Part shown: in pieces, positions 1-64,000 of the stretch
Numbering within the stretch: position 1 is the stretch's first letter
Layout: each line of letters opens with the position of its first letter
Source of the DNA: an uncultured Bacteriovoracaceae bacterium
GTDB lineage: Bacteria > Bdellovibrionota > Bacteriovoracia > Bacteriovoracales > Bacteriovoracaceae
Assembly (NCBI GenBank): GCA_937931205.1
Contig: CALHBF010000013.1
Span: forward strand, 124,001 to 188,000
Reading direction: 5' to 3'
Length of the DNA: 64,000 bases
Translations under genes and position numbers: made by a program
The notes under the pieces: generated by a model
Database searches by the model: none
What the model was told of the DNA's origin: nothing
What the model saw: only the letters and a program-made list of their open reading frames with translations

Positions 1-1235
1 AGTTCGGACCTTTTGAGAATCTCTCTCAAAATGGATCATCAGTAGTCCAGTCAGATTTTTTGGCCCTTTACGATGGTAAGAATAAAAAGCCTCAAGATTC
101 CTTTTCCCTTTTTGCTGAATCATTGGCCAACAAAAATCAGGAAGGTGACCTGATTGCAAAAGCCGCTAATGTTTACTATCAGAGAGGCGGTAGAGAGTCA
201 GTGTATGAGCCTTTATCAAAATATGTGGGCAACAATGAAAATAAACTGATCGATTCAAATGGTAATACGATGACGATCGCTCAGCGTGAGGCAGCGAGAG
301 TTGCTGAACGCAATAGAGAGCAAAGCCTTGAGTCTTCACAGGGGAATCAAATTTCTCAGATGACTGCTGCTAAAGCCCCAATGAGTTCTTCTCTAAGTGA
401 TTTTAGGATCGGGGGAAATTCTATCTTTAATAATTCTTCCGCTAAAGCAGTCTCCGAATTTTTATCTAAGAGAGAAGATAAAAAAGAGATAGATCAACAT
501 ATTTCTCGAGTCGAGAATTCTGAGTTAAAGAAACTTCAGGAATTTAAAGATTCAGTTCTCGCAGATAAAGAAGCTAGTTTGTTAAAACAACTGGATGATG
601 AAAAGAAAAGTTTAAGTGAGCTAAGAAGCCAAATTGATAAACTAACGACTGGGAAAAACAATGTTGTCGATCACACTCAGCAGCAGCAGCAGCAACCTCG
701 TCAAATGGGCAGTAGAGTAGAAGAGAGTAGAGTTGCTATTGATCAAAGAGTGCAATTTGCTCAATCCCAGAACAGCGAAGTGAGTTCATCTCGCAGTTTT
801 GATAGAGCTCCGGCCTCTGTTGCTTTTTCTACAGGAGGATCTGCGATGGGAGCCTCAGCAATGGGAAGATCACTTGCACCAAGTGCGCCGAATAGTTCGA
901 CACAGAAGGCAGTCGCTGGACTTCAGCTTCAGGATGAGAAGAATTTCTTTAAAGATTCAAAAGAGCTATCAGATAAAATTGTTGATTACTTGAAAAATGC
1001 AGATGGAGAAACTTTCTTGAAATTTACCAAGGAAGGAGTCGTCTACAAGTATAAAGTTGTTGAGAATGGGGTAGAGGTTGAGAAAGAGGTCTATGTCTCT
1101 TTATCTGATCTGGATACTAATCTGATTAAAGAAATTATTAAGAACTCTGAAGAGAAAATCTCATTGTTAGAGAGAAAATATTCATTCGATTCTCTAAAAA
1201 TGATCATTACTGAAGAAGTCACTTCTAAGCAATGA
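1..1235 (+). CDS. Coiled-coil protein of unknown function, 5' end missing
   Basis: The frame is open to the left edge: codons from base 3 run without a stop into the first in-frame start-like codon (TTG at 60), so the true start lies outside the window. The visible part is about 410 residues, hydrophilic, with no membrane segment. A charged coiled-coil stretch rich in K, E, L and D lies roughly 150-220 residues in, followed by a five-glutamine run encoded by CAG repeats and a Ser/Ala/Gly-rich linker. The last 100 residues look like a compact alpha/beta domain. I do not recognise the family. A structural or scaffold role is possible but not shown. It ends at a strong hairpin. Confidence 0.75.
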   Translation, partial: FGPFENLSQNGSSVVQSDFLALYDGKNKKPQDSFSLFAESLANKNQEGDLIAKAANVYYQRGGRESVYEPLSKYVGNNENKLIDSNGNTMTIAQREAARVAERNREQSLESSQGNQISQMTAAKAPMSSSLSDFRIGGNSIFNNSSAKAVSEFLSKREDKKEIDQHISRVENSELKKLQEFKDSVLADKEASLLKQLDDEKKSLSELRSQIDKLTTGKNNVVDHTQQQQQQPRQMGSRVEESRVAIDQRVQFAQSQNSEVSSSRSFDRAPASVAFSTGGSAMGASAMGRSLAPSAPNSSTQKAVAGLQLQDEKNFFKDSKELSDKIVDYLKNADGETFLKFTKEGVVYKYKVVENGVEVEKEVYVSLSDLDTNLIKEIIKNSEEKISLLERKYSFDSLKMIITEEVTSKQ

Positions 1236-1236
1236 G

Positions 1237-1260
1237 GGTGGGAGTTAAAAAACTCCCACC
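1237..1260 (+). terminator. Hairpin after the first gene
   Basis: Perfect 10-bp stem (GGTGGGAGTT / AACTCCCACC) with a four-base loop, starting two bases after the stop codon. There is no T-tract after it, so it may act with Rho or protect the 3' end. The end of the small minus-strand ORF at 1245-1334 lies inside it. Confidence 0.55.
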
Positions 1261-1334
1261 AATGAGAAAAATATAAAGCTTCCAATAAGAATAAGAACTG
1301 ATCGAGTAATCCATAAATCTTCATTCGTAATCAT
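1245..1334 (-). CDS. Candidate 29-residue single-span membrane microprotein
   Basis: A 30-codon minus-strand frame starts with ATG at 1334, preceded by GAGG six bases upstream and by an in-frame stop. The product begins MITNEDLWITRS, followed by a hydrophobic run of about 17 residues ending in GVF. This is the shape of a one-helix membrane protein with a short charged N-terminus. Its stop codon lies in the terminator hairpin of the neighbouring plus-strand gene. Nothing is known of its function. The good ribosome binding site and the hydrophobic run are the only support, so it could be chance. Confidence 0.35.
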   Translation of the reverse strand: MITNEDLWITRSVLILIGSFIFFSLVGVF

Positions 1335-1376
1335 TCAAAACCTCATTGTTATTATGTTGTGAAATTCTTCACAAAC

Positions 1377-1565
1377 TTATTGCAGGAAGTATTGGTCAAC
1401 AAGACTGAGATCTGAGTTGAGTGTCAGAAGTAAATCTAAGAAATCCCAAGTCATTTCTTGGGCAAGACGATCATCAACTTGGTATCTATTCATTAGTTCA
1501 TTCTGGATCCTAATAAAGAGATCCGTTTCATAAATTTTAGAAAAAAGGCGTGAAGAAGCCTGCAT
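1377..1565 (-). CDS. Small hypothetical protein downstream of lexA
   Basis: A 62-residue acidic, leucine-rich soluble protein, probably helical, with no cysteine and no signal peptide. The ATG at 1565 has a near-ideal ribosome binding site (GGAGGA, five to six bases upstream), which makes it a real gene. It follows lexA by 48 bases on the same strand with no clear terminator between them, so it is probably co-transcribed with lexA and might be SOS-induced. I do not recognise the family. Confidence 0.7.
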   Translation of the reverse strand: MQASSRLFSKIYETDLFIRIQNELMNRYQVDDRLAQEMTWDFLDLLLTLNSDLSLVDQYFLQ

Positions 1566-1613
1566 GAGTCCTCCTTGACTACATTATTTGAAAAAAGTGA
1601 TGTGTGTTAGAGC

Positions 1614-2207
1614 TTAGTAGGTTCTTATCAGGCCAACCAAGAGTCCTCGAATTTCACATTCCTTGTCTTTGACAATGATGGGAGTCATCGTCGAGTTGGC
1701 AGGGTGAAGTTCGATTTGACGGGCCTTCTTAAAATATTTTTTAAGAGTTGTTTCATTATCAATCACAGCAACTACGATCTGCCCGTTATTGGCCTGTGTT
1801 TGATGCTTAATGACTGCGATATCACCATTAAGAATTCCTTCTTCAATCATTGATTCTCCCTTCACTCGAAGGGCATAGTGCTGTCCTTTGCCAAGCATGT
1901 GGGTTGGAACGCTGATGAAGTCAGAGTTTTCGATGGCTTCGATAGGAATACCGGCAGCAATTTCACCAAGAAGAGGAATTTCTTCAGTATGCTGTTGAAC
2001 TGTAGCAGGCATTAAACCACGAACAGAGTGTGAATCATTAAGAAGGTAACCGCCATTAGTGAGATACTTAATGTAGTCTTGAACCGAGCCAAGAGATTTA
2101 AAACCAAAATGATTTTGAATTTCTTTTTGTGTCGGTGAAATTCCATGCTCCCTCACGTATTCAGTGATGAAATCTAAAACTTCTTTTTGCTTTTTTGTTA
2201 ATGCCAT
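1614..2207 (-). CDS. lexA: LexA repressor, S24 self-cleaving protease
   Basis: SOS repressor of usual length (197 residues). Residues 1-65 form the winged-helix DNA-binding domain. The self-cleavage site is Ala85-Gly86 (EIAAGIP), the nucleophile is Ser119 in GESM, and the general base is Lys156 in TTLKKY. RecA filaments on single-stranded DNA trigger self-cleavage in this family. The recognition helix region (SLGSVQDYIKYL) departs from the E. coli sequence, which fits the non-canonical operator upstream. The start ATG at 2207 has GGAG five bases upstream, and this Shine-Dalgarno overlaps the last operator half-site. The gene is almost certainly autoregulated. Confidence 0.97.
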   Translation of the reverse strand: MALTKKQKEVLDFITEYVREHGISPTQKEIQNHFGFKSLGSVQDYIKYLTNGGYLLNDSHSVRGLMPATVQQHTEEIPLLGEIAAGIPIEAIENSDFISVPTHMLGKGQHYALRVKGESMIEEGILNGDIAVIKHQTQANNGQIVVAVIDNETTLKKYFKKARQIELHPANSTMTPIIVKDKECEIRGLLVGLIRTY

Positions 2208-2212
2208 AACAA

Positions 2213-2264
2213 CTCCGTAGTATTTCCGTAGTTAAAATATAGCCGTATTCTTTCCGTAGTTCAA
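2213..2264 (-). promoter_or_regulatory. lexA promoter with four direct-repeat half-sites (probable LexA operator)
   Basis: Reading the minus strand, a sigma70-type promoter TTGAAC (2264-2259), 17-bp spacer, TATATT (2241-2236) precedes lexA. The element TACGG occurs four times in the same direction (plus-strand CCGTA at 2215, 2226, 2243 and 2254) as two pairs, each TACGG-N6-TACGG with 11-bp periodicity. One pair fills the -35/-10 spacer, and the other lies just downstream of the -10, across the expected transcription start and into the Shine-Dalgarno. This placement is ideal for autorepression. That LexA is the ligand is an inference. Confidence 0.8.
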
Positions 2265-2396
2265 GGCTATTTTTTATTTTCTTATATTGGGATCTAAGAG
2301 ACCGGAATCACTTGGTAATTCAATAACTTTTAAATCATTTCTTAATATCTCAAGAGATCTTGACGATAAGAATAATGAATAACGATGAGGTATTTC

Positions 2397-3299
2397 ATGA
2401 AGTTTCTTGGGATAGATCAGCTTTTAAAAATCTGCCTGATTTCATTTATGGTACTGACAACTTCCTGCAACAGTCAGGAGGTTATTAATCTGATGAAGGA
2501 TTTGCAGAATCCTAATCCTCAGCTTCCAGTCACACCACCAGAGACAGAACCGCCGGTTATTCCACCAGTAACTCCTCCTGTTGCTCCTCCTGATCCGATT
2601 GAGACAGGATCAAGCACCGTTCTTGATTACAATGATCCTATTTGTGTGAACTATCGAGCTCTCACTTTTGATTATTCGAATATGCCAGAATACGACATTC
2701 AAGATAATGTGATTGTTTCGACTTATCATGGCGGTACTGCTGAAGTGAAAGAAATTGGTGTGGCTGCAGGGACAGGTGCTCCTTATCGATCCGATCTTAC
2801 TCCTTCTTATGGGTGTACGAGCAATTGGTATCCGGGAGGATCTATTTGTCAGCCTATGACAGACACAAGTGATAGCGTGACTAGTGGTGATCAAGGAGCG
2901 ACATGGAACAACTACGCGGGTGGAACTTTAATGGTTGGTTACATCATTATTGATTTAGGTGAAGCGAAGACGATTGTTGGTTTTGATCTCTTTCAGATGT
3001 TTTCCGATGGAAAGACAACGCACGCTCAGATTTTTGCTCACAGTAGTCTGGGAGCAACTCTGCCTGCGCAATTAGAAGCTGGTTGGATTGAGGTGACGAG
3101 TGGAATGACTGCTTTAGGTGCAGGAGAGTTAACTGGATCACAGTACGGTGGCTCTGTTAGTAAGCCCTTACGTCTTCCTCTTTCCTCGCCATTAACAGTT
3201 CGCTATCTCAAGGTGCACACACAGAATAATGGATGTCTTGGTAGTCAAAGCTACACAGAGTTGCGTTCAATTAGAGGTTATTCAAAAACAGTGAACTAG
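2397..3299 (+). CDS. Lipoprotein with Pro-rich linker and F5/8C-like (discoidin) domain
   Basis: Signal peptide with lipobox LTTSC (Cys at about residue 24), so the mature protein is probably lipid-anchored. A proline-rich linker of about 40 residues (repeated PPV and PPE) follows. The remaining 220 residues resemble a galactose-binding/discoidin jelly roll: features such as LGEAKTIVGFDLF and VRYLKVHTQN match the way that fold places its buried strands. I chose the ATG at 2397 because GAGG lies six bases upstream. An in-frame ATG at 2385 has no ribosome binding site. Glycan or surface binding is inferred. It converges with and slightly overlaps the radical-SAM gene. Confidence 0.75.
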   Translation: MKFLGIDQLLKICLISFMVLTTSCNSQEVINLMKDLQNPNPQLPVTPPETEPPVIPPVTPPVAPPDPIETGSSTVLDYNDPICVNYRALTFDYSNMPEYDIQDNVIVSTYHGGTAEVKEIGVAAGTGAPYRSDLTPSYGCTSNWYPGGSICQPMTDTSDSVTSGDQGATWNNYAGGTLMVGYIIIDLGEAKTIVGFDLFQMFSDGKTTHAQIFAHSSLGATLPAQLEAGWIEVTSGMTALGAGELTGSQYGGSVSKPLRLPLSSPLTVRYLKVHTQNNGCLGSQSYTELRSIRGYSKTVN

Positions 3300-4174
3300 T
3301 TTTTCTTATCGAAACGAGTGATGTAAGTACATTTTTGACAAAGATCCTCAACGAGCTCTCTCTTTTGAAAACCTTTGAGGATCTTCTGCGCTCTTTCTCC
3401 CTGGCAAATTTCTAAAAAAGATTTTTCAAAAATATTTCCAAGGTTGATGACTGCTTCTTTATCGAGACAGCAGGGAACAACGCTGCCGTCAGCATGAATA
3501 CCGATCTGTTGAGAAAGGCCATGGCAGAAGCCTTTATTTGAGCGATGAGGGTCTTCTTGAGTCGGCCAGCGAAAGCGCGTATCGAAATGAAAATAAATAC
3601 GGCCCGTGATATTTTTACTTTTCTTAAATCCCACATCGACTCGCTCATTAATGGGTACTTCAAAAAAGTTGCAGACTGAATCAATGATATCTTTATTCTC
3701 CATTTGAATCAGTGTCGGGTCAGGTAGATTCCAGAGACGATAATTGATATAAAGTTCCGGTTTCGCTTCCAGGGCTCCCTGAGAGAATTGAAGAATGTCA
3801 TGAAGATAAGCTGAATAATCGCGATCAGGAAAATTATCCTTAAAGCTATGAAGAGAAAAATTTATCTGTCGCAATGATGTGGACTGATAAAAGGTTTCAA
3901 AACCATAGTGATTGAGAAGTGTCCCATTCGTTGTCAGATGAATCTGTGCTTTATTTTCATCGCAAATTTTTAAGATCGTTTTGAATTCAGGATGAGAGAG
4001 CGGCTCACCCATCAAGTGAAGACAAATTTGATCAGAGTAGGGAAGAACTTGTTTAAGAATTGATTCAAAGGTTTTGGAATCAAGAATTTTTTTTGGACGT
4101 TCGACTTCGGGACAGAAGCTACACTGTAGATTACAGATATTAGAGATTTCAATATAGGTTCTAAAAAAACGCAT
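3296..4174 (-). CDS. Radical SAM/SPASM protein
   Basis: The N-terminal radical SAM motif CNLQCSFC (cysteines about 14, 18, 21) binds the 4Fe-4S cluster that cleaves S-adenosylmethionine. The C-terminus carries a SPASM-type cysteine set (GSVVPCC and CQKC), which holds extra clusters. SPASM enzymes usually modify peptides or proteins, but the substrate here is unknown. I take the start as ATG 4174. The longer frame (to 4288) would overlap greB by 110 bases, whereas 4174 sits five bases beyond the greB stop with a GGA element upstream. It is third in an operon with the membrane protein at 4661 and greB. Confidence 0.8.
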   Translation of the reverse strand: MRFFRTYIEISNICNLQCSFCPEVERPKKILDSKTFESILKQVLPYSDQICLHLMGEPLSHPEFKTILKICDENKAQIHLTTNGTLLNHYGFETFYQSTSLRQINFSLHSFKDNFPDRDYSAYLHDILQFSQGALEAKPELYINYRLWNLPDPTLIQMENKDIIDSVCNFFEVPINERVDVGFKKSKNITGRIYFHFDTRFRWPTQEDPHRSNKGFCHGLSQQIGIHADGSVVPCCLDKEAVINLGNIFEKSFLEICQGERAQKILKGFQKRELVEDLCQKCTYITRFDKKN

Positions 4175-4178
4175 GAAC

Positions 4179-4664
4179 TTATTCCATCGCTTGATATGAA
4201 ATCTTGACGATCTCAACCACTGTTTCTCCTTGGGGGGTTCTAATTGTGGCTTCATCTCCTTCCGTTTTTCCAAGAAGAGCGGAGCCAATGGGAGATTTCC
4301 AAGAGAGATGTCCTTTAGAGGTATCTACTTCATCTACTCCAACAATGGTATAGGTTTTTTCATTACCATCTTCATCGCTGACTGTAACAGTCGCTCCGAA
4401 CTGCACTTTGTCGGATTTTGTTTGAATCGGATCAACAATAACAGCATCATCAATTCTTGAGGTTAGAAATCGGATTCGTCGGTCAATTTCACGCAGGCGC
4501 CGACGCCCGTAGAGATAGTCAGCATTTTCTGAACGATCACCATTACTGGCCGCCCATTGAATTAATTTAGTGATTTCTGGACGCTCTACTCGTAAAAGCT
4601 CATTGAGTTCATTCACCAGCCGGTTGTGGCCAACAGGTGTAATGTAATTGCTCTTTTTGATCAT
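4179..4664 (-). CDS. greB: Transcription elongation factor GreB
   Basis: 161 residues. The N-terminal coiled coil carries the family signature GDRSENADYLYGRRRLREID (about 42-61), whose acidic tip enters the RNA polymerase secondary channel and stimulates cleavage of backtracked RNA. The C-terminal FKBP-like domain has PIGSALLGKTEGDEA. The YLYG/RRLREIDRR wording and the opening YITPVGHNRL are closer to GreB than GreA. The start overlaps the stop of the upstream gene by four bases (ATGA), indicating translational coupling. Confidence 0.93.
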   Translation of the reverse strand: MIKKSNYITPVGHNRLVNELNELLRVERPEITKLIQWAASNGDRSENADYLYGRRRLREIDRRIRFLTSRIDDAVIVDPIQTKSDKVQFGATVTVSDEDGNEKTYTIVGVDEVDTSKGHLSWKSPIGSALLGKTEGDEATIRTPQGETVVEIVKISYQAME

Positions 4665-4987
4665 GCCTTTAGTTCTTTTAAGCTTTCTTTGATGACTTCA
4701 GACAGGTCTTGGGGACAAGCGGAATGGCCTGCTAATTGCTCGGCCAGTGCCGTGGGAAACGAGCCAGTTTTCCCATGCAAAAAATCATCTAATTCAAGGA
4801 TAAAGCTCTCAAGCATTTCAAAGCTCTGCTGGTCCTTTTCGATAAGGCAGGCCTGAAGCAAGGGAGCTGCCACTGCAAGGGATTTATTTTGCTCAAATTG
4901 TAGGATTCGGCGCTTTTGCCAGAAGTAATAAATAAGGCCCAAAGCAGCTAGTACAACCAGTTCAATGGCAAGGTTTTTATAGTCCAT
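4661..4987 (-). CDS. Small membrane-anchored protein upstream of greB
   Basis: 108 residues: one N-terminal transmembrane helix (about residues 7-23, LVVLAALGLIYYFW), then a basic KRR stop-transfer and a soluble helical region of about 80 residues, presumably cytoplasmic. No family recognised. It is the first gene of a three-gene operon with greB (four-base overlap) and the radical-SAM gene. The ATG at 4987 follows an AGGAGA-type ribosome binding site. Confidence 0.75.
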   Translation of the reverse strand: MDYKNLAIELVVLAALGLIYYFWQKRRILQFEQNKSLAVAAPLLQACLIEKDQQSFEMLESFILELDDFLHGKTGSFPTALAEQLAGHSACPQDLSEVIKESLKELKA

Positions 4988-5105
4988 AAGTTCTCCTAAT
5001 AGCTAGTATAACCTCTTAAAATCTCGAGGAAAATAAGTAAAAAATATTCCTTATCTTGCCAGTCAGAAAAGCCGATAAGAATGATAAGAGAGAAGGAGGT
5101 AAGAT

Positions 5106-5339
5106 ATGATATTTGCAACAACTCTTAAAGATCTCCTTAAGAAAGTTCCTGTGACGGAAGACTTCTTTAATGATCTGGATCCGTTTCAATTAAATTACAT
5201 TGATATGTGCTTTAAGAAATCTCTGGATGATCAGATCGGCCTTATGTCTGAAGTGGAATTTAAGAACTATCAGCTATTTATGTTCTATAAAAGTCAGAAC
5301 GTAGAGAGTTTCTACCCAGAACTTAAAAAAGCTGCATAG
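5106..5339 (+). CDS. Small hypothetical protein upstream of an FAD oxidoreductase
   Basis: 77 residues, soluble, rich in Phe, Leu, Asp and Lys, with no recognisable motif. The ATG at 5106 has a very strong ribosome binding site (AAGGAGGT), so expression is likely high. It ends four bases before the TTG start of the oxidoreductase, which has no clear ribosome binding site of its own. Translation of the second gene is therefore probably coupled to this one. Function unknown. Confidence 0.75.
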   Translation: MIFATTLKDLLKKVPVTEDFFNDLDPFQLNYIDMCFKKSLDDQIGLMSEVEFKNYQLFMFYKSQNVESFYPELKKAA

Positions 5340-5343
5340 AACT

Positions 5344-6420
5344 TTGAGTACCTCTTATTGGAAAAACTCTGTAATCCTCCCTCAAGAGTCACCTGACATC
5401 ACGATTGTTGGGGGAGGTTTTATTGGGCTTAGCGTGGCCTATTGGCTACTTCTCAAAAAACCTTCTTTAAAAGTTTGGGTACTTGATCATCAAAACCTTG
5501 GTGAAGGGGCCAGCGGACGAAATGCGGGTTTTTTGACAAAGGGTAGCCTCTCTTTTTATGAGCATCTCACCCATAAATGGGGAGGGGATTCTGCTCTGGA
5601 AGTTTTTAATTTTGCCAAAGAATCAATTGAGTTAACGATAGGTCATCTCAACCCAACAGATGTTATTCATACCCGATCTTATAGCCTTTATCGTCAAAAG
5701 AAAGATTTTCAGTTTAATGGTTTTACCAAAGTCGCTTCACCCTTAGAGCAATTTGAAAATTGTTTTGTCAGTGAAGGGGAAAAGTCCATTCATCCCTTGA
5801 GACTTTTAGAGAGCTTAGAAGAGAAAGTCGTAGAGATGGGGGCGGTGATTTATCGAGGAATTCAAGTTTTAGGAATTGAAGCTGATCTTATTCACACGAC
5901 TCGGGGGACTATTAAGAAAACTCAAGGAGTTTTGGCATTGAATGGTTTCAGTGACAGTGTAGCTCCGGGCTTAGTGACTCCTCAGCGAGGGCAGATGCAA
6001 TGTGTGGAGCTGGCCAGTGATCTGTATTTGCCAGGACTGATCTATGAGCCTGAAAGTAGGGTGTATTTTAAATTCTTAGAACCTGGTGTGATGGTTATTG
6101 GTGGTAAGCGGTTAGTAGATGAACAAGCGGAACAGACCAGTTTATTAGGAATAAATCCGCTTATTCAACAAGAGTTATCGAGATATGTGGAAACTAATCT
6201 CTCAAAAATAAAGAAAATAAGGGCCCAATGGGCCGGGATTATGGGTTTTAGTTCTGATGAGCTGCCTCTGCTTGAAAAACGCAATTCGTACTATTTCATC
6301 GCTGGCTTTAGTGGTCACGGGATGGGGTTAGGATTTGCCAGTGCAAGAAATCTTGCCGAGATGATAACTGATCATAAAACTTCTTTTTTTCATTCTTTAA
6401 GAACTCGTTGCCGACTATAA
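5344..6420 (+). CDS. FAD-dependent oxidoreductase, DAO family
   Basis: 358 residues. The N-terminal FAD-binding motif is IVGGGFIGLSVAYWLL (GxGxxG). GEGASGRNAGFLT is the second FAD-contact motif of the D-amino-acid oxidase/glycine oxidase/MnmC-C family, and the C-terminus has the GFSGHGMGLGFASA flavin-pocket signature. It probably oxidises a small amine or amino acid, with the substrate not readable from sequence. The start is TTG at 5344, inferred because it follows the previous stop by four bases and the motif begins about 18 residues later. No signal peptide. Confidence 0.85.
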   Translation: MSTSYWKNSVILPQESPDITIVGGGFIGLSVAYWLLLKKPSLKVWVLDHQNLGEGASGRNAGFLTKGSLSFYEHLTHKWGGDSALEVFNFAKESIELTIGHLNPTDVIHTRSYSLYRQKKDFQFNGFTKVASPLEQFENCFVSEGEKSIHPLRLLESLEEKVVEMGAVIYRGIQVLGIEADLIHTTRGTIKKTQGVLALNGFSDSVAPGLVTPQRGQMQCVELASDLYLPGLIYEPESRVYFKFLEPGVMVIGGKRLVDEQAEQTSLLGINPLIQQELSRYVETNLSKIKKIRAQWAGIMGFSSDELPLLEKRNSYYFIAGFSGHGMGLGFASARNLAEMITDHKTSFFHSLRTRCRL

Positions 6421-6466
6421 GAGCATTGAATTATGATGGAAAAAAAGAATTCGGAGTAGCTCTTTT

Positions 6467-6940
6467 GTGAAATACCTTTCATTTGTTTTGTTGTTCATTA
6501 CCTTGAGTGCCAACGCTCAATTATTAAAAGAAAAAATTCTCATCGGCCGAGTTGAATGGGTTAGTTTACCAAGTCTTGAAATGAAACATCGTTCAAGAAT
6601 TGATACTGGTGCTAAAACCACGTCTCTTCATGCGGTAAAAATCGAAGAAGTGCAGCAAGGAGGAGAGCTCTTTGTAAAATTTCAAAGTGTCGATCATGAC
6701 GGGAATCCTAAAGAGCTGATCCGTAAAGTGGAAAGCTTACAGCGAGTGGCCAACCCCAACGGCGGGACTACCAAACGTTACGTTATTCGCGAGAAGGTTA
6801 AATTAGGTCCAATTGAAAAAGAAATTTCGATCAACCTGAATGATAGATCTAAGATGGAATATAAATTCTTGATTGGAAGAAATCTTCTTCTTGGCCGTTT
6901 TATTGTTGATGTTGCTAGATCTCACGTGCTTGGTGATTAA
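6467..6940 (+). CDS. Secreted retropepsin-like protease (RimK-associated 'ATP-dependent zinc protease' family)
   Basis: 157 residues with a signal peptide (cleavage after ANA, about residue 17), so periplasmic. The active-site region RIDTGAKTTSLHA holds the Asp-Thr-Gly-Ala of aspartic retropepsin-like proteases. A second conserved block is LIGRNLLLGRFIVDVA. Databases often call this family 'ATP-dependent zinc protease', but neither a zinc site nor an ATP site is visible. The start is GTG at 6467 with GGAG upstream. It is followed after three bases by the transglutaminase-7TM gene and then an ATP-grasp enzyme, families that recur together in proteobacteria. Confidence 0.8.
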   Translation: MKYLSFVLLFITLSANAQLLKEKILIGRVEWVSLPSLEMKHRSRIDTGAKTTSLHAVKIEEVQQGGELFVKFQSVDHDGNPKELIRKVESLQRVANPNGGTTKRYVIREKVKLGPIEKEISINLNDRSKMEYKFLIGRNLLLGRFIVDVARSHVLGD

Positions 6941-6943
6941 TAT

Positions 6944-8542
6944 ATGAGAACAAAGATTATTGCTTTTACTATTTTCCTTCTGATTTTTCCTCTAGGAATT
7001 CTTTTCTATAAGGTAAATTACTTAAACCTTTCTGTTCTTCCTCAGAAAGTCGACGATGCTTGGCATTTGCATTTGACTATCAAGCCTAAAGCAAAAGAGT
7101 CGACTCGTTTTCCTATCCCGAAAACTTATCCTGGAGTAAAAATCACAGGAGAGAAAATTCAGGCCGAGAATGCAGAAATTGTGATTGATAGTCATGCTGA
7201 TGGAAACATTGGAAGATGGACAAAAATAGGAGAAGGCAAAAGTGCTATCCTTTATTCGGCCAAAATCAATATTGATCCAGTTTCAGTTAAAACATTTCAC
7301 AAAGATTACACTCAGGTTTACCCAAAAACATTTCAGAAATATCTAATCGTTCCAACCCTTACTCCGGAAGAATTGGAAGCGATTGAAAGCCTTGAGGGAG
7401 CGATCCTTGAAGGTGATGAGGATAAGACATCTGCGATCAGAAAAATCTTCTACTACGTAGATGAAGAGATCAGAAGAAACTTTGGGGTCACTAAAATTCA
7501 TGAATCACTCTTTACGGGAAATGGTTCTCCTCTCGTAAAAGCGAAGATTTTCAATATCCTTGCTCGCAGACAAAAAGTTCCTTCGCGCATTATTGTGGGA
7601 ATCAGAATGCCGACTCCTCAGGAAGAAGCAACGAAACAAAAGATTCATTTTACTTATACGAACGAAGTTTTTTTGAGCAACAAGTGGATTCCGGTAGATA
7701 CCAACAGAAGTTACTTTGGTATTCGTCCTGAGAACTTTCTTGTTCTTCATCGTAACTATGATGATATTTCTAAGTACCTTTCACGCAAGAATGCTACTTA
7801 CAATATTCAGATCCAGCGTGCAAAGATGAATCGCTTCAATAAGGAAGAGTATCGTAAAGAAGTGGCCAAATCTAATTCTTGGCTTTCAAACTTCAGTCTT
7901 TACCGTCTTCCCCTGCCACTTCAGCAGATGTTCTCAACTATCCTCCTGATCCCTCTGGGTGCTCTTGTTCTTGCTGTAGCAAGAAACTTCTTAGGGATTC
8001 CAACTCTGGGGATTTTTACTCCTATTCTCCTAACGCTCTTTTTTAAAGAGACCTCTTTCGGTTTTGGTCTTCTTTTCTTTGGAGTTGTAGTTGCTATCGG
8101 TATCGTTGAAAGATATGTCCTTGATAAATTCTATCTCTTGGCAGTGCCTCGCTTATCGATCATTCTCACCTTGGTGATTGTCTTCATGATTGGATACACG
8201 CTCTTTACAGTGGATGGCGGATTCTTCTCACAAAAGCATCTGGCATTTTTCCCCATTGTTATTGTTGCAACTAACATTGAAAGACTTTCGATTATGCTCG
8301 CTGAAGAAGGACTGGTTAATACTTCGAAGTCTTTAATTGGTACGATCAGTATTTCGATTCTTGTTTATCTACTATTCTCGATTCCTAGTCTTGAGATTCT
8401 TATGTTCACTAACCCTGAATTATTATTCTCAGTAATCGGAATCTTGATTTTAATTGGTAAATATAAGGGCTACCGAGTTTCTGAATTTTTAAGATTCAGA
8501 GATCTTGTTCGTCAGAAGAAAGCCTTAGAGGAACAAAAGTGA
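6944..8542 (+). CDS. Inactive-transglutaminase domain fused to about seven transmembrane helices
   Basis: 532 residues. One N-terminal membrane helix (about 5-24) is followed by a periplasmic transglutaminase-like domain to about residue 310, then a polytopic C-terminus (about 325-515) with roughly seven helices. The position expected for a catalytic cysteine reads GNGSPLVKAKIFNILARR, with no Cys, so the fold is probably non-catalytic and may bind peptide, as described for this family. The ATG follows the protease stop by three bases. The product likely forms an inner-membrane unit with its two neighbours, acting on a peptide or amide linkage in the periplasm. Confidence 0.82.
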   Translation: MRTKIIAFTIFLLIFPLGILFYKVNYLNLSVLPQKVDDAWHLHLTIKPKAKESTRFPIPKTYPGVKITGEKIQAENAEIVIDSHADGNIGRWTKIGEGKSAILYSAKINIDPVSVKTFHKDYTQVYPKTFQKYLIVPTLTPEELEAIESLEGAILEGDEDKTSAIRKIFYYVDEEIRRNFGVTKIHESLFTGNGSPLVKAKIFNILARRQKVPSRIIVGIRMPTPQEEATKQKIHFTYTNEVFLSNKWIPVDTNRSYFGIRPENFLVLHRNYDDISKYLSRKNATYNIQIQRAKMNRFNKEEYRKEVAKSNSWLSNFSLYRLPLPLQQMFSTILLIPLGALVLAVARNFLGIPTLGIFTPILLTLFFKETSFGFGLLFFGVVVAIGIVERYVLDKFYLLAVPRLSIILTLVIVFMIGYTLFTVDGGFFSQKHLAFFPIVIVATNIERLSIMLAEEGLVNTSKSLIGTISISILVYLLFSIPSLEILMFTNPELLFSVIGILILIGKYKGYRVSEFLRFRDLVRQKKALEEQK

Positions 8543-9495
8543 TTTTTTCCCAGCTTCACCGATTAGGTGTCTTAGGTATTAACAATCGTGTGGGAAGATA
8601 TATTCTTCGCCACAATAAGAGAAAATTTTATCCCTATGTGGATAACAAAGTTCTTACAAGTGAGCTTGCTCATAAGTGGGGAATATCGACTCCTGAAAAC
8701 TACATGGTGATCAAAAACTACGGAACACTCAGAACACTGGATGCTCGTATTGCTCACCTTGATTCTTTTGTTATTAAACCGGCCAAAGGGTCACAAGGTA
8801 ATGGGATTATCGTTATTACTGAAGTGATTAAAAAAGAAGTAAATGGGCAGATTGAAATTCAATGTCGCCGTTCTAATGGAAAGATTATGGAGATTGATGA
8901 AGTAAAACATCATATCTCTGGTATCCTTTCTGGACTTTATTCTTTGGGTGGTCAGAATGATGAGGCCATCATTCAGTCAAAAATTGAAATGCACCCAGTA
9001 TTCAATGATTATTCATACGGCGGTATTCCTGATATTCGAGTGATCGTATTTCAGGGTTATCCAGTCATGAGCATGGTAAGACTTCCTACTAGATCAAGTG
9101 ATGGCCGAGCGAACCTTCATCAAGGTGCTATCGGCGCAGGAATTACATTGGCCACAGGTTTGGTCAATCACGCGGTTATTGGAAAAAAACTAATTACTCA
9201 TCATCCTGATACCGGTAGTGAAATTAAACATCTCGTTCTCCCTCACTGGAGAGAAATTCTTGACCTCTCGGCCAAGTGTTACGATATGGTGGGGCTTGGT
9301 TACTTAGGTGCAGATATTGTGATCACTCCTGATAAAGGGCCAGTGATGCTTGAATTAAACGCCAGACCAGGGCTGGGAATTCAAATTGCCAACCTCTCAG
9401 GCCTAGTCCCTAGATTGGAACTGATAGCAGCTCATGCTCATGAAAAACGAGATTTTAAAGAGAGAGTTGATTTCTCGATGAAGCACTTTATTTAG
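8539..9495 (+). CDS. Alpha-L-glutamate-ligase-like ATP-grasp protein
   Basis: 318 residues of ATP-grasp architecture related to RimK: FVIKPAKGSQGNGIIVI is the lysine/glycine-rich nucleotide loop, GGIPDIRVIVFQGYPV and RLPTRSSDGRANLHQGAIGA are mid-domain substrate and ATP contacts, and PVMLELNARPGLGIQIAN is the metal-binding end. The enzyme should join a carboxylate to an amine, perhaps adding glutamate-like residues to a peptide. It starts with GTG, overlapping the previous stop by four bases, with AGAGG upstream. No membrane helix, so it acts in the cytoplasm. It ends tail-to-tail with the Dus gene (four-base overlap). Confidence 0.85.
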   Translation: MIFSQLHRLGVLGINNRVGRYILRHNKRKFYPYVDNKVLTSELAHKWGISTPENYMVIKNYGTLRTLDARIAHLDSFVIKPAKGSQGNGIIVITEVIKKEVNGQIEIQCRRSNGKIMEIDEVKHHISGILSGLYSLGGQNDEAIIQSKIEMHPVFNDYSYGGIPDIRVIVFQGYPVMSMVRLPTRSSDGRANLHQGAIGAGITLATGLVNHAVIGKKLITHHPDTGSEIKHLVLPHWREILDLSAKCYDMVGLGYLGADIVITPDKGPVMLELNARPGLGIQIANLSGLVPRLELIAAHAHEKRDFKERVDFSMKHFI

Positions 9496-10466
9496 AGCTG
9501 TTCAATAACAGCAAAGAACTCTTTATCAGTTGGGCTAAGAAGAAGTTTTCGACGCAAATTTTCCATCGATTCAGTTGCCAGCATATAACGAGCAAGAGAC
9601 TTCGACTGTTTCATCACTCCACGTGAAGTGATATTTTGCTCTTCCAGCATCGCTCTAAACTCAGTGAAGAAATGTTTCATTTTTTCTAACCGCTCTTTTT
9701 CTTTTTCAAAGAAATTCCCATTTCGATAGTCTTGCGCCATCCAAGGAGATTTGAGCGCTCCACGGGCCACCATTACAGCATGGCATCCAGTTTCTTCAAA
9801 CATACGATTAATGTCGTTGGTCTCCCAAATATCTCCATTACCGACGATAGGAACTTTTGATATCTCAACAGCACGCTTAATATATTTCCAGTTAGCAGGT
9901 TCTTTATAGAGTTGTTCACGGGTTCTTCCATGGACAGTGATAAGCTCTACGCCTTCTTCATTAAGCATATGAATGCATTCTTCGAAGTTCTTATCATCAT
10001 TAAAGCCCACACGGATTTTGGCACTAAAGCGGCCCGTAAAGTTTTCTCTGATTTCGCGAATGAGAGGACGCAGAGGCTTAAGATCTTTTAAAAGAGATGA
10101 GCCACCGCCATGACCGCAAACACGTGCAGCAGGACAGCCAAGGTTGAGATCTAACCAAGGGATTTGTAGTTTCTCAAGGTCACTGACCAGCTCTTTGGTG
10201 AATGCCGTATAGGCAGTAAGAATCTGGTACATAGTCTTGACTTGAATTTGGGGATCAAGAAAGAGTTCTTTACCAAAATGCTTAATGAGATGTTTATTAG
10301 GATAACGACCTGCTGCTGGTGCTCTTAGAAAATCGCAGGCAAGAAAATCCCATTCTGGGTAGAGACGCAGAATAAGCTTTCTGAATGTTTCATCAGTAAT
10401 GCCTTCCAAAGGAGCAAAAAAAACTGAGCCTTTGGGTATAGGTTTTAGGAGGGTGCGAGCATTCAT
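9492..10466 (-). CDS. tRNA-dihydrouridine synthase family protein (DusC-like)
   Basis: 324 residues. FMN-dependent TIM-barrel enzyme that reduces uridine to dihydrouridine in tRNA. Motifs in order: FAPLEGITDETFR, LDLNLGCPAARVCGHGGGSS (catalytic Cys in GCP), KIRVGF, TVHGRTREQLY, IVGNGDIW and AVMVARGALKSPW (phosphate binding). The GHGGGSSLLKD wording is nearer to DusC than to DusA or DusB, so D16-type specificity is possible but not certain. It overlaps yjbQ by four bases and forms an operon with it. Confidence 0.88.
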   Translation of the reverse strand: MNARTLLKPIPKGSVFFAPLEGITDETFRKLILRLYPEWDFLACDFLRAPAAGRYPNKHLIKHFGKELFLDPQIQVKTMYQILTAYTAFTKELVSDLEKLQIPWLDLNLGCPAARVCGHGGGSSLLKDLKPLRPLIREIRENFTGRFSAKIRVGFNDDKNFEECIHMLNEEGVELITVHGRTREQLYKEPANWKYIKRAVEISKVPIVGNGDIWETNDINRMFEETGCHAVMVARGALKSPWMAQDYRNGNFFEKEKERLEKMKHFFTEFRAMLEEQNITSRGVMKQSKSLARYMLATESMENLRRKLLLSPTDKEFFAVIEQL

Positions 10467-10870
10467 ATAAGTGTGATAATGATTTTCCTGGCCCCACCAT
10501 ATTCTCTAAATTCACAAAGGTAAATACCTTGCCATGTACCCAGTAACATTTTTCCATTCTCTACGGGAACAGTGACACTTGGACCGACTAAGATGGATTT
10601 TATGTGGGCGGGCATATCATCTGGCCCTTCAATCGTATGCTTGTAAAAAGGCATATTTTCTGGGGCCAGTTTATCGAAGGCAAGATTCAGGTCATGTCTG
10701 ACAGTTGGATCGGCATTTTCATTAATGGCAAGTCCAGCGGAGGTGTGCTGAATGAAAATATGAGCTAGACCTGTATGATTGTAATCTTTTAATTTTTTCT
10801 CTATCTCAGTGGTGATGAGATGAAAGCCTTTAGGGAATTGGGGGAGAGTGATTTTAATCTGCGAGGTCAT
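10463..10870 (-). CDS. yjbQ: YjbQ/UPF0047 family protein
   Basis: 135 residues, the full length of this small beta-rich family. Signatures visible are HIFIQHTSAGLAINENADP, VRHDL, EGPDDMPAHIKS and LGTWQGIYLCEFR. The conserved His and Asp/Glu residues form a metal or phosphate site. Family members have weak thiamine-phosphate synthase activity and can rescue thiE mutants, but the true role is uncertain. It is transcribed ahead of the dus gene (four-base overlap) and is separated from bfr upstream by a terminator. Confidence 0.9.
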   Translation of the reverse strand: MTSQIKITLPQFPKGFHLITTEIEKKLKDYNHTGLAHIFIQHTSAGLAINENADPTVRHDLNLAFDKLAPENMPFYKHTIEGPDDMPAHIKSILVGPSVTVPVENGKMLLGTWQGIYLCEFREYGGARKIIITLI

Positions 10871-10898
10871 AAAAAAAGAGGGCCCTATTCAGGCCCTT
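10871..10898 (-). terminator. Rho-independent terminator of bfr
   Basis: On the minus strand AGGGCC / GGCCCT pair around a seven-base loop and are followed by C and seven or more T (plus-strand A-tract 10871-10877). The stem contains the bfr stop codon region, so termination occurs immediately after the gene and before yjbQ. Confidence 0.8.
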
Positions 10899-11370
10899 TA
10901 TTTGGATCAATTTGTGATTGCATGAAGTTTTGCAGACCGATGGCCTTGATCAGATCTCTCTGAGTTTCAAGCCAGTCGATGTGATGTTCTTCTGATTTTA
11001 AGATCGAAAGAAATAGATCACGAGTGGCATAATCATGCTCTTCTTCGCAGAGTTTAATGAACTTTTTTAAGTTGGGAACAGCCTCGTATTCAACTTCGAG
11101 ATCAGCTTGAATTACTTCTGGAACAGTTTGTCCCACTCTGATTTTGTTCAAGCGCTGAAGGTTAGGAAGACCTTCAAGAAAAAGAATTCTTTTGATCACT
11201 TGGTCTGCGTGCTTCATCTCGTCGATTGAAGCTTCGTATTCTAGTTTTCCAATCTTCTCGAGGCCCCAATTTTGGAACATACGAGCATGAAGGAAGTATT
11301 GATTAATTGCTGTTAGCTCTTGAGTAAGGACTGTGTTGAGAGCATCAATAATATTAGCTGAACCTTTCAT
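10885..11370 (-). CDS. bfr: Bacterioferritin
   Basis: 161 residues from ATG 11370, chosen because AGAGG lies five bases upstream; a GTG at 11376 is in frame but badly placed. The ferroxidase ligands are intact: Glu18, Glu51, His54, with Glu and His of EEHHIDW in the fourth helix. Met52 next to His54 is the haem ligand expected for a bacterioferritin rather than a ferritin. The 24-mer stores iron as ferric mineral. It has its own promoter and follows bfd, whose product should release the stored iron. Confidence 0.95.
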   Translation of the reverse strand: MKGSANIIDALNTVLTQELTAINQYFLHARMFQNWGLEKIGKLEYEASIDEMKHADQVIKRILFLEGLPNLQRLNKIRVGQTVPEVIQADLEVEYEAVPNLKKFIKLCEEEHDYATRDLFLSILKSEEHHIDWLETQRDLIKAIGLQNFMQSQIDPNKGPE

Positions 11371-11400
11371 ATACACCTCTTTTTAATCGTTCTGCTCCCT

Positions 11401-11429
11401 ATAATAGGTGAGCGACGATGAAGAAGCAA
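11401..11429 (-). promoter_or_regulatory. bfr promoter
   Basis: Minus strand: TTGCTT (11429-11424), 17-base spacer, TATTAT (11406-11401), about 30 bases upstream of the bfr start. It lies in the bfd-bfr gap, so bfr can be expressed separately from bfd. No Fur box was recognised. Confidence 0.55.
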
Positions 11430-11444
11430 AAGAGTTCAACTAAC

Positions 11445-11651
11445 CTAAGAATTGTTTGAAGTATCTTTCATTTCTAAGGGCGATCTAGCTTGTTGCTCAA
11501 GAAGCGCATTAACAGCATCTTCAACGCAAACGCCACAATCACTGCCAACACCTAGACTCTTAAGAATGTCTTTGGCATTCGTCGACATGCGGGTGTTAAC
11601 CGCATCTTGAATCTGTTTTTCTGTGATACCTTTGCAAATACAAATATACAT
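11445..11651 (-). CDS. bfd: Bacterioferritin-associated ferredoxin (Bfd)
   Basis: 68 residues. The four cysteines that hold the 2Fe-2S cluster are Cys4, Cys6, Cys39 and Cys42 (CIC near the start, DCGVC later), the arrangement specific to Bfd. It docks on bacterioferritin and passes electrons to the haem to mobilise iron. The C-terminal 15 residues (Ser/Asn-rich) extend beyond the usual domain. It lies directly upstream of bfr on the same strand. Confidence 0.93.
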   Translation of the reverse strand: MYICICKGITEKQIQDAVNTRMSTNAKDILKSLGVGSDCGVCVEDAVNALLEQQARSPLEMKDTSNNS

Positions 11652-11674
11652 AAAGTGTTCCCTGACTCTTTATT

Positions 11675-11703
11675 AGTATACACGTGTTCGGTAAGTCCAA
11701 CAA
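11675..11703 (-). promoter_or_regulatory. bfd promoter
   Basis: Minus strand: TTGTTG (11703-11698), exact 17-base spacer, TATACT (11680-11675), ending about 24 bases before the bfd ATG. Good spacing and -10 box. An ACACGTGT palindrome lies in the spacer (11680-11687) and could be a regulator site, but no known regulator is implied. Confidence 0.6.
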
Positions 11704-11755
11704 ATGTTTTAGTAAATATTTCATTGTTGGGTGGCGGTAACAGGAAATCAATATC

Positions 11756-12265
11756 TTATCTAGTTCGTAAATAGTGGAGCAGTTTAAAAATGCCTAGGGT
11801 TGAGAGGGACCATTTGAGTTTTTCACTCCAAATCATCTCTTCCAGCTCTTCTGGGCTGAAGGCCTTGATCCCTAGGATCACATCTTCACCATCAGGATTA
11901 GGGAGCTTTTCTTCGCTTAGGCCTTCGGCTGCAAAGAAGTACTGAGCAGAGTTCACGGTGCCAGTAGATTTGAGGTGAAGAATCTGTGTCAGCTTGCGGG
12001 CCTTAAGGCCGATTTCTTCTTGCATTTCTCTTTGAGCATTATCAAGGGGAGTGCCCAGCTCTTCTTCAAGAATACCAGATACTGGTTTGAGACGAATTGT
12101 TGGAGTTTCATGAGGACGTCTTTCTTCAATCAGGAGAATTTTTCCGTCGTCAGTAATAGGAAAGACGATAACCCCATTGGAGAGATAGCAGCGCTCCCAA
12201 ATGACTCCGTTCATTTCTTCTTCAGTAACTTGGATGAATTTTCCTTTATAAACTTCTTTCTGCAT
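11756..12265 (-). CDS. Nudix hydrolase
   Basis: 169 residues. The Nudix helix is present as REMQEEIGL, preceded by the glycine of SGILEEE. The spacing between the glycine and the RExxEE core is slightly longer than the textbook box. LIEERRPHETPTIRLKPVSG resembles the ADP-sugar pyrophosphatase subgroup, so an ADP-ribose-like substrate is plausible. The start at 12265 overlaps the end of the upstream esterase gene by 20 bases, indicating an operon. Confidence 0.85.
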   Translation of the reverse strand: MQKEVYKGKFIQVTEEEMNGVIWERCYLSNGVIVFPITDDGKILLIEERRPHETPTIRLKPVSGILEEELGTPLDNAQREMQEEIGLKARKLTQILHLKSTGTVNSAQYFFAAEGLSEEKLPNPDGEDVILGIKAFSPEELEEMIWSEKLKWSLSTLGIFKLLHYLRTR

Positions 12266-12926
12266 GAAACTTCTCCAGAATGTCAGAAACCTTTTGTCCC
12301 ATGATAGCGCTTACTTCATGTTTTGTATCGGGTAGAGATAGCCATTCTGCATTAGGACTCAGGTGTTTTATTTTATTAAAACTGCTCAGCGAAGATTCAG
12401 GAGAAATGATGTTGTCATCTTCTCCATGAATACCAATAAGCGGAAAATGGAGCTTGTTCTGAATTAAAGTGTCTCTGAATTCACATCCCAGACCAATGAC
12501 AAGTTTTGTGTTCGACTGATCCATTCCTACGAGGGGAGCAAGATAGCCACCTTGAGAAAATCCAATAATAGTGAGAGGAAGACTTTTGGGATTGTACATT
12601 TTTAGAATTTCATCGAGAGCTGCGCGGGACATTTTCTGATCTAAGAAATACTTGCGATTTTTAGCATCATAGAAATACCAGCTGAAGCCATAACTTAGTC
12701 CGAATGCTGATTCCCGCTGAATTGGAAAAGGAGCATTGGGAGCAAGAATAATAGCGTCTTGGGGAAGATAGGGCAGAAGCTTGCGATAAATTCTTTTCCC
12801 TTTCTCTGAAAGGCCATGAAGAAGCAGAATAATACTCTTTGGGTTTTCGGGGATATAGGAAATGAGATCCATCTGAACTAGGGACTTTATCTCTAAACGC
12901 TCTTCATTTTCCTGTAAAATTTTCAC
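12246..12926 (-). CDS. Alpha/beta hydrolase, carboxylesterase/phospholipase family
   Basis: 226 residues of alpha/beta-hydrolase fold. LLHGLSEKG gives the oxyanion region, GFSQGGYLAP holds the nucleophile serine, IHGEDDNIISP the acid, and DTKHEVS the histidine, as in the family of small bacterial carboxylesterases and acyl-protein thioesterases. No signal peptide, so cytoplasmic. The natural ester is not readable from sequence. It is first in a two-gene operon with the Nudix gene. Confidence 0.85.
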   Translation of the reverse strand: MKILQENEERLEIKSLVQMDLISYIPENPKSIILLLHGLSEKGKRIYRKLLPYLPQDAIILAPNAPFPIQRESAFGLSYGFSWYFYDAKNRKYFLDQKMSRAALDEILKMYNPKSLPLTIIGFSQGGYLAPLVGMDQSNTKLVIGLGCEFRDTLIQNKLHFPLIGIHGEDDNIISPESSLSSFNKIKHLSPNAEWLSLPDTKHEVSAIMGQKVSDILEKFHAERSL

Positions 12927-12997
12927 AAAACATCATCCCTTTCCCCGTTCTATCCAGGCTTCCTTTAAAATACCTTTATTCTTTGCAGGAGTCAGTT

Positions 12998-13276
12998 ATG
13001 AATTTTAAGAAGTTTAGAATCATTAATCCCAAGGCCAATTCACTCGATCAAGAAGAGGTTGATATCTTATTCAATATCGATCACGTGATTTCAGTAAAGC
13101 CTATTCGTATTGTGAAGAATGACCAGATCATTAATGGCTTTTGGATCAGAACGACTAATGGAAAAAAATACCGCGCCTCTCAGATTCCAGCGGAGTTACT
13201 TGACCTACTTGGTGAAGAATACCAAGGTCGAGTAAACATTGGCATGGATATGGATGAGCAACCGATTCATCAATAA
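12998..13276 (+). CDS. Conserved-looking small hypothetical protein
   Basis: 92 residues from ATG 12998, which has AGGAG six bases upstream; a TTG five codons earlier is less likely. The product is soluble, with predicted short strands (HVISVKPIRIV, GFWIRTTNGKKY) and an acidic, Met/Asp-rich C-terminus (GMDMDEQ). The pattern of a basic strand pair followed by a helix (ELLDLLGEEY) could be a small DNA- or ligand-binding fold such as LytTR-like, but I cannot support that. Function unknown. Confidence 0.7.
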   Translation: MNFKKFRIINPKANSLDQEEVDILFNIDHVISVKPIRIVKNDQIINGFWIRTTNGKKYRASQIPAELLDLLGEEYQGRVNIGMDMDEQPIHQ

Positions 13277-13289
13277 TTACTAAACCCCA

Positions 13290-13324
13290 GATCACCTTAA
13301 GGCGATAAGTCCCTTGAGGTGATC
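13290..13324 (+). promoter_or_regulatory. 13-bp hairpin burying the ribosome binding site of the next gene
   Basis: Arms 13290-13302 and 13312-13324 pair over 13 positions with one G-U and a nine-base loop. The 3' arm contains GAGGTGATC, which includes the only Shine-Dalgarno of the gene starting at 13327. There is no T-tract, so this is a poor terminator and a good candidate for translational control. Confidence 0.6.
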
Positions 13325-13326
13325 TT

Positions 13327-13833
13327 ATGCTAAATTTCATTACACGGTTTTTTTCAGTTAATCCCACTGCGAAAGCTCAGCGCGAACAATTCAAAAGCTA
13401 TTTCTTCTCGATGCCTGAACATCAGTGGTTTAATGAATTAACCAAAGATCATTTTGAAAAATTAATCACTCATCTACCAGTAGGCGTTCTTACTCATTTG
13501 ATGACAAAAGAGCCTCTGCATTTTGTTCCTGTTCGCGATTTCTCTCCTGAGAATGATCGTCGTTCTTGTATTGTGATCTTTCCTGAATTTGAAAAGCTTC
13601 TTAAGAGTAATTCTCCAGCAGCTGTTGCCTTTGCCGCACAGGAAGTGGCCCTGCTACTGCTTGAAGCGGAAGAGCCAGAAATGGATGAACTGACCCGCGA
13701 ACTGGAAGCTGATAAATTTGTGGCCGATCTTGGATTCACCTTTGAGTTAGAAGAGCTGCTCTTTATGCTTGATGAGTCGGTGGAGAAAAGATTGCGATTG
13801 AGTTATCTTACTTGTCATCATTTTTCGAATTAA
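13327..13833 (+). CDS. Hypothetical protein behind an RBS-sequestering hairpin
   Basis: 168 residues, soluble and acidic. The ATG at 13327 follows an AGGTG six bases upstream that is locked in the preceding hairpin. The region AAQEVALLLLEAEEPEMDEL followed by ELEADKFVADLG faintly resembles the helix and EAD motif of M48-type metallopeptidases, but no HExxH is present, so any protease role is doubtful. No signal peptide. It ends tail-to-tail with the gene at 13830. Confidence 0.65.
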   Translation: MLNFITRFFSVNPTAKAQREQFKSYFFSMPEHQWFNELTKDHFEKLITHLPVGVLTHLMTKEPLHFVPVRDFSPENDRRSCIVIFPEFEKLLKSNSPAAVAFAAQEVALLLLEAEEPEMDELTRELEADKFVADLGFTFELEELLFMLDESVEKRLRLSYLTCHHFSN

Positions 13834-14624
13834 AACATAAAATTAATAATTTCAAGTTTAATTGGTACTGAATTTAGTTTTTTTTGCTCGTTGATTTTTA
13901 AGCTTGAATTATACCTTTTAGCGGTTTCATAACCAGCATAGATGCTGGAGAAGTAAAAGGTTGATCCGACGATTGCAGAAGCATATCCCATTGCCTTTTC
14001 ATTATTGTTAAATGCCATAATAGAAATTGTTGCGAAGAAACTATTGAGGATGAACGAACTAATTCCTGATGATGTTTTACCTGCATAAATTTGTCCCAGA
14101 CCAGGAATAATCCCCAGCGCTAGTGCAAGGTTTTCATTTTTTAAATGCAATTTGGATGAGTCTTTTTCAATTTCATTTATCTGCTTACATACATCCGATG
14201 TGCATGGAGGTAACTCCTTGTTAGATTCACTATAAGCTTTAAATAAGTATTTGTTTTCGATTGGAGCTGAGGTTTTTTGAATCAGTTCAAAAGCTTTCGA
14301 ATAATGCTTCATTAAGAAAGATGCTTCAGCACGAAGTAAAGTAGGATCAGTATCGTTTAGATTTTTTTTATAGATTTTGATTAGTCTTTCAACTTGAATA
14401 TCGAAGTTCTCGTAATCTTCTGCATCAGAGTGAATACGGAGTATGTTTTTTTGAGCCTTGAATCCAGTATCTTGATAACGATTTTGAAATTCGATTTCCT
14501 TATATATGGTCAATGCCCTAAAGAGATCTCCTTGTCCAATAAGGTCTTCAGCAAAGTCGAAACTAGTTTTTGCAGAAGCTGAGAAAATAAGACTGGTCGC
14601 AAGTAAAATAAAAAGAAACTTCAT
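13830..14624 (-). CDS. Secreted/membrane protein with TPR-like N-terminus and TM2-like C-terminus
   Basis: 264 residues. Signal peptide (FSASA, about residue 18), then a helical region of about 130 residues resembling tetratricopeptide repeats (GDLFRALTIYKEIE, HYSKAFELI). The C-terminus has GIIPGLGQIYAGKTSSG followed by two hydrophobic helices, close to the TM2-type motif (P-G-x-GQ-x-Y-x-G). It is third in an operon after the PEGA lipoprotein and the YidD-like gene. A role in the envelope is likely; the exact function is unknown. Confidence 0.7.
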   Translation of the reverse strand: MKFLFILLATSLIFSASAKTSFDFAEDLIGQGDLFRALTIYKEIEFQNRYQDTGFKAQKNILRIHSDAEDYENFDIQVERLIKIYKKNLNDTDPTLLRAEASFLMKHYSKAFELIQKTSAPIENKYLFKAYSESNKELPPCTSDVCKQINEIEKDSSKLHLKNENLALALGIIPGLGQIYAGKTSSGISSFILNSFFATISIMAFNNNEKAMGYASAIVGSTFYFSSIYAGYETAKRYNSSLKINEQKKLNSVPIKLEIINFMF

Positions 14625-14627
14625 TAT

Positions 14628-15020
14628 TCACCAATTAAAAATAGAGTCTTTAACAATCATAAAGTTATCATTATTAACAGTCGCTTTAAGAGTTCCAAAC
14701 AAATTGTCGTGACTCATCTGAGCTCGCGCAAAGCTAAAAATAATTCCTTTAGGGAGTCCATACTGCTTAGATGCTTCGATAAGAAATCTACTGCATGTTG
14801 GCTCAAATCGACATTTTCTTTCTGAAGATCCACGTACAGCAAGTCTATATGCAATGAAAGTAGGTTCCAAGTCATAATCATTTTTATGACTATGACTTGG
14901 TTGTCGACATTCAGGCTTCATAAGATTTTTTGAATTTAAGCAAGGAGCACTGAATACATTTAAAGGTAAAAAAATAATCAGTAGGCTACTAAGCCTACTG
15001 ATAGATTGCTGTTTTACCAT
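14628..15020 (-). CDS. YidD-like protein with an N-terminal signal sequence
   Basis: 130 residues. The core CRFEPTCSRFLIEASKQYGLPKGIIFSFAR matches the YidD 'membrane protein insertion efficiency factor' family (normally CRFxPTCSxYxxEAIxxxG and an arginine helix); the string is given here in parts: CRFEPTCSRF, EASKQYGLPKG, FSFARA. Ordinary YidD is a cytoplasmic-face membrane protein of about 70-85 residues. This one has a hydrophobic N-terminal segment ending FSAPC and a His/Cys-containing insert, so it appears exported. The usual rnpA-yidC context is absent; instead it sits between PEGA and TM2-like genes. Its start overlaps the PEGA gene by 26 bases. Confidence 0.72.
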   Translation of the reverse strand: MVKQQSISRLSSLLIIFLPLNVFSAPCLNSKNLMKPECRQPSHSHKNDYDLEPTFIAYRLAVRGSSERKCRFEPTCSRFLIEASKQYGLPKGIIFSFARAQMSHDNLFGTLKATVNNDNFMIVKDSIFNW

Positions 15021-15444
15021 TTTTTAATGTTGTCATTTTTAGAGAACTATCTATTTGAATTGAGCCAGACTTGTTTTTTATCGGATCCATTTGAACAGTG
15101 ACTCCTTCTTGATCGAATTTCCATACTCCACCAGTAACAACGTCTACCAGCCAGCATAGAGGGCTTAGAAGATTCAAAATAGATACAAGATTAAAGCTTC
15201 TACTCACGATAGCGGAGGCATCTTCATATCCATCTTTCTTGAGAACAATGTTATAGTCTTTGTCTTTTTTTAGTATCATTGAGGTAGGTGTTTGTCCGGA
15301 ATACATTCCATTTACATAGACTTTTGCTTTATCGGGTTCAGAGCTAATTAAGAAAGTGGATGATGTTCCAGTAAATAAAGTTCCACAACTAGTTATTAGA
15401 ATCGAAAAAGCGAGAGTTAAGATACCAACAAACCTCATGTTCAT
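14995..15444 (-). CDS. PEGA-domain lipoprotein
   Basis: 149 residues from ATG 15444, supported by GGA five bases upstream; longer starts to 15501 lack one. Signal peptide with lipobox LITSC, then a PEGA-type beta domain: ISSEPDKAKVYVNGMYSGQT followed by PTSMILKKDKDYNIVLKKDG, the classic 'S-x-P-x-A-x-V-Y-V-N-G' pattern. A hydrophobic segment (SILNLLSPLCWLVDVVTGG) follows. PEGA domains are surface modules with unclear ligands. First gene of the PEGA / YidD-like / TM2-like operon. Confidence 0.82.
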   Translation of the reverse strand: MNMRFVGILTLAFSILITSCGTLFTGTSSTFLISSEPDKAKVYVNGMYSGQTPTSMILKKDKDYNIVLKKDGYEDASAIVSRSFNLVSILNLLSPLCWLVDVVTGGVWKFDQEGVTVQMDPIKNKSGSIQIDSSLKMTTLKNGKTAIYQ

Positions 15445-15577
15445 GTCTTTCCTTTTTTTTGACGTAATGTAGTATTCTCGAACGAGCCAAATTATAGTCA
15501 ACTTAATTTTATGAATTTTCGAAACACTTCAAAAATCTAGGTTATCTTTTGTTCTATTGATTCGAAGCAACGACTTA

Positions 15578-15607
15578 TACTGGCCTCCTTTATTTAGGAG
15601 GTCAGTA
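15578..15607 (+). promoter_or_regulatory. 12-bp inverted repeat over the ribosome binding site of the first DUF3015 gene
   Basis: TACTGGCCTCCT (15578-15589) pairs with AGGAGGTCAGTA (15596-15607) with one G-U and a six-base loop. The 3' arm contains the AGGAGG Shine-Dalgarno and the first base of the ATG. A TATACT box at 15576-15581 could be a -10. If it is, transcription would start inside the repeat and the dyad would act as a DNA operator rather than an RNA hairpin. Confidence 0.5.
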
Positions 15608-16065
15608 TGAAACTATTCGTTTTCTTTTCACTTCTTGTTATCAGCGCTTCTAGTATGGCCGCAAGATATGGTGCTGCTGGTTGCGGTCTTGGTTCTCTTG
15701 TTTTTGAAAATGATCAAACTTGGTGGAAACAAGTTCTTGCAGGAACGACCAACGCGACCGGGATGCAGTCAGTAGCGATCACTATCGGTACATCGAACTG
15801 TGATGCTCCGACTCCCCTTAAAGTAGGGCAGGCACAAGCCTTTGTAGAAGCGAACAAAGTTGCTCTTGCCAATGACATTGCCCGTGGAAATGGTGAAACG
15901 ATTGTGGGTCTTTCAAAAGTTTATGGCTGCTCTAATGCAGAAAATTTCGGACGCGATCTGAAATCGAATTACTCAAGTATCTTCACTTCTTCGCAATCTG
16001 AATCTTCTGAGATTACCAAAAACATTACGGCAGTTGCTACAGAGTCTTGTGATATTACGATCTGA
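15607..16065 (+). CDS. Secreted DUF3015 protein, copy 1
   Basis: 152 residues with a signal peptide (cleavage near SSMAA). The mature protein opens with YGAAGCGLGSLVF and contains QTWWKQVLAGTTN, AITIGTSNCDAPTP and ETIVGLSKVYGC, the DUF3015 signature; four cysteines suggest two disulfides. Function of the family is unknown; members are common in Bdellovibrio-like bacteria. It is a tandem duplicate of the gene at 16191. Codon choice is less biased than in the second copy. Strong AGGAGG ribosome binding site, lying within an inverted repeat. Confidence 0.88.
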   Translation: MKLFVFFSLLVISASSMAARYGAAGCGLGSLVFENDQTWWKQVLAGTTNATGMQSVAITIGTSNCDAPTPLKVGQAQAFVEANKVALANDIARGNGETIVGLSKVYGCSNAENFGRDLKSNYSSIFTSSQSESSEITKNITAVATESCDITI

Positions 16066-16072
16066 TTAGAAT

Positions 16073-16099
16073 AAGGGAGTACTATAAAAGTACTCCCTT
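16073..16099 (+). terminator. Hairpin terminator after DUF3015 copy 1
   Basis: AAGGGAGTAC / GTACTCCCTT form a perfect 10-bp stem with a seven-base loop, eight bases after the stop codon. Only three T follow directly, so it is of moderate strength. It isolates copy 1 from copy 2. Confidence 0.7.
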
Positions 16100-16127
16100 T
16101 AAAGCATTCTAGTCGGGTTAAATTTAT

Positions 16128-16155
16128 TTGATTCTAGGTAGATAAGAGCGATAAT
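16128..16155 (+). promoter_or_regulatory. Promoter of DUF3015 copy 2
   Basis: TTGATT (16128-16133), 16-base spacer, GATAAT (16150-16155), giving a leader of about 30 bases before the ATG at 16191. The leader carries TTGGAGAAAGA as ribosome binding site. Confidence 0.55.
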
Positions 16156-16190
16156 AATTTCACAACTTAACCAACTTAATTGGAGAAAGA

Positions 16191-16652
16191 ATGAAAAAAT
16201 TGTTTGTTGTTGCTTTTATTGCTCTTATGTCAACTACTGCTTTTGCTGGTAAATACGGCGCTGCTGGTTGTGGTCTTGGTTCTATCGTTTTCGAAGGTGA
16301 CCAAACTTGGTGGAAACAAGTTCTTGCAGGAACTACGAATGGTACAGGTTTCCAATCTGTAGCAATCACAATCGGTACATCTAACTGTGATGCTCCAACT
16401 CCATTTAAAGTTACATCTGCTCAAGCCTATGTTGAAGCTAACAGAGTAGCTCTAGCTAACGACATCGCTCGTGGTAATGGAGAAACTATCGTTGGTCTTT
16501 CTAAAGTTTACGGATGTACAGACACTGCTCACTTCGGTAAAGCATTAAAGTCTAGCTACAACACAATTTTCGCAACAACTGATGCTACATCTCTTGAAAT
16601 CACGAATAATATTTCAAACGTAGCTGCAAGCTCTTGCAACACTAAGATCTAA
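16191..16652 (+). CDS. Secreted DUF3015 protein, copy 2, probably highly expressed
   Basis: 153 residues, signal peptide ending TAFA. The mature part is mostly identical to copy 1, including all cysteines and the QTWWKQVLAGTTN and ARGNGETIVGLSKVYGC blocks. The codons are strongly biased to GGT, GCT, ACT, AAC, ATC and CGT, as in highly expressed genes, unlike copy 1. It has its own promoter and ribosome binding site (GGAGAAAGA). An abundant periplasmic or exported protein is inferred; molecular role unknown. Confidence 0.88.
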   Translation: MKKLFVVAFIALMSTTAFAGKYGAAGCGLGSIVFEGDQTWWKQVLAGTTNGTGFQSVAITIGTSNCDAPTPFKVTSAQAYVEANRVALANDIARGNGETIVGLSKVYGCTDTAHFGKALKSSYNTIFATTDATSLEITNNISNVAASSCNTKI

Positions 16653-16660
16653 TTTTTATA

Positions 16661-16691
16661 ATGGGACCTGCACATCAAAAGCGGGTCCCAT
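16661..16691 (+). promoter_or_regulatory. Hairpin that includes the start codon of the DUF4105 gene
   Basis: Positions 16661-16671 pair with 16681-16691 over 11 bp (one G-U), nine-base loop. The 3' arm GGGTCCCAT contains the A and T of the ATG at 16690. No T-tract follows. It may stop transcription from copy 2, lower translation of the next gene, or both. Confidence 0.5.
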
Positions 16692-18555
16692 GTTACAACT
16701 TATTCTTGTACTCTTTTCTTTTTCTGTACTAGCTAATCCCGACATTAAAGAACTTTCTCAATCGCCTAAGTGGCATAGCTTACTTCATTATAAAAAAACT
16801 TTTTTAGGTGGGGTAAAATCATTGGCCGATGGAAAGGACTTTTTCCTACATCCAGAAGGGAAAACAAACCCGCAAGCAGAGCTAGAGGAATTAGTTAAAC
16901 AGATTTCTCAAAATAGAAATCCCAAGACAGGGGAAGCCGCTTGTAAGTTTCCTCTAAGAACAAAGTGGATTAACAAAGAACTTGGTTTTCCTTATAAAAT
17001 TGATTATTCAGGCTGTACTACTTACTTTGAATTTTTCCAAAAAGTGGCGGCAAGACGCGCCAGCATTGTTTTCTCTTCATTTTATCTAGGAAATCCTAAC
17101 TCCGCTTTCGGCCATACCTTATTGCGCCTTAGTCGCTATGAAGACTCAAAAGAAACTGAAATGTTGGATTATGGAATTAATTTTGCGGCTGAAGCTCGTG
17201 AAACAAATCCAGTATTGTACGCCTTTAAAGGGTTGTTTGGAGGTTTTGAAGGAAAGTTTGCAGCGATCCCTTATTATTACAAAATTCGTGAGTATTCGAA
17301 TAACGAGTTTCGTGATCTCTGGTCTTATGAGCTAAATTTAACTTTTTCAGAAGTTCTGGAAGCTGTCGATCATATTTGGGAATTAGGTCATACTTATTTT
17401 GATTATTACTATTTTCATGAAAACTGCTCATACCATCTCTTAAGTATTATTGATGTCGTTCGTCCTGGTTTGAACCTGACCAGCGAATATAATCTCTACA
17501 CGATTCCGCCAGATACAGTGAGGCTGCTGGATGAGAAGGGATTAATTACTCAAAGTAAAAGAAGAGAATCTACTTATTCTACTCTTTTGCGTCTATCTGA
17601 AGGTATTAATCAGGAAGAGTTAACGCTTGCCAAGCGTCTGGCCCAGGATCCTAAGGCCTACTTGAGTGAGTTGAGATATTCAGATAAAAAAAATGCTGAA
17701 ATTTTGGATGTCAGTATTGAAGCCTTTGATTACTTCAATGCTGAAAAGATTTTAATGGAGGATAAACCGACTAAGGAGAAGAAAGAACCCTTACTTCTAG
17801 CTCGTGCTAAGAACAAGGAAATTTCTGATATAAAAGAAGCTCCGTTGTTTCTGCGTGATTCTCCCTCTAAAAGTCATAACCCTACCAGACACACCATTTA
17901 TGGTGGTTATCAAGGGCAGTTGGGTGGATTCACCGGCTATGAGTGGAGAGCTGCGATCCATGACTTGCTCGACCCTCCGGCAGGATCTTTAAAGAGTGCT
18001 CAGCTTGAAATGTTTAAAGGCTCCTTTCTTTTTCAGGATCGTTATGGAAAGGGAAAAGTCGCTATTGATCAACTATCACTACTAACTCTGAAAAATTATG
18101 CCCCTCAAAATTTTTGGTCAACACCTATTACTTGGGAACTAGAGGTAGGTGCTAAAAATAGATTTAGAAGACAATGTTTTGATTGTCCGGAAATTGCTCT
18201 CTCAGGCTCTGTGGGAAGTTCTATTGAGCTGAATAATGAAAAACTCCTGTTTTCAATGCTCCTCAATGCCGAAGGCAATGGACAAAACTACTACCAAGAC
18301 GGATATCGCTTAGGAGTCGGCCCTAAATTTGTCATGAGATATTTATTTGATGAAAAGTGGGGAGTATCTCTAGCTTCTTATTATCATTTGAATACTTATC
18401 GCTTCTCAGAGATGGGAAGAGACAGTTTGCTTGATAATGAGCTGGAAGGAAGGTATCACTTAAAAAATTACTCTTTAGGTCTTAAGTACCATCACCGCAT
18501 CCTTGAAAAAGAGTCGGTTAATAGAGTTCAACTATCAGTAATGGCCTATTTTTAA
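16690..18555 (+). CDS. DUF4105 envelope protein
   Basis: 621 residues with a signal peptide ending VLA. The DUF4105 core is present: ASIVFSSFYLGNPNSAFGHT followed by LLRL, a lipobox-free His-containing block, and FHENCSYHLLSIID with a conserved Cys and His, suggesting a papain-like (NlpC/P60-related) fold. The C-terminal 250 residues alternate polar and hydrophobic residues with aromatic ends (GGYQGQLGGF, SLASYYHLNTYRF) and end in F, so an outer-membrane barrel is plausible. Its start codon lies in a hairpin and no good ribosome binding site is visible. It abuts the VanX-like gene. Confidence 0.8.
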   Translation: MLQLILVLFSFSVLANPDIKELSQSPKWHSLLHYKKTFLGGVKSLADGKDFFLHPEGKTNPQAELEELVKQISQNRNPKTGEAACKFPLRTKWINKELGFPYKIDYSGCTTYFEFFQKVAARRASIVFSSFYLGNPNSAFGHTLLRLSRYEDSKETEMLDYGINFAAEARETNPVLYAFKGLFGGFEGKFAAIPYYYKIREYSNNEFRDLWSYELNLTFSEVLEAVDHIWELGHTYFDYYYFHENCSYHLLSIIDVVRPGLNLTSEYNLYTIPPDTVRLLDEKGLITQSKRRESTYSTLLRLSEGINQEELTLAKRLAQDPKAYLSELRYSDKKNAEILDVSIEAFDYFNAEKILMEDKPTKEKKEPLLLARAKNKEISDIKEAPLFLRDSPSKSHNPTRHTIYGGYQGQLGGFTGYEWRAAIHDLLDPPAGSLKSAQLEMFKGSFLFQDRYGKGKVAIDQLSLLTLKNYAPQNFWSTPITWELEVGAKNRFRRQCFDCPEIALSGSVGSSIELNNEKLLFSMLLNAEGNGQNYYQDGYRLGVGPKFVMRYLFDEKWGVSLASYYHLNTYRFSEMGRDSLLDNELEGRYHLKNYSLGLKYHHRILEKESVNRVQLSVMAYF

Positions 18556-19167
18556 ATGAAAAGAGAAGACTTTGTTTCGCTCAAAGAAATGGTTTCGGAA
18601 ACGCTTTTGGATATGAGGTATGCCAGTTCCAATAACTTTACCGGAACTCGAATTCCCGGTTATCAGGCCGAGATGGCCTTATTCCCCAAGGTCCTGCTTG
18701 CTCATTTTGAAAAGGCGAGCACTCTTGCCCTTAAAAAGGGTTATCGCTTAAAAATCTTTGATGCTTACCGACCTCAAAAGGCAGTTGATTACTTTCTTGC
18801 TTGGTCACAATCTCCTGAAAGTAATCCTGAACTTAAACAGCTTTATTACCCTCGTTTTGATCGGAGCGAACTTTTTAATGAAGGTTACCTGGCCCTTCAT
18901 TCAAGCCACTCTTTGGGGATTGCTCTGGATTTAACTTTAGTAGAAGCAAGTACTTTTAATGAGTTAGATATGGGAGGACATTTTGATTTGTTTGATGAGA
19001 TTTCCAATACTCACTCCCAATCAATTACAAAAGCACAAATGGCGAGCAGGGAAGAGTTGATCAAACTAATGGAAGAGGCCGGATTTCGTAACTATTCAAA
19101 GGAGTGGTGGCATTACTCCATCCGACCTGTTTCCTGGGATCAATATCTAAATTTTGATATCGCGTGA
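18556..19167 (+). CDS. D-alanyl-D-alanine dipeptidase, VanX/DdpX family
   Basis: 203 residues. Zinc dipeptidase motifs: SSHSLGIALDLTLV (SxHxxGxAxD, zinc His and Asp), EWWHYS (catalytic Glu and zinc His), the stabilising Arg in DAYRP and the opening DMRYAS. It hydrolyses D-Ala-D-Ala from peptidoglycan turnover or from prey wall. There is no signal peptide, so it is cytoplasmic. No VanH or VanA ligase genes are nearby, so glycopeptide resistance is unlikely. The ATG touches the previous TAA with no ribosome binding site, so it is translated by coupling. Confidence 0.9.
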   Translation: MKREDFVSLKEMVSETLLDMRYASSNNFTGTRIPGYQAEMALFPKVLLAHFEKASTLALKKGYRLKIFDAYRPQKAVDYFLAWSQSPESNPELKQLYYPRFDRSELFNEGYLALHSSHSLGIALDLTLVEASTFNELDMGGHFDLFDEISNTHSQSITKAQMASREELIKLMEEAGFRNYSKEWWHYSIRPVSWDQYLNFDIA

Positions 19168-19259
19168 ATATCTTCAATCTGTCTCATTGAGTTTCTCCAA
19201 TATTGGTAAAGTAGAACTGGTGAGACGATAATGAGGCAAATTCTTAAAACGAGCTGCAT
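19140..19259 (-). CDS. Candidate 39-residue single-span membrane microprotein
   Basis: A minus-strand frame of 40 codons starts at ATG 19259 with GGGAG five bases upstream. It encodes one hydrophobic helix near the N-terminus (LRICLIIVSPVLLYQYW) then a basic and polar tail (RNSMRQIEDIH). The 3' end overlaps the vanX-like gene tail-to-tail by 28 bases. The good ribosome binding site plus the helix-and-tail layout make it plausible. Function unknown. Confidence 0.42.
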   Translation of the reverse strand: MQLVLRICLIIVSPVLLYQYWRNSMRQIEDIHAISKFRY

Positions 19260-19319
19260 AGTAACTCCCTTTATGAAAGATATCTTAGAATGTTCTTATT
19301 CAATTTACATGTGAAGAGC

Positions 19320-19447
19320 TGACGAGATTTACGTCAAGAACGTGCAAAGATATATGCCACGGCCATCCCGTCTTTAAAAATCAAGAAACCTGATAAAAGC
19401 TTGCACCCTTTAGGCCAACTAAAGGAATGTCTCTTTTTGCCTAGTGC
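19320..19447 (+). other. Structured intergenic segment, possible small RNA
   Basis: Most of the 352-base gap between the vanX-like and SelO-like genes holds no plus-strand gene. Inside it are two perfect hairpins: TGACG/CGTCA (19320-19336) and CCTTTAG/CTAAAGG (19407-19425, loop GCCAA). The second is enclosed by GCAC (19403-19406) and GTGC (19444-19447) and followed by CTCTTTTTG. This could be an independent RNA ending at that T-run. I do not recognise a riboswitch or known RNA family. Confidence 0.25.
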
Positions 19448-19456
19448 CCCTTTGTT

Positions 19457-19485
19457 TTGGAAGCTAAATGAATTCACCTTATACT
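19457..19485 (+). promoter_or_regulatory. Promoter of the SelO-like operon
   Basis: TTGGAA (19457-19462), 17-base spacer, TATACT (19480-19485). Expected start near 19492, giving a leader of about 28 bases with AGGA before the ATG at 19520. Confidence 0.6.
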
Positions 19486-19519
19486 GAAATTGAGTTTATT
19501 GCTTTAGGAATGAAAACAC

Positions 19520-21340
19520 ATGAGCGTAGCTAAAAAAATTTCGTACCAGACCTACTCTAAATTTGAACAGATTAATGGGGAACATCCTTTAAAATCAAGG
19601 ATTCCGGGAGCGCACATCGCTTACCAGGCCCGCCGTCGTAAAGACGGGAAAGTGAGATTCTTTAACTTTGAACTAGCGCAGGAGATGGGCCTGGTTGAGA
19701 AAGGCCATCCGTCCCAGCTCAATGCAGATCTTGAAAAGAAAATCCTCGAAACCTTTTCTTTAGTTATTATTAATGATTGGGATATTGAAAATAATAAAAA
19801 ATTCCCTGATCACGAAATTCTACCTCACACCTATATGGCCACGCGCTACCTTCAGCTTCAGCACCCTGACAAACTGGGACGAACATCGGGAGATGGACGA
19901 ACAGTATGGAATGGGATGATTGAGCACAATGGACTTCAGTGGGATATTTCCAGCTGTGGGACAGGGGGAACAAGATTATCTCCGGCCTGTAATATTAATA
20001 AAAAGTTTTACCAGACTGGGGATCCTTCGATTTCCTATGGCTGTGGTTATGCTGAAGTATCAGAGGGGATGGAAACATTAATTTTCTCAGAAGTGCTTCA
20101 TCAGAACAGATTTAAAACAGAGCGACTACTTGGGATTATTGAATTTGAAAAAGGGATTGCGATTAATATTCGTGCTTATCCAAACTTACTAAGACCAAGT
20201 CATTTCTTTGCTCCTCTCAAGCAGAGTAATCATACGACTCTTAAACAACTGGCCGATTATTATATTGAGCGTGAAATTCGCAATAAAACATGGCCTTACA
20301 AAAAAACAGATGACCTTGCTTTAAAGTATGATCAACTAGCAGAAATGGTTACGATGAATTTTTCATCAATGTCAGCTCTATTTGAAGATGAGTATATCTT
20401 TTGCTGGCTAGATTGGGATGGTGATAACATTCTGATGGATGGCGGGATCATTGATTATGGTTCAATCCGTCAGTTTGGTCTTTTCCATTCTGAGTATCGT
20501 TATGATGATGTTCAAAGATTTTCCACAACAATTCTTGAGCAGAAGCTAAAGGCCAAATACATTGCTCAGTGCTTTGTTCAGATTGCAGATTTCTTAAAAA
20601 CTGGAAAAAAGAAATCTCTCCAAAAATTTAAGAATCACGCTTTGATGAAAAAGTTTGATAAGAATTTTGAATACCACAAAAATCTTAATCTCCTTCGTAA
20701 AATTGGTTTTGATGAATTAGCTCAAAAAGAACTGGTCGAAAATCATGTTCAAAAAGTAGAGAAATTCAGAAAGGTCTTCAGCTATTTTGAAAGATCAAAA
20801 TCAAAGAAAGGTATTTATAAAGTGGCAGATGGTATTACTCAAGATGCTATTTTCTGCATGAGAGATATCCTAAGAGAATTTCCTCAGCTTTATTCGGTAA
20901 AGAAGACGTTTTTAGGGCCAAAAGACTTTATCGAAGTTACCAAGTCTTCTTATGCGAAGAAGGCAGATTTAAAGTTAAACCCTATTAAAGTCAGACAAAT
21001 TAGAAAGTTTCAAGAGTATTATGTTCAGCTCCTGAGCACTCTTGCCAAAAAAAGAAAACAGCCAGTTGATAACATTCTTTTAGAAGTTATTATGCGCTCA
21101 TCGATCATTAATAAATATGACAGAGTAACAGGGAATTCTATTTCATTTGTTGTGGAAAAAATTACAAATTCAAAGCCGAAGCTTTCTCCTGAAGAAACGT
21201 TTCAAGTGACGCAGAATTTTAAGTTTTATCAATCAATGGACCCTGATAAAATTTCGCAGTATTCAATTGCAGATCAACGTCAGAAAAATTTATTCAACCG
21301 TTTGGCAGGAATTGTAAGAGAAAATAGAGAAAGTTTATGA
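19520..21340 (+). CDS. Divergent SelO-like pseudokinase (protein AMPylase fold)
   Basis: 606 residues, cytoplasmic. Several SelO landmarks can be matched: SGDGRTVWNG (about 123-132, for the GDGR loop), LQWDISSCGTGGTRLSPA (about 139-156, for the substrate-like glycine loop), INIRAYPNLLRPSHF (for the R-x-x-S-H element), LKQLADYYIER, and DWDGDNILMDGGIIDYGS (about 298-315), aligning Asp302-Asn303 and Asp312 with the metal ligands (DN and DYG) of SelO. SelO transfers AMP from ATP to Ser/Thr/Tyr. The overall sequence is far from typical SelO, so the assignment is by motif only. It overlaps the S51 peptidase gene by four bases. Confidence 0.6.
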   Translation: MSVAKKISYQTYSKFEQINGEHPLKSRIPGAHIAYQARRRKDGKVRFFNFELAQEMGLVEKGHPSQLNADLEKKILETFSLVIINDWDIENNKKFPDHEILPHTYMATRYLQLQHPDKLGRTSGDGRTVWNGMIEHNGLQWDISSCGTGGTRLSPACNINKKFYQTGDPSISYGCGYAEVSEGMETLIFSEVLHQNRFKTERLLGIIEFEKGIAINIRAYPNLLRPSHFFAPLKQSNHTTLKQLADYYIEREIRNKTWPYKKTDDLALKYDQLAEMVTMNFSSMSALFEDEYIFCWLDWDGDNILMDGGIIDYGSIRQFGLFHSEYRYDDVQRFSTTILEQKLKAKYIAQCFVQIADFLKTGKKKSLQKFKNHALMKKFDKNFEYHKNLNLLRKIGFDELAQKELVENHVQKVEKFRKVFSYFERSKSKKGIYKVADGITQDAIFCMRDILREFPQLYSVKKTFLGPKDFIEVTKSSYAKKADLKLNPIKVRQIRKFQEYYVQLLSTLAKKRKQPVDNILLEVIMRSSIINKYDRVTGNSISFVVEKITNSKPKLSPEETFQVTQNFKFYQSMDPDKISQYSIADQRQKNLFNRLAGIVRENRESL

Positions 21341-22002
21341 AACTTGTTCTCTATAGTGGGGGAGATGAGAAGGCCAATTTGAGGCTTGATCAGGAGTTTA
21401 TTCGTCTTTTGAATAAGAAGAATCCTGTCGTCACTTTCTTTCCTTCTTCTTCTTATCTTTCTGAAGTTGAGTTCAGACAATTTGTTCGTCACTATTCTCA
21501 ATTTGGAATTAAGAGGTTCATTCATTTTCCGGTGGATGTTCATTTTGACCGAGTTCTTTTAGAGGAAGTTCTAAAAAGTGATGCGATTCATTTAGGTGGT
21601 GGTAATACCTTTCATTTTCTGAAATCTTTAAGAAAAGCGAAGCTGGTTAATGCCTTAAAAAAATTTGCTCTGGATGGAAATGTCCTGACAGGACTTTCAG
21701 CAGGCGCCATTATGATGACTCAGGATATTTTTATGGCCAGTTATCCCGAGTTTGATCGGGATGAGAACACTGTTCATCTTAAAAATCTTAATTCAATGGG
21801 ACTGCTTGATTTTCAATTTTTCCCGCATTATCGAAATTCTCTTCGTTACGAGAAGGCCTTTCTACAACTGTCAAAAAAAGACCCAAGAAGTATCATTGCC
21901 TGTCCTGATGGTTCAGGAATTGTTATTGATGGAGAAACCACCAAGTTTGTGGGGAAATCTTATCTTTTTTTTCAGGGCAAAAAGCTTATTTTAAATTCTT
22001 AA
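21337..22002 (+). CDS. Peptidase S51 family (dipeptidase E / cyanophycinase-like)
   Basis: 221 residues. AIHLGGGNTFHFL and GLSAGAIMM carry the conserved glycine strand and nucleophile serine of the S51 family, with FFPHYRNS supplying a conserved histidine. PepE cleaves Asp-X dipeptides and cyanophycinase degrades arginine-aspartate polymer; the substrate is open here. No signal peptide. It is translationally coupled to the SelO-like gene (four-base overlap), and its 3' end overlaps the YbhP-like gene tail-to-tail. Confidence 0.85.
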   Translation: MKLVLYSGGDEKANLRLDQEFIRLLNKKNPVVTFFPSSSYLSEVEFRQFVRHYSQFGIKRFIHFPVDVHFDRVLLEEVLKSDAIHLGGGNTFHFLKSLRKAKLVNALKKFALDGNVLTGLSAGAIMMTQDIFMASYPEFDRDENTVHLKNLNSMGLLDFQFFPHYRNSLRYEKAFLQLSKKDPRSIIACPDGSGIVIDGETTKFVGKSYLFFQGKKLILNS

Positions 22003-22729
22003 GTTCTACTTCTACCAGTAATGGGAGATGGTCTGAAAGATTTCTCCACTGCGGACCACTGAGTGCTTCTGCCATGATAGGTGTAAAACCTTTTACGAAA
22101 ATACGATCAAGTGGAAGTACCGGGAAAAGTGAAGGAAAGGTTGCTGGAAATTTTCCATGTAGGGTTTTAAAACATTCTTGCGCATTTAATTCTTGTTCAA
22201 TTTTGGGACTGATCTTTTTATTCCAATCATTAAAATCCCCCACGAGAATCCAAGGTGTTTCTCCTTCATAGTTCATATGATGAATGAGAATCTTTGCTTG
22301 CTGATCACGTCCTCTTTGAGTGAGGTCGAGATGAGTATTGGCGAGGATCACTTCTTTTCCTGAAATAGGATCTTGAATACGTGCTTTAAGAAGGCCCCGA
22401 TGCTCTAATCTATTTGTTGATATTTTTAAATTTTCCCAATCAATAATAGGGTATTTGGAAAGAATGGCATTCCCATGATGTCCTTCTGGATAAATGGCAT
22501 TTTTTCCATAGGCAAAGTGAGTCCATACGGTATCTGCCAGATATTCAAATTGAATGGCCGTTTCCCAGTCAGGAATCTTATTTTTTTGATGATCTCCTAA
22601 AACCTCCTGAAGGAAAATAACATCAGGATCAAGTTCCTTCATGGCCTTCTTAATTCCATTCAGGATGAACTGAGTGTTGGTTAAAGAAAAACCTTTATGA
22701 ATGTTGTATGAAAGAATGCGCAATTTCAT
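21986..22729 (-). CDS. Endonuclease/exonuclease/phosphatase family protein (YbhP-like)
   Basis: 247 residues of EEP fold: LSYNIHKG, VIFLQEVLG (metal Glu), GNAILSKYPI, ANTHLDLTQRGR (His), LVGDFNDW (DFN), and LSDHLPLLVEVE (SDH). The fold hydrolyses phosphodiesters in DNA, lipids or small molecules. It starts three bases after the cardiolipin synthase gene, the same partnership as ybhP with clsB in E. coli, so a link to phospholipid metabolism is likely. Confidence 0.87.
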   Translation of the reverse strand: MKLRILSYNIHKGFSLTNTQFILNGIKKAMKELDPDVIFLQEVLGDHQKNKIPDWETAIQFEYLADTVWTHFAYGKNAIYPEGHHGNAILSKYPIIDWENLKISTNRLEHRGLLKARIQDPISGKEVILANTHLDLTQRGRDQQAKILIHHMNYEGETPWILVGDFNDWNKKISPKIEQELNAQECFKTLHGKFPATFPSLFPVLPLDRIFVKGFTPIMAEALSGPQWRNLSDHLPLLVEVELKNLK

Positions 22730-22732
22730 GAA

Positions 22733-23938
22733 TTAGAACCAATATTTAAATGTAAATAGAATGCGTCCAACAAGTTTATCGAGCCAGTGTCTCTTATCGA
22801 GAACATCTTGCGTAATTTTATTTTCTTGAACTAATGAAGATTGAAAATGTTCTTCAACCTTTTTTTTATTTTCATCACTTAGGATAATTAAATCTACTTC
22901 TAAGTCGTGAAGGAAGCTGCGATGGTTTAGGTTTGAAGAACCAATAGTCATCCAGTCATCAATAATATAGTTCTTAGCATGAAGAACTGTATTTGTGTAA
23001 TGATAGATCTTCACATTGTTTTTTAAAAGGTAGCCATAATAAAAATACTGTAAGGTTCTAAAAAAAGGTACATCACTTTTTTGAGAAATGAGAACAGTAA
23101 CATCCACACCGCGTCTTGATGCTTGCGCCAGAGCGCGGATCAATTTTCTTTTAGGAACAAAATACGGGGTGGTGAGCCAGATCTTTGATTCACTAGTACG
23201 CAAACGACGGAGAAGTTCATTAAAGAAGAATTTCCTCATGAGAAGATTCTGATTAAGTTTTAGAGGGAAAGTTTTCCAAGAAAACTGTGAACCGCTTTTG
23301 CGCAGATATTTTTTATAACGGGTATAATCCCGGAGTTTCCAATTTTTCTTAAAATTAAGTGTACCAAATTTAACATTTGGTCCAGTGACTCTTACCCCCA
23401 TATCCTGCCAGGCCTTTTCGGTGTGCTCGGTGGTATGGATAGCAGTGATATTAAAACTTCCTGTATAAAGAATGTCCTCATCGATAATAAAAATTTTTCG
23501 ATGATTTCTTTTATTCATTCTCCATGTTCTTTTATGAGTAACTCGAAACTTTTTTAACCAAGTAAGATTTCCATAAAAAGGATGGTAGAAGGGCAGAGGA
23601 TTATACACCCGCAGCTTGATGCCAACTTGATGAAGACGATCAATAAACTTTTGATCCATTTCATAACTGCCGATCCCATCGACAATGATCTGGATATGGA
23701 CACCACGCTCACGGGCGCGGATCAAGGCTTCTTGAACTCTTTTTCCCAGAGAATCATTAAGGAACATGTAGACTTCAATGGTAATAGAAGACTTGGCAGC
23801 ATCAATATCCTGCAGGAGACTACGGAAGTAGTCATCACCCTCAAAATATACCTGTTCACTTAACCAATAGGATTCCATATCTGGCTTATCGTCCATTTTT
23901 CTAAAGAATAAACTTGAGTGTTTTAGTTTTTTACTCAT
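22733..23938 (-). CDS. clsB: Cardiolipin synthase B-type phospholipase D protein
   Basis: 401 residues with two HKD motifs: HRKIFIIDEDILYTGSFN in the first half and HAKNYIIDDWMTIGSSN in the second, as needed for transphosphatidylation. There are no N-terminal transmembrane helices, which fits ClsB rather than ClsA. It probably makes cardiolipin from phosphatidylglycerol or a related donor at the inner membrane. Operon with the YbhP-like gene. The ribosome binding site at 23938 is weak, and the start could be slightly downstream. Confidence 0.88.
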   Translation of the reverse strand: MSKKLKHSSLFFRKMDDKPDMESYWLSEQVYFEGDDYFRSLLQDIDAAKSSITIEVYMFLNDSLGKRVQEALIRARERGVHIQIIVDGIGSYEMDQKFIDRLHQVGIKLRVYNPLPFYHPFYGNLTWLKKFRVTHKRTWRMNKRNHRKIFIIDEDILYTGSFNITAIHTTEHTEKAWQDMGVRVTGPNVKFGTLNFKKNWKLRDYTRYKKYLRKSGSQFSWKTFPLKLNQNLLMRKFFFNELLRRLRTSESKIWLTTPYFVPKRKLIRALAQASRRGVDVTVLISQKSDVPFFRTLQYFYYGYLLKNNVKIYHYTNTVLHAKNYIIDDWMTIGSSNLNHRSFLHDLEVDLIILSDENKKKVEEHFQSSLVQENKITQDVLDKRHWLDKLVGRILFTFKYWF

Positions 23939-23983
23939 CTCATTTTGAATAATTACGAAAAGATATCTAAAGAGATAAATTTC

Positions 23984-25084
23984 ATGACTATAAACAAAGA
24001 ATCGTTCCTTAATCTGATTAAAGCTGCTGTTGTGTCAAAGGTGAGTGATATTCACCTGAGACAAGATGAAAGGCCATGTTTTCGAGTGCGAGGAGATCTT
24101 GTCCCGGTAAAGATGGATGCGCTTACTGAAGCTGATATTGCTTTTATCTGCTCGTTGATGATTAAGGATGAAGAAGTTTTAGAACGAATCACAAAAATCA
24201 AAGAGCATGATGGCTCCTTCTCAGTTCCTAAGCTGTGTCGTGTGCGCTACAACTTACTCCGCTATCAAGGGAAAATGGGACTTATCCTGCGTCTGATTTC
24301 GGAAAAAGTTCCTACCACTGAAGAATTAAATCTTCCTCCTGTTATTAATAAAATTGCTGGTGCCAATGCAGGACTCGTTCTTGTTACGGGTGCTACGGGA
24401 TCAGGTAAGAGCTCAACTCTTGCAGCAATGATTAATCATATTAACAAAACATCTGCTGTTCATATTCTCACACTCGAAGATCCAGTTGAGTTTGTTCATA
24501 CTCCACTAAAAGCACGAATTACTCAAAGAGAAATTGGTGAAGATACGGCCGACTTTAACTCGGCACTTCGTTCTGCTCTCAGACAAGATCCAGATATTAT
24601 TCTGATCGGAGAGATGAGGGATGCAGAAACTATTTCAATTGCTCTGAAAGCAGCTGAAACAGGACACTTGGTCTTTGGAACAATTCATACTACAGATGCT
24701 CTTAGTACGATTGGAAGGTTAATTGCCATGTTCCCACCGGATGAGCAGGCCGTTGTAAGAACAAGAATTGCAGATAACCTTCATGCAACAGTTTCTCAAC
24801 GTCTCCTGAAAACAATTGATGGAAAAGGGCGCGTCGCTGCTCAAGAAATAATGATCAACAATCCGGGGATTCATGAAGCAATTATGGATCCGATCAGAAC
24901 GGCCGAGATCTACACCTATATCAGAAAAGGGAAGAATGGGTCTGGGGCACAAACTTTTGATCAGCACATTACTCGACTTTTTAAAGAAGAAAAAATCAGT
25001 AAGGAAGAGGCCATTGCCAATGCCACAAAACCTGAGGATTTTGAGCGTAATCTGATGTTTAGTGATACCGATGATGATGACTAG
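23984..25084 (+). CDS. pilT: PilT-type pilus retraction ATPase
   Basis: 366 residues from ATG 23984; a TTG at 23945 is in frame but lies against the clsB start. Order: N-terminal PAS-like region (VSDIHLRQDERP), Walker A GATGSGKSS (about 136-144), Asp box with LEDPVEF, Walker B DPDIILIGEMRD, His box HLVFGTIHTTDA. The C-terminal IAQRL-type region reads TVSQRLLK, close to the AIRNLIRE/QRL features of PilT-like ATPases, so PilT rather than PilB is likely. Type IV pili are needed for prey entry in predatory Bdellovibrio-like bacteria. No other pilus gene is in the window. Confidence 0.9.
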   Translation: MTINKESFLNLIKAAVVSKVSDIHLRQDERPCFRVRGDLVPVKMDALTEADIAFICSLMIKDEEVLERITKIKEHDGSFSVPKLCRVRYNLLRYQGKMGLILRLISEKVPTTEELNLPPVINKIAGANAGLVLVTGATGSGKSSTLAAMINHINKTSAVHILTLEDPVEFVHTPLKARITQREIGEDTADFNSALRSALRQDPDIILIGEMRDAETISIALKAAETGHLVFGTIHTTDALSTIGRLIAMFPPDEQAVVRTRIADNLHATVSQRLLKTIDGKGRVAAQEIMINNPGIHEAIMDPIRTAEIYTYIRKGKNGSGAQTFDQHITRLFKEEKISKEEAIANATKPEDFERNLMFSDTDDDD

Positions 25085-25133
25085 TTGATGGATACCCTGT
25101 GACTTGTTATGATCCCTGAAACGGGAAAAGACT

Positions 25134-27191
25134 ATGAATCTCAATTTTAAGAATTTCTATTTTCGATGGACTAAAAATCTGTTCATCCTCTTTTTTATCT
25201 CTGCCTTGTTTATGACACTGGCACGAGTTGGTTTTACCATTGTCTTTGGTGATCATCAAAGCTTGTTAATGAATATCAAATCGGTTCGTGAAGCCTTTCT
25301 TCTTGGTTTTCGTTATGATCTGATGCCACTGGCCTATATTAACTTACTGCCTTTTCTGTTATTGAATTTAACTTATCTGATTCCGAAGGCCGGCTACCAG
25401 TTCTTAAGAAAGTTCATCATCTTCTTTCTCACAGTTTTTTATTTCGCCCTAGCATGGTTGTATGTTTGCGATTATGGGTTTTATTCTTATTTCCAAGATC
25501 ACCTCAATATTCTTTTCTTCGGACTTTTTGAGGACGATACCGTTGCAGTGATTATTTCTATTTGGAAGAATTATAACGTAGTTCTTTGGGCCATCTTACT
25601 GGTTCTCGTTCATTATTTCAGTTACCGCATCATTAAGTTCATGTTCTCACCCTATGATTTTGATTTAAAGGTGAAGCGCTTTGACTGGAAGATGCCAGTC
25701 TTTTTTCTTAGTGGATTAGTGTTTATTGCTTTTGCAGGGAGAGGGAATTTTACTCGACTGCCACTTTCGATTGAGGATGCTCATATTTCCAATGTGGATT
25801 TTATTAATAAAATTTCCATCAACGGGCCAATCAGCCTTAATAGGGCGATGAAGATCAGAAAAACCTTTGGTAAGGGTGACTATGACTATCTTAAGAACTT
25901 TGGCTTTAAGAACTGGGAAGAAGCATTCCATGCGTCTTTCAATCATAAGTCTAACGGAACTATTTTAAATTCTCTTACGGCCACAACTCCGAAAAACGAG
26001 CGAGCACGTGAGATTAAGCCTCATGTCGTACTGCTGGTGATGGAGAGTTTTGGAAGTTACTGGAATGATCGCAACTCAGAAGATTTTAATCTTTTAGGCG
26101 ATTTAAAAGAGCATTTTGACGATGATATTCTTTTCAAGAATTTCTTACCTGCTGAAAACGGCACAATCGGAAGTATTGTTTCCGTAACAACTTCACAGAT
26201 CATTCGCCCAGGTGCGCGCTTTCTTTCTGAATCAGAGTTCATGAAAACCTATTTGAAGTCTTCGGGACATGTTCCTTACAAAGAGCAAGGGTATGAGACT
26301 CACTTCGTTTACGGCGGAAAGTTAGGCTGGAGAGACTTAGGGAAATTTCTTACTGCCCAGAAGTATGACCATTTATGGGGAGCTGATGAAATTAAAGAGG
26401 CCATTCCTGAATTGAATAATCTTCTTGGAGAAAATCTTGGGAATGAGTGGGGAATCTTTGATGAGTATCTCTATACCTTCTTAGAAGAGAAGCTAAAGAC
26501 AGCGGATCAGCCCCAGTTGTTTGTCGTTTTAACGACTTCCAATCACCCTCCATTTGAAGTGCCAAAAACTTATAAGGCATTACCTTTGAAGATGAATGAA
26601 GAGATGGAGAATAGAATGACTGTCAGCTCAGAACTCGCATTCCTTCGTTTCAGAGGTCTTCAATATAGCAATCATAAGGCCGGAGAGTTTTTAACTAGAA
26701 TTAAAAAATCAGCACTCGGTGGCAGAACAGTAGTAAGCATTACTGGAGATCACTCTTACTGGGTTGCCAAAGGTGTCGGCTCTGATGAAGAGTTCAAGCG
26801 CTATGCAGTTCCTTTCTACATTTACGCACCTGAAGCTCTGAAGCCTAAAAGCTTTGATAAGAATAACTTTGGTTCTCATGAAGATATCTTTCCTTCGCTT
26901 TATCATTTAACTCTTTCAGAGCAGAAATATGTGAAGTTAGGAGAAAATCTTTTTGCAGAAGAAGGTTTTGCTATGAACAGCTCAGGAATTGTGGCCAATA
27001 AAAAGGGTGCATTCCACCATGGAAAATTTTGGAAGTGGAAGAGTCGTAAAAAACAAATCCTTGAAGAAAGTGCAGAAGAAATTCCTGGAATTGTTCCTCA
27101 TCGCCAAGGTCTAATTAGTATTACTGATCTTTATTTGAAGTCAGAAAAGAATGGTAAGCCTCTTGACGAAGTAGCTGATCGGCAAGAGTAA
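25134..27191 (+). CDS. LTA-synthase-like membrane sulfatase-family protein
   Basis: 685 residues. Five N-terminal transmembrane helices (about 10-215) then a periplasmic alkaline-phosphatase/sulfatase domain: VVLLVMESFGSYW (metal Glu), ENGTIGSIVS (nucleophile Thr), VVLTTSNHPPFE and SITGDHSYW (metal Asp-His). This is the LtaS/OpgB architecture, transferring glycerol- or ethanolamine-phosphate from phospholipid to a glycan. In a Gram-negative the acceptor might be periplasmic glucan or lipopolysaccharide. The last 71 bases overlap aroC tail-to-tail. Confidence 0.87.
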   Translation: MNLNFKNFYFRWTKNLFILFFISALFMTLARVGFTIVFGDHQSLLMNIKSVREAFLLGFRYDLMPLAYINLLPFLLLNLTYLIPKAGYQFLRKFIIFFLTVFYFALAWLYVCDYGFYSYFQDHLNILFFGLFEDDTVAVIISIWKNYNVVLWAILLVLVHYFSYRIIKFMFSPYDFDLKVKRFDWKMPVFFLSGLVFIAFAGRGNFTRLPLSIEDAHISNVDFINKISINGPISLNRAMKIRKTFGKGDYDYLKNFGFKNWEEAFHASFNHKSNGTILNSLTATTPKNERAREIKPHVVLLVMESFGSYWNDRNSEDFNLLGDLKEHFDDDILFKNFLPAENGTIGSIVSVTTSQIIRPGARFLSESEFMKTYLKSSGHVPYKEQGYETHFVYGGKLGWRDLGKFLTAQKYDHLWGADEIKEAIPELNNLLGENLGNEWGIFDEYLYTFLEEKLKTADQPQLFVVLTTSNHPPFEVPKTYKALPLKMNEEMENRMTVSSELAFLRFRGLQYSNHKAGEFLTRIKKSALGGRTVVSITGDHSYWVAKGVGSDEEFKRYAVPFYIYAPEALKPKSFDKNNFGSHEDIFPSLYHLTLSEQKYVKLGENLFAEEGFAMNSSGIVANKKGAFHHGKFWKWKSRKKQILEESAEEIPGIVPHRQGLISITDLYLKSEKNGKPLDEVADRQE

Positions 27192-28134
27192 TTGCGGCCA
27201 TTGCTTCAACAACAGGAATGACTCTTGGAAGAATACAAGGGTCATGTCTTCCCTCACGGGCCTTCTCACCAATGGTTGATGGGGCCTTGAATGCGAGATC
27301 AAGAATAATCTCTTCTCCGTTAGAAATTCCGCCTTCCATACCACCAAAGTGGCGAGAGTCACTGCTAACTTCGCTTCCTTTCATGCTGGCCATGGCAAAG
27401 CCAGAACCAAGACTAAAACCGACACAGGCAGGAATTGAGAGCATGGCCTTTGCCAGATCTGCTTTGAGTTTATCAAAAACCGGTTCACCAAGACCTGCTG
27501 GCACTCCTGTGATGGATAAGCGAACAATGCCACCAGCAGACTCACCATTAACTTTGCAGTCTTTTAAAAACGAAACAACTTCAGAGGTGAGATTCTCATC
27601 TGGAATATTGATCTCTCCGCGAGGAGTTCCGTGAGAGATCACTTTATCAATTTTATACGGGCCTACTTGCGAAATGTAGGCATAGAAGCTCATACTTGTG
27701 AGCATTTTTTTTGCAAAATAACCGCCGATGACTCGTGCCAGGGTTTCGCGTCCAGAAGCTCGACCGCCGCCACGGTGATCGCGAATACCAAATTTAATCA
27801 TGGTCGTTTTATCAGCATGTCCAGGGCGGTATGAATCTTTTAACTTATCGTAGTCACCTGATCTTTGATTGGTATTTTCAACGATCACGCAAATAGGTGT
27901 TCCTAGCGTTTTACCTTCAAAGACACCCGAGAGAATTCTAGGGCGATCATCTTCTCGACGATTGGTATGCACTTGGTGCTGCCCAGGAGCGCGACGTAAT
28001 AGCTCAAGGTGAAGTTCTTCAAGATCAACGCTGATGTTAGAAGGCATTCCATCAATAATCACTCCTAGAGCTTCTCCGTGAGATTCTCCAAAAGTTGTTA
28101 TACGATAAAGTGTTCCAAAGCTAGAGCCAGCCAT
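27121..28134 (-). CDS. aroC: Chorismate synthase
   Basis: 337 residues. Converts EPSP to chorismate with reduced FMN. Signatures: TFGESHGEALGVIIDG at the N-terminus, RPGHADKTTMIKFGIRDHRG with GGGRASGRET following, and FGGMEGGISNGEEI. It overlaps lipB by 14 bases and ends within the 3' coding end of the LTA-synthase-like gene. It is slightly shorter than the usual 350-360 residues but complete. Another shikimate-pathway enzyme, the aroK-like kinase, is 29 kb away. Confidence 0.95.
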   Translation of the reverse strand: MAGSSFGTLYRITTFGESHGEALGVIIDGMPSNISVDLEELHLELLRRAPGQHQVHTNRREDDRPRILSGVFEGKTLGTPICVIVENTNQRSGDYDKLKDSYRPGHADKTTMIKFGIRDHRGGGRASGRETLARVIGGYFAKKMLTSMSFYAYISQVGPYKIDKVISHGTPRGEINIPDENLTSEVVSFLKDCKVNGESAGGIVRLSITGVPAGLGEPVFDKLKADLAKAMLSIPACVGFSLGSGFAMASMKGSEVSSDSRHFGGMEGGISNGEEIILDLAFKAPSTIGEKAREGRHDPCILPRVIPVVEAMAAITLADQLLRQEAYHSFLTSNKDQ

Positions 28135-28852
28135 TTTTTACCTTCACTAAAAAATCGTCACAAAATTTATCTAAGGCATTTTCTGGAAGTTGAGTTAACT
28201 CTTCTGCAGAAATATAAATATCACTTGAGAGACCACAAGGATTAAGAAGAGCAAGAGCTGTCTTCATTTGTGGATCACGAAAAAGATTGAGTGCCATCCC
28301 ATGAAAAGTAACAAGCTTTTCAATGGCAATTCCCATTGAGGCCATCTTCTTATCATTCTTCCACCAGAGACCTAATAATTTATTCTCATGTCCTAAATCA
28401 TTTACACCCCAAGATTTTAAGATCTCAATCGAGAAATCAAAAATTTCGTCAGTCATCTTTGAGAGACTTAACGTTTTAGGATTGAGTCTGGTGATTGGAT
28501 AGAAAATAAATTGTCCAGGGTGATGAAAGGTAAGACCACCGCCGCGCTCAATTTGATGAAGTGGGAAGGGAAGCATTGGAAAATTTTCTGGCTTAAAATC
28601 TACCAGTTTAAATTCTTCACCTTTGCGAGGTTTTTGCAGGCCTCGTCCGTTGGTAAGAACATGAGGATGAGAAGTACAAATGAGGATTTTTAATCCCGCA
28701 GTATCGTGAACCAGCTCAACAGCACGACGCTGAAATTTATGGGCAAGGGAGTATTCCCAATTCCATTTTCTAACGACAAGCGTGTGTGGATTAACCCAAG
28801 AGAGGTTTGATTCAGTTAAATCAAAATCACTTAAAGCTAATTCCAAGTTCAT
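28121..28852 (-). CDS. lipB: Octanoyltransferase LipB
   Basis: 243 residues. Transfers octanoyl from acyl carrier protein to lipoyl domains. ERGGGLTFHHPGQFIFYPI is the substrate-binding signature, FHGMALNL matches the second motif, and NPCGLSSD holds the catalytic cysteine. The start is ATG 28852, which sits just past the lipA stop; a longer frame to 28948 would run deep into lipA. Its lipoyl product serves 2-oxoacid dehydrogenases, such as the complex of the E1 enzyme at 42719. Confidence 0.93.
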   Translation of the reverse strand: MNLELALSDFDLTESNLSWVNPHTLVVRKWNWEYSLAHKFQRRAVELVHDTAGLKILICTSHPHVLTNGRGLQKPRKGEEFKLVDFKPENFPMLPFPLHQIERGGGLTFHHPGQFIFYPITRLNPKTLSLSKMTDEIFDFSIEILKSWGVNDLGHENKLLGLWWKNDKKMASMGIAIEKLVTFHGMALNLFRDPQMKTALALLNPCGLSSDIYISAEELTQLPENALDKFCDDFLVKVKNGWL

Positions 28853-28853
28853 G

Positions 28854-29759
28854 TTACTTATTCTCAAGAGACTCGACGTAATCGAGGAAATCTCCGGCCT
28901 TGTAAGAAGAACGAACAAGCGGGCCTGAAGCAACAAACTTAAATCCAAGTTTTAGGCTCATTCGTTTTAACTCTTCAAACTCTTCTGGAGTATAGAATTT
29001 CTCAACGTTCAAGTGACGTTTACTAGGCTGAAGGTATTGTCCAAATGTGATGATATCAACATTATGAGCACGAATATCTTCAAGAGCTTCTTGAATCTCG
29101 GCCCATGTTTCACCGAGACCTACCATGAGTGAAGTCTTCGTTTGAATATGGGGATAGTTCTCTTTATAGAATTTTAAACATCCAAGGGTTTTCTCGTAGC
29201 TGGCACGTGGATCACGAACTGGATGAGTAAGGCGTCTGACTGTTTCAACGTTTTGCGCGATCACGTAAGGATTAGCATCAGCTAATACTCTCATACGCTC
29301 CTCATCTCCAGCAAAATCAGGAATAAGTACTTCAACTTTAGTATCTGGGTGATCAGTGTGAACACGTTTAATCACTGAAGCAAAGTGACCAGCTCCATGA
29401 TCGGGCAGATCATCACGATCCACTGAAGTGATAACAATGTAGCGAAGATTCATCATCGCCACCATTTCAGAGGTATTGGCGATTTCTTCTTTATTGATAA
29501 AACCTTTTGGGTTTCCTGTTTTAACGTTACAGAATTTACAGGCGCGAGTACAAGTGTCTCCAAGAATCATCACTGTGGCAGTGCGTGCACTCCAGCATTC
29601 AGATAAATTAGGGCAGCGTGCTTCTTCACAAACAGTAGCAAGACCCTTAGTGCGCATGTTATCGCGAATTTCCTTATAGTCCTCACCTTGAGGGAGATTG
29701 ACTTTAAGCCATTCAGGTTTTCTCTGGTAATTTTCTTTCTTAAAATATTCGTGTGCCAT
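28854..29759 (-). CDS. lipA: Lipoyl synthase LipA
   Basis: 301 residues from ATG 29759; a TTG ten codons upstream is possible. Radical SAM enzyme inserting two sulfurs into octanoyl-lysine. The auxiliary cluster ligands are in CEEARCPNLSEC (Cx4Cx5C), the radical SAM cluster in CTRACKFC, and the C-terminal RSSY is present in VRSSYKAG. It is followed immediately by lipB and aroC in one operon. Confidence 0.95.
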   Translation of the reverse strand: MAHEYFKKENYQRKPEWLKVNLPQGEDYKEIRDNMRTKGLATVCEEARCPNLSECWSARTATVMILGDTCTRACKFCNVKTGNPKGFINKEEIANTSEMVAMMNLRYIVITSVDRDDLPDHGAGHFASVIKRVHTDHPDTKVEVLIPDFAGDEERMRVLADANPYVIAQNVETVRRLTHPVRDPRASYEKTLGCLKFYKENYPHIQTKTSLMVGLGETWAEIQEALEDIRAHNVDIITFGQYLQPSKRHLNVEKFYTPEEFEELKRMSLKLGFKFVASGPLVRSSYKAGDFLDYVESLENK

Positions 29760-29837
29760 GCCCCAACTCTTACCATAAGAGGGAAACAAAGCATAGACTT
29801 TGTTCCCTTTTACATATGGGGTAAGTTATTAAAATTC

Positions 29838-30803
29838 CTAGTGAGGAAGGAGAAAACAGCTCTCCCAAATGAGCTTCGTTTTAAGCTTCTTAGGGGGAAG
29901 TTGAACTTGGGGAGAGAACTCTAGAAACAGGGTCTTTTCAGCTAAGCGTGCTCTAACATATTGAGAACGACCTCTCATTTGAACTGAGTCGATCTTTAAT
30001 TCAACACCATTTGAATCTTGGGTAAAAGCGTTGGCAGGAATAACCAAGATATGCGGTTGATCACTTTGGGCTTCTCCCAAAGCTCCCCATGGAGTTATCC
30101 ATTTACCATTTTCCGGCAGGATGCTTAAAAAATTCTCATAGCCTAAAAACTTTGCACTAAAAAGAGAACGAGGAGATTTGATGAGCTGTGCAGGGGTTCC
30201 TATTTGCTCCATCTTCCCAAAATTAAGAAGTCCAATACGATCAGCAAAAAGGGTCGCCTCTTCAAGATCATGGGTTACCCATAAGACTGAAATTCCCTGG
30301 CGTCTGATGTATTCAAATAAGGCCTGGAGAATATCTTTTCTGGTATGCGGGTCAAGATGAGTAAAGGGCTCATCTAAAAGTAGCAGTGAAGGAGAATTAA
30401 TCAGTTCACTCGCTAGCATCACTTTTTGGCGCTGGCCTGCTGAGAGTTCATTTAAATTTTGTCGTAGTTGGAAGGTGAATTCAAAAATATCGGCAAAATC
30501 TCGTGTGAGTTGTAGTTTTTGTTCTTCACTGATTTCAAGTTTATTAGATTGAATTAAAAACTTTTGGACGTTCTGATTTTCGATCTCTTTATGTTCAAAA
30601 AGGCTAAGATTCCCTTTGATAGAAACAGTCCCGCTATCAGGAAGAGTTTTTCCAGAAATGATATTAATCAGAGTCGTTTTACCTGAGCCATTTGGGCCCA
30701 TTAGAGAGAAAACTTCGCCTTCTTTGATATCAAAAGAAATATGGTGAAGTCCGGCAATGGCCCTTTGATCAAATAATTTGTTTATTCCGTTAACGTTAAT
30801 CAT
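29838..30803 (-). CDS. ABC transporter ATP-binding protein
   Basis: 321 residues. Walker A GPNGSGKT, Q-loop in NKLEIS region, signature LSAGQRQK (Q-variant of LSGGQ), Walker B LLLLDEP, H-loop WVTHDLEE. After about residue 225 an extra domain of about 95 residues follows (FLGYENFLSILPE ... VELKIDSVQMRGRS), like the TOBE/MOP-type regulatory domain of sulfate, molybdate, iron or polyamine importers. No ABC permease lies beside it. Instead its start overlaps the stop of a YdcZ-like membrane protein by four bases. Confidence 0.87.
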   Translation of the reverse strand: MINVNGINKLFDQRAIAGLHHISFDIKEGEVFSLMGPNGSGKTTLINIISGKTLPDSGTVSIKGNLSLFEHKEIENQNVQKFLIQSNKLEISEEQKLQLTRDFADIFEFTFQLRQNLNELSAGQRQKVMLASELINSPSLLLLDEPFTHLDPHTRKDILQALFEYIRRQGISVLWVTHDLEEATLFADRIGLLNFGKMEQIGTPAQLIKSPRSLFSAKFLGYENFLSILPENGKWITPWGALGEAQSDQPHILVIPANAFTQDSNGVELKIDSVQMRGRSQYVRARLAEKTLFLEFSPQVQLPPKKLKTKLIWESCFLLPH

Positions 30804-31249
30804 GCGGCTTTCTTAACAATTAAAAGTAATCCTGTAAAAAGGAGAATGACTCCAAATAAGCGCTGAAGACTTATCGGCTGAGTAGTAATGCCAAACCATC
30901 CATAGTGGTCAATGGCCAGGGACATTAACAGTTGTCCAGTTACAAAAGCGGCCATCAGTGTGGTTGCTCCCAGTTTCGGAATAAGGATGATACTTGATCC
31001 AACGAAAAGTGCTCCAAAGAGACCGCCGATAAACTGGTAGGGACTGGCAAGAGTCAGGCGTTTCAGATCAATCAGGAAATTCCCCTGAATTAAGCACACG
31101 ATAAAGAGGGCGAGTGAGCCCATAAAAAAAGAAATAAAAGCACCTAAAAAAGGATTTTGAAGAATTCGAGTGAGTTCTGCATTGATTGAAGCCTGAATAG
31201 GCATAAGCATACCAATAAGCACTGAGATTACGAGCAACATATAGATCAT
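30800..31249 (-). CDS. YdcZ/DUF606-type DMT family membrane protein
   Basis: 149 residues from ATG 31249, chosen for GAGG six bases upstream (a longer ATG at 31279 lacks one). Five hydrophobic helices and the family features PIQASINAEL, FLGAFISFFMGSLAL and GQLLMSLAIDHYGWFG match the YdcZ half-size drug/metabolite transporter family, which often acts as a pair or dimer. It is divergent from oxyR (60 bases apart) and coupled to the ABC ATPase gene. Confidence 0.85.
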   Translation of the reverse strand: MIYMLLVISVLIGMLMPIQASINAELTRILQNPFLGAFISFFMGSLALFIVCLIQGNFLIDLKRLTLASPYQFIGGLFGALFVGSSIILIPKLGATTLMAAFVTGQLLMSLAIDHYGWFGITTQPISLQRLFGVILLFTGLLLIVKKAA

Positions 31250-31308
31250 ATTCGACCTCAAGTTTTTTTTATGTTTCAATTGAATAATCTTATCACAAGG
31301 ATTCTCTT

Positions 31309-32247
31309 ATGACGCTTACCCAACTCAATTATATCCTGGCCGTTGAGCGCTGTCGAAACTTTGCTCAAGCAGCTAAAGAATGTTTTGTGACACAACCAAC
31401 ATTAAGTATGCAGATTCAAAAACTGGAAGACTATCTGCAAGTCATTATTTTTGATCGCTCTAAGAATCCGGTAGAGCCAACTCCTATGGGGAAAACAGTT
31501 TTAAGTTATGCCCAAAAAGTAATGAATGCTTCAAATGAACTGGAAGAACTTGCAAAATCTCTGCGTGGCGAGATCTCTGGGGAGTTTGTTTTAGGAATTA
31601 TTCCGACGCTGGCCCCTTATGTCCTTCCACTTTTTGTGAACGAATTCATTCAAAAGTATTCAAAAGTCGAATTGAAAGTTTATGAGTATCAGACTGATGA
31701 AATTATCAGACTACTCAAAGATGGCAAAATCGATGGGGCAATTCTTGCAACTCCACTGGAAGAAAAAGATATTGTGGAAGACCCACTTTTTTATGAACCG
31801 TTTGAAGTTTTCTTTTCACCAATGCACGAACTTTTAAAAAAGAAGACTATTGAACAGAAAGATTTAGATTTGAAGGAAGCATGGCTTTTAAAAGAAGGTC
31901 ATTGCATGAGAACGCAAGCTCTCTCCCTCTGTAAAGTGAGTAAGGAAAAAGAAGATAAGAATCTTTTCTTTGAAGCCGGCAGTATGGAGACATTGATCAA
32001 TATGGTAAAAACATCACAAGGTTTTACTATTCTGCCAAAGCTTGCGATTGACTCTCTATCAGACAAAGATAAAAAACTTCTGAGAGAATTTAAAGGGAAA
32101 GTTCCTGTGCGCGAAGTGAGCTTTGTGACCGGACCTTTTTCGATGAAAAAATCTATCGAGAAAGCGATGATCGAAGTCTTATTGAGTTGCCTCCCTAAGG
32201 AGCTTAAGAAGGCAACGGCCAAATCAGAGATTCTTTCTATTCATTAA
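31309..32247 (+). CDS. oxyR: Hydrogen-peroxide sensor OxyR
   Basis: 312 residues. N-terminal LysR-type winged helix (NFAQAAKECFVTQPTLSMQI). The redox motif LLKEGHCMRTQALSLC places cysteines at residues 199 and 208, the same numbering as the disulfide pair of E. coli OxyR, so peroxide sensing is very likely. The final 50 residues form the regulatory domain end. It is divergent from the YdcZ/ABC operon, which may therefore be an OxyR target. Its 3' end overlaps rarD by 24 bases tail-to-tail. Confidence 0.93.
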   Translation: MTLTQLNYILAVERCRNFAQAAKECFVTQPTLSMQIQKLEDYLQVIIFDRSKNPVEPTPMGKTVLSYAQKVMNASNELEELAKSLRGEISGEFVLGIIPTLAPYVLPLFVNEFIQKYSKVELKVYEYQTDEIIRLLKDGKIDGAILATPLEEKDIVEDPLFYEPFEVFFSPMHELLKKKTIEQKDLDLKEAWLLKEGHCMRTQALSLCKVSKEKEDKNLFFEAGSMETLINMVKTSQGFTILPKLAIDSLSDKDKKLLREFKGKVPVREVSFVTGPFSMKKSIEKAMIEVLLSCLPKELKKATAKSEILSIH

Positions 32248-33123
32248 TCTTGTTTTCTGAGTGTTGTGAAGTGACTCAAAAGAATAAAGAGCAAGTGCTG
32301 TCCAGATAAGTGCAAATCCTACCATGTTATGTGGTAGGAGAACTTCTTTAAAAATGAGAATCCCACAAAGAAACTTAAGACTTGGTGAGAGGTATTGAGT
32401 AAATCCCAGAGTCGTAAATTTTAAATTTTTGGCAGCATAAGCAAAAAGAATTAATGGCCCACCAGTAAGAATTCCCGAGAGCGAAAGAATCAAAGCTTTA
32501 CCAAGACCCATATCAGTTAGAATGGTTAAAGGATTGCCAGTTATAAATGGCCAGGCAATAAGAACCGGAATCGCGATAACGGTAGTTTCAATAAAAAGAC
32601 CTTCAGCAGAACCGATCTTAACAAGTTTTCTAATCAGACCATAAAGAGCGAATGAGATAGAAAGGCTTAATGCCATCCATGGGAACTCATTGAGATTGGT
32701 ATGATAAGCAATATAGCCAATGGCAATGACCACTAGTGCGATAGAAGGAAGTTGAGCTGGTCTCAATTGTTCTTTAAAAATAAGACGACCGAGGATAATG
32801 AGAATAATAGGATTCAAGAAGTATCCCATACTGGCCTCTAGAACCCGATTGGTATTGACCGCATAAATATAGAGGAGCCAGTTAGAGGAAATTAAAATGG
32901 CAGAGACTACGAGCCAGAAAAACTTCTTTTTATCTTTCACGGCAAGCGAAATGACCTTGAACTTTTTAGTAAAGATCATAATGAGAAGAAGAGTAATAAA
33001 AGAGAAAACTAAGCGAAAAGCAAAGAGATCCCAAGCAGAGAAACCAATAAAAATTTTCCAGTAGATTGGAAAAAGGCCCCACATGCAAAAAGCAGAGATT
33101 GAGGCCCAAAGAGCTTTGTTCAT
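32224..33123 (-). CDS. rarD: RarD-type EamA transporter
   Basis: 299 residues with ten hydrophobic helices in two EamA halves. MNKALWASISAFCMWGLFPI and YWKIF at the N-terminus, then SSNWLLYIYAVNTNRVLEAS and MGYFLNP, and the C-terminal FTTLGFTQYLSPSLKF are RarD signatures. The substrate is unknown; relatives export amino acids or metabolites. It is last in the astD-MFS-rarD operon (four-base overlap with the MFS gene). Confidence 0.9.
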   Translation of the reverse strand: MNKALWASISAFCMWGLFPIYWKIFIGFSAWDLFAFRLVFSFITLLLIMIFTKKFKVISLAVKDKKKFFWLVVSAILISSNWLLYIYAVNTNRVLEASMGYFLNPIILIILGRLIFKEQLRPAQLPSIALVVIAIGYIAYHTNLNEFPWMALSLSISFALYGLIRKLVKIGSAEGLFIETTVIAIPVLIAWPFITGNPLTILTDMGLGKALILSLSGILTGGPLILFAYAAKNLKFTTLGFTQYLSPSLKFLCGILIFKEVLLPHNMVGFALIWTALALYSFESLHNTQKTRLMNRKNL

Positions 33124-34331
33124 AGAAGTTGGTGTTTGGTTTTAATTTTAAAAGCGACGTAGATTCCAAGAATAGTAGTAACGACACCGACGATTCCCAC
33201 AATAGGAAAGTTTGTCAGCAGTCCTGCACTCGTTGTCCCAATGATAAGACCTGCTAATTGACTGGCAACCCCTGTTGCAAACTGTCGTGTAGCATTTTCC
33301 AGACTCATAAATGTTCCTCTGTCACCGGGACGAGAAACAGCAGAGATAAGAGTCATGGCCGGAATAAAGCGGCCTGAACCGATCATGGTAAAAAGGGTAC
33401 TGACAAGAAGTGCCACCCATAGAGGTACTTGTGGCAGATTCGTGAGCGCAATTAACGGGAAGCAAGAAATGATCGCAAGGGTTTTAAACATTTTATAGCT
33501 TCCTTGTGTATCACTTAGTCTTCCAATGAGGCGAGCAGAGATGATGGTAAATGCCCCACCAAAAAGATAGATCAACGGCAGTTCACTTTCTAGCAGGCCA
33601 ACGTTCTTGACCATGTAAGGAGCAATGAATGGAATCGTCATAAAAACTCCGAAGCCCAGAACAGAAGTTAAAGTGAAGCATTGAAGGTAATCAAAGTTTT
33701 TAACGATAACTTTAAACTTCTTTAAATTATCAATGAAGCCTAATTTCGGGCCAGCAACTTTCACAGAAGGAAGAAAGACAAACGAGCCAATCCAAAAGAC
33801 GAGACTTAAGATACAGATGAGATAGAAGGCAGCATGCCAGTGAAACTTATTGGCAACCCACAATCCGACTGGAATTCCCATCACACTGGCAATCGAGAAC
33901 GAAGACATTACTACTCCCATGGCCTTACCACGACGAGCAAAAGGAATGAGATCGGCCACTAGCGAAAGAACGCAGGCATTAAGAATTCCACCGAAAGCAC
34001 CAGCGATAATGCGAGCGATGAGCAATGAGTGGAAGCCTTCTGCAATGGCACACATGAAAGTTCCGATAATAAAACCGGTGAAGTTAAAGATCAGAAATTT
34101 TTTTCGGTCAAAATGATCAGCATAAAGAGCACCGAAAAAACCAACAATACCAGCACTAAAGGTATAGGCCGAAACTAGAGTTGAGAATTGTGCCGGCGAA
34201 ATAGAAAAGACCCTCATAAATTGAGGGCCTAAAGGCATCATAATAACGAAATCTAAAATATGGGCAATTTGAATGGCCGCCAAGATAATGATATAAATTC
34301 GTTCACGTTTAAGGTCAGCAGCTTCATCCAT
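33120..34331 (-). CDS. Major facilitator superfamily transporter
   Basis: 403 residues, twelve transmembrane helices, with the MFS motif A between helices 2 and 3 (ALYADHFDRKKFL). The N-terminal LDFVIMMPLGPQFMR resembles the DHA1 efflux group (AraJ-like). It lies five bases after astD and overlaps rarD, so the three genes form one operon; the two exporters may move amino acids or by-products. Substrate unknown. Confidence 0.87.
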   Translation of the reverse strand: MDEAADLKRERIYIIILAAIQIAHILDFVIMMPLGPQFMRVFSISPAQFSTLVSAYTFSAGIVGFFGALYADHFDRKKFLIFNFTGFIIGTFMCAIAEGFHSLLIARIIAGAFGGILNACVLSLVADLIPFARRGKAMGVVMSSFSIASVMGIPVGLWVANKFHWHAAFYLICILSLVFWIGSFVFLPSVKVAGPKLGFIDNLKKFKVIVKNFDYLQCFTLTSVLGFGVFMTIPFIAPYMVKNVGLLESELPLIYLFGGAFTIISARLIGRLSDTQGSYKMFKTLAIISCFPLIALTNLPQVPLWVALLVSTLFTMIGSGRFIPAMTLISAVSRPGDRGTFMSLENATRQFATGVASQLAGLIIGTTSAGLLTNFPIVGIVGVVTTILGIYVAFKIKTKHQLL

Positions 34332-34336
34332 ATAAA

Positions 34337-35857
34337 TTAATTTAATCCTACAACATCAGAAATTTTTGAACTCGCATCTTGAGTTTCAAGTGAAGCAACT
34401 GTTCCTACACAGTGGTCAATCATAGACACAGCTGCAGGACGATGATTGCCTGAATTTTTAAGTCCGCCGAAAGGAAGTCTTGCTGTCGCTCCCACTGTTG
34501 ATCTGTTCAAGTTAATAAGACCAGAATCAATGTCACGAAGAGCAAGTTCATAAATGGCCTTGTCTTGGGTGAAGATAGAAGCAGCAAGACCGTATTCAGT
34601 AGAGTTGGCCAAATGAATCGCTTCATTAATATCCTCGTAAGGAATGAAGAAACAGTTTGGTCCAAAAATTTCATCTTGAATAAGTTTTGAATCAAGTTTT
34701 GGTTTATCAGTATAAAGAATAGAAGGACTCACGTAATAGCCTTGATGGCCAACTTCTAGTTTCTTTGCTCCTAGAATATCTGTTGCACCGTCTTTGTAGG
34801 CCTGATTACAGAAATCAAAGTAAAGTTTTTCAGCGTGAGCATCAATGAGTGGTCCCATGAAAACTTCAGGAGTAGAGAGAGGGTGACCAACGCGAATTCT
34901 TTCGGTAAGTGCTTTAAACTTAGAAATGAATTCTTGCTCAATTTTCTTATGAATAAGAATAATAGAAGTCGAAGTACAGCGCTGTCCTGTTGTTAGGAAC
35001 GATGAGCGCAGAAGTTCAGGGAGAGCGTGATCCATATTAGTATCGTGGTGAAGAATGGTGGCATTCTTTCCACCTAGTTCAAGAGCAACCAGTTTATTGA
35101 TATCCTGATAAGTATTTTCAAGGATTCTCATTCCTACATTTTTAGAACCAGTAAAATAAATACCTTTGATTCGCTTATCTTTTGTCAGTGCACTTGAAGT
35201 GTGTCCCGTCCCATTAATGAAGTTAACAACTCCCTCGGGGAATCCGGCTTCATGGAAACACTCAATCATCAGTTGAGCCGAGTAGATCGTCTTCTCAGAT
35301 GGTTTAAAGATGATCGAGTTGCCTGCCAATAATGCGGCAAGAATTTGTCCGTTAGCTAGGTGGCATGGGAAATTGAATGGACCGATAACTAGGCTAGGGC
35401 CTAGTGGCTTATAGATAACGTGCCCATCAATCTTAGGCATGACTTCTTTAATTGTTTGTTTCTTGATGCGCTCATAAGAGTCGGTGATCGTCACACTGAC
35501 CTTGCCATCAACCGAAGCAGCTTCAGTTTTAGCTTCCCAAAGAGGCTTACCAACTTCCAGGGCCAGTGCCATGGCAATATCATCTTTTCTTCTTCTTACG
35601 GCCTCTTGGTATTTTTTAAGAAAGTTAATTCTCTCTTCAAAAGAGGTCTTTCTCCAAGTCTCAAACCCTTTCTGGGCAGAGTTAATAACAGCATCAACAT
35701 GGTTATAAAAGATTCCGGCATCCCATAGGTGCATGGTAAGGTCAGCAGGGGACTTTTTAGAAATTTGTTCTTGAGACTTTCCTAAATCAGCAGAAGTCAG
35801 CCCTTGAGGGTGGGAAAATGAGCCATTAAAATAATCGCCTTTTAGTACCATTTTCAT
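34337..35857 (-). CDS. astD: Aldehyde dehydrogenase, AstD-like (succinylglutamate semialdehyde)
   Basis: 506 residues from ATG 35857 (AAGGA five bases upstream). NAD-dependent aldehyde dehydrogenase fold: VIGPFNFPCHLANGQ (NAD site), ELGGKN (catalytic Glu), TTGQRCTSTS (catalytic Cys), EIFGPN. The FPCHLANG and GQRCTST wording matches AstD, the fourth enzyme of arginine succinyltransferase catabolism. astA and an astC-like gene are 3-5 kb away, which supports this. No astB or astE is in the window. First gene of an operon with MFS and rarD transporters. Confidence 0.82.
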   Translation of the reverse strand: MKMVLKGDYFNGSFSHPQGLTSADLGKSQEQISKKSPADLTMHLWDAGIFYNHVDAVINSAQKGFETWRKTSFEERINFLKKYQEAVRRRKDDIAMALALEVGKPLWEAKTEAASVDGKVSVTITDSYERIKKQTIKEVMPKIDGHVIYKPLGPSLVIGPFNFPCHLANGQILAALLAGNSIIFKPSEKTIYSAQLMIECFHEAGFPEGVVNFINGTGHTSSALTKDKRIKGIYFTGSKNVGMRILENTYQDINKLVALELGGKNATILHHDTNMDHALPELLRSSFLTTGQRCTSTSIILIHKKIEQEFISKFKALTERIRVGHPLSTPEVFMGPLIDAHAEKLYFDFCNQAYKDGATDILGAKKLEVGHQGYYVSPSILYTDKPKLDSKLIQDEIFGPNCFFIPYEDINEAIHLANSTEYGLAASIFTQDKAIYELALRDIDSGLINLNRSTVGATARLPFGGLKNSGNHRPAAVSMIDHCVGTVASLETQDASSKISDVVGLN

Positions 35858-35997
35858 AGAAATCCTTTGTTTAAGATGACGCTGATCATACCTCTTTTGT
35901 GGCATTTATCCCAGAGTTTTAGGTGCGTTAAAAAGTAGAACTTAAACAATTCAAAGTTATCTGATAGAATTCAATAACTATTTTGGAGGAGAACCTT

Positions 35998-36804
35998 ATG
36001 AGTACTCAAAACCTAGCTCAACTACTTGATAAAATGTGGGTGGATTATACTGCCATTAACCCTCTCGCTCAGAAAATCTATGATGTGCTTACCGCTCAAG
36101 GTGAGGCCTTAAGCAATGATCACATTGCCCTAAGAACTTTCAATCACCCAAGAATAAATATCGAAGTACTGGCCCGTCCTTTCCTTGCTTGGGGATATAA
36201 GGAAATGGGTGATTACCAGTTTCCTGAGAAGAAGCTTTATGCAAAACACTATCAGCATTCTGACCCTAAAATGCCAAAGATCTTTATTTCAGAATTAAAG
36301 CTAGAAGAGTTCTCACCTGCATTACGTGAAACAGTTAATTCACTAGTAAATCAAATTCCGGCCAATGCTGAAACAGCGAATGACTTTACCTCTATTGGTC
36401 GTCCATGGAATGTTTCAACAGCGACTTATGATGCTCTTTTAAAAGAATCTGATTATGCAGCATGGGTAGCAGCTTTTGGTTACCGTCCGAATCATTTCAC
36501 AGTTTATATCAACGATCTAAAAAAGTTCTCTGATATTAGAGTGCTTAACGAATTCTTGAAAGAGAATGGGTTTAAGCTCAACAGCAGTGGTGGGGAAGTG
36601 AAAGGCTCAAAAGAAGTTCTGCTAGAGCAGTCTTCAACTCTTGCTAATAATATTGAAGTTACTTTCTCAGATGGTAAGAGAATGATTCCTGCGTGTTATT
36701 ATGAGTTTGCCAAGCGCTATGCTATGCCGAATGGTAATCTTTATCAGGGATTCGTTTCTGCTTCTGCAGATAAGATTTTTGAATCAACTTCTAAAGGTCA
36801 GTAA
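35998..36804 (+). CDS. DUF1338 protein, 2-oxoadipate dioxygenase/decarboxylase-like
   Basis: 268 residues from ATG 35998, with GGAGGAG six bases upstream. HIALRTFNHPRINIEVL near the N-terminus holds the conserved His and Arg, followed by GDYQFPEKKLYAKHY and FISELKLEEFS (metal Glu), all DUF1338 features. One characterised member turns 2-oxoadipate into D-2-hydroxyglutarate in D-lysine breakdown. Lying between astD and astA suggests amino-acid catabolism. A strong terminator follows. Confidence 0.85.
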   Translation: MSTQNLAQLLDKMWVDYTAINPLAQKIYDVLTAQGEALSNDHIALRTFNHPRINIEVLARPFLAWGYKEMGDYQFPEKKLYAKHYQHSDPKMPKIFISELKLEEFSPALRETVNSLVNQIPANAETANDFTSIGRPWNVSTATYDALLKESDYAAWVAAFGYRPNHFTVYINDLKKFSDIRVLNEFLKENGFKLNSSGGEVKGSKEVLLEQSSTLANNIEVTFSDGKRMIPACYYEFAKRYAMPNGNLYQGFVSASADKIFESTSKGQ

Positions 36805-36805
36805 T

Positions 36806-36837
36806 AAAAAAGGGAGCTTTTAGCTCCCTTTTTTTTA
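36806..36837. terminator. Bidirectional rho-independent terminator
   Basis: AAGGGAGCT / AGCTCCCTT stem with a short T-rich loop, A-tract on the left and eight T on the right. It serves the DUF1338 gene on the plus strand and the convergent gene at 36839 on the minus strand. Confidence 0.9.
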
Positions 36838-36838
36838 T

Positions 36839-37489
36839 CTATTTCAGCTTGATTATTCCATTAGCTAGTGAAAGAGAGCTTCTCTCGTTAGAAGAAAAAA
36901 CATAATAGTATAAATCAAAAGCATTAGAGCTAGTAGAGATGACAGCGGAGTCATTCAGTAGCTCCTTAGGATCAATCACCTGTTTCCAATCATCAAGATC
37001 AATGAAAGCACTTGAAGTTAAGTAACCGCGAAATGGAGTGATCTGAGCATAAACAGTGCTATAGCCTTTTGGAGCTTGTATCGGAAGTGCAGTTGGCCTG
37101 CTTGAAAGCTCAATGTAGAACTTTGTCTGTCCTTCTGTTTTTAAAATGGAAGTATCACAAGTCTCATCATCTGATCGCTGAGAGAGGGTTGCAGTAACAG
37201 GATATTTTTGAATTGTTGACCAGTCACCATTCGTCACTTTTAATTCTGCTGTACCAACGTCAAATTTTACAGTCGTAGTGCAGAAATTCATTCCATCATC
37301 GTGAACCATTCTTCGAGAAGTAATACCGGTTACGAGTTCGTTTTTAGGTGTAACTTTTACTTCAACTTGGTAGATCCCTGCATTGAATCCATTATAGAGG
37401 CTTGAGAAGTCTGCAGTTCCAACTCTATGGATGTCACTGAAAGCTAGGTTTGAAGCTAATAGTGTAAGAGCGAATACTAATGTTTTCAT
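36839..37489 (-). CDS. Secreted hypothetical protein
   Basis: 216 residues with a clean signal peptide (cleavage at AFS-D, about residue 18). The mature protein is beta-rich with two cysteines (NFCTTTVKF and ETCDTS) that may pair. No membrane helix after the signal. Family not recognised. The gene stands alone between two terminators, with a GGGAGA-type ribosome binding site. Periplasmic or exported. Confidence 0.75.
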   Translation of the reverse strand: MKTLVFALTLLASNLAFSDIHRVGTADFSSLYNGFNAGIYQVEVKVTPKNELVTGITSRRMVHDDGMNFCTTTVKFDVGTAELKVTNGDWSTIQKYPVTATLSQRSDDETCDTSILKTEGQTKFYIELSSRPTALPIQAPKGYSTVYAQITPFRGYLTSSAFIDLDDWKQVIDPKELLNDSAVISTSSNAFDLYYYVFSSNERSSLSLANGIIKLK

Positions 37490-37613
37490 GGCTTTTCTCC
37501 CTGAAAGGTTTGTTTCGGGACTTCTATCAAGGTCAAATGATCTCTACAAGTTTCTTTGTGCTAAGAAACGGTTAAGGATGAGTGAAGTTTGTTATGGAGA
37601 AGATAATGTGAAA

Positions 37614-37644
37614 GGGGAGAGTTTTAAACTCCCCCCATTTTTTT
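37614..37644. terminator. Imperfect hairpin terminator
   Basis: GGGGAGAGTTT and AAACTCCCC pair with a two-base bulge. Seven T follow on the plus strand; in the minus direction it lies just past the stop of the lipoprotein gene ending at 37643. Confidence 0.45.
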
Positions 37645-38518
37645 AGAAACCGCGAGCTTTTGCAAGTTCGTAAGTATAGTGAACAGTTTGAGGTGCAGCT
37701 GAATCAAAAGAGTAGTTAATTACACCTGTGATTTTTGTACCTTCGCAACCACGGTCGTTAATAACCGGAGTTCCGTTCTTTTGGTAGCCTTTGATTTCTC
37801 CACAAAGCGGAAGTTGAACAAGGGCATAGTTTACCATTGTATAAAGTGGTTTCGCATAAACGAACTCATAGAATTCTTCACCAGGAAGAACTTGAGTTGC
37901 TGGAGCTGGACGATCCCAGTTAGTGCGTGGGAAAGAAGCTGGGGCTAGTTCCATTTGTCTTGAATTAAGACGAAGAGAAGAGTTGGCCCAGTTAATGTTC
38001 ACAACTTTGTTTGTCTTGTTCTTAATTCTTAGAAGTTGACCAGCAGCTAGGATATTCGGGAAATAATCAATTTCCACGTTTGTGTCAGCTAGGAAGAATG
38101 GTTGACCGCCAACAGCTTTATATTTTCTGTTATAAGCATCAGACCAAAGAGAGATATCTCCTGTGATACGGCCATCAACTTCAAACATTGCTGACTTTCC
38201 TTTAGCATCAAAACAACCGTGAAGTCTTGGCTCTGTAGAGATAGAACCATCAGCAGTTTTATTACCAACGGCCATTGGGCTTAGTCCATTGAAGTACCAG
38301 CTATGACAGTTATATTCAGCACCAGCTGCATTTTTTTCTTTTGTGTGAGTTTGTGGATCACCTAATTCAGCAACGATCTTTTCTTTTGAAGAGTTTGATT
38401 TAGCAAGTTTGCTAGCTTGGGCCTTGTCAAACTTCTTACCAGCAGCGAACATCTTTTGCATTCCTGCACAGCTTGTAAGCGCAAGTGCAGACAACAGAAC
38501 AACTGACATCGTTTTCAT
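37643..38518 (-). CDS. Lipoprotein of unknown function
   Basis: 291 residues from ATG 38518 (AAGGA five bases upstream; the longer frame to 38578 has no binding site). Signal peptide with lipobox ALTSC. After a Lys/Ala-rich helical stretch come EKIVAELGDPQTHT, a short motif resembling SmpA/OmlA-type 'G-x-P' turns, and then a beta-rich domain with four cysteines (YNCHSW, HGCFD, PLCGE, RGCEG). Likely attached to the outer or inner membrane facing the periplasm. No family recognised. The 278 bases upstream hold no gene. Confidence 0.78.
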   Translation of the reverse strand: MKTMSVVLLSALALTSCAGMQKMFAAGKKFDKAQASKLAKSNSSKEKIVAELGDPQTHTKEKNAAGAEYNCHSWYFNGLSPMAVGNKTADGSISTEPRLHGCFDAKGKSAMFEVDGRITGDISLWSDAYNRKYKAVGGQPFFLADTNVEIDYFPNILAAGQLLRIKNKTNKVVNINWANSSLRLNSRQMELAPASFPRTNWDRPAPATQVLPGEEFYEFVYAKPLYTMVNYALVQLPLCGEIKGYQKNGTPVINDRGCEGTKITGVINYSFDSAAPQTVHYTYELAKARGF

Positions 38519-38764
38519 TAAAATCCTTTTTAAGGTTGAGTTGAGACTCCAGTTTAATTTTGCTGGAAATAGAAACAATGGAAATGTTAATGCTTAAAGA
38601 AAAATTAATATTCAAAGGAGCTTTGTCATTAAGGTTCAGTTAAGTTTCCTTATTGAACTCTTCAAAACTATAAAGAAGCTCAAGAGCACCTTAAGATGTT
38701 TTTTTGTTGATAAAGGAGAGTAGGAGAGAAATAAAGGGGAAAAACTTTTAGGATAGAATAAATA

Positions 38765-38786
38765 AAAAAGGGCCTTAAAAGGCCCT
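38765..38786 (-). terminator. Rho-independent terminator of the astC-astA operon
   Basis: AGGGCCTT / AAGGCCCT stem (38769-38786) with a two- to four-base loop, followed in the minus direction by six T. It lies ten bases after the astA stop. Confidence 0.8.
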
Positions 38787-38796
38787 GATAAAAATT

Positions 38797-39825
38797 TTAT
38801 TTTTTAGGTTTGAAACTTACAAAGCGAATCTTATCACCCTTCCTCAGCTTAAGACCTGCGGCCGTGACATCTGAAATTTTCAATCCACCGCTTGGCAGAA
38901 TTTCAACACCACCAAGACATGAGCGGAAGTTATCTTCATCAGTAGAAGAGATAACTTTAATATCTGTTACTTCTTGTTTATCAGCAATTTCTTCAATTAC
39001 TCCGACCACACTTTCGCGAATAGCTCTAATATTATCGATATCAGCAATAAGTACTGGCCCTGGTTCAAACATTCCTACTAGACCTGAGAATTTAAATCCT
39101 TCTTGCTCTAAGATATGCTTGGCCGGTTCTGTATTGGGATGAACCTTACCAATCACAAATTGAGCATCTTCGGGAAGAAGGTTGGCAATGATAGGTGTTT
39201 TAGGCATTAACTCTTCAATGAATTTTTTGTTTTTTACTGAGAGATAATCGGCCGTAGGGAAATCGATTTGGAAAAAGTTCTTACCGACAGCATCCCAGAA
39301 AGGTGAGTGACCTGAGTCATTAACCATTCCACGCATCTCTGCAATAACTTGGTCTTCAAAATACTTTCTGTTTTCTGCAATAAAGAGAAAACGAGAGAGT
39401 GAAAGGAAACGGCCGTTTTGTGAGTTACGGTATTTCGGATGAAGATAAAGTGAACAGATCTCCGCCGGACCATTGTGAACAAAGTGAAAGTGCATGTTCG
39501 TAATTTCTGTCTGCACATTCACGATTTTCGATGAGTATTTTGTTTTTTCAAGACGGTAGAAGTAGTAAGGATGAAAGCCGCCAATCTTTGAGATGATGGC
39601 ACAAACCCCGACAATTTTTCCTGTGAAAATCTCTTCCATTACAAAAAGATAATCTTCACCACCGGCCCCATCTTCACGATGAAGAAAACTTCGTTCAGAG
39701 ATTCGGATTCTCTTTTGAAGAACTTCTGGATCTTTTGGAAGAGAAGTCAGACCGTGGCCTGACTCCGCAAGAAGTTCCATAAGTCCATCGAGATCGTTTT
39801 GTTTAATGGGACGGATGATAAACAT
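38797..39825 (-). CDS. astA: Arginine N-succinyltransferase AstA-like
   Basis: 342 residues. Opening FIIRPIKQNDLDGLMELLAE (GNAT-like), AESGHGLTSLPKD (matches the family's SG.G.TsLP), SERSFLHREDGAGGEDYLFV, ICSLYLHPKYRNSQNGRFLS (acyl-CoA loop) and MRGMVNDSGHSPFWDAVG are AstA signatures. The enzyme succinylates arginine (or ornithine) with succinyl-CoA. It follows the aminotransferase by three bases in one operon. The C-terminal 60 residues are an OB-like extension seen in the family. Confidence 0.9.
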   Translation of the reverse strand: MFIIRPIKQNDLDGLMELLAESGHGLTSLPKDPEVLQKRIRISERSFLHREDGAGGEDYLFVMEEIFTGKIVGVCAIISKIGGFHPYYFYRLEKTKYSSKIVNVQTEITNMHFHFVHNGPAEICSLYLHPKYRNSQNGRFLSLSRFLFIAENRKYFEDQVIAEMRGMVNDSGHSPFWDAVGKNFFQIDFPTADYLSVKNKKFIEELMPKTPIIANLLPEDAQFVIGKVHPNTEPAKHILEQEGFKFSGLVGMFEPGPVLIADIDNIRAIRESVVGVIEEIADKQEVTDIKVISSTDEDNFRSCLGGVEILPSGGLKISDVTAAGLKLRKGDKIRFVSFKPKK

Positions 39826-39828
39826 TCT

Positions 39829-41220
39829 TTATTCCATTTCAGTAAGTGTTTTTTCAATAATGGCACATACTTCATCAATGTGATGTTCTTCTACCGCTAG
39901 AATTGGCATAAGGAATCTCACACGTGAAAGAGGTGCCGCTCCTGCTTGGAAGGAAAGAACACCGTTGTTAAATAGTTTGTAAGTGAAATCTTTTGTCTTA
40001 GCTTCATCACCACCAAAGACAGTCATCGCAACCATTGCTCCGATACCATAAGGTCCAGTGATTTTATTAGGCATCTTCTTTGACATTGCTTCAAGCTTTG
40101 CTTGGAAATGTTTGTGAAGCTTCATGATCTTTCCGTTCTCTCCAAGGTAGTTCCCTTTAAGAATTTCATTGATCACAAAATATGCAGCAGAAATCTGTGA
40201 TGAAGAACCTGTGAAAGTCTGTGAAAGAAGACCTGGCTTCGGTTTATGATCATCTGAATAGAGAGTCGCACATACTTGAGAGTTCTTACCAACAGTAACA
40301 ACATCGACGTGCTTATCTAGTTTGAAGTGTTGGAAAGCAAAAATTTCAGTCGTACGACCAAAAGTTTGAACTTCATCTACAAGAAGAGAAATGTTGTTCT
40401 CTTTACAGACTGCAATAAGAGCTTCGAAGTATTCAGTGTTACCAACCCATGAACCATTTTCACCTTGAATAAGTTCCATGATGAAACCAGCATACTCACC
40501 AGGGTAGCGTTTAAGGCATGACTTCATGGCCTTCACTGCTTTCTCGATTGAACCTTTGTGATCATTTTCATCATAGAAAGGAACATAATCTACCTGAACA
40601 GTTTGAGGTACACCTGCACGATAGGCAGCTTTATCAGTAACCCATGCCATTCCAAGGGTACGACCTGAGAAACATTTCTCAAATGCGAAGAAACGTTTTG
40701 CTAGAGGAGCACGTTTTTGGAAGATGATCTTGAAAGCGTTATCGTTGGCCATTGCTCCAGAAGTAGAAAGGAAAACGTTCTTAACAAGAGCACCATTTTT
40801 AGTAGCTGCTTTTGAAATAACTTCTAAGAGTTCAGCTGTTGTATCGTTTTGTTGAAGGTGACCGTTCATTACTGTATTAGCAAGAGCGCCCTTAAGAGTT
40901 GCTTCGATTACACCTTCGTGAGAGTGACCCATGTAGTGAACGCCAATCCCTGTAATGAAATCATATTTGATTGAACCATCTGCTAGCTCAACCAGAGGAC
41001 CATTACCAATACCAGAGCCAAGATAGTTAAAGAAAAGTCCGCCTCCGCGATAATCGGCCATCTTCTTAAGAAGTTCATCATAGCTTGCTTTAAGTTCTGG
41101 GTTTGGGGCTTTTACGCCAGTGATACTTTTTTTGTGATCATTGAGGGCCTCTTTAATGAGTTTCTTTGCTTCTTCAAGACGAGGATCATTAAAGAACTGC
41201 TGGCCAATAGTTTTTGACAT
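39829..41220 (-). CDS. Class III aminotransferase, AstC/ornithine aminotransferase-like
   Basis: 463 residues of PLP fold type I. LVDEVQTFGRTTEIFAF carries the cofactor Asp, VTVGKNSQVCATLY the Schiff-base lysine, SGAMANDNAFKI and FEKCFSGRTLGMAW the phosphate and ring contacts. It is longer than typical AstC (about 406), with a 40-residue N-terminal helical extension. Its partner AstA three bases away makes succinylornithine aminotransferase likely, but lysine or ornithine transaminase remains possible. Confidence 0.82.
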   Translation of the reverse strand: MSKTIGQQFFNDPRLEEAKKLIKEALNDHKKSITGVKAPNPELKASYDELLKKMADYRGGGLFFNYLGSGIGNGPLVELADGSIKYDFITGIGVHYMGHSHEGVIEATLKGALANTVMNGHLQQNDTTAELLEVISKAATKNGALVKNVFLSTSGAMANDNAFKIIFQKRAPLAKRFFAFEKCFSGRTLGMAWVTDKAAYRAGVPQTVQVDYVPFYDENDHKGSIEKAVKAMKSCLKRYPGEYAGFIMELIQGENGSWVGNTEYFEALIAVCKENNISLLVDEVQTFGRTTEIFAFQHFKLDKHVDVVTVGKNSQVCATLYSDDHKPKPGLLSQTFTGSSSQISAAYFVINEILKGNYLGENGKIMKLHKHFQAKLEAMSKKMPNKITGPYGIGAMVAMTVFGGDEAKTKDFTYKLFNNGVLSFQAGAAPLSRVRFLMPILAVEEHHIDEVCAIIEKTLTEME

Positions 41221-41363
41221 AAGAAGTCTCCATAGTGATTTTATATGAGAGTTTTCGGCAGTTTAAGACGAAGACTTGACCTTTACAAGGCTTTTTAGAG
41301 GAAGAATTTTGCTAAATTAGTCAGATTAACGTTCAAGGCCTTTTTAGCCGATAAGATGGGAAT

Positions 41364-41678
41364 ATGAAGTTTTTAGTCGGACTCCTTTTTCTTTCAATTC
41401 AAGTTAATGCTTCTTCCTTAGGTATCGAAGGGCGCGTTACTTCAGCGGCCGGTTGTGGGAAGAAAGTGATGGTTTGGCTCTCTTTGGACAAAGACAATTT
41501 TCAAGAAAGAAAGCTGCTGATTCATACCGAAGTTCCAGCGGGCGGAACCTTTAAATTCTATACTAAACCAGGTGCCTATCAGTTACGGGCCAGCGATGAA
41601 GTTGGTTGCGAATTTATGCAAAGGCTCACCGTTAATAGTAAGTCCCTTAATCAAGCCGTAAAGTTGGTAAAGAAATGA
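41364..41678 (+). CDS. Small secreted beta-sandwich-like protein
   Basis: 104 residues with a signal peptide ending VNAS. The mature part, GIEGRVTSAAGCGKKVMVWL through FKFYTKPGAYQLRAS, resembles a carboxypeptidase-regulatory-like (transthyretin-type) beta sandwich, with two cysteines likely paired. It overlaps the next secreted gene by four bases, so the two are coupled and may act together. Function unknown. Confidence 0.72.
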   Translation: MKFLVGLLFLSIQVNASSLGIEGRVTSAAGCGKKVMVWLSLDKDNFQERKLLIHTEVPAGGTFKFYTKPGAYQLRASDEVGCEFMQRLTVNSKSLNQAVKLVKK

Positions 41679-42595
41679 AATTCTTTATTCCAATCCTACT
41701 TATGATGGTTTCCCAGCTTCAGGCGCAGACCTGTCGCGAACCTGAGTTTATGACTTGGAGCCAAGAGCGGGGGAACCATTGCGCTATAAAGATGGTGGAT
41801 AAGGCAAATGAAGAAAACTGTCTCCCACTGATTTTCCCTCAATTAAAAAACTTCGAAGACCTTCTGGGAGCAAAAGATCTTCCTTGGTGGGCCACTCAAG
41901 GAAAACTTTTATTCCCCAATGTTGAATCTCCGGGGGTGTGGAAAAATCATAAAATTGATGCGAGCTTTTATCCGGGTGAAGGGGAGATATTTGCTGGGAA
42001 ACCAAATATCTATATCCAGTCTATCCACGATGAAAAGAAAATGAAGTTTCGTTTTTTTGGTCAGGCGCCTAAGCATTTCTTAGCTACAACTCCTATGCTT
42101 TCTGAGAGAAACTCTTGGGAAGGAAAAATTGTTGAACGAGATAAGTTTGAAATTGATGGAACGTATTACGACTACCTTTTCTATGATATCCGCTTGCCTC
42201 GCTCTTTTATGCAGTTTCAGGCCGGCGTATGTATCTCTCGTAAGGAAGTTATCGAGTGGATGCTTACCGATCTTAAAGCGATGGACTTTCCGCCGATTTC
42301 TTTGAGTGACTTTGAAGAGCATTGGCGTGTGAAAATTCCTGATTACCCCTTCTTCTGTATTTATCCTCAGTACAACGAACAGCTGGATGTGGCCGTACCG
42401 GTTGCCCTTGATCTTGAGCAAAGTTCGTTGACCAGAGTGCTTTATGTCCTCATCCCGTCTCAGGGGTCTCCTGAGCTGGAAGGAGATTCTCAGCTCTCTC
42501 CTCCGACTCAAAATCCTGAGCTTAATAGACCGGCAACGAAGATTAAGCGAGAGAATATGTTTAAAGAGTGGGGAGTTGCCTTCCTAGGTGAGTGA
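41675..42595 (+). CDS. Secreted hypothetical protein
   Basis: 306 residues, signal peptide ending LQA, then six cysteines in the mature protein (QTCRE, HCAI, NCLP, GVCIS, FFCIY), suggesting disulfides in the periplasm or outside. Aromatic-rich segments (LPWWATQ, GTYYDYLFYDIRLP) suggest a beta fold, perhaps binding glycan. The family is not recognised. Partner of the preceding small secreted protein. Confidence 0.72.
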   Translation: MKFFIPILLMMVSQLQAQTCREPEFMTWSQERGNHCAIKMVDKANEENCLPLIFPQLKNFEDLLGAKDLPWWATQGKLLFPNVESPGVWKNHKIDASFYPGEGEIFAGKPNIYIQSIHDEKKMKFRFFGQAPKHFLATTPMLSERNSWEGKIVERDKFEIDGTYYDYLFYDIRLPRSFMQFQAGVCISRKEVIEWMLTDLKAMDFPPISLSDFEEHWRVKIPDYPFFCIYPQYNEQLDVAVPVALDLEQSSLTRVLYVLIPSQGSPELEGDSQLSPPTQNPELNRPATKIKRENMFKEWGVAFLGE

Positions 42596-42718
42596 TTTCA
42601 CAGGTTTAACAAATTTCTAGGTATTCTCTTACCCACTGGGTTGTCGAATGCCCCTTTTTTAGGTAAATTTCCATAAAATTTTTAAATAGTTAGCTCTTGT
42701 TCAACATGGAGATTTATT

Positions 42719-44764
42719 ATGACTTTGAAAGTCGTCAAACATCATGACATCAAAAAAACTGATAAAAAAGTTCTCAAAAATTGGTTACATCTTTTAATTC
42801 TTGGACGCATGGTTGATGAGCGTGCTCCTAACTACCTTAAGCAAGCCCTTGGTTGGTCTTACCACGCTCCATACGCTGGACACGATGGTATCCAGTTAGC
42901 AATTGGCCAAGTTTTCAATAAAAAAACTGACCACCTTTTCCCTTACTACCGTGACATGCTTGTTGCTCTTTCTGCAGGTCTTACTGCTGAAGAACTAATC
43001 CTGAACGGGATTTCAAAAGCTACAGATCTAGCTTCTGGTGGACGTCATATGTCTAACCACTTTGCTAAACCTGAGTGGAATATTCATAACGTTTCATCTT
43101 GTACTGGTAACCATACACTTCACGCTGTTGGTGCTGCTCGTGGGATGAAGACTTATAAGAAAAAAGGTGTAGCGATTTCTTCTCAAGGTGAGTCTTCAGT
43201 TTCTGAAGGTTACGTTTATGAGGCAATCACAGGTGCGGATAGAGAATTACTTCCAGTAGTATTCGTATTCCAAGATAACGGTTACGGTATTTCTGTTCCT
43301 AAGTGTGATCAGACAGCTAACGAGTTTGTTGCTGATAACTTCACAGGCTTCAAAAATATTCAAATTGTTAAGTGTGATGGTAAAGATATTTTCGATTCGA
43401 TGAACACAATGATCTCTGCATACGAGTATGCTAAAGAAAAATCAATTCCAGTAATCGTTCATGCTGAGTGTATCCGTATTGGTAACCACTCTAACTCTGA
43501 TAACCATGAGTGGTACCGTGATGAAGAAGAGAGAGCTGCTGCTAAGGCACTAGATCCTCTTCCAAAGTTCAAAGCTGATCTTCTTAAGAATAAGATCTTC
43601 ACTGAAAAAGAAATCGAAGAGATTGAAGCAGAAGCGAAGAAAACTCTTCTTGAAGCTCACTCAAAAGCAGTTAAAGCTCCGAATCCTACTCCAGAGTCAA
43701 TCTATGATTTCGTGATTCCTGAGCCATATGCAGCTTCAAAATACCCTACAGGTACTCACTCGCAAGAGGGTGAGCCAATGAAGTTCATTGATGCAATCAA
43801 TGGAACTCTTAAAGCTGAATTCCGTCATAACCCAGATACATACATTTGGGGTCAAGACGTAGCTAACAAAGATAAGGGTGGTATTTTCAACGTTACGAAA
43901 GGTATGCAGCAAGAGTTCGGAAAACACAGAGTGTTCAACGGGCCAATCGCTGAGGATTATATCCTTGGTACTGCAAACGGTATGTCTCGTTTTGATAAAA
44001 AAATCCGCATTGTTGTTGAAGGTGCTGAGTTCGCAGATTACTTCTGGCCAGCAATGGAGCAATTCGTAGAAATGACTCACGATTACTGGAGAAGTAACGG
44101 AGCATTCTCACCGAACGTAACAATTCGTCTAGCTTCAGGTGGATACATTGGTGGTGGTCTTTATCACTCTCAAAACATCGAGGGCGCACTTACAACTTTC
44201 CCTGGTGTACGTGTAGTATGCCCAGCTTTTGCTGACGATGCTGCAGGACTTTTAAGAACATCTATGCGTTCTGCAGGTCCTACTGTTTATCTTGAGCCGA
44301 AGTGTCTTTATAACGCTAAATCTGCAATGACTCCGGTTCCTGAGGATTTCGAAGTTCCATTCGGTAAAGCTCGCACTAGACGTGAAGGAACGGATCTTTC
44401 AATTATCACTTACGGTAATACTGTTCACTTCTCTCTAGAGGCCGCTGAAGTTCTAGAGAAAGAAGGTATCAGTGTTGAGGTTATTGACCTTCGTTCACTT
44501 ATCCCTCTGGATATCGAAGCAATCATCGAAACAGTTAAGAAGACTCATAAAGTTCTTGTTGTTCACGAAGATAAAGTATTTGGTGGTTTCGGTGGTGAGA
44601 TCGTTGGTCAAATCAACGAGAAAGCATTCGAACACCTTGATGCTCCAGTTCGCCGTGTAGGATCAACTTTCACTCCAGTAGGATTTAACAGAATCCTTGA
44701 GCGTGCAACACTTCCTAACATGGATAAGATCCTAGTAGCTGCTCGTGAGCTTTTAAACTACTAA
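42719..44764 (+). CDS. Fused alpha/beta E1 of a 2-oxoacid (branched-chain type) dehydrogenase
   Basis: 681 residues: residues 1-335 are the E1-alpha domain (GGRHMSNHF, SSQGESSVSEGYVYEAI, QDNGYGISVP, RIGNHSNSDNHEWYRD) and about 350-681 the E1-beta domain (pyrimidine-binding and C-terminal transketolase domains: RVFNGPIAEDYILG, VVHEDKVFGGFGGEIV). Thiamine-diphosphate enzyme feeding a lipoylated E2. The metal motif is GES where GDG is usual. The product is most like fused 2-oxoisovalerate dehydrogenases. The codons (GCT, CGT, AAC, GGT) are those of a highly expressed gene. No E2 or E3 is nearby. A strong terminator follows. Confidence 0.9.
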   Translation: MTLKVVKHHDIKKTDKKVLKNWLHLLILGRMVDERAPNYLKQALGWSYHAPYAGHDGIQLAIGQVFNKKTDHLFPYYRDMLVALSAGLTAEELILNGISKATDLASGGRHMSNHFAKPEWNIHNVSSCTGNHTLHAVGAARGMKTYKKKGVAISSQGESSVSEGYVYEAITGADRELLPVVFVFQDNGYGISVPKCDQTANEFVADNFTGFKNIQIVKCDGKDIFDSMNTMISAYEYAKEKSIPVIVHAECIRIGNHSNSDNHEWYRDEEERAAAKALDPLPKFKADLLKNKIFTEKEIEEIEAEAKKTLLEAHSKAVKAPNPTPESIYDFVIPEPYAASKYPTGTHSQEGEPMKFIDAINGTLKAEFRHNPDTYIWGQDVANKDKGGIFNVTKGMQQEFGKHRVFNGPIAEDYILGTANGMSRFDKKIRIVVEGAEFADYFWPAMEQFVEMTHDYWRSNGAFSPNVTIRLASGGYIGGGLYHSQNIEGALTTFPGVRVVCPAFADDAAGLLRTSMRSAGPTVYLEPKCLYNAKSAMTPVPEDFEVPFGKARTRREGTDLSIITYGNTVHFSLEAAEVLEKEGISVEVIDLRSLIPLDIEAIIETVKKTHKVLVVHEDKVFGGFGGEIVGQINEKAFEHLDAPVRRVGSTFTPVGFNRILERATLPNMDKILVAARELLNY

Positions 44765-44790
44765 GAATCTCTTGAAATTGTTCTGTTTAA

Positions 44791-44825
44791 GCCCCCTAAG
44801 TCTTCGGATTTAGGGGGCTTTTTCT
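44791..44825 (+). terminator. Rho-independent terminator of the E1 gene
   Basis: GCCCCCTAA / TTAGGGGGC, nine perfect pairs, followed by TTTTTCTTTTT. The same loop-flank wording (CTAAGTC ... GATTTAG) recurs in the terminator at 45768. Confidence 0.93.
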
Positions 44826-44830
44826 TTTTG

Positions 44831-44895
44831 GTGTAAAATAAACTTTACACTGCTCCGATGTAAGGTTTATTTTACATGTCAAGTCTACTTTACAT
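44831..44895 (+). promoter_or_regulatory. Promoter with three copies of an RTGTMA-N8-TTACAY dyad (probable Xre operator)
   Basis: Three 20-bp dyads: GTGTAA-N8-TTACAC (44831-44850), ATGTAA-N8-TTACAT (44858-44877) and ATGTCA-N8-TTACAT (44876-44895). A promoter TTTACA (44844-44849), 18-base spacer, TATTTT (44868-44873) lies across them, so the dyads cover the -35, the -10 and the start region. The Xre regulator two genes downstream is the natural candidate ligand. Confidence 0.75.
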
Positions 44896-44910
44896 GCTGG
44901 AGATGTCCTT

Positions 44911-45480
44911 ATGAAAAAAATTGATAAGATTGCTTGTTATACCTCGCTGGTACTTACTGTGTTTCTACTTGTTTTATCTCTTTGGTTTTATGTCAAGGAT
45001 CTGGATCCGACGTTGATGGATCAAGAAACGTCCATTGCAGCAGTAGCAGGCGTTGCGGTTATTGCATGGCTGATTTCAGGAATCTATCTGCTTGTTAAAT
45101 TAATTTATGTTCAAGGTTTTCGAGATCAATTATTTCTATCCCTTTCAAAAGCTTCTGAAAGAGACGAGCGCGAACTGATTGTTTCAGGCGAAGCGGCCAG
45201 AAAGAGTATCGTAACAACAATGGCATTTATTTTTATAATTATGTTCGCCTCTCTGGTGAATGTGAAAGTTGCGAAGAAGCACGATGAGCAGCTTGAAAAA
45301 AAGGGATATGTGCAAGTCGGTTTAGGAATTGCAAAAAAAGATACTCTTAAAGATGAGACAGTTCTCTTTAAGTACAATATGTCGGAAGTGCCATCATTTA
45401 TTTTTGTGGTATTCATTCTAGCGATAATGTTAACGAGTTATAGATATCATTTCTCAAGACTTATCAAAATGGATGACTAA
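44911..45480 (+). CDS. Four-helix membrane protein paired with an Xre regulator
   Basis: 189 residues with four transmembrane helices (about 8-28, 43-66, 100-118, 160-180) and a basic/acidic cytoplasmic loop. No enzyme motif. Similar small membrane proteins (DUF2178/DUF3796-like) are often found next to a short Xre regulator of the YozG-like type. The gene lies under the triple dyad and is followed after two bases by that regulator, suggesting a membrane sensor-and-repressor or stress pair. Role unknown. Confidence 0.75.
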   Translation: MKKIDKIACYTSLVLTVFLLVLSLWFYVKDLDPTLMDQETSIAAVAGVAVIAWLISGIYLLVKLIYVQGFRDQLFLSLSKASERDERELIVSGEAARKSIVTTMAFIFIIMFASLVNVKVAKKHDEQLEKKGYVQVGLGIAKKDTLKDETVLFKYNMSEVPSFIFVVFILAIMLTSYRYHFSRLIKMDD

Positions 45481-45482
45481 AC

Positions 45483-45710
45483 ATGACTCGCATACAATCA
45501 AAACTCGATATAAAAAACAATGTAGGTATTTTAAGAGTTGAACTTGGGTTAACTCAAGAGCAGTTAGGATTAGAAGTGGGAGTAACCAGAGCAACAATCA
45601 ACGCTTTAGAGAAGGGTAGTTATAATCCATCTCTAGAGTTAGCCTTCAGGTTATCTAAGTTTTTTAATGCTCGGATCGAAGATATATTCTGGGAAAATAC
45701 AGGTGAGTAA
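45483..45710 (+). CDS. Small Xre-family transcriptional regulator
   Basis: 75 residues made almost only of a helix-turn-helix: LRVELGLTQEQLGLEVGVTR followed by ATINALEKGSYNPSLELAFR, then FFNARIEDIFWE. This wording (TQEELA..VGVTRxTINxIEKGxYNPSLxLA) belongs to the short repressors that partner membrane proteins. It probably binds the triple dyad upstream and autoregulates both genes. A strong terminator follows. Confidence 0.92.
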   Translation: MTRIQSKLDIKNNVGILRVELGLTQEQLGLEVGVTRATINALEKGSYNPSLELAFRLSKFFNARIEDIFWENTGE

Positions 45711-45767
45711 TCTTTGCTGTTAGAGGTAGAACTATTGGACTAATTCTCTTCCAACAAATCGGATAAG

Positions 45768-45801
45768 GCCCTCTAAGTCGCGAGATTTAGAGGGCTTTTT
45801 T
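45768..45801 (+). terminator. Rho-independent terminator of the Xre operon
   Basis: GCCCTCTAA / TTAGAGGGC, nine perfect pairs with a ten-base loop, followed by six T. Confidence 0.92.
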
Positions 45802-45888
45802 AATGTCTGTAAATGTTTCAGAAAGGGTGGAACTGAGCGTTAAGATCTTCTATATTGGCCAGAAATAATAGTCATTAAGGAGTTCTTC

Positions 45889-46713
45889 ATGAAAAAACTA
45901 CTTCTAGGTGCAATCGCCCTTTTTTCAATGAATGCGTTCTCGCAGTCATACATCATTCTTAACTCAGGTGTTGCCCTGACCACAGATAATAACGGTTTTG
46001 TTTACGACTTCCATCATTTCGTTCTTCCTAATAAAGTGAAAGGAAACGGTGGGAATTTTCTTATTGAAGACAAACAATTGGTAACTGTTGATGCCAAAGG
46101 TTTTCTTTACAAGAAAGAAACAAACGTTAAGAAAATTCAGGGATCAGGATTAAACTACTTCATCTCAGAAGGTGCTTTTGGTTCTAGAAAGCTTTTCACT
46201 ATTGATGATAAAGGTTTTTCTTATGAGCTAACTCCGGAAGGAATGAAGCTTAAAGACGTTAAACTTTTTGGTGGAAATTATTTTGTTCTTGATGGAACAA
46301 TGACTCTGATTCGTCAGGATGGAACTTTCAAAGTGATTACTTTAGAGGGCTTAGATCTTAATACAATCAAGTCTTATCCTGGAACCTATTTCATCTCTTC
46401 AGTTGGTCAGTTCTTTACGATCAATGATGATGGTGTGATTAAAACATTTCCCACAAAATTTAAAAGTATTACAAAAGGTGGCGGTAATTACTTTATCGAT
46501 AATAGAGGATGGATCAATACTGTTTCAGCTACTGGAGAGCTTGTTTCTCCGGCCATCCCTGCTGGCTTCAACACTTCTAACTTAAAGAGCTTCGGATCAA
46601 ATTATATGATCGATAACAGTGGAGACATCTTTACTGTTGATTCTGAAGGTCAACTCTTCAAGAGATCAGTTGAACTTGATGTTTCACGCGCTCGTGTTCT
46701 TTCTCTCAAATAA
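45889..46713 (+). CDS. Secreted seven-repeat protein, paralogue A (possible beta propeller)
   Basis: 274 residues with a signal peptide ending AFS. The mature protein is built of seven imperfect repeats of 35-40 residues with the pattern G-G-N-Y-F-I ... G-x-L-F-T-I-D-x-x-G (for example GGNYFIDNRGWINTVSATG, GSNYMIDNSGDIFTVDSEG). Seven such two-to-three-strand units would fit a seven-bladed propeller. There are no cysteines. It is a paralogue of the gene at 46863, including the segment ELVSPAIPA / ELVTPAIPA. Function unknown; a binding surface outside the cytoplasm is inferred. Good AAGGAG binding site. Confidence 0.82.
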   Translation: MKKLLLGAIALFSMNAFSQSYIILNSGVALTTDNNGFVYDFHHFVLPNKVKGNGGNFLIEDKQLVTVDAKGFLYKKETNVKKIQGSGLNYFISEGAFGSRKLFTIDDKGFSYELTPEGMKLKDVKLFGGNYFVLDGTMTLIRQDGTFKVITLEGLDLNTIKSYPGTYFISSVGQFFTINDDGVIKTFPTKFKSITKGGGNYFIDNRGWINTVSATGELVSPAIPAGFNTSNLKSFGSNYMIDNSGDIFTVDSEGQLFKRSVELDVSRARVLSLK

Positions 46714-46726
46714 TTCTTCATCTTCT

Positions 46727-46756
46727 GCCCTGTGTTTTCTTAAGGAAACACAGGGC
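46727..46756 (+). terminator. Hairpin between the two repeat-protein genes
   Basis: GCCCTGTGTTT / AAACACAGGGC pair perfectly over 11 bp with an eight-base loop. No T-tract follows, so termination is uncertain; it separates the two paralogues. Confidence 0.6.
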
Positions 46757-46862
46757 CATTCAGACTCTTAACTCTTCAACTTCAATTTAATCCTTCAGCA
46801 TAGCATTGACACTTAAAGCTTGAGTATATTGCCTGTGATACTCATGCTCAAAAGGAGTGACA

Positions 46863-47693
46863 ATGAAAAAACTGATGCTGCTTCTTGTTTTAATTTTTAC
46901 TCAAAGCTCATGGGCCCAATCATTCATGATCATGAACAATGGCTCAATCCTCACAACAGATAAAGAAGGTTTTCTTTATGACTTTGGTCATTTTGCTTAC
47001 CCTCACAAAATTTCTTTGAAGGGAGGGATTTTCTTCATCGAAGAGAATTCAATTATTGCCACTATTGATGAGAAAGGAATGCTTTACCGAAAGTATGAAT
47101 ACATTCCAAAAAATATTATCGGCAAAGGAATTAACTACTTCCTTTCAAGCGAAGGGGAGCTTTACATGATCGACAAGGCCGGCGCTATTAAAACGAAAAC
47201 AGAAGAAGATTTTAAGCAGGCAAGCTATTTTGGCGGAAACTACTTCTTCTTGGCACTTGATGACGGAAAAATTGAACTTGTTACGATCAGTGATACTGGC
47301 GAATATGTGAGACACTCAGAACAGATCATGAGCTTAAGTGATCTGGTAAGTCTTGGCGGAAAATACTTTATGAATAGACGAGGAGTTGTTCATACCATTA
47401 GTGCTGCCGGTGAAGTGATTGTTCATGCTGACAAGCGAGTTGGACTTATTGATCGTCGCGGGGGAAGCTTCTTTACCGATTCTTCTGGCTTTATTTACAC
47501 CATCAGCAGTGAGGGAGAATTAGTTACTCCTGCTATTCCTGCAAATCTATCAGTAACCAATATTGTGAGAAATGCCTCTCATTACTTTATTGATCTGCAA
47601 GGAAGACTTTTTGTGATTAACAGTAGGGGAGAGATTTATCAAAAAGAGATGAACAATTACCATTTTGATAATGTTGTCGTTGTATCTTTGTAA
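46863..47693 (+). CDS. Secreted seven-repeat protein, paralogue B
   Basis: 276 residues from ATG 46863 (AAAGGAG five bases upstream; an in-frame GTG at 46857 lies inside that site). Signal peptide ending SWA. Seven repeats of the same type as paralogue A (GGIFFIEENSIIATIDEKG, GINYFLSSEGELYMIDKAG, ASHYFIDLQGRLFVINSRG). The two proteins align end to end, so they arose by tandem duplication. A TTGACA occurs at 46806-46811 but with no well-spaced -10. Followed by a bidirectional terminator. Confidence 0.82.
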   Translation: MKKLMLLLVLIFTQSSWAQSFMIMNNGSILTTDKEGFLYDFGHFAYPHKISLKGGIFFIEENSIIATIDEKGMLYRKYEYIPKNIIGKGINYFLSSEGELYMIDKAGAIKTKTEEDFKQASYFGGNYFFLALDDGKIELVTISDTGEYVRHSEQIMSLSDLVSLGGKYFMNRRGVVHTISAAGEVIVHADKRVGLIDRRGGSFFTDSSGFIYTISSEGELVTPAIPANLSVTNIVRNASHYFIDLQGRLFVINSRGEIYQKEMNNYHFDNVVVVSL

Positions 47694-47694
47694 T

Positions 47695-47724
47695 AAAAAA
47701 GGGCCCTCATTAGGGCCCTTTTTT
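47695..47724. terminator. Bidirectional rho-independent terminator
   Basis: AAAAAAGGGCCCT ... AGGGCCCTTTTTT: a GC-rich self-complementary stem with A- and T-tracts on either side. It serves paralogue B and the convergent nusB operon. Confidence 0.9.
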
Positions 47725-48109
47725 ATTGATACTTAATTAAGCTATTTTTAATTGCCATTGGAAGAATTTTACTTAGTTCTTCAAATTTATTTAACTCATC
47801 AATGAGAAGAACATTATTTTCGCTGGTCATAACTGGCTCAATAAGAGCTACAAAGTGATTAAGGTCACTCGTATTTAGGTTATGAGTAATGAAAACGAAA
47901 AGCTTATCAGAGAAATGATCCCCTAATAGCAGGCGAGAATTGAGATCTTCATTGGCATTCAAAGAAGAAGTCAGAAGACCATTAAGAAGATAATCAACGG
48001 CCTTATAGCTTGTGCCTTCTTTATTAAGAGGTGCTGGAGCAAGCCAGATGATTGCTTTTGTTAATGGAGAAATCTTAGAAATAAGATTATTCATTTCTTG
48101 GGAACTCAT
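47723..48109 (-). CDS. Hypothetical protein downstream of nusB
   Basis: 128 residues, soluble, with a pattern of strands and helices ([44 protein letters not shown]) that suggests a small alpha/beta domain. No recognised motif. It overlaps nusB by 23 bases and ends the nrdR-nusB operon. Function unknown. Confidence 0.68.
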
Positions 48110-48539
48110 TTTTGTAAATGCTATCTAGAATTCCGTTGATGAATCCGCCAGATTCTTTCGTTGAATATTTCTTTCCGAGCTCAATGGCCTCATTGATGAT
48201 CACTTTAGCAGGAACATCTTTAAGGTGTTTAAGTTCATAGATTGCTAAAATAAAGATCGTATTTTCAATTCTAGAAATTCTTGAAAGTTTCCAGTTCTTT
48301 AAATACTTAACAAGAACAACTTCTAGAGAATCATAATCCTTGATGATCTTTTCAATGTGCTCATCAACAAAATCTTGTGCGTTCGTTGAAAGTTCTGTTT
48401 CTAGTGTTTCTTTGAATTCATTGATTCTTTTAGAGAGCTCTTTAGAGTCTGTTTCTTTTTTAAGGTCATTGAATACTGGAAGTTGAAGGTGATAAAGAAA
48501 TTGTAGGCAGAATTCGCGGGCCTGGTTCTTAGTATTCAC
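48087..48539 (-). CDS. nusB: Transcription antitermination factor NusB
   Basis: 150 residues, all helical. [14 protein letters not shown] at the N-terminus (RNA-binding helix) and [39 protein letters not shown] at the C-terminus are the family signatures; NusB with NusE binds boxA of rRNA leaders. It overlaps nrdR by 11 bases, a gene order (nrdR-nusB) common in proteobacteria. Confidence 0.92.
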
Positions 48540-49029
48540 TGTTGTTATCCTTAGTCTCAGCTGAGTTTATTTTAAATTGATTATGTTCATCATGTTTGAG
48601 TTCATTCACAAACTCTTCTACGTCCTGGAACTTTCTGTATACGGCGGCAAAACGGATATAAGCAACTGGATCAAGATGTCTTAAATACATCATCACCAAA
48701 TTTCCGATGTCACCGGTTTTAACTTCTTTATCAGATATATCTAAAACAGCTTTTTCGATATTTGAAATAATTCTTTCAATTTGTAGGGCAGAGATTGGTC
48801 TTTTTTCACATGCCTTCTCAATCCCTGATTTAATTTTTTCACGGCGGAAAGGTTCTCTGCGACCATCTCTTTTGATGACTGCAGGCATGGAGAGTTCCAC
48901 TGTCTCAAAAGTAGTGAAACGCTTCTGGCATGCTTCACATTTTCTTCTACGACGAATGACTCCACCATCTTCTAGGTTGCGAGAATCGAGAACTTTAGAG
49001 TCAGGTGCCTGGCAATAGGGACATTTCAT
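48529..49029 (-). CDS. nrdR: Ribonucleotide-reductase repressor NrdR
   Basis: 166 residues. The N-terminal zinc ribbon has Cys3, Cys6, Cys31 and Cys34 ([30 protein letters not shown]). The ATP-cone domain follows ([20 protein letters not shown]). NrdR senses ATP/dATP and represses nrd operons through NrdR boxes. A good box match lies in the promoter region of this gene. First gene of the nrdR-nusB operon. Confidence 0.95.
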
Positions 49030-49040
49030 AATGCAGTCCT

Positions 49041-49056
49041 ATACTACATATAGTGG
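49041..49056 (-). promoter_or_regulatory. NrdR-box-like palindrome upstream of nrdR
   Basis: On the minus strand CCACTATATGTAGTAT, close to the NrdR box consensus acaCwAtATaTwGtgt, 12 bases before the nrdR start. Only one box is seen, whereas functional sites often come in pairs. It may mark autoregulation. Confidence 0.4.
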
Positions 49057-49122
49057 TTATTGAGACATTCCTATCATGAATGACTCAATTTATAAAGCTA
49101 AATGCTTGAAATTGGATTTCAG

Positions 49123-49395
49123 CTACTTACAAGGACCTTCGGTCCAGTCTTGGTGGCCGTGGCACTGGGCTTCGCAGTCGTTACCAAAAGTTCTGCCTTC
49201 AGCACATACTGGGCGGAAAATTTTGATACAGGCGCAGCCTTCAGGGGGAGTTTCAAGATCAGATGGGTTTGATTCTTCGACTTGTGTTGGTGATTCGGTT
49301 TCGATAGCAACCGGATCGGAAGACTCTACCGAATTAACGGTAGAGTCCTTAGGTGTACAACTCAGTAGCAATATAAATAGTGCGAGATGCTTCAC
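49123..49395 (-). CDS. Kazal-type protease-inhibitor lipoprotein
   Basis: 90 residues. A very short signal with lipobox LLLSC (Cys13), then an acidic Ser/Glu linker, then a C-terminal Kazal-like domain with six cysteines: GCACIKIFRPVCAEG and NDCEAQCHGHQDWTEGPC (C-x-C, PVC, G-x-x-x-x-N-x-C-x-A-x-C, C). Kazal domains block serine proteases. A lipid-anchored inhibitor could protect a predator or its prey niche from proteases, but this role is inferred. It follows another short lipoprotein gene by 17 bases. Confidence 0.85.
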   Translation of the reverse strand: MKHLALFILLLSCTPKDSTVNSVESSDPVAIETESPTQVEESNPSDLETPPEGCACIKIFRPVCAEGRTFGNDCEAQCHGHQDWTEGPCK

Positions 49396-49412
49396 CTTCG
49401 TTCCTTTGCTAA

Positions 49413-49604
49413 TTACTGAGCTGGAGTTTCAGTAGCTGGAGCAACTTCAGCAGCTGGAGCTTCAGTTGTAGCTGCTTCTTCAGTAGCTGGAGCTTCAGTA
49501 GTTGTTGTAGTTGTTTCTGTAGCAGTAGCTTCAGGAGCAACAGGAGCTTCCTTTGGAGTACAGCTAGCTAGAGCAAGAACGAAAAGTAGTGCGAATGCTT
49601 TCAT
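49413..49604 (-). CDS. Low-complexity Ala/Thr/Glu/Pro lipoprotein
   Basis: 63 residues. Lipobox ALASC (Cys15), followed by 48 residues almost only of A, T, E, P and V in imperfect repeats (TTEAPA, ATEEA). Probably an unstructured, acidic surface or periplasmic peptide anchored by lipid. The repeats are visible at DNA level as GCAGCTGGAGCTTCAG. It lies between glyA and the Kazal gene on the same strand. Function unknown. Confidence 0.7.
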   Translation of the reverse strand: MKAFALLFVLALASCTPKEAPVAPEATATETTTTTTEAPATEEAATTEAPAAEVAPATETPAQ

Positions 49605-49613
49605 TTTTTTTCC

Positions 49614-50858
49614 TTAATGTTGATAAACAGGGAACTGTTTACAAAGTTTGTGTACTTCAATTTTTACAGCCGAATGAACCGACTCGTCACTAGGATTTTT
49701 TAAAGTTTGTAAAATTAGTTCAGAAATTTTTTGAATTTCTTTTTCTTTAAATCCTCTTGTTGTGATTGCTGGTGTTCCTAAACGAATTCCACTTGTCACA
49801 AAAGGAGAGCGTTTATCATTAGGAACCATGTTTTTGTTACAAGTAATATCTACCTTTTCAAGTAAAGCACCGGCCTCTTTACCGCTCATATTTACTGAAT
49901 CAGTTTTAACTAAGATCAAATGGTTATCTGTTCCGTTTGATACGAGTTCAATACCATTATCCATAAGTGTTTTGGCCATCACTTGGGCGTTGATGATTAC
50001 TTGTTGTTGATAAGTTTTAAAATCACTCGATAAAGCTTCTTTAAATGCCACTGCTTTTGCAGCAATAACGTGTTCAAGAGGTCCACCTTGAATTCCAGGG
50101 AAAATCTGTGAATTCAATTTCTTGCCCCATTCCTCGTTATTAGTAAGGATAAGGCCACCGCGAGGTCCGCGAAGAGTTTTATGAGTTGTTGAAGTGATAA
50201 TATCGGCGATTCCAACCGGACTAGGGTGAAGGCCTGCGGCCACTAAACCAGCAATATGGGCCATATCAACCATGAAAACAGCATCAATAGATTTAGCAAT
50301 TTGGGCCATTGCTTGGAAGTCAATTGTTCTTGGGTAAGCCGATGCTCCTGCGATAATGAGTCTTGGACGCTCTTTTTTAGCGATGTCTTCAAGGGCGTTG
50401 TAATCAATGGTTTCTGTTTTTGTATCTAAACCGTAGTGAGTGGCCTGAAAAAGCTTACCAGAGAAGTTTACAGGGGAACCATGGGTTAAGTGTCCACCTT
50501 GAGCAAGATCCATTCCTAAGAACTTTTCACCCGGTTTAAGGACTGCCATATAAACGGCCATATTGGCCTGAGAACCTGAGTGAGGTTGAACGTTGGCATA
50601 TTCAGCACCAAAGATCTTTTTTACTCTTTCAATGGCAAGTGTTTCGATTTCATCAACAAATTCACAGCCATTGTAATATCTTTTCTGTGGGTAACCTTCT
50701 GCATACTTATTAGTTAAGCAAGAACCTTGGGCTTCCATCACAGCACGAGAACAATAGTTTTCAGAAGCAATGAGTTCTAGCCCCATTTCCTGACGGTTTT
50801 CTTCTTTATTAATGAGATTAAAGACTTCTGGATCAATATTACTGAGTTTTGAATTCAT
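49614..50858 (-). CDS. glyA: Serine hydroxymethyltransferase
   Basis: 414 residues, usual length. Interconverts serine and glycine with tetrahydrofolate. Signatures: [47 protein letters not shown] and [13 protein letters not shown] (the PLP lysine follows the double Thr-His). It lies 9 bases from the lipoprotein gene downstream. Confidence 0.97.
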
Positions 50859-51025
50859 TTTTCCTCCGAAAATACCTCTTCATTCTAGGTCTAATGGCAA
50901 GACTAGGCCAGTGTCTAGTTTTTAGACACCTTGTTAAATATTCAGCTTCCGTTTTTTCTTTCACATCGCCTTTGAAGTTCCTAGTAGAATTCTCGACAGA
51001 TCAGTCATTCAAGAGGGGAGTTTGT

Positions 51026-51301
51026 ATGCTTAGATTTGTTTTTGCTGTTTGTGCACTTGTGTTTTTTAGCCAGAATTCATTCGCCAAAAGCTGTGATTCA
51101 GAAGCTATTGCCCGAGCACTACAGGAGCATCAACAGTCAGGATTAGCAGACCCTTATATTCTGACCCACTACCAAGTGATGGGAAGAAGTGTTGAAAATA
51201 ATTCGCTATTCACAGTTGTTCGTATGATTGATTCAAATCATGCCACTTTTTATACCATCGAACAAAATCCAGCTAACTGTAAAATTAGAAGAGTTCATTA
51301 A
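51026..51301 (+). CDS. Small secreted protein
   Basis: 91 residues from ATG 51026, chosen for GAGGGGAG upstream and because a clean signal peptide (ending SFA) begins there; the longer open frame to 50849 runs over the glyA promoter. The mature part has two cysteines (KSCDSEAIAR and PANCKIRR) and mixed alpha/beta character. Family not recognised. It precedes another small secreted protein by 17 bases. Confidence 0.72.
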   Translation: MLRFVFAVCALVFFSQNSFAKSCDSEAIARALQEHQQSGLADPYILTHYQVMGRSVENNSLFTVVRMIDSNHATFYTIEQNPANCKIRRVH

Positions 51302-51318
51302 TATTTTAAGGAGTTTCT

Positions 51319-51717
51319 ATGAAAAAAACGATGATGATTGTATTCGCTCTTATGATGACTACTTTGAGTCTTTCTGCTGTGGCAAGAGACTACCGTGATT
51401 CTCGTGATGACAGAACGATCGTTCGTATTTCTGTTGGACAGGATCGTAATCAAGATACTCATAGAAGAATTCAGCGCCTTGAAGAAGCTGTAAGAGATCT
51501 TCAAAATATGGTTTATGATTTACAAGACGATAGACGTGACAGTGTTCTCACTGAATATGTTTGTGCTTTAAAAACAAATTTTCAGGGAACATTTATTGGT
51601 AAGGGATCTACAAAGATTGAAGCTCAGGCCAATGCAGTTAATGCATGTAAGAGATCTGGAGCTGCTTTTTGTGAATCAACTCAACAGCAATGTGAACAAA
51701 CAGAAATACGTCGATAA
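51319..51717 (+). CDS. Secreted protein with coiled-coil and DUF4189-like end
   Basis: 132 residues with a signal peptide ending AVA. An Arg/Asp-rich segment (RDYRDSRDDRT) leads to a short coiled coil (RRIQRLEEAVRDLQNMVYDL), then a C-terminal domain with four cysteines: EYVCALKTNFQGTFIGKG, AVNACKRSGAAFCEST, QQQCE. The pattern of C, AxxAC, FC, C is like DUF4189-type modules. Probably periplasmic. A bidirectional terminator shared with fabF follows. Confidence 0.75.
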   Translation: MKKTMMIVFALMMTTLSLSAVARDYRDSRDDRTIVRISVGQDRNQDTHRRIQRLEEAVRDLQNMVYDLQDDRRDSVLTEYVCALKTNFQGTFIGKGSTKIEAQANAVNACKRSGAAFCESTQQQCEQTEIRR

Positions 51718-51750
51718 AAAAAAGCCCCTCCGAAGAGGGGCTTTTTTTTT
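51716..51750. terminator. Bidirectional rho-independent terminator
   Basis: AGCCCCTC / GAGGGGCT with tetraloop CGAA, eight A before and nine T after. It ends both the secreted-protein operon and fabF. Confidence 0.95.
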
Positions 51751-52990
51751 AAGCTTTTTTGAAAATCGTAGAAGAGTTTGTTCCACCGAAACCAAATGAG
51801 TTGTTAAGAGCATATTGAATATCTCTTTTCACTGATTGGTTTGGAGTAACGAAAAGATCACATTCTGGATCTTGATTATCAACGTTGATCGTTGGAGGAA
51901 TCATGCCAGTTTCAAGCGCTTTAATACACATGATACTTTCTAATCCACCAGCAGCACCAAGAAGGTGACCAGTCATTGATTTCGTTGAACTCAGAGTAAG
52001 ATTTTTTGCATGATCGCCAAAAGCTTTTTTAATCGCTTGGATTTCTGCAATGTCACCTAGTGGTGTCGAAGTTCCGTGAGTATTGATGTAACCCACTTCT
52101 TCTTTTCTGATACCTGATAGTTCAAGGGCCTGACTGATACAAATATTGGCACCAGCGCCTTCAGGATGTGGAGCAGTGATGTGATTAGCATCTGAACTTG
52201 CACCGAAGCCTACGATTTCAGCAATAATTTTTGCTCCACGAGCTACTGCTTTGTCATAGTTCTCTAAAATAAGAATTCCGGCACCTTCACCCATCACAAA
52301 ACCATCACGTTCTGTATCATAAGGACGGCTTGCACGAGCTGGCTCATCAACTCTCTTAGAAAGAGCTTTCATTGAAGCAAATCCAGCAATGGTATAAGGA
52401 GTAATAACGGCTTCTGTTCCACCTGTAACCATGGCGTCTTGGCGACCCATCATGATCTCAGTAGCAGCTAAACCGATCGCATGAGCACTTGAAGCACAAG
52501 CTGAGGCTACAGCAAAGTTGATTCCCATAAATCCCCATTTGATCGAAACAAGACCTTCGGCCATGTTAGGAATCACAGATGGGATGAAGAAAGGAGATAC
52601 ACGACGTGCACCTTTCTCAAGGAATGTTTTATGGTGCATTTCAATATGAGGGAAACCACCAAGTCCTGTTCCAAAAATCACACCGATTTTTGCAGGATTA
52701 TATTTTGCTTCAAGAAGACCTGATTGAGTCAAGGCTTCTTGAGTAGAGTGAAGTGCAAATTGATTGAAGCGATCAAAGCGATCTTGATCTTTTAGATCCA
52801 TAAGATCTGGCGATAGAGAAAAGTTTTTAACTTCTCCACCGAAGTTTACTGGCCAGTTTTCTGTGTTCTGGTTTTCAAGAGTTGAAATTCCTGGTTTTCC
52901 TGCAATAGCATTGGCCCAGATTTCATTTAAGTTATGTCCTAGACCACAAATGGCACCAAGACCTGTAACTGCAACGCGATTTAATTTCAT
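51749..52990 (-). CDS. fabF: 3-oxoacyl-ACP synthase II FabF
   Basis: 413 residues from ATG 52990 (GGA seven bases upstream); the longer open frame to 53035 would run through the acpP terminator. Condensing enzyme of fatty-acid elongation. Catalytic Cys about 165 in ASACASSAH, His in NTHGTSTPLGD, His in KSMTGHLLGAAGG, and Lys of that last motif. The C-terminal NNSFGFGGTNSS closes the active site. Last gene of the fab cluster, behind an attenuating terminator. Confidence 0.96.
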   Translation of the reverse strand: MKLNRVAVTGLGAICGLGHNLNEIWANAIAGKPGISTLENQNTENWPVNFGGEVKNFSLSPDLMDLKDQDRFDRFNQFALHSTQEALTQSGLLEAKYNPAKIGVIFGTGLGGFPHIEMHHKTFLEKGARRVSPFFIPSVIPNMAEGLVSIKWGFMGINFAVASACASSAHAIGLAATEIMMGRQDAMVTGGTEAVITPYTIAGFASMKALSKRVDEPARASRPYDTERDGFVMGEGAGILILENYDKAVARGAKIIAEIVGFGASSDANHITAPHPEGAGANICISQALELSGIRKEEVGYINTHGTSTPLGDIAEIQAIKKAFGDHAKNLTLSSTKSMTGHLLGAAGGLESIMCIKALETGMIPPTINVDNQDPECDLFVTPNQSVKRDIQYALNNSFGFGGTNSSTIFKKA

Positions 52991-53004
52991 ATGACTATCC
53001 AAAG

Positions 53005-53029
53005 AAAAAAAGGCCTCCGTGGGGAGGCC
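53005..53029 (-). terminator. Terminator between acpP and fabF
   Basis: Minus strand GGCCTCC / GGAGGCC stem with a four-base loop followed by about eight T (plus-strand A-tract 53005-53011). It lies 12 bases after the acpP stop and before fabF, so it should lower fabF relative to acpP. Confidence 0.85.
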
Positions 53030-53041
53030 CTTCATTTATGA

Positions 53042-53275
53042 TTAGTGAGATTTTGCTTTAAGGTAGTTTACAACATCACCAACAGATTTAAGATTCTCAG
53101 TTTCATCTTCTGGAATCTCAACGCCGAACTCATCTTCCATTTTCATCATAAGTTCAACCATGTCTAGTGAATCAAGGTTAAGATCGTCTACGAAGCTTGT
53201 GTTTAGGTTAATGTTAGCTGCATCCATTTTAGTAGCTTCAGAAACAAGCTTTACAACTTTCTCTTGTAGTTCCAT
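53042..53275 (-). CDS. acpP: Acyl carrier protein
   Basis: 77 residues, acidic, four-helix. The phosphopantetheine serine is Ser36 in NLDSLDMVEL. Carries growing acyl chains for the Fab enzymes and is the octanoyl donor for LipB. It follows fabG by 37 bases with an AGGAGG-like binding site, and has its own terminator after it. Confidence 0.97.
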   Translation of the reverse strand: MELQEKVVKLVSEATKMDAANINLNTSFVDDLNLDSLDMVELMMKMEDEFGVEIPEDETENLKSVGDVVNYLKAKSH

Positions 53276-53312
53276 TTAATTATCCTCCAAATTTGAGATG
53301 GGTCTTAAGTTA

Positions 53313-54071
53313 TTAGATATACAGTCCGCCGTCAATTTTAATCACTTCACCAGTGATGTAACTTGATGCATTACTAAGTAAAAAACAAGTTAGATCCGCT
53401 ACTTCCGAGGGCTCTGCCATACGGGCAAGCGGGATCGATTTAGCATATTCTTCTTTCACTTTATCGCTCAGGGTTTCAGTCATGTCAGTTTTGATGAATC
53501 CTGGACAAATAACGTTTGAGCGAACATTTCTTGAAGCAAGTTCTTTAGCTACTGATTTTGAGAAACCAATAAGACCTGCTTTAGAGGCTGCATAAGCGGC
53601 CTGAGAAACGTTCCCCATAAGTCCTACAACAGAACTCATATTAACGATTGAAACATTTTCCGCTTTAAGGAAGTTGCGAGAAAGGGCCTGAGTAAGCATC
53701 ATTGCACCTTTTAGGTTGGTATCAATGATTGAGCTGATTTCATCAGGTTTAAGACGAAGAAGAAGAGTATCTTTTGAAATACCAGCGTTGTTCACCAGAC
53801 CTGAAATAGGAGCTACATTTTTAGTAAACTCATCAATAGCAGTCGTCATAGCAGCGTAGTCAGTAATATCAAATTTAAGGGGAGTTGCTTTCCCGCCCTT
53901 GGCTTCTAATTCTTCTTTAAGAGCAATTGCTTTAGAGTCATCCCCACGGTAGTTGAAAACTACGTGAGCGCCTTGAGCAGATAGAGCGAGAGCAATTTCT
54001 TTACCGATTCCACGAGCGGCACCAGTAACAAGAACTACTTTATTTTTTAGATCAAAAAATTGTGCTTTCAT
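53313..54071 (-). CDS. fabG: 3-oxoacyl-ACP reductase FabG
   Basis: 252 residues, short-chain dehydrogenase fold: VTGAARGIGKEIA (NADPH loop), NNAGIS, the Ser-Tyr-Lys triad in MSSVVG and YAASKAG. ARMAEPSEVADLTCFLLS and ITGEVIKIDGG are FabG wording. It overlaps fabD by four bases. Confidence 0.95.
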   Translation of the reverse strand: MKAQFFDLKNKVVLVTGAARGIGKEIALALSAQGAHVVFNYRGDDSKAIALKEELEAKGGKATPLKFDITDYAAMTTAIDEFTKNVAPISGLVNNAGISKDTLLLRLKPDEISSIIDTNLKGAMMLTQALSRNFLKAENVSIVNMSSVVGLMGNVSQAAYAASKAGLIGFSKSVAKELASRNVRSNVICPGFIKTDMTETLSDKVKEEYAKSIPLARMAEPSEVADLTCFLLSNASSYITGEVIKIDGGLYI

Positions 54072-54997
54072 AGAGCTTCAACCTCACTAAGGCCTGTTTC
54101 AGTATCAAGACTGATTACTTTAATATTTGGATTAATCTTTTTAATTAATCCGCTTAAAACTTTTCCAGGGCCACATTCAATTACTACTGCATCATCTTGT
54201 AAAGTCTGAATAGATTGGGTCCAAAGAACGCTTCCGCAGACTTGTTTTAAAAGATTCTTAATAATCACATCAATTTCAGTACCTGCAGCGTATTCTTTAG
54301 CATCAATATTGGCGATGTATGAAAATTTTGGAGTCGAGAATTTTAATTCTCTCAATACATTTTCTAGTTTTTCTTCAGCAGGCTTCATAAGAGAGCAGTG
54401 AAAAGGGGCCGAAACTTGAAGTTCAATGGCCTTTACTTTTCCACCCGAAATCTCTTCCATATGAGCAAGAGCACGCTCGCAAGCTGCACGGTCACCTGAA
54501 ATCACTACCTGATTAGGTTCGTTGAAATTGGCAGGTTGAACAGACTCGTCTGTATTTGAAGCTAGTTTGCATGCTTTGATGATTGTTTCTTGTTCTTGCT
54601 TTAAAATGGCATACATTGTGCCTTTTCCGGCAGGAACAGCTTCTTGCATGAATTTCCCTCTGAAGTGAACTGCGCGAACAGCATCTTCAAAAGAGAGAAC
54701 CCCAGCACTTGCTAGAGCTGCATATTCACCAACTGAGTGTCCAAGCACTTTATCAACGCTGATACCTTTCTTTGAAAGGACGCCCTGAAGTTTATCCCAA
54801 AGCATAAGTGAGTGAGCAACAATCGCTGGTTGTGTGTTTTCTGTAAGTTTTAGAGTGTCGGCAGGACCTTCAAGCATGATGTTTTTGAGATCAAAGCCGC
54901 AAGCCTTGTTTGCACGGTCAAAAAAATTCCCATCGAAATTTTTCCCCATGCCGACGTACTGAGTCCCTTGTCCAGGGAAGACAACTGTAACTTTCAT
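54068..54997 (-). CDS. fabD: Malonyl-CoA:ACP transacylase FabD
   Basis: 309 residues. FPGQGTQYVGMG opens the protein; the nucleophile Ser88 is in GHSVGEYAAL, and the catalytic His in SAPFHCSLM. Loads malonyl groups on ACP. Between fabH (13 bases) and fabG (overlap). Confidence 0.95.
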   Translation of the reverse strand: MKVTVVFPGQGTQYVGMGKNFDGNFFDRANKACGFDLKNIMLEGPADTLKLTENTQPAIVAHSLMLWDKLQGVLSKKGISVDKVLGHSVGEYAALASAGVLSFEDAVRAVHFRGKFMQEAVPAGKGTMYAILKQEQETIIKACKLASNTDESVQPANFNEPNQVVISGDRAACERALAHMEEISGGKVKAIELQVSAPFHCSLMKPAEEKLENVLRELKFSTPKFSYIANIDAKEYAAGTEIDVIIKNLLKQVCGSVLWTQSIQTLQDDAVVIECGPGKVLSGLIKKINPNIKVISLDTETGLSEVEAL

Positions 54998-55010
54998 AAA
55001 AAAATGTCTC

Positions 55011-56012
55011 CTAGTATTTAAGGAAAATAGCTCCAGAGGTTAATCCAGCTCCGAAAGCTGCAATTAGGACATTATCCCCGCGCTTAATACGGCCATCACG
55101 AATAGCTTCATCAAGAGCAATAGGAACTGTTGCACTAGATGTGTTGGCGTACTTGTCTACGTTGATAACAACTTTTTCAAGAGGGAAGTTGAAACGATTT
55201 CCAACGGCCTCGATGATTCTGAGGTTCGCTTGATGTGGAATGAACCAATCAACATCACTCATTGTTTTTTCAGATTCAGCAACAACCTTCTCACTGAGAG
55301 AGGCCATTGTTTTAACTGCTGATTTGAAAACTTCCTGACCGTTCATTGAAACCCATTGTTCATTGTTGGCCAGAACTTCTGCTGTTACTTTTTTAGCAGC
55401 TCCACCGGCAGCAAGGAAAAGGTGATCTTTCTTTGTTGAATCTGCACTTAGTGTTGTTGTGTAAATACGAGAATCTTCATTCTCAGCTGCACGACCTAGG
55501 ATAACTGCACCAGCACCGTCACCAAAGAGGATACAAGTGTTACGGTCATCCCAGTTGTTGAAAGATGAAGTCATCTCTGAACCAACAACAAGAATGTTTT
55601 TGTACATACCAGTTTTGATCATTGCATCTGCCATAGGCACAGCGTATGTCCAACCAGTACAAGCAGCATTGATGTCAATCGCTCCACACATATTTGTGAT
55701 CCCCAGCTTTTGCTGAAGAACGCAAGCTGTATTCGGGAAGAACATATCAGGGAGAGTTGTTGAGAAAATAATGAAATCGATATCGTTTGGTGTGAGGTTT
55801 GCTGCCTCAAGGGCTTTTACTGCTGCACGAGCGGCCATTCCAGATGGAGTTTCGTCTTTTGCAGGATCACCGATTCTTCTTGTGTGAATACCAGTGCGCT
55901 CTACGATCCACTGATGGTTCGTGTCTACACGTTTGGCGATATCGTCGTTTGTTAGGATTTTTTCTGGAAGGTAACTTCCGGTACCAAGGATTTTTGTATT
56001 GAAGACTTTCAT
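55011..56012 (-). CDS. fabH: 3-oxoacyl-ACP synthase III FabH
   Basis: 333 residues. Starts fatty-acid synthesis from acetyl- or branched acyl-CoA and malonyl-ACP. Cys118 in NAACTGW, His in FIPHQANLRI and Asn in KYANTSSATVP form the triad. First gene after the rpmF terminator. plsX, which usually sits between rpmF and fabH, is absent here. Confidence 0.96.
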   Translation of the reverse strand: MKVFNTKILGTGSYLPEKILTNDDIAKRVDTNHQWIVERTGIHTRRIGDPAKDETPSGMAARAAVKALEAANLTPNDIDFIIFSTTLPDMFFPNTACVLQQKLGITNMCGAIDINAACTGWTYAVPMADAMIKTGMYKNILVVGSEMTSSFNNWDDRNTCILFGDGAGAVILGRAAENEDSRIYTTTLSADSTKKDHLFLAAGGAAKKVTAEVLANNEQWVSMNGQEVFKSAVKTMASLSEKVVAESEKTMSDVDWFIPHQANLRIIEAVGNRFNFPLEKVVINVDKYANTSSATVPIALDEAIRDGRIKRGDNVLIAAFGAGLTSGAIFLKY

Positions 56013-56036
56013 GATTCAGAATTCCTATGCTTTAAA

Positions 56037-56061
56037 ATAAAAAAGCCATCTTTCGATGGCT
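56037..56061 (-). terminator. Terminator between rpmF and fabH
   Basis: AGCCATC / GATGGCT perfect stem with loop of four, followed on the minus strand by six T. Located 25 bases past the rpmF stop, so fabH needs readthrough or its own promoter. Confidence 0.85.
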
Positions 56062-56085
56062 TTTCATTAAAAATTTTAAAGCTTA

Positions 56086-56298
56086 TTATGCTTGAGCAGT
56101 TTCTGCTTCAGCTTTTACCTTAATCTCGATAACTTGTTTCCCTTTATAGTGACCACAAGCAGGGCATACGTGGTGTGGAAGAACTGCGTCTCCACAATTT
56201 GGGCAAGCCTGAGGGAATTTTCTATAAAGTTTATGGTGCTGACCAGCACGTCTTAATCCCTTACGAGAAACGCTGGTTCTTTTCTTAGGTACTGCCAC
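56086..56298 (-). CDS. rpmF: Ribosomal protein bL32
   Basis: 70 residues. MAVPKKRTSVSRKGLRRAGQ is the typical basic N-terminus; the zinc-ribbon cysteines are all present (CPNCG and CPACG), so it is the zinc-binding form. It follows yceD as in most bacteria, where the two are co-transcribed. Confidence 0.97.
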   Translation of the reverse strand: MAVPKKRTSVSRKGLRRAGQHHKLYRKFPQACPNCGDAVLPHHVCPACGHYKGKQVIEIKVKAEAETAQA

Positions 56299-56405
56299 AA
56301 TGCCTCCGTATATCTCTTTCTATCAAAAAAATTAATGGTTAAATTTGAGGTTCTATTTCTAATATAGTTTGTTTCTATTGCCAAGCTTAAAAATACATCG
56401 GTTGC

Positions 56406-56942
56406 TTAGTTTGTCGTATCTTCCCCTAAATCCAGTGGACTATCCGCGTCAAGAACTGGATATTGTTCATAATTTATAAAAAGTTGCTCGTGGATAACTT
56501 CTTTGAATTCGATCTGTCTTTTGGTGTAAAAGTACAAATTCCACGATTCATTATCCACATAGGTTTCATCGGCATCTGTGAAAAGCTCAGTTTCGGCCAG
56601 CTCTTCATCAACAAAACAAATCTGGCTTTCAATTTCGAGATCCATTTTCATGGGTTTTAATGTTCTGATGCACTCAGTGGCGTAGTGAGCGTTCATTTGT
56701 AGTTTAACAAGGAGGTATTCTCCCATTTCAGGTTTCTGTCTTTTAACGACTTCACCTTCGATTGTTAAAGATGTTTCCTTTAAGTATTCCTCAGGCGTTT
56801 TATCTGTGGCATTCTCATTAAGTTCGATGAGAATATCTCTTACCCAGTCAATATCTTGGTCGAAGTTAAACTCGAAAGTATTATTTTGTGGGAGCTTAAC
56901 GAGATTGATCATCGCCCCAATTCTTTGATCTAACTTTTGCAT
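56406..56942 (-). CDS. yceD: YceD/DUF177 family protein
   Basis: 178 residues. The family features are weak but visible: VVKRQKPEMGEYLLVKLQMN, a beta domain with ATECIRTLKPM (usually a 'C-x-R-C' in the family; here only one Cys) and an acidic end (FVDEELAETELF, ADSPLDLGED). The location directly upstream of rpmF is the strongest support. YceD is linked to 23S rRNA metabolism. AGAGGA precedes the ATG at 56942. Confidence 0.82.
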   Translation of the reverse strand: MQKLDQRIGAMINLVKLPQNNTFEFNFDQDIDWVRDILIELNENATDKTPEEYLKETSLTIEGEVVKRQKPEMGEYLLVKLQMNAHYATECIRTLKPMKMDLEIESQICFVDEELAETELFTDADETYVDNESWNLYFYTKRQIEFKEVIHEQLFINYEQYPVLDADSPLDLGEDTTN

Positions 56943-57007
56943 AATTCATCCTCTTAATATTGTTGAGGCATAGATATAAATTTTTTTTGAAGTTCACAAG
57001 GGTTAAA

Positions 57008-57538
57008 ATGGCAAGATGCGAAAAAGTACTGATTGCGGGATTTTCTGGTTCCGGTAAAAGCTCTTTACTATCAATACTAGCGGAAAGTGCTGCAACTGAC
57101 TGGAATTTCTTAGATTTAGATCAGCTTTTATTGGATCAAAATCCTATTTTTTCCAGCATTCAAGAGTTGATTGAGACTTTGGGTTGGGAGAAATTCCGCC
57201 TGCTTGAGCGTCAAGGCATTGAAGCTTTTCTTAAAAGTGAAGGAAAAGGGGTTTTAGCATTGGGAGGCGGGGCCTTTAATCCGCTGTTGTGGCAGCTTTA
57301 TGGAGCACACCCTAAAATTAAATTTTGTCATTTGAGCGCTCCTTTTGAGGTTTGCTGGCAAAGAATCATCAGTGACGTAGATGAACCAAGACCTCTGGCC
57401 CTTAAGGGTAAGGCTTCATTGAAGGAATTGTTTGATACCCGCGCTTTAGTTTACCAACTCATTCCATGGAGAATAGAGAACAATGGTAATCAAACTCTAT
57501 CGATGCTTGCCCATGAGTTTTGGAGTGAGTTAGAATAA
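57008..57538 (+). CDS. aroK: Shikimate-kinase-like protein
   Basis: 176 residues from ATG 57008 (AAGGG five bases upstream). P-loop IAGFSGSGKSS, FLDLDQLL (DxD), LALGGGAF (GGG shikimate loop) and DEPRPL (lid Arg). These match shikimate kinase, which phosphorylates shikimate ahead of AroA and AroC. The usual second-site Arg in the FR-x-x-E region is present (EKFRLLERQG). Slightly atypical, so another small-molecule kinase is possible. Confidence 0.82.
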   Translation: MARCEKVLIAGFSGSGKSSLLSILAESAATDWNFLDLDQLLLDQNPIFSSIQELIETLGWEKFRLLERQGIEAFLKSEGKGVLALGGGAFNPLLWQLYGAHPKIKFCHLSAPFEVCWQRIISDVDEPRPLALKGKASLKELFDTRALVYQLIPWRIENNGNQTLSMLAHEFWSELE

Positions 57539-57568
57539 TTTGTGTCGGATTTTGGTCGGGAGGACCTA

Positions 57569-58981
57569 ATGCAAAATAATCAAGGATCAGATTTATCTGT
57601 TGCACTCGTTGCTGATGATATGGTTTCAGCTAAAGAAATTTCTTTAGCACTCAGAAAACTTAATATCTTCGCTTACCACTATCAAAACTTAGAAGAGTTT
57701 TGGGCCTCTACCCATTTAGCTACTCCTGATCTGGTGATCCTTGATGTAACGAAAATGTCTCAAGGGCAACTGCAGTTCAGTGCACATCCGAAAGTGATTG
57801 CCGGCAAACTTCGTTATGCCTTCTTTGCTAAGGAATCAACGAAGATTCTTCTTAAATCAACTCTTACTCTGAATCCGATGGGGTATCTGCATATTGATAT
57901 GACTTTAGAGAACTCTCTTAAAGGTCTTCTGACTCGTATTGAGGAAGAGAAGAAAAATCAAAATACCATCAATGAATTATCAGATCGTATTGCCCGTCTT
58001 CAGACTAAAAATAAAAGAATGGTTTCTGAGAGATCAGAAGCTGAAGAATTCAGGGCCTATGTTGATCAGGTTCAAAATTTAACTTCAAGTATCCACGATA
58101 CCATGAAGCACACTGACTTTAATAATGCTCTTATCTCTAAACTTGCTGATTGGGTTGATATTAAAGGATTTGGAATTTATGAGCTGGCCCGTGATGGACA
58201 AAGACTTATTAGTCCTGAAGTAAGTGCAAAGAATTACCATCCTATGCCTTCGCTGTTCTTAGGACACAAAGGTCAAAATTCGATTGAAGCTTTTGCTAAA
58301 GAGATGGCCGGCCAAGTGGCCCTAGATCTTTTTGAAGTAGATCCGATTGTGCTGGAAATTAAAGGACAAAAAACAGAAATGTTATTGTACCTCTCTTTTA
58401 CGGCCGAATATCTCATGAACTTCCCTTGGTATATGCTGGAGCAAACGCTGACTTCTCTTTATAAAGAGTCAAAGCTTGCGAATCAGGCACCAAAACTTGC
58501 AGGACAATTTCTTCCGATGTGGGAAGCGTTGGACTACATGGATAAACTCAATCAAGAAGGGCAGTCAAATATTAAGGCCCTGGTTCTCGATTTATCGCCG
58601 CTTCTAAAAGTGGCCAGTGGAAAAGTGACGAATAAGTTTTATTGGTCAACTTTCTATAATGAGTTTTTTATTCAACTCTCTTCTCAGATTTCTGGTTCAA
58701 CAAAACTTTCAGTTCTTGGCCCTTGGGAAATTATCTTCTTTGTCGAAGATAATAGACTTGAGCAAGACTCATTTGCTCTTGGGGCCTATGTGAAAAAGTT
58801 TAGCTACTGGAAATATTTTATGGATCAATCAAGTGTGCTTCCGACCGAGATTTATCCAACTCTAAGACTTTCACCAATGAGCAGTGCTCTTTATTTAAAG
58901 GCCTTTGAAAAGAATCACAAAGAAGCCGAACATATGACTCCTAAGACGAGTCCAAAAGGCCGTGGTCAGTTAACAGTATGA
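57569..58981 (+). CDS. Receiver-like protein with coiled coil and sensor-like domain
   Basis: 470 residues from ATG 57569 (GGGAGGA upstream). Residues about 10-120 look like a degenerate response-regulator receiver: the acidic pair in LVADDMVSA, the phospho-Asp position in LVILDVTKMS, but the later Thr and Lys are not clear. A coiled coil (about 125-165, EEEKKNQNTINELSDRIARL) follows, then a GAF-like or pseudo-catalytic region to the end. No output DNA-binding domain. It overlaps alr by four bases. A signalling or scaffolding protein is inferred. Confidence 0.65.
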   Translation: MQNNQGSDLSVALVADDMVSAKEISLALRKLNIFAYHYQNLEEFWASTHLATPDLVILDVTKMSQGQLQFSAHPKVIAGKLRYAFFAKESTKILLKSTLTLNPMGYLHIDMTLENSLKGLLTRIEEEKKNQNTINELSDRIARLQTKNKRMVSERSEAEEFRAYVDQVQNLTSSIHDTMKHTDFNNALISKLADWVDIKGFGIYELARDGQRLISPEVSAKNYHPMPSLFLGHKGQNSIEAFAKEMAGQVALDLFEVDPIVLEIKGQKTEMLLYLSFTAEYLMNFPWYMLEQTLTSLYKESKLANQAPKLAGQFLPMWEALDYMDKLNQEGQSNIKALVLDLSPLLKVASGKVTNKFYWSTFYNEFFIQLSSQISGSTKLSVLGPWEIIFFVEDNRLEQDSFALGAYVKKFSYWKYFMDQSSVLPTEIYPTLRLSPMSSALYLKAFEKNHKEAEHMTPKTSPKGRGQLTV

Positions 58982-60087
58982 GGCATTCAAGTTTTTTAGA
59001 AATCAATCTTGGTATTCTTGGTGATAATTTTCAAAAAATAAAAAAATGTGCACCAAATGCACAAATTCTTCCTATGGTGAAGGCCGATGCTTACGGGCAT
59101 GGGCTTCTCTCTATTTCTCGTTTTCTATCTGCCGAGTGCGGAGTGAAGTATTTAGGATGTGCCAGACTTTCAGAGGCCATGCGTTTATCCGAGGCCTGTC
59201 CTGAATTGACAGCAACAACACTGGTCTTTTCCGATACCGAGATGGATAACCCCACTCATCGGGAAGCCTATCTTAATTTTAATATTACTCCAGTGATTCA
59301 TCAGGCATCGGACTTAGAAGTTTTTCTGAGTGATAAAAATTTTAGGAAAGTTCCTCTTGTTTTAAAATTTAACTCAGGCATGAACCGTTTAGGTCTGACT
59401 CTTGAAGAGTTGGAGAAATATGTTCCCCGTTTAAAACAAGTGGGAGTCGCACATCTTACCAGTCATCTTGCCCGCTCTCCGGAAAAGTTAAAAGAAGGGG
59501 ACAAGTCTCATAAGCAACTTGCAGAATTTAATCGTGCCCGCCAGTTTCTCAAAGATGCTGGAGTAGAGGTGCGAGAAACATCTCTTTCTAATTCTGGTGC
59601 TATTGAGCAGGGATTTGCTACTGAGATGGATTTTATCCGTCCAGGGCTTATGTTGTATGGGCCCGCTTCAGTAGAAAATGGTGCTTGGGACGGAAGAATG
59701 ATTTCAAGATTTATCACTAAAGTTCTGAAGACTTTTATTGTTAAACAAGGCACTCCAGTCGGTTATGGGGTGAATGTTGCTCCTAAAGATATGCTGATCG
59801 CCGTCCTTCCCATTGGCTATGGAGATGGGATCCATCTGGCAAGCTCAGGCGTGAAGGTTAAAATTAATGGAATAGAAGGCCGACTTTTTGGTCGAGTTAA
59901 CATGGATATGATTTTTATTGGCTTTGACCCAAGTGTTGAAGGAAAGATCAAGTCTGGGGATCGAGTAGAGTTCTGGAGCCATGATACTCAGGATATCATT
60001 GAAATGGCCCGTGATATGAAAACCATTCCCTATGAGATTATGTGTGGAATTTCTGGTCGCATACCTCGTGTTTATAAAGTATCATAA
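58978..60087 (+). CDS. alr: Alanine racemase
   Basis: 369 residues. PLP lysine is Lys35 in MVKADAYGHG; VGYGVN and LPIGYGDGIHL hold the tyrosine and conserved C-terminal loop; GRVNMDMIFI is the other signature. Makes D-alanine for peptidoglycan, the substrate that the VanX-like enzyme at 18556 would release as dipeptide. Between the receiver-like gene (overlap) and mlaE (six bases). Confidence 0.95.
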   Translation: MRHSSFLEINLGILGDNFQKIKKCAPNAQILPMVKADAYGHGLLSISRFLSAECGVKYLGCARLSEAMRLSEACPELTATTLVFSDTEMDNPTHREAYLNFNITPVIHQASDLEVFLSDKNFRKVPLVLKFNSGMNRLGLTLEELEKYVPRLKQVGVAHLTSHLARSPEKLKEGDKSHKQLAEFNRARQFLKDAGVEVRETSLSNSGAIEQGFATEMDFIRPGLMLYGPASVENGAWDGRMISRFITKVLKTFIVKQGTPVGYGVNVAPKDMLIAVLPIGYGDGIHLASSGVKVKINGIEGRLFGRVNMDMIFIGFDPSVEGKIKSGDRVEFWSHDTQDIIEMARDMKTIPYEIMCGISGRIPRVYKVS

Positions 60088-60093
60088 TCTCAC

Positions 60094-60885
60094 ATGGTTC
60101 AATTAGTTTTAAAACAGATCAACAGTATCGGAGAGTCCCTCATTAGCTTAGTCAATGGGCTGGGAGACTTCACTCTTTTTGTTTCAAGAACAATCTTTTG
60201 GACTTTTAAACCTCCCTATCGTGTGAAATTACTTTTTGATCAGATTTATTTCATGGGAAATAAGTCCATCTTCATTATTTTTCTTACTTCTGTTTTTACC
60301 GGTGCTGTTTTTGCCATGCAAATCTATCTGGGAATTAAGGCCATCAATCCTGATTCTTTCATCGGACCAATCGTAACGATTGCACTTGCTAAAGAACTTG
60401 CTCCTGTTCTGTCTGGACTGGTTGTTGCTGGTAGATGTGGTGCCGCGATGGCAGCCCAGATTGGAAGTATGAAAGTAACAGAACAGATCGATGCGTTGGA
60501 AGTGATGGGTATTAATGGATACCAATATCTGGCAGTTCCTAGAATTTTAGGAGCAATGATCAGTATGCCTTTATTGTCTGCGATCTTTCTTCTTGTTGGT
60601 TACACTGGAGCTTGGTTGATAGCTACTAAAGTGTTGATGATTGATCCGACACTTTATACTCAGAAAATTTCTGATTTTATGAATCTTGGAATGGTTGTTG
60701 AGGGGCTTATCAAAGCTGCCGTTTTCGGTTATCTCATTGGGGTAATCGGAACATATCAAGGATTTAATGTAACAGGAGGAGCTGAAGGAGTAGGTAAAGG
60801 GACAAATATGGCCGTGGTATGGGGAATGATTACCGTACTGGTTATAGACTACTTCTTAACGACTTTCTTGGCGCAAATCCTATGA
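60094..60885 (+). CDS. mlaE: MlaE-type ABC permease
   Basis: 263 residues, about six transmembrane helices. TGAVFAMQIYLGIKAI, LAPVLSGLVVAGRCGAAMAA followed by QIGSMKVTEQIDALEVMGIN are the MlaE signatures. Inner-membrane core of a phospholipid transport complex that keeps outer-membrane asymmetry. It overlaps mlaF by four bases (ATGA). Confidence 0.95.
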   Translation: MVQLVLKQINSIGESLISLVNGLGDFTLFVSRTIFWTFKPPYRVKLLFDQIYFMGNKSIFIIFLTSVFTGAVFAMQIYLGIKAINPDSFIGPIVTIALAKELAPVLSGLVVAGRCGAAMAAQIGSMKVTEQIDALEVMGINGYQYLAVPRILGAMISMPLLSAIFLLVGYTGAWLIATKVLMIDPTLYTQKISDFMNLGMVVEGLIKAAVFGYLIGVIGTYQGFNVTGGAEGVGKGTNMAVVWGMITVLVIDYFLTTFLAQIL

Positions 60886-61625
60886 GTGAATATTCAGTAG
60901 AATTCAAAAATGTCTCAAAGAAGTTTGGTGAATCAACCATTCTTCATGATTTGAACTTCGGTATTCACGAAGGGAAAATCACGACTATTTTAGGGTTTTC
61001 TGGTGCTGGTAAAACAACTCTCATGAAGCATATTCTGGGATTAGTAAAACCAACGACGGGTGAAGTAATCGTAAAAGGAACAACGATTAATGAGCTAGGA
61101 GAGCTGCCCCTTCGTGAATTTCGTAGAAATTTTGGAATGGTTTTCCAGTATGCGGCCCTTTTTGACTTCTTAACAAGTTTTGAAAATGTGGCTTTCCCTC
61201 TAAGAGAATTCACTAAACTTTCAGAAAAAGAAATTCAGGATAAGGTATTGGGACTTCTTGAGTCGGTAGGAATCAATCGAGAAGCCGCCTATAAGCTACC
61301 TTCTGAACTCTCGGGTGGTATGAGAAAGAGAGTGGGGTTGGCCCGAGGTCTGGCCCTAGATCCTCACATCATGCTTTATGATGAGCCGACTTCCGGACTG
61401 GATCCTATTACTACTCATATGGTTTATGATCTGATGAAGGAGACTCATCTTCGTAATATTAGCAGAGGTTTTAGCTCTATTATTATTTCCCATGATATTC
61501 ATGCGACTATAAAATACTCTGATTACATCGTGTTTATGGAAAAAGGTCGAGTGGTTGAACATTTAGATACGGAATCTTTCAAGCGATCGGAAAATCCGGT
61601 CATTAGAAGATTTCTTGAGTTATAA
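60882..61625 (+). CDS. mlaF: MlaF-type ABC ATPase
   Basis: 247 residues from ATG 60882, overlapping the mlaE stop. Walker A GFSGAGKTT, Q-loop VFQYAALFD, signature LSGGMRKRVGLARGLALDP, Walker B IMLYDEPTSGLDP, H-loop IISHD. The GGMRKR signature is specific to the Mkl/MlaF group. Drives lipid movement by MlaE. Confidence 0.95.
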   Translation: MSEYSVEFKNVSKKFGESTILHDLNFGIHEGKITTILGFSGAGKTTLMKHILGLVKPTTGEVIVKGTTINELGELPLREFRRNFGMVFQYAALFDFLTSFENVAFPLREFTKLSEKEIQDKVLGLLESVGINREAAYKLPSELSGGMRKRVGLARGLALDPHIMLYDEPTSGLDPITTHMVYDLMKETHLRNISRGFSSIIISHDIHATIKYSDYIVFMEKGRVVEHLDTESFKRSENPVIRRFLEL

Positions 61626-61682
61626 CCAGATTCGATTAATATAAAATTGTATCTATTTTAGATCAAAATAGTGGGAGAGAGT

Positions 61683-63059
61683 TTGAATCCTCTGAAAGTT
61701 GGTCTGCTCGCTTTAGCAGCGTTAAGCAGTATCGTGGTCATGTCATTGAAAATCACTCAGAACCAAACTGGTTTTGGGACTCATACTGAGTATCAAACTC
61801 TATTAGAGGATGCTTCTGGTATTCAAGAAAAGACATCTATTAAAGTAGCCGGTATTACCGCTGGTCGTATTAAAAGCATTGAACTTCACGATAACAAGGC
61901 ACTCATTACTTTTGAAATTGTTGATAAAGTAAAAGTAACAGAAGGCTCATTCCTCTCTATTAAGAGTGTTGGGCTTTTAGGTGATAAGTTTATTGATTTA
62001 AGACTAGGGAATTCTGGAAATCCGTTGCCGGAAGGTGCGCGCCTGGAAACTCAGCCAGGAGCGGGCTTTGATACTCTTGCTCAAGATGCTTCAGCAGTCT
62101 TGAAGGAAGTAAAAGAGATTGCGGCCAGTGTGAAAGATGCTCTTCGTGATGAGAACGGTAATAATATGATGAAATCTATTATTGCTAACATTAATGATAT
62201 GGCGGAAAGTCTTAAGCGTATGTCGACTGGTAATGAAGATAAGATCAATCAGATCATTGCCGATATTGAGCAGCTCTCTGGGCAACTTGCTTATGAAACA
62301 GATCGTAATCAGAAAGACTCCTTTGCTAATGACTTAACGAAAGTCGGTCCAATCCTTGATAAAGTGGACTCTGCGATGGGTGATTTAAAAATCATTATGG
62401 CAGATATGAGAGAAGGTAAGGGAACTGTTGGTAAGCTTCTTCGTGATGAAGCCGTTGTCGACCAGGTTTCACAAACTCTTTCCAGTGTGAACAGACTTGT
62501 TAACCGTATTAATAACATTGAAGCGGATATCGCAATTGCCACTGGTGCTAACACTAGACTTGGATCTGATACTCGCTTTGATATTGATATCTTCCCGGCC
62601 CCTGAGAGATTTTTCAGGCTTGGTGTTGTGACAAATGATTTTGGTCCACAAATTGAGCGTGAGACAAGTACTTACACTAGTCAAAACGGCGGTCCTGAGA
62701 TGGAGCGAACTGAGAGAAAAATTAGAAAAGATGCTTTCAAATTCAACCTTCAAATCGGTCGTCGTATTCAAAGATTTGGTTTAAGAGCAGGTCTTATCGA
62801 GTCTACCGGAGGTGTGGGGCTTGATTACTTCTTCCCTGATTGGGGGATTAGAACGGGGACTGAAATTTTTGATTACCAAAAAGATGCAGGTCCTAACGTA
62901 AGACTATTCGGAGAAGTTAAGATTTGGAACGTAATGTTTGCAAGAGTTGCCGGAGAAGATTTACTTTCGAAAACTGGCAAACAAAGTGCTACACTTTCAG
63001 TAGGTTTAAGATTTAACGATCAAGATTTAGCAGCTTTAATTGGATTATTAGCAAGGTAA
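61683..63059 (+). CDS. mlaD: MlaD/MCE protein with long C-terminal barrel-like extension
   Basis: 458 residues from TTG 61683, which has GGGAGAG just upstream; GTG 61671 (four residues longer) is the alternative. Transmembrane helix at about 5-23, then the MCE domain at about 35-120 (GIQEKTSIKVAGITAGRI, SVGLLGDKFIDLRLG). A helical region with coiled-coil character follows to about 285. The last 160 residues alternate polar and non-polar with aromatic belts (FNLQIGRRIQRFGLRAGL, GLDYFFPDWGIRTG, ATLSVGLRF), as in outer-membrane barrels. E. coli MlaD has only about 183 residues. It may bridge both membranes. Confidence 0.85.
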   Translation: MNPLKVGLLALAALSSIVVMSLKITQNQTGFGTHTEYQTLLEDASGIQEKTSIKVAGITAGRIKSIELHDNKALITFEIVDKVKVTEGSFLSIKSVGLLGDKFIDLRLGNSGNPLPEGARLETQPGAGFDTLAQDASAVLKEVKEIAASVKDALRDENGNNMMKSIIANINDMAESLKRMSTGNEDKINQIIADIEQLSGQLAYETDRNQKDSFANDLTKVGPILDKVDSAMGDLKIIMADMREGKGTVGKLLRDEAVVDQVSQTLSSVNRLVNRINNIEADIAIATGANTRLGSDTRFDIDIFPAPERFFRLGVVTNDFGPQIERETSTYTSQNGGPEMERTERKIRKDAFKFNLQIGRRIQRFGLRAGLIESTGGVGLDYFFPDWGIRTGTEIFDYQKDAGPNVRLFGEVKIWNVMFARVAGEDLLSKTGKQSATLSVGLRFNDQDLAALIGLLAR

Positions 63060-63062
63060 TTG

Positions 63063-64000
63063 ATGGAGAAGAACTGGCTGATCCGTACAAAGTCGAATCA
63101 TATTTTGGGCCCCGTCTCGAAAGAGAAGGTGCTTGAGCTATTTAAAAATGGCTCACTCAAGGCCAATGATGAGATCTGTACTGGAAATGGTTTTTGGTTT
63201 TTCATCAGAGAAGAGGACATGGTCGAGCGCTATCTTATTGGTAATGCCAGACAGCCTTTTAATCCATTAAGCGAAGCTAAGAACGTTCTTACTCAGAAAT
63301 CAGAGCCTCATTTTCAAGAATCTACAGACATCACGCTTATTGGAAGCATCAATTTAGATGAAATTCAAGATGATCTAGGGGATAACCCAGAATTACCTCA
63401 GAAAGAATCTCTGGAACAAAGTGTTCCTAAAAGATCTTCTCCTGTAGAAGATCAAAAAAAAAACCAACCTAAGCTCAGAGTTGCCAAGCAAGTCCAAAAA
63501 AAAGTAGCGACTCCTAAGAAAAAGCACACTTACTTAAGAGTACTTTTCCTATTCTTCTTTCTGGCGCTCCTTTCTCTGACTTATTATCGAAAAAAGATTA
63601 TTCAGTACTTTTTTGACGGCGAGATGACTCGTGTTAGCCTTTTTCAAAATGCTTATGCTCAGACAGAAGTTCTGGAGTTAAAAAAAAAAGGTTTTTTTGA
63701 CGACATCATCTCCTTAGAAGGAATCAGTTTCAGTCCGGAAGCTGGGCTAAATGGTTTCAATGTCGTTTCTCAAATTGAAATTCAAAGTTTTAAATGTGAT
63801 GACCTTAAAAATGATGCCTTCAGGCTGGCATTATTGTTATTTCCGACAGATCGCTTTACTGAGAAATTTTTAATTAAGATGAGAGAGTGCATCGTTAAAA
63901 ATTCCAGCGACACACTTCTTACTGAGTGGTTAAAATCAATTGATCATAAAGTCGTACTTACTCGTGCCGAACAGAAAAGAAAAAATCTTCTCATTGATGT
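63063..64000 (+). CDS. GYF-like membrane protein, 3' end missing
   Basis: Starts at ATG 63063, three bases after mlaD, and stays open for 312 codons to the window edge. The N-terminal 55 residues (WLIRTKSNHILGPVSKEKVL, then FKNGSLKANDEICTGNGFW) fit a GYF_2-type domain, which binds proline-rich or peptide partners. A charged linker rich in E, P, Q, K follows, then one transmembrane helix (LFLFFFLALLSLTYY, about residues 163-177) and a C-terminal domain of unknown type. Likely part of the mla operon; function unknown. The true stop is outside the window. Confidence 0.78.
   Translation, partial: MEKNWLIRTKSNHILGPVSKEKVLELFKNGSLKANDEICTGNGFWFFIREEDMVERYLIGNARQPFNPLSEAKNVLTQKSEPHFQESTDITLIGSINLDEIQDDLGDNPELPQKESLEQSVPKRSSPVEDQKKNQPKLRVAKQVQKKVATPKKKHTYLRVLFLFFFLALLSLTYYRKKIIQYFFDGEMTRVSLFQNAYAQTEVLELKKKGFFDDIISLEGISFSPEAGLNGFNVVSQIEIQSFKCDDLKNDAFRLALLLFPTDRFTEKFLIKMRECIVKNSSDTLLTEWLKSIDHKVVLTRAEQKRKNLLID

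Follow-up and report, generated by a model that had tools for sequence, protein, structure and literature searches.

In the 64-kb window (the whole stretch of DNA that we analyzed), the genes mlaE, mlaF, and mlaD lie in this order in an operon-like run on the forward strand. We think it likely that they encode a lipid transporter of just three genes, MlaEFD, in which MlaD alone spans the cell envelope, as a hexamer with a tunnel and six outer-membrane barrels whose interiors the lipids bypass. This reading is based on sequence and on structure prediction: the order of the genes, the order of the domains within MlaD, its barrel, and the lack of matches to MlaA or MlaC. An earlier note on this DNA had interpreted MlaD as having an outer-membrane barrel at its C terminus; the predicted barrel, covariation within it, and the missing matches to MlaA and MlaC all support that interpretation.

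The first gene, mlaE (60094..60885, + strand), encodes the 263-residue permease of an MCE ABC transporter (PF02405, E = 1.6e-72; TIGR00056, 220.5 bits, above the cutoff of 212.2). The ATG start of mlaF overlaps the stop codon of mlaE as ATGA, and from this ATG at 60882, mlaF (60882..61625, + strand) encodes an ABC ATPase of 247 residues (PF00005, E = 2.3e-32); its top match in NCBIfam is PRK11831, MlaF, at 192 bits, which is under the cutoff of 441. The third gene, mlaD (61683..63059, + strand), encodes an elongated MCE protein of 458 residues with a fused barrel, as judged from the open reading frame, a comparison of starts, and an alignment. The start that had been proposed for it, a TTG at 61683, held up: among the 22 rows from relatives that have the NPLKVG motif (two genomes are counted twice), all 22 have TTG at the same codon, and all 22 have GGAG within the 30 bases upstream of it. 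Directly 3' of mlaD is an open frame of 584 residues without a Pfam match (63060-64000 in the window; L175:3061-4815). About 3 kb downstream of mlaD is a lipoprotein-like protein of 213 residues, also without a Pfam match (L175:5945-6586), which we take to be reminiscent of LptE.

The N-terminal part of MlaD has the helix and the MCE domain that the earlier note had described as normal for MlaD. The predicted inner-membrane helix, at residues 6-24 (61698..61754, + strand), has the top 19-residue hydropathy in the protein (2.17) and is its sole strong hydrophobic stretch, as the next-best value beyond residue 40 is 0.94. The Pfam-matched part of the MCE (MlaD) domain follows at 61785..62003 (+ strand; PF02470, E = 6.3e-14). 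The profile for E. coli-type MlaD (TIGR04430) gave 65.8 bits and did not reach its equivalog cutoff of 135. Besides Pfam's MlaD, a search of MlaD against sequence families gave sub-threshold matches only, mostly to helical families. The extra length of about 330 residues and the strand block of about 160 residues had both been given correctly.

The first 150 or so of these extra residues, at roughly 128-277 (62064..62513, + strand), are probably helical, as had been proposed, and are the candidate wall of a tunnel. This region contains helices in a full-length AlphaFold model, which is poor (pLDDT 38) and was used for rough helix positions only, and Mce-type matches run across it. Specifically, TIGR00996 matches as far as residue 281 (73.6 bits, below the cutoff of 140.5), and in a phmmer comparison, the Mce chain 8fed_B covers residues 9-261 (E = 1.1e-10). 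(Residue numbers from Pfam, NCBIfam, and phmmer refer to a frame of 462 residues for MlaD, which is 4 residues more than 458.)

Past the helical region, residues from about 278 to 446 (62514..63020, + strand) most plausibly form a transmembrane barrel of ten strands, given a structural model, Foldseek matches, an alignment, covariation, and the alternation of hydrophobic residues. We modeled the last 189 residues alone with AlphaFold, together with two relatives; this model and the full-length model were each built on three close sequences. The predicted domain has strands throughout, with moderate confidence (pLDDT 60.7, pTM 0.48; two of the five models had pLDDT below 35), so the expectation that the C terminus would be modeled as a barrel of the transmembrane type was borne out at that level of confidence. 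The model has 12 strand runs followed by a short helix. We count ten strands, which is our own reading, by assigning the two runs of one hairpin to strands 3 and 4, which they would extend; in both the domain model and the alignment, these two strands extend into a long hairpin with a variable loop. This hairpin is one of two points on which the earlier description needed correction; the other is the end of the protein, which was thought to be strand-like. Instead, MlaD finishes with a conserved helix, about 12 residues long, past the last strand (residues 446-457; 63018..63053, + strand; helix 177-188 of the domain model), in which D448 is 99% conserved, L452 is 89% conserved, and D446 is 72% conserved (the rest are mostly N).

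When the domain model was compared to the PDB with Foldseek, there were 1,102 matches with E ≤ 10. Of the best 50, 43 are titled as outer-membrane proteins or porins, 6 are designed transmembrane barrels, and 1 (5g26) has an uninformative title. The best superpositions among the matches listed are to chains of 8uzl, the designed barrel TMB10_163 (TM scores of 0.60-0.70 by target length, rmsd 3.9-4.2; 0.70 and 3.9 for the best), whose name we take to mean that it is ten-stranded. Many of the porin matches listed have rmsd above 15 and mean little. No Pfam barrel family matched the C-terminal domain at E ≤ 0.1.

The alternation of polar and nonpolar residues in these strands, which had been noticed from the sequence alone, goes beyond chance. 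Summed over the cores of the ten strands in 206 sequences, the hydrophobic alternation was 18.05, which exceeds all of 20,000 shuffles (mean 7.19, maximum 13.68); this test was not blind, because the cores were picked after viewing the column profile of the alignment. Individually, 7 of the 10 strands reached P < 0.05, and strands 3, 5, and 6 failed.

Covariation supports the closure of the barrel, and this evidence comes from sequences and stands apart from the AlphaFold model. Starting from 239 domain matches, we dropped short sequences, duplicates, and sequences with unknown residues, which left 205 distinct sequences, or 206 with the window's own (effective number 158). We scored pseudo-likelihood covariation along antiparallel registers for all 45 pairs of strands, with the best parallel register as a control. 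Nine of the ten pairs that would be neighbors in the ring took ranks 1-9 of 45 (Mann-Whitney P = 4e-6; P = 5e-6 by permuting the ring). These include the closing pair, strands 1 and 10, which are far apart in sequence and ranked fourth. The lone weak neighbors are strands 8 and 9, at rank 21, and for two neighboring pairs (5-6 and 8-9), the parallel register outscored the antiparallel one. An earlier mean-field run on 124 sequences was noisy (P = 0.014), with the nonneighboring pairs 1-5 and 2-7 among the top scores, after which we added sequences and switched to pseudo-likelihood. The later run was not blind, because the strand limits (from the domain model and our reading of the alignment) were set after the first run, and its optimizer was still descending after 100 steps.

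The fused barrel is widespread in the phylum, which is known for predatory bacteria. A search with the whole protein found matches in 34 of 38 genomes, including the window's own. Besides the window, 20 rows match MlaD near full length at 67-75% identity; two of the relatives, both Bacteriovoracaceae metagenome-assembled genomes, have MlaDs that are 73-74% identical, which agrees with the earlier attribution to a Bdellovibrionota-type bacterium. An HMM of the barrel matched 111 of 144 and 299 of 368 genomes of the phylum, with one match per genome in nearly all of them, so the fused barrel is the usual design of MlaD in this phylum. The 33 of 144 genomes that lack the fused barrel (no match to this HMM) offer a natural comparison. 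Among 125 distinct barrel sequences, 70 have both mlaE and mlaF nearby on the same strand, 50 have one of the two, and 5 have neither, in a count where many of the stretches are short or near the ends of contigs and where the mlaF matches may be other ABC ATPases. MCE domains of any kind were found in 134 of the 144 genomes. Viral contigs had no match in a search that reaches close relatives only, and the matches from plasmids were 25 records, all actinobacterial (with at most 54% coverage of the query among the 20 rows listed).

A bridge made of a single protein, as had been suggested, would do without MlaA and MlaC. Neither MlaA (PF04333) nor MlaC (PF05494) has a match in the window's own genome, where absences are soft because the genome is 86% complete, and the MlaA profile matched none of the 144 genomes, the window's own included. 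MlaC-like genes are found in 42 of the 144 genomes, including 15 of the 111 with the barrel and 27 of the 33 without it (our count; Fisher P = 4e-13), but we do not read this anticorrelation as a swap of Mla parts, with MlaC replacing the fused barrel, because genomes are not independent of lineage. In all 14 of the MlaC regions that we fetched (4.6 to 12 kb, some of them cut by contig ends), the MlaC-like gene lies away from mla genes: there was no match to mlaE or to MCE nearby (at E 1e-4), and the single match to an ABC ATPase was in L183, where an OEP gene lies next to the MlaC-like gene. As for the machinery of the outer membrane, the window's own genome has three matches to the Omp85 family, which inserts barrels, and no match to LptD (PF04453). 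PF04453 matched 46 of 97 genomes of the phylum, and just 2 of the 20 genomes from the window's family among those listed, so this profile may simply miss divergent forms, and LptD may be divergent or missing.

The window's own genome has two MCE genes. The second is in another operon (L174:5113-7877, on contig C5 of G000), which has, in this order, a lipoprotein-like gene, mlaE, mlaF, and the MCE gene. The first of these encodes 158 residues, with a lipobox by our reading and no Pfam match, and the MCE protein has 281 residues and no barrel. Relatives of the 158-residue protein occupy the corresponding position in L191, L192, and L205. A third arrangement was found in 15 of 22 other MCE regions from relatives (L190, L193, L194, L195, L197, L198, L202, L203, L204, L207, L208, L209, L210, L211, and L213). 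In these, the MCE gene is followed directly by a gene for a small protein related to the one in L190 (phmmer, E ≤ 1e-3) and preceded by mlaF-like and mlaE-like genes, usually two of each (fewer than two of each were labeled in L195, L197, L208, L209, and L210). The small protein weakly resembles a barrel (PF13505 matched below the cutoff in 2 of 11 that were scanned), and it is possibly a split counterpart of the fused barrel. More tentatively, the phylum might run several MCE bridges in parallel, each with a different way to reach the outer membrane: the barrel fused to MlaD, as in the window; the operon headed by a lipoprotein, which this genome also has; and the transporter of relatives, with two different ATPases, two different permeases, and a separate small barrel-like protein after them. 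The barrel would then be a foot rather than a channel, and separate parts may stand in for a missing fused barrel.

What the fused barrel does may be reflected in its interior. Across the strand cores of the 206 sequences, 0.9% of the outward positions and 30% of the inward positions are charged; this contrast is partly built in, because the faces were assigned by hydropathy, but the conservation of the charges is not built in. After weighting the sequences, position 407 is basic (R407) in 99%, position 394 is acidic (D/E394) in 97%, R368 is basic in 82%, and D381 is acidic in 81%. Conserved charges at inward positions favor anchors over lipid channels. Hence, we favor the view that the barrels serve as a foot with which the tunnel docks to the outer membrane and are not lipid conductors, which gives a testable claim: the barrels would anchor MlaD and would conduct no lipid.

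The charged interior would also suit a barrel that is only an anchor or attachment point, with a separate outer-membrane partner that handles the lipid. Such partners may exist in the phylum, given the lipoprotein-like gene at the head of this genome's other MCE operon and the separate small barrel-like gene that follows the MCE operon of relatives. On the other hand, MlaA has no match in the 144 genomes, and Veillonella parvula is described as having MlaEFD only (in the available text of PMC10665443), so we consider a separate partner to be possible but somewhat doubtful. It seems improbable that the barrels are themselves lipid channels, with phospholipid passing inside each one to or from the outer leaflet. 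A closed barrel, backed by covariation and sited at the far end of a candidate tunnel, would be well placed for this, but the inward positions carry conserved charges (R407, D/E394, R368, and D381), and a 10-strand barrel is narrow. The available text of PMC10665443 leaves the route of the substrate open, which gives the channel some room. Finally, a soluble periplasmic beta domain would be compatible with the moderate confidence of the model and with the lack of a Pfam barrel family, but it is very unlikely, as one face is nearly free of charge in every strand core and the Foldseek matches listed are membrane barrels.

In the preferred reading, with MlaD as the sole bridge, six copies of MlaD would form an MCE ring on MlaE and MlaF in the inner membrane. 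Their helical regions would form a tunnel across the periplasm, and their six 10-stranded barrels would be planted in the outer membrane as the foot of the hexameric bridge. MlaF would power the movement of lipids along the hydrophobic tunnel. At its outer-membrane end, the lipids would pass in or out between the barrels or underneath them rather than via the barrels' charged interiors. We infer the hexamer, the bridge, the lipid cargo, and the coupling to ATP by analogy to V. parvula and to the structures of MCE proteins. Retrograde transport is the favored direction, also by analogy.

The closest known system is MlaEFD of V. parvula (Grasekamp 2023, PMC10665443). According to the available text of that paper, its MlaD has 419 residues, with about 150 helical residues and a 10-strand barrel; its two halves fractionated separately, the barrel half with the outer membrane and the MCE half with the inner membrane; and retrograde lipid traffic was inferred. 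The same text describes elongated MlaDs with barrels as widely distributed, and some of them carry an additional helical extension. The window's system resembles that of V. parvula in architecture: both have mlaE, mlaF, and mlaD genes, an N-terminal helix, a single MCE domain, about 150 helical residues, and a 10-strand barrel, and no MlaA or MlaC was found in either (the window's own genome being 86% complete). Because it fits the elongated MlaD of V. parvula in every feature tested, we regard it as one more example of an established type. It differs in its length (458 versus 419 residues) and in its phylum, and, beside V. parvula's MlaD as described there, it has a conserved C-terminal helix past the last strand and a long hairpin of strands 3 and 4. 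Our literature search recognized no earlier report of a barrel MlaD in this phylum. The main text of PMC10665443 does not contain "Bdellovibrio" or "Myxococc", but its species tables sit in the supplements, outside that search, so we do not claim a first report. What we add is the mostly single-copy presence of the barrel across most of the phylum, covariation that supports its closure, its charged interior, and the lack of MlaA matches in the sample.

More distant systems share parts of this design. As in the mycobacterial Mce1A-1F complex (8fed, 8fee, and 8fef), an MCE ring would be followed by a helical tunnel, but Mce1A-1F is a heterohexamer whose chains share a small barrel, built of one strand from each, instead of each having a complete barrel of its own (according to PMC10665443). 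Like the window's MlaD, MlaD from E. coli has a membrane helix and an MCE domain on an ABC transporter of MlaE and MlaF. However, it has just 183 residues and stops shortly past the MCE domain, while the window's MlaD continues for about 330 residues, and within the E. coli MlaFEDB system it works with MlaC and MlaA, neither of which has a match in the window's own genome. If our reading is correct, it extends the barrel-MlaD bridge across this phylum and lends support to the view, already published, that MlaEFD by itself is the common form and that the six-part system of E. coli is the exception.
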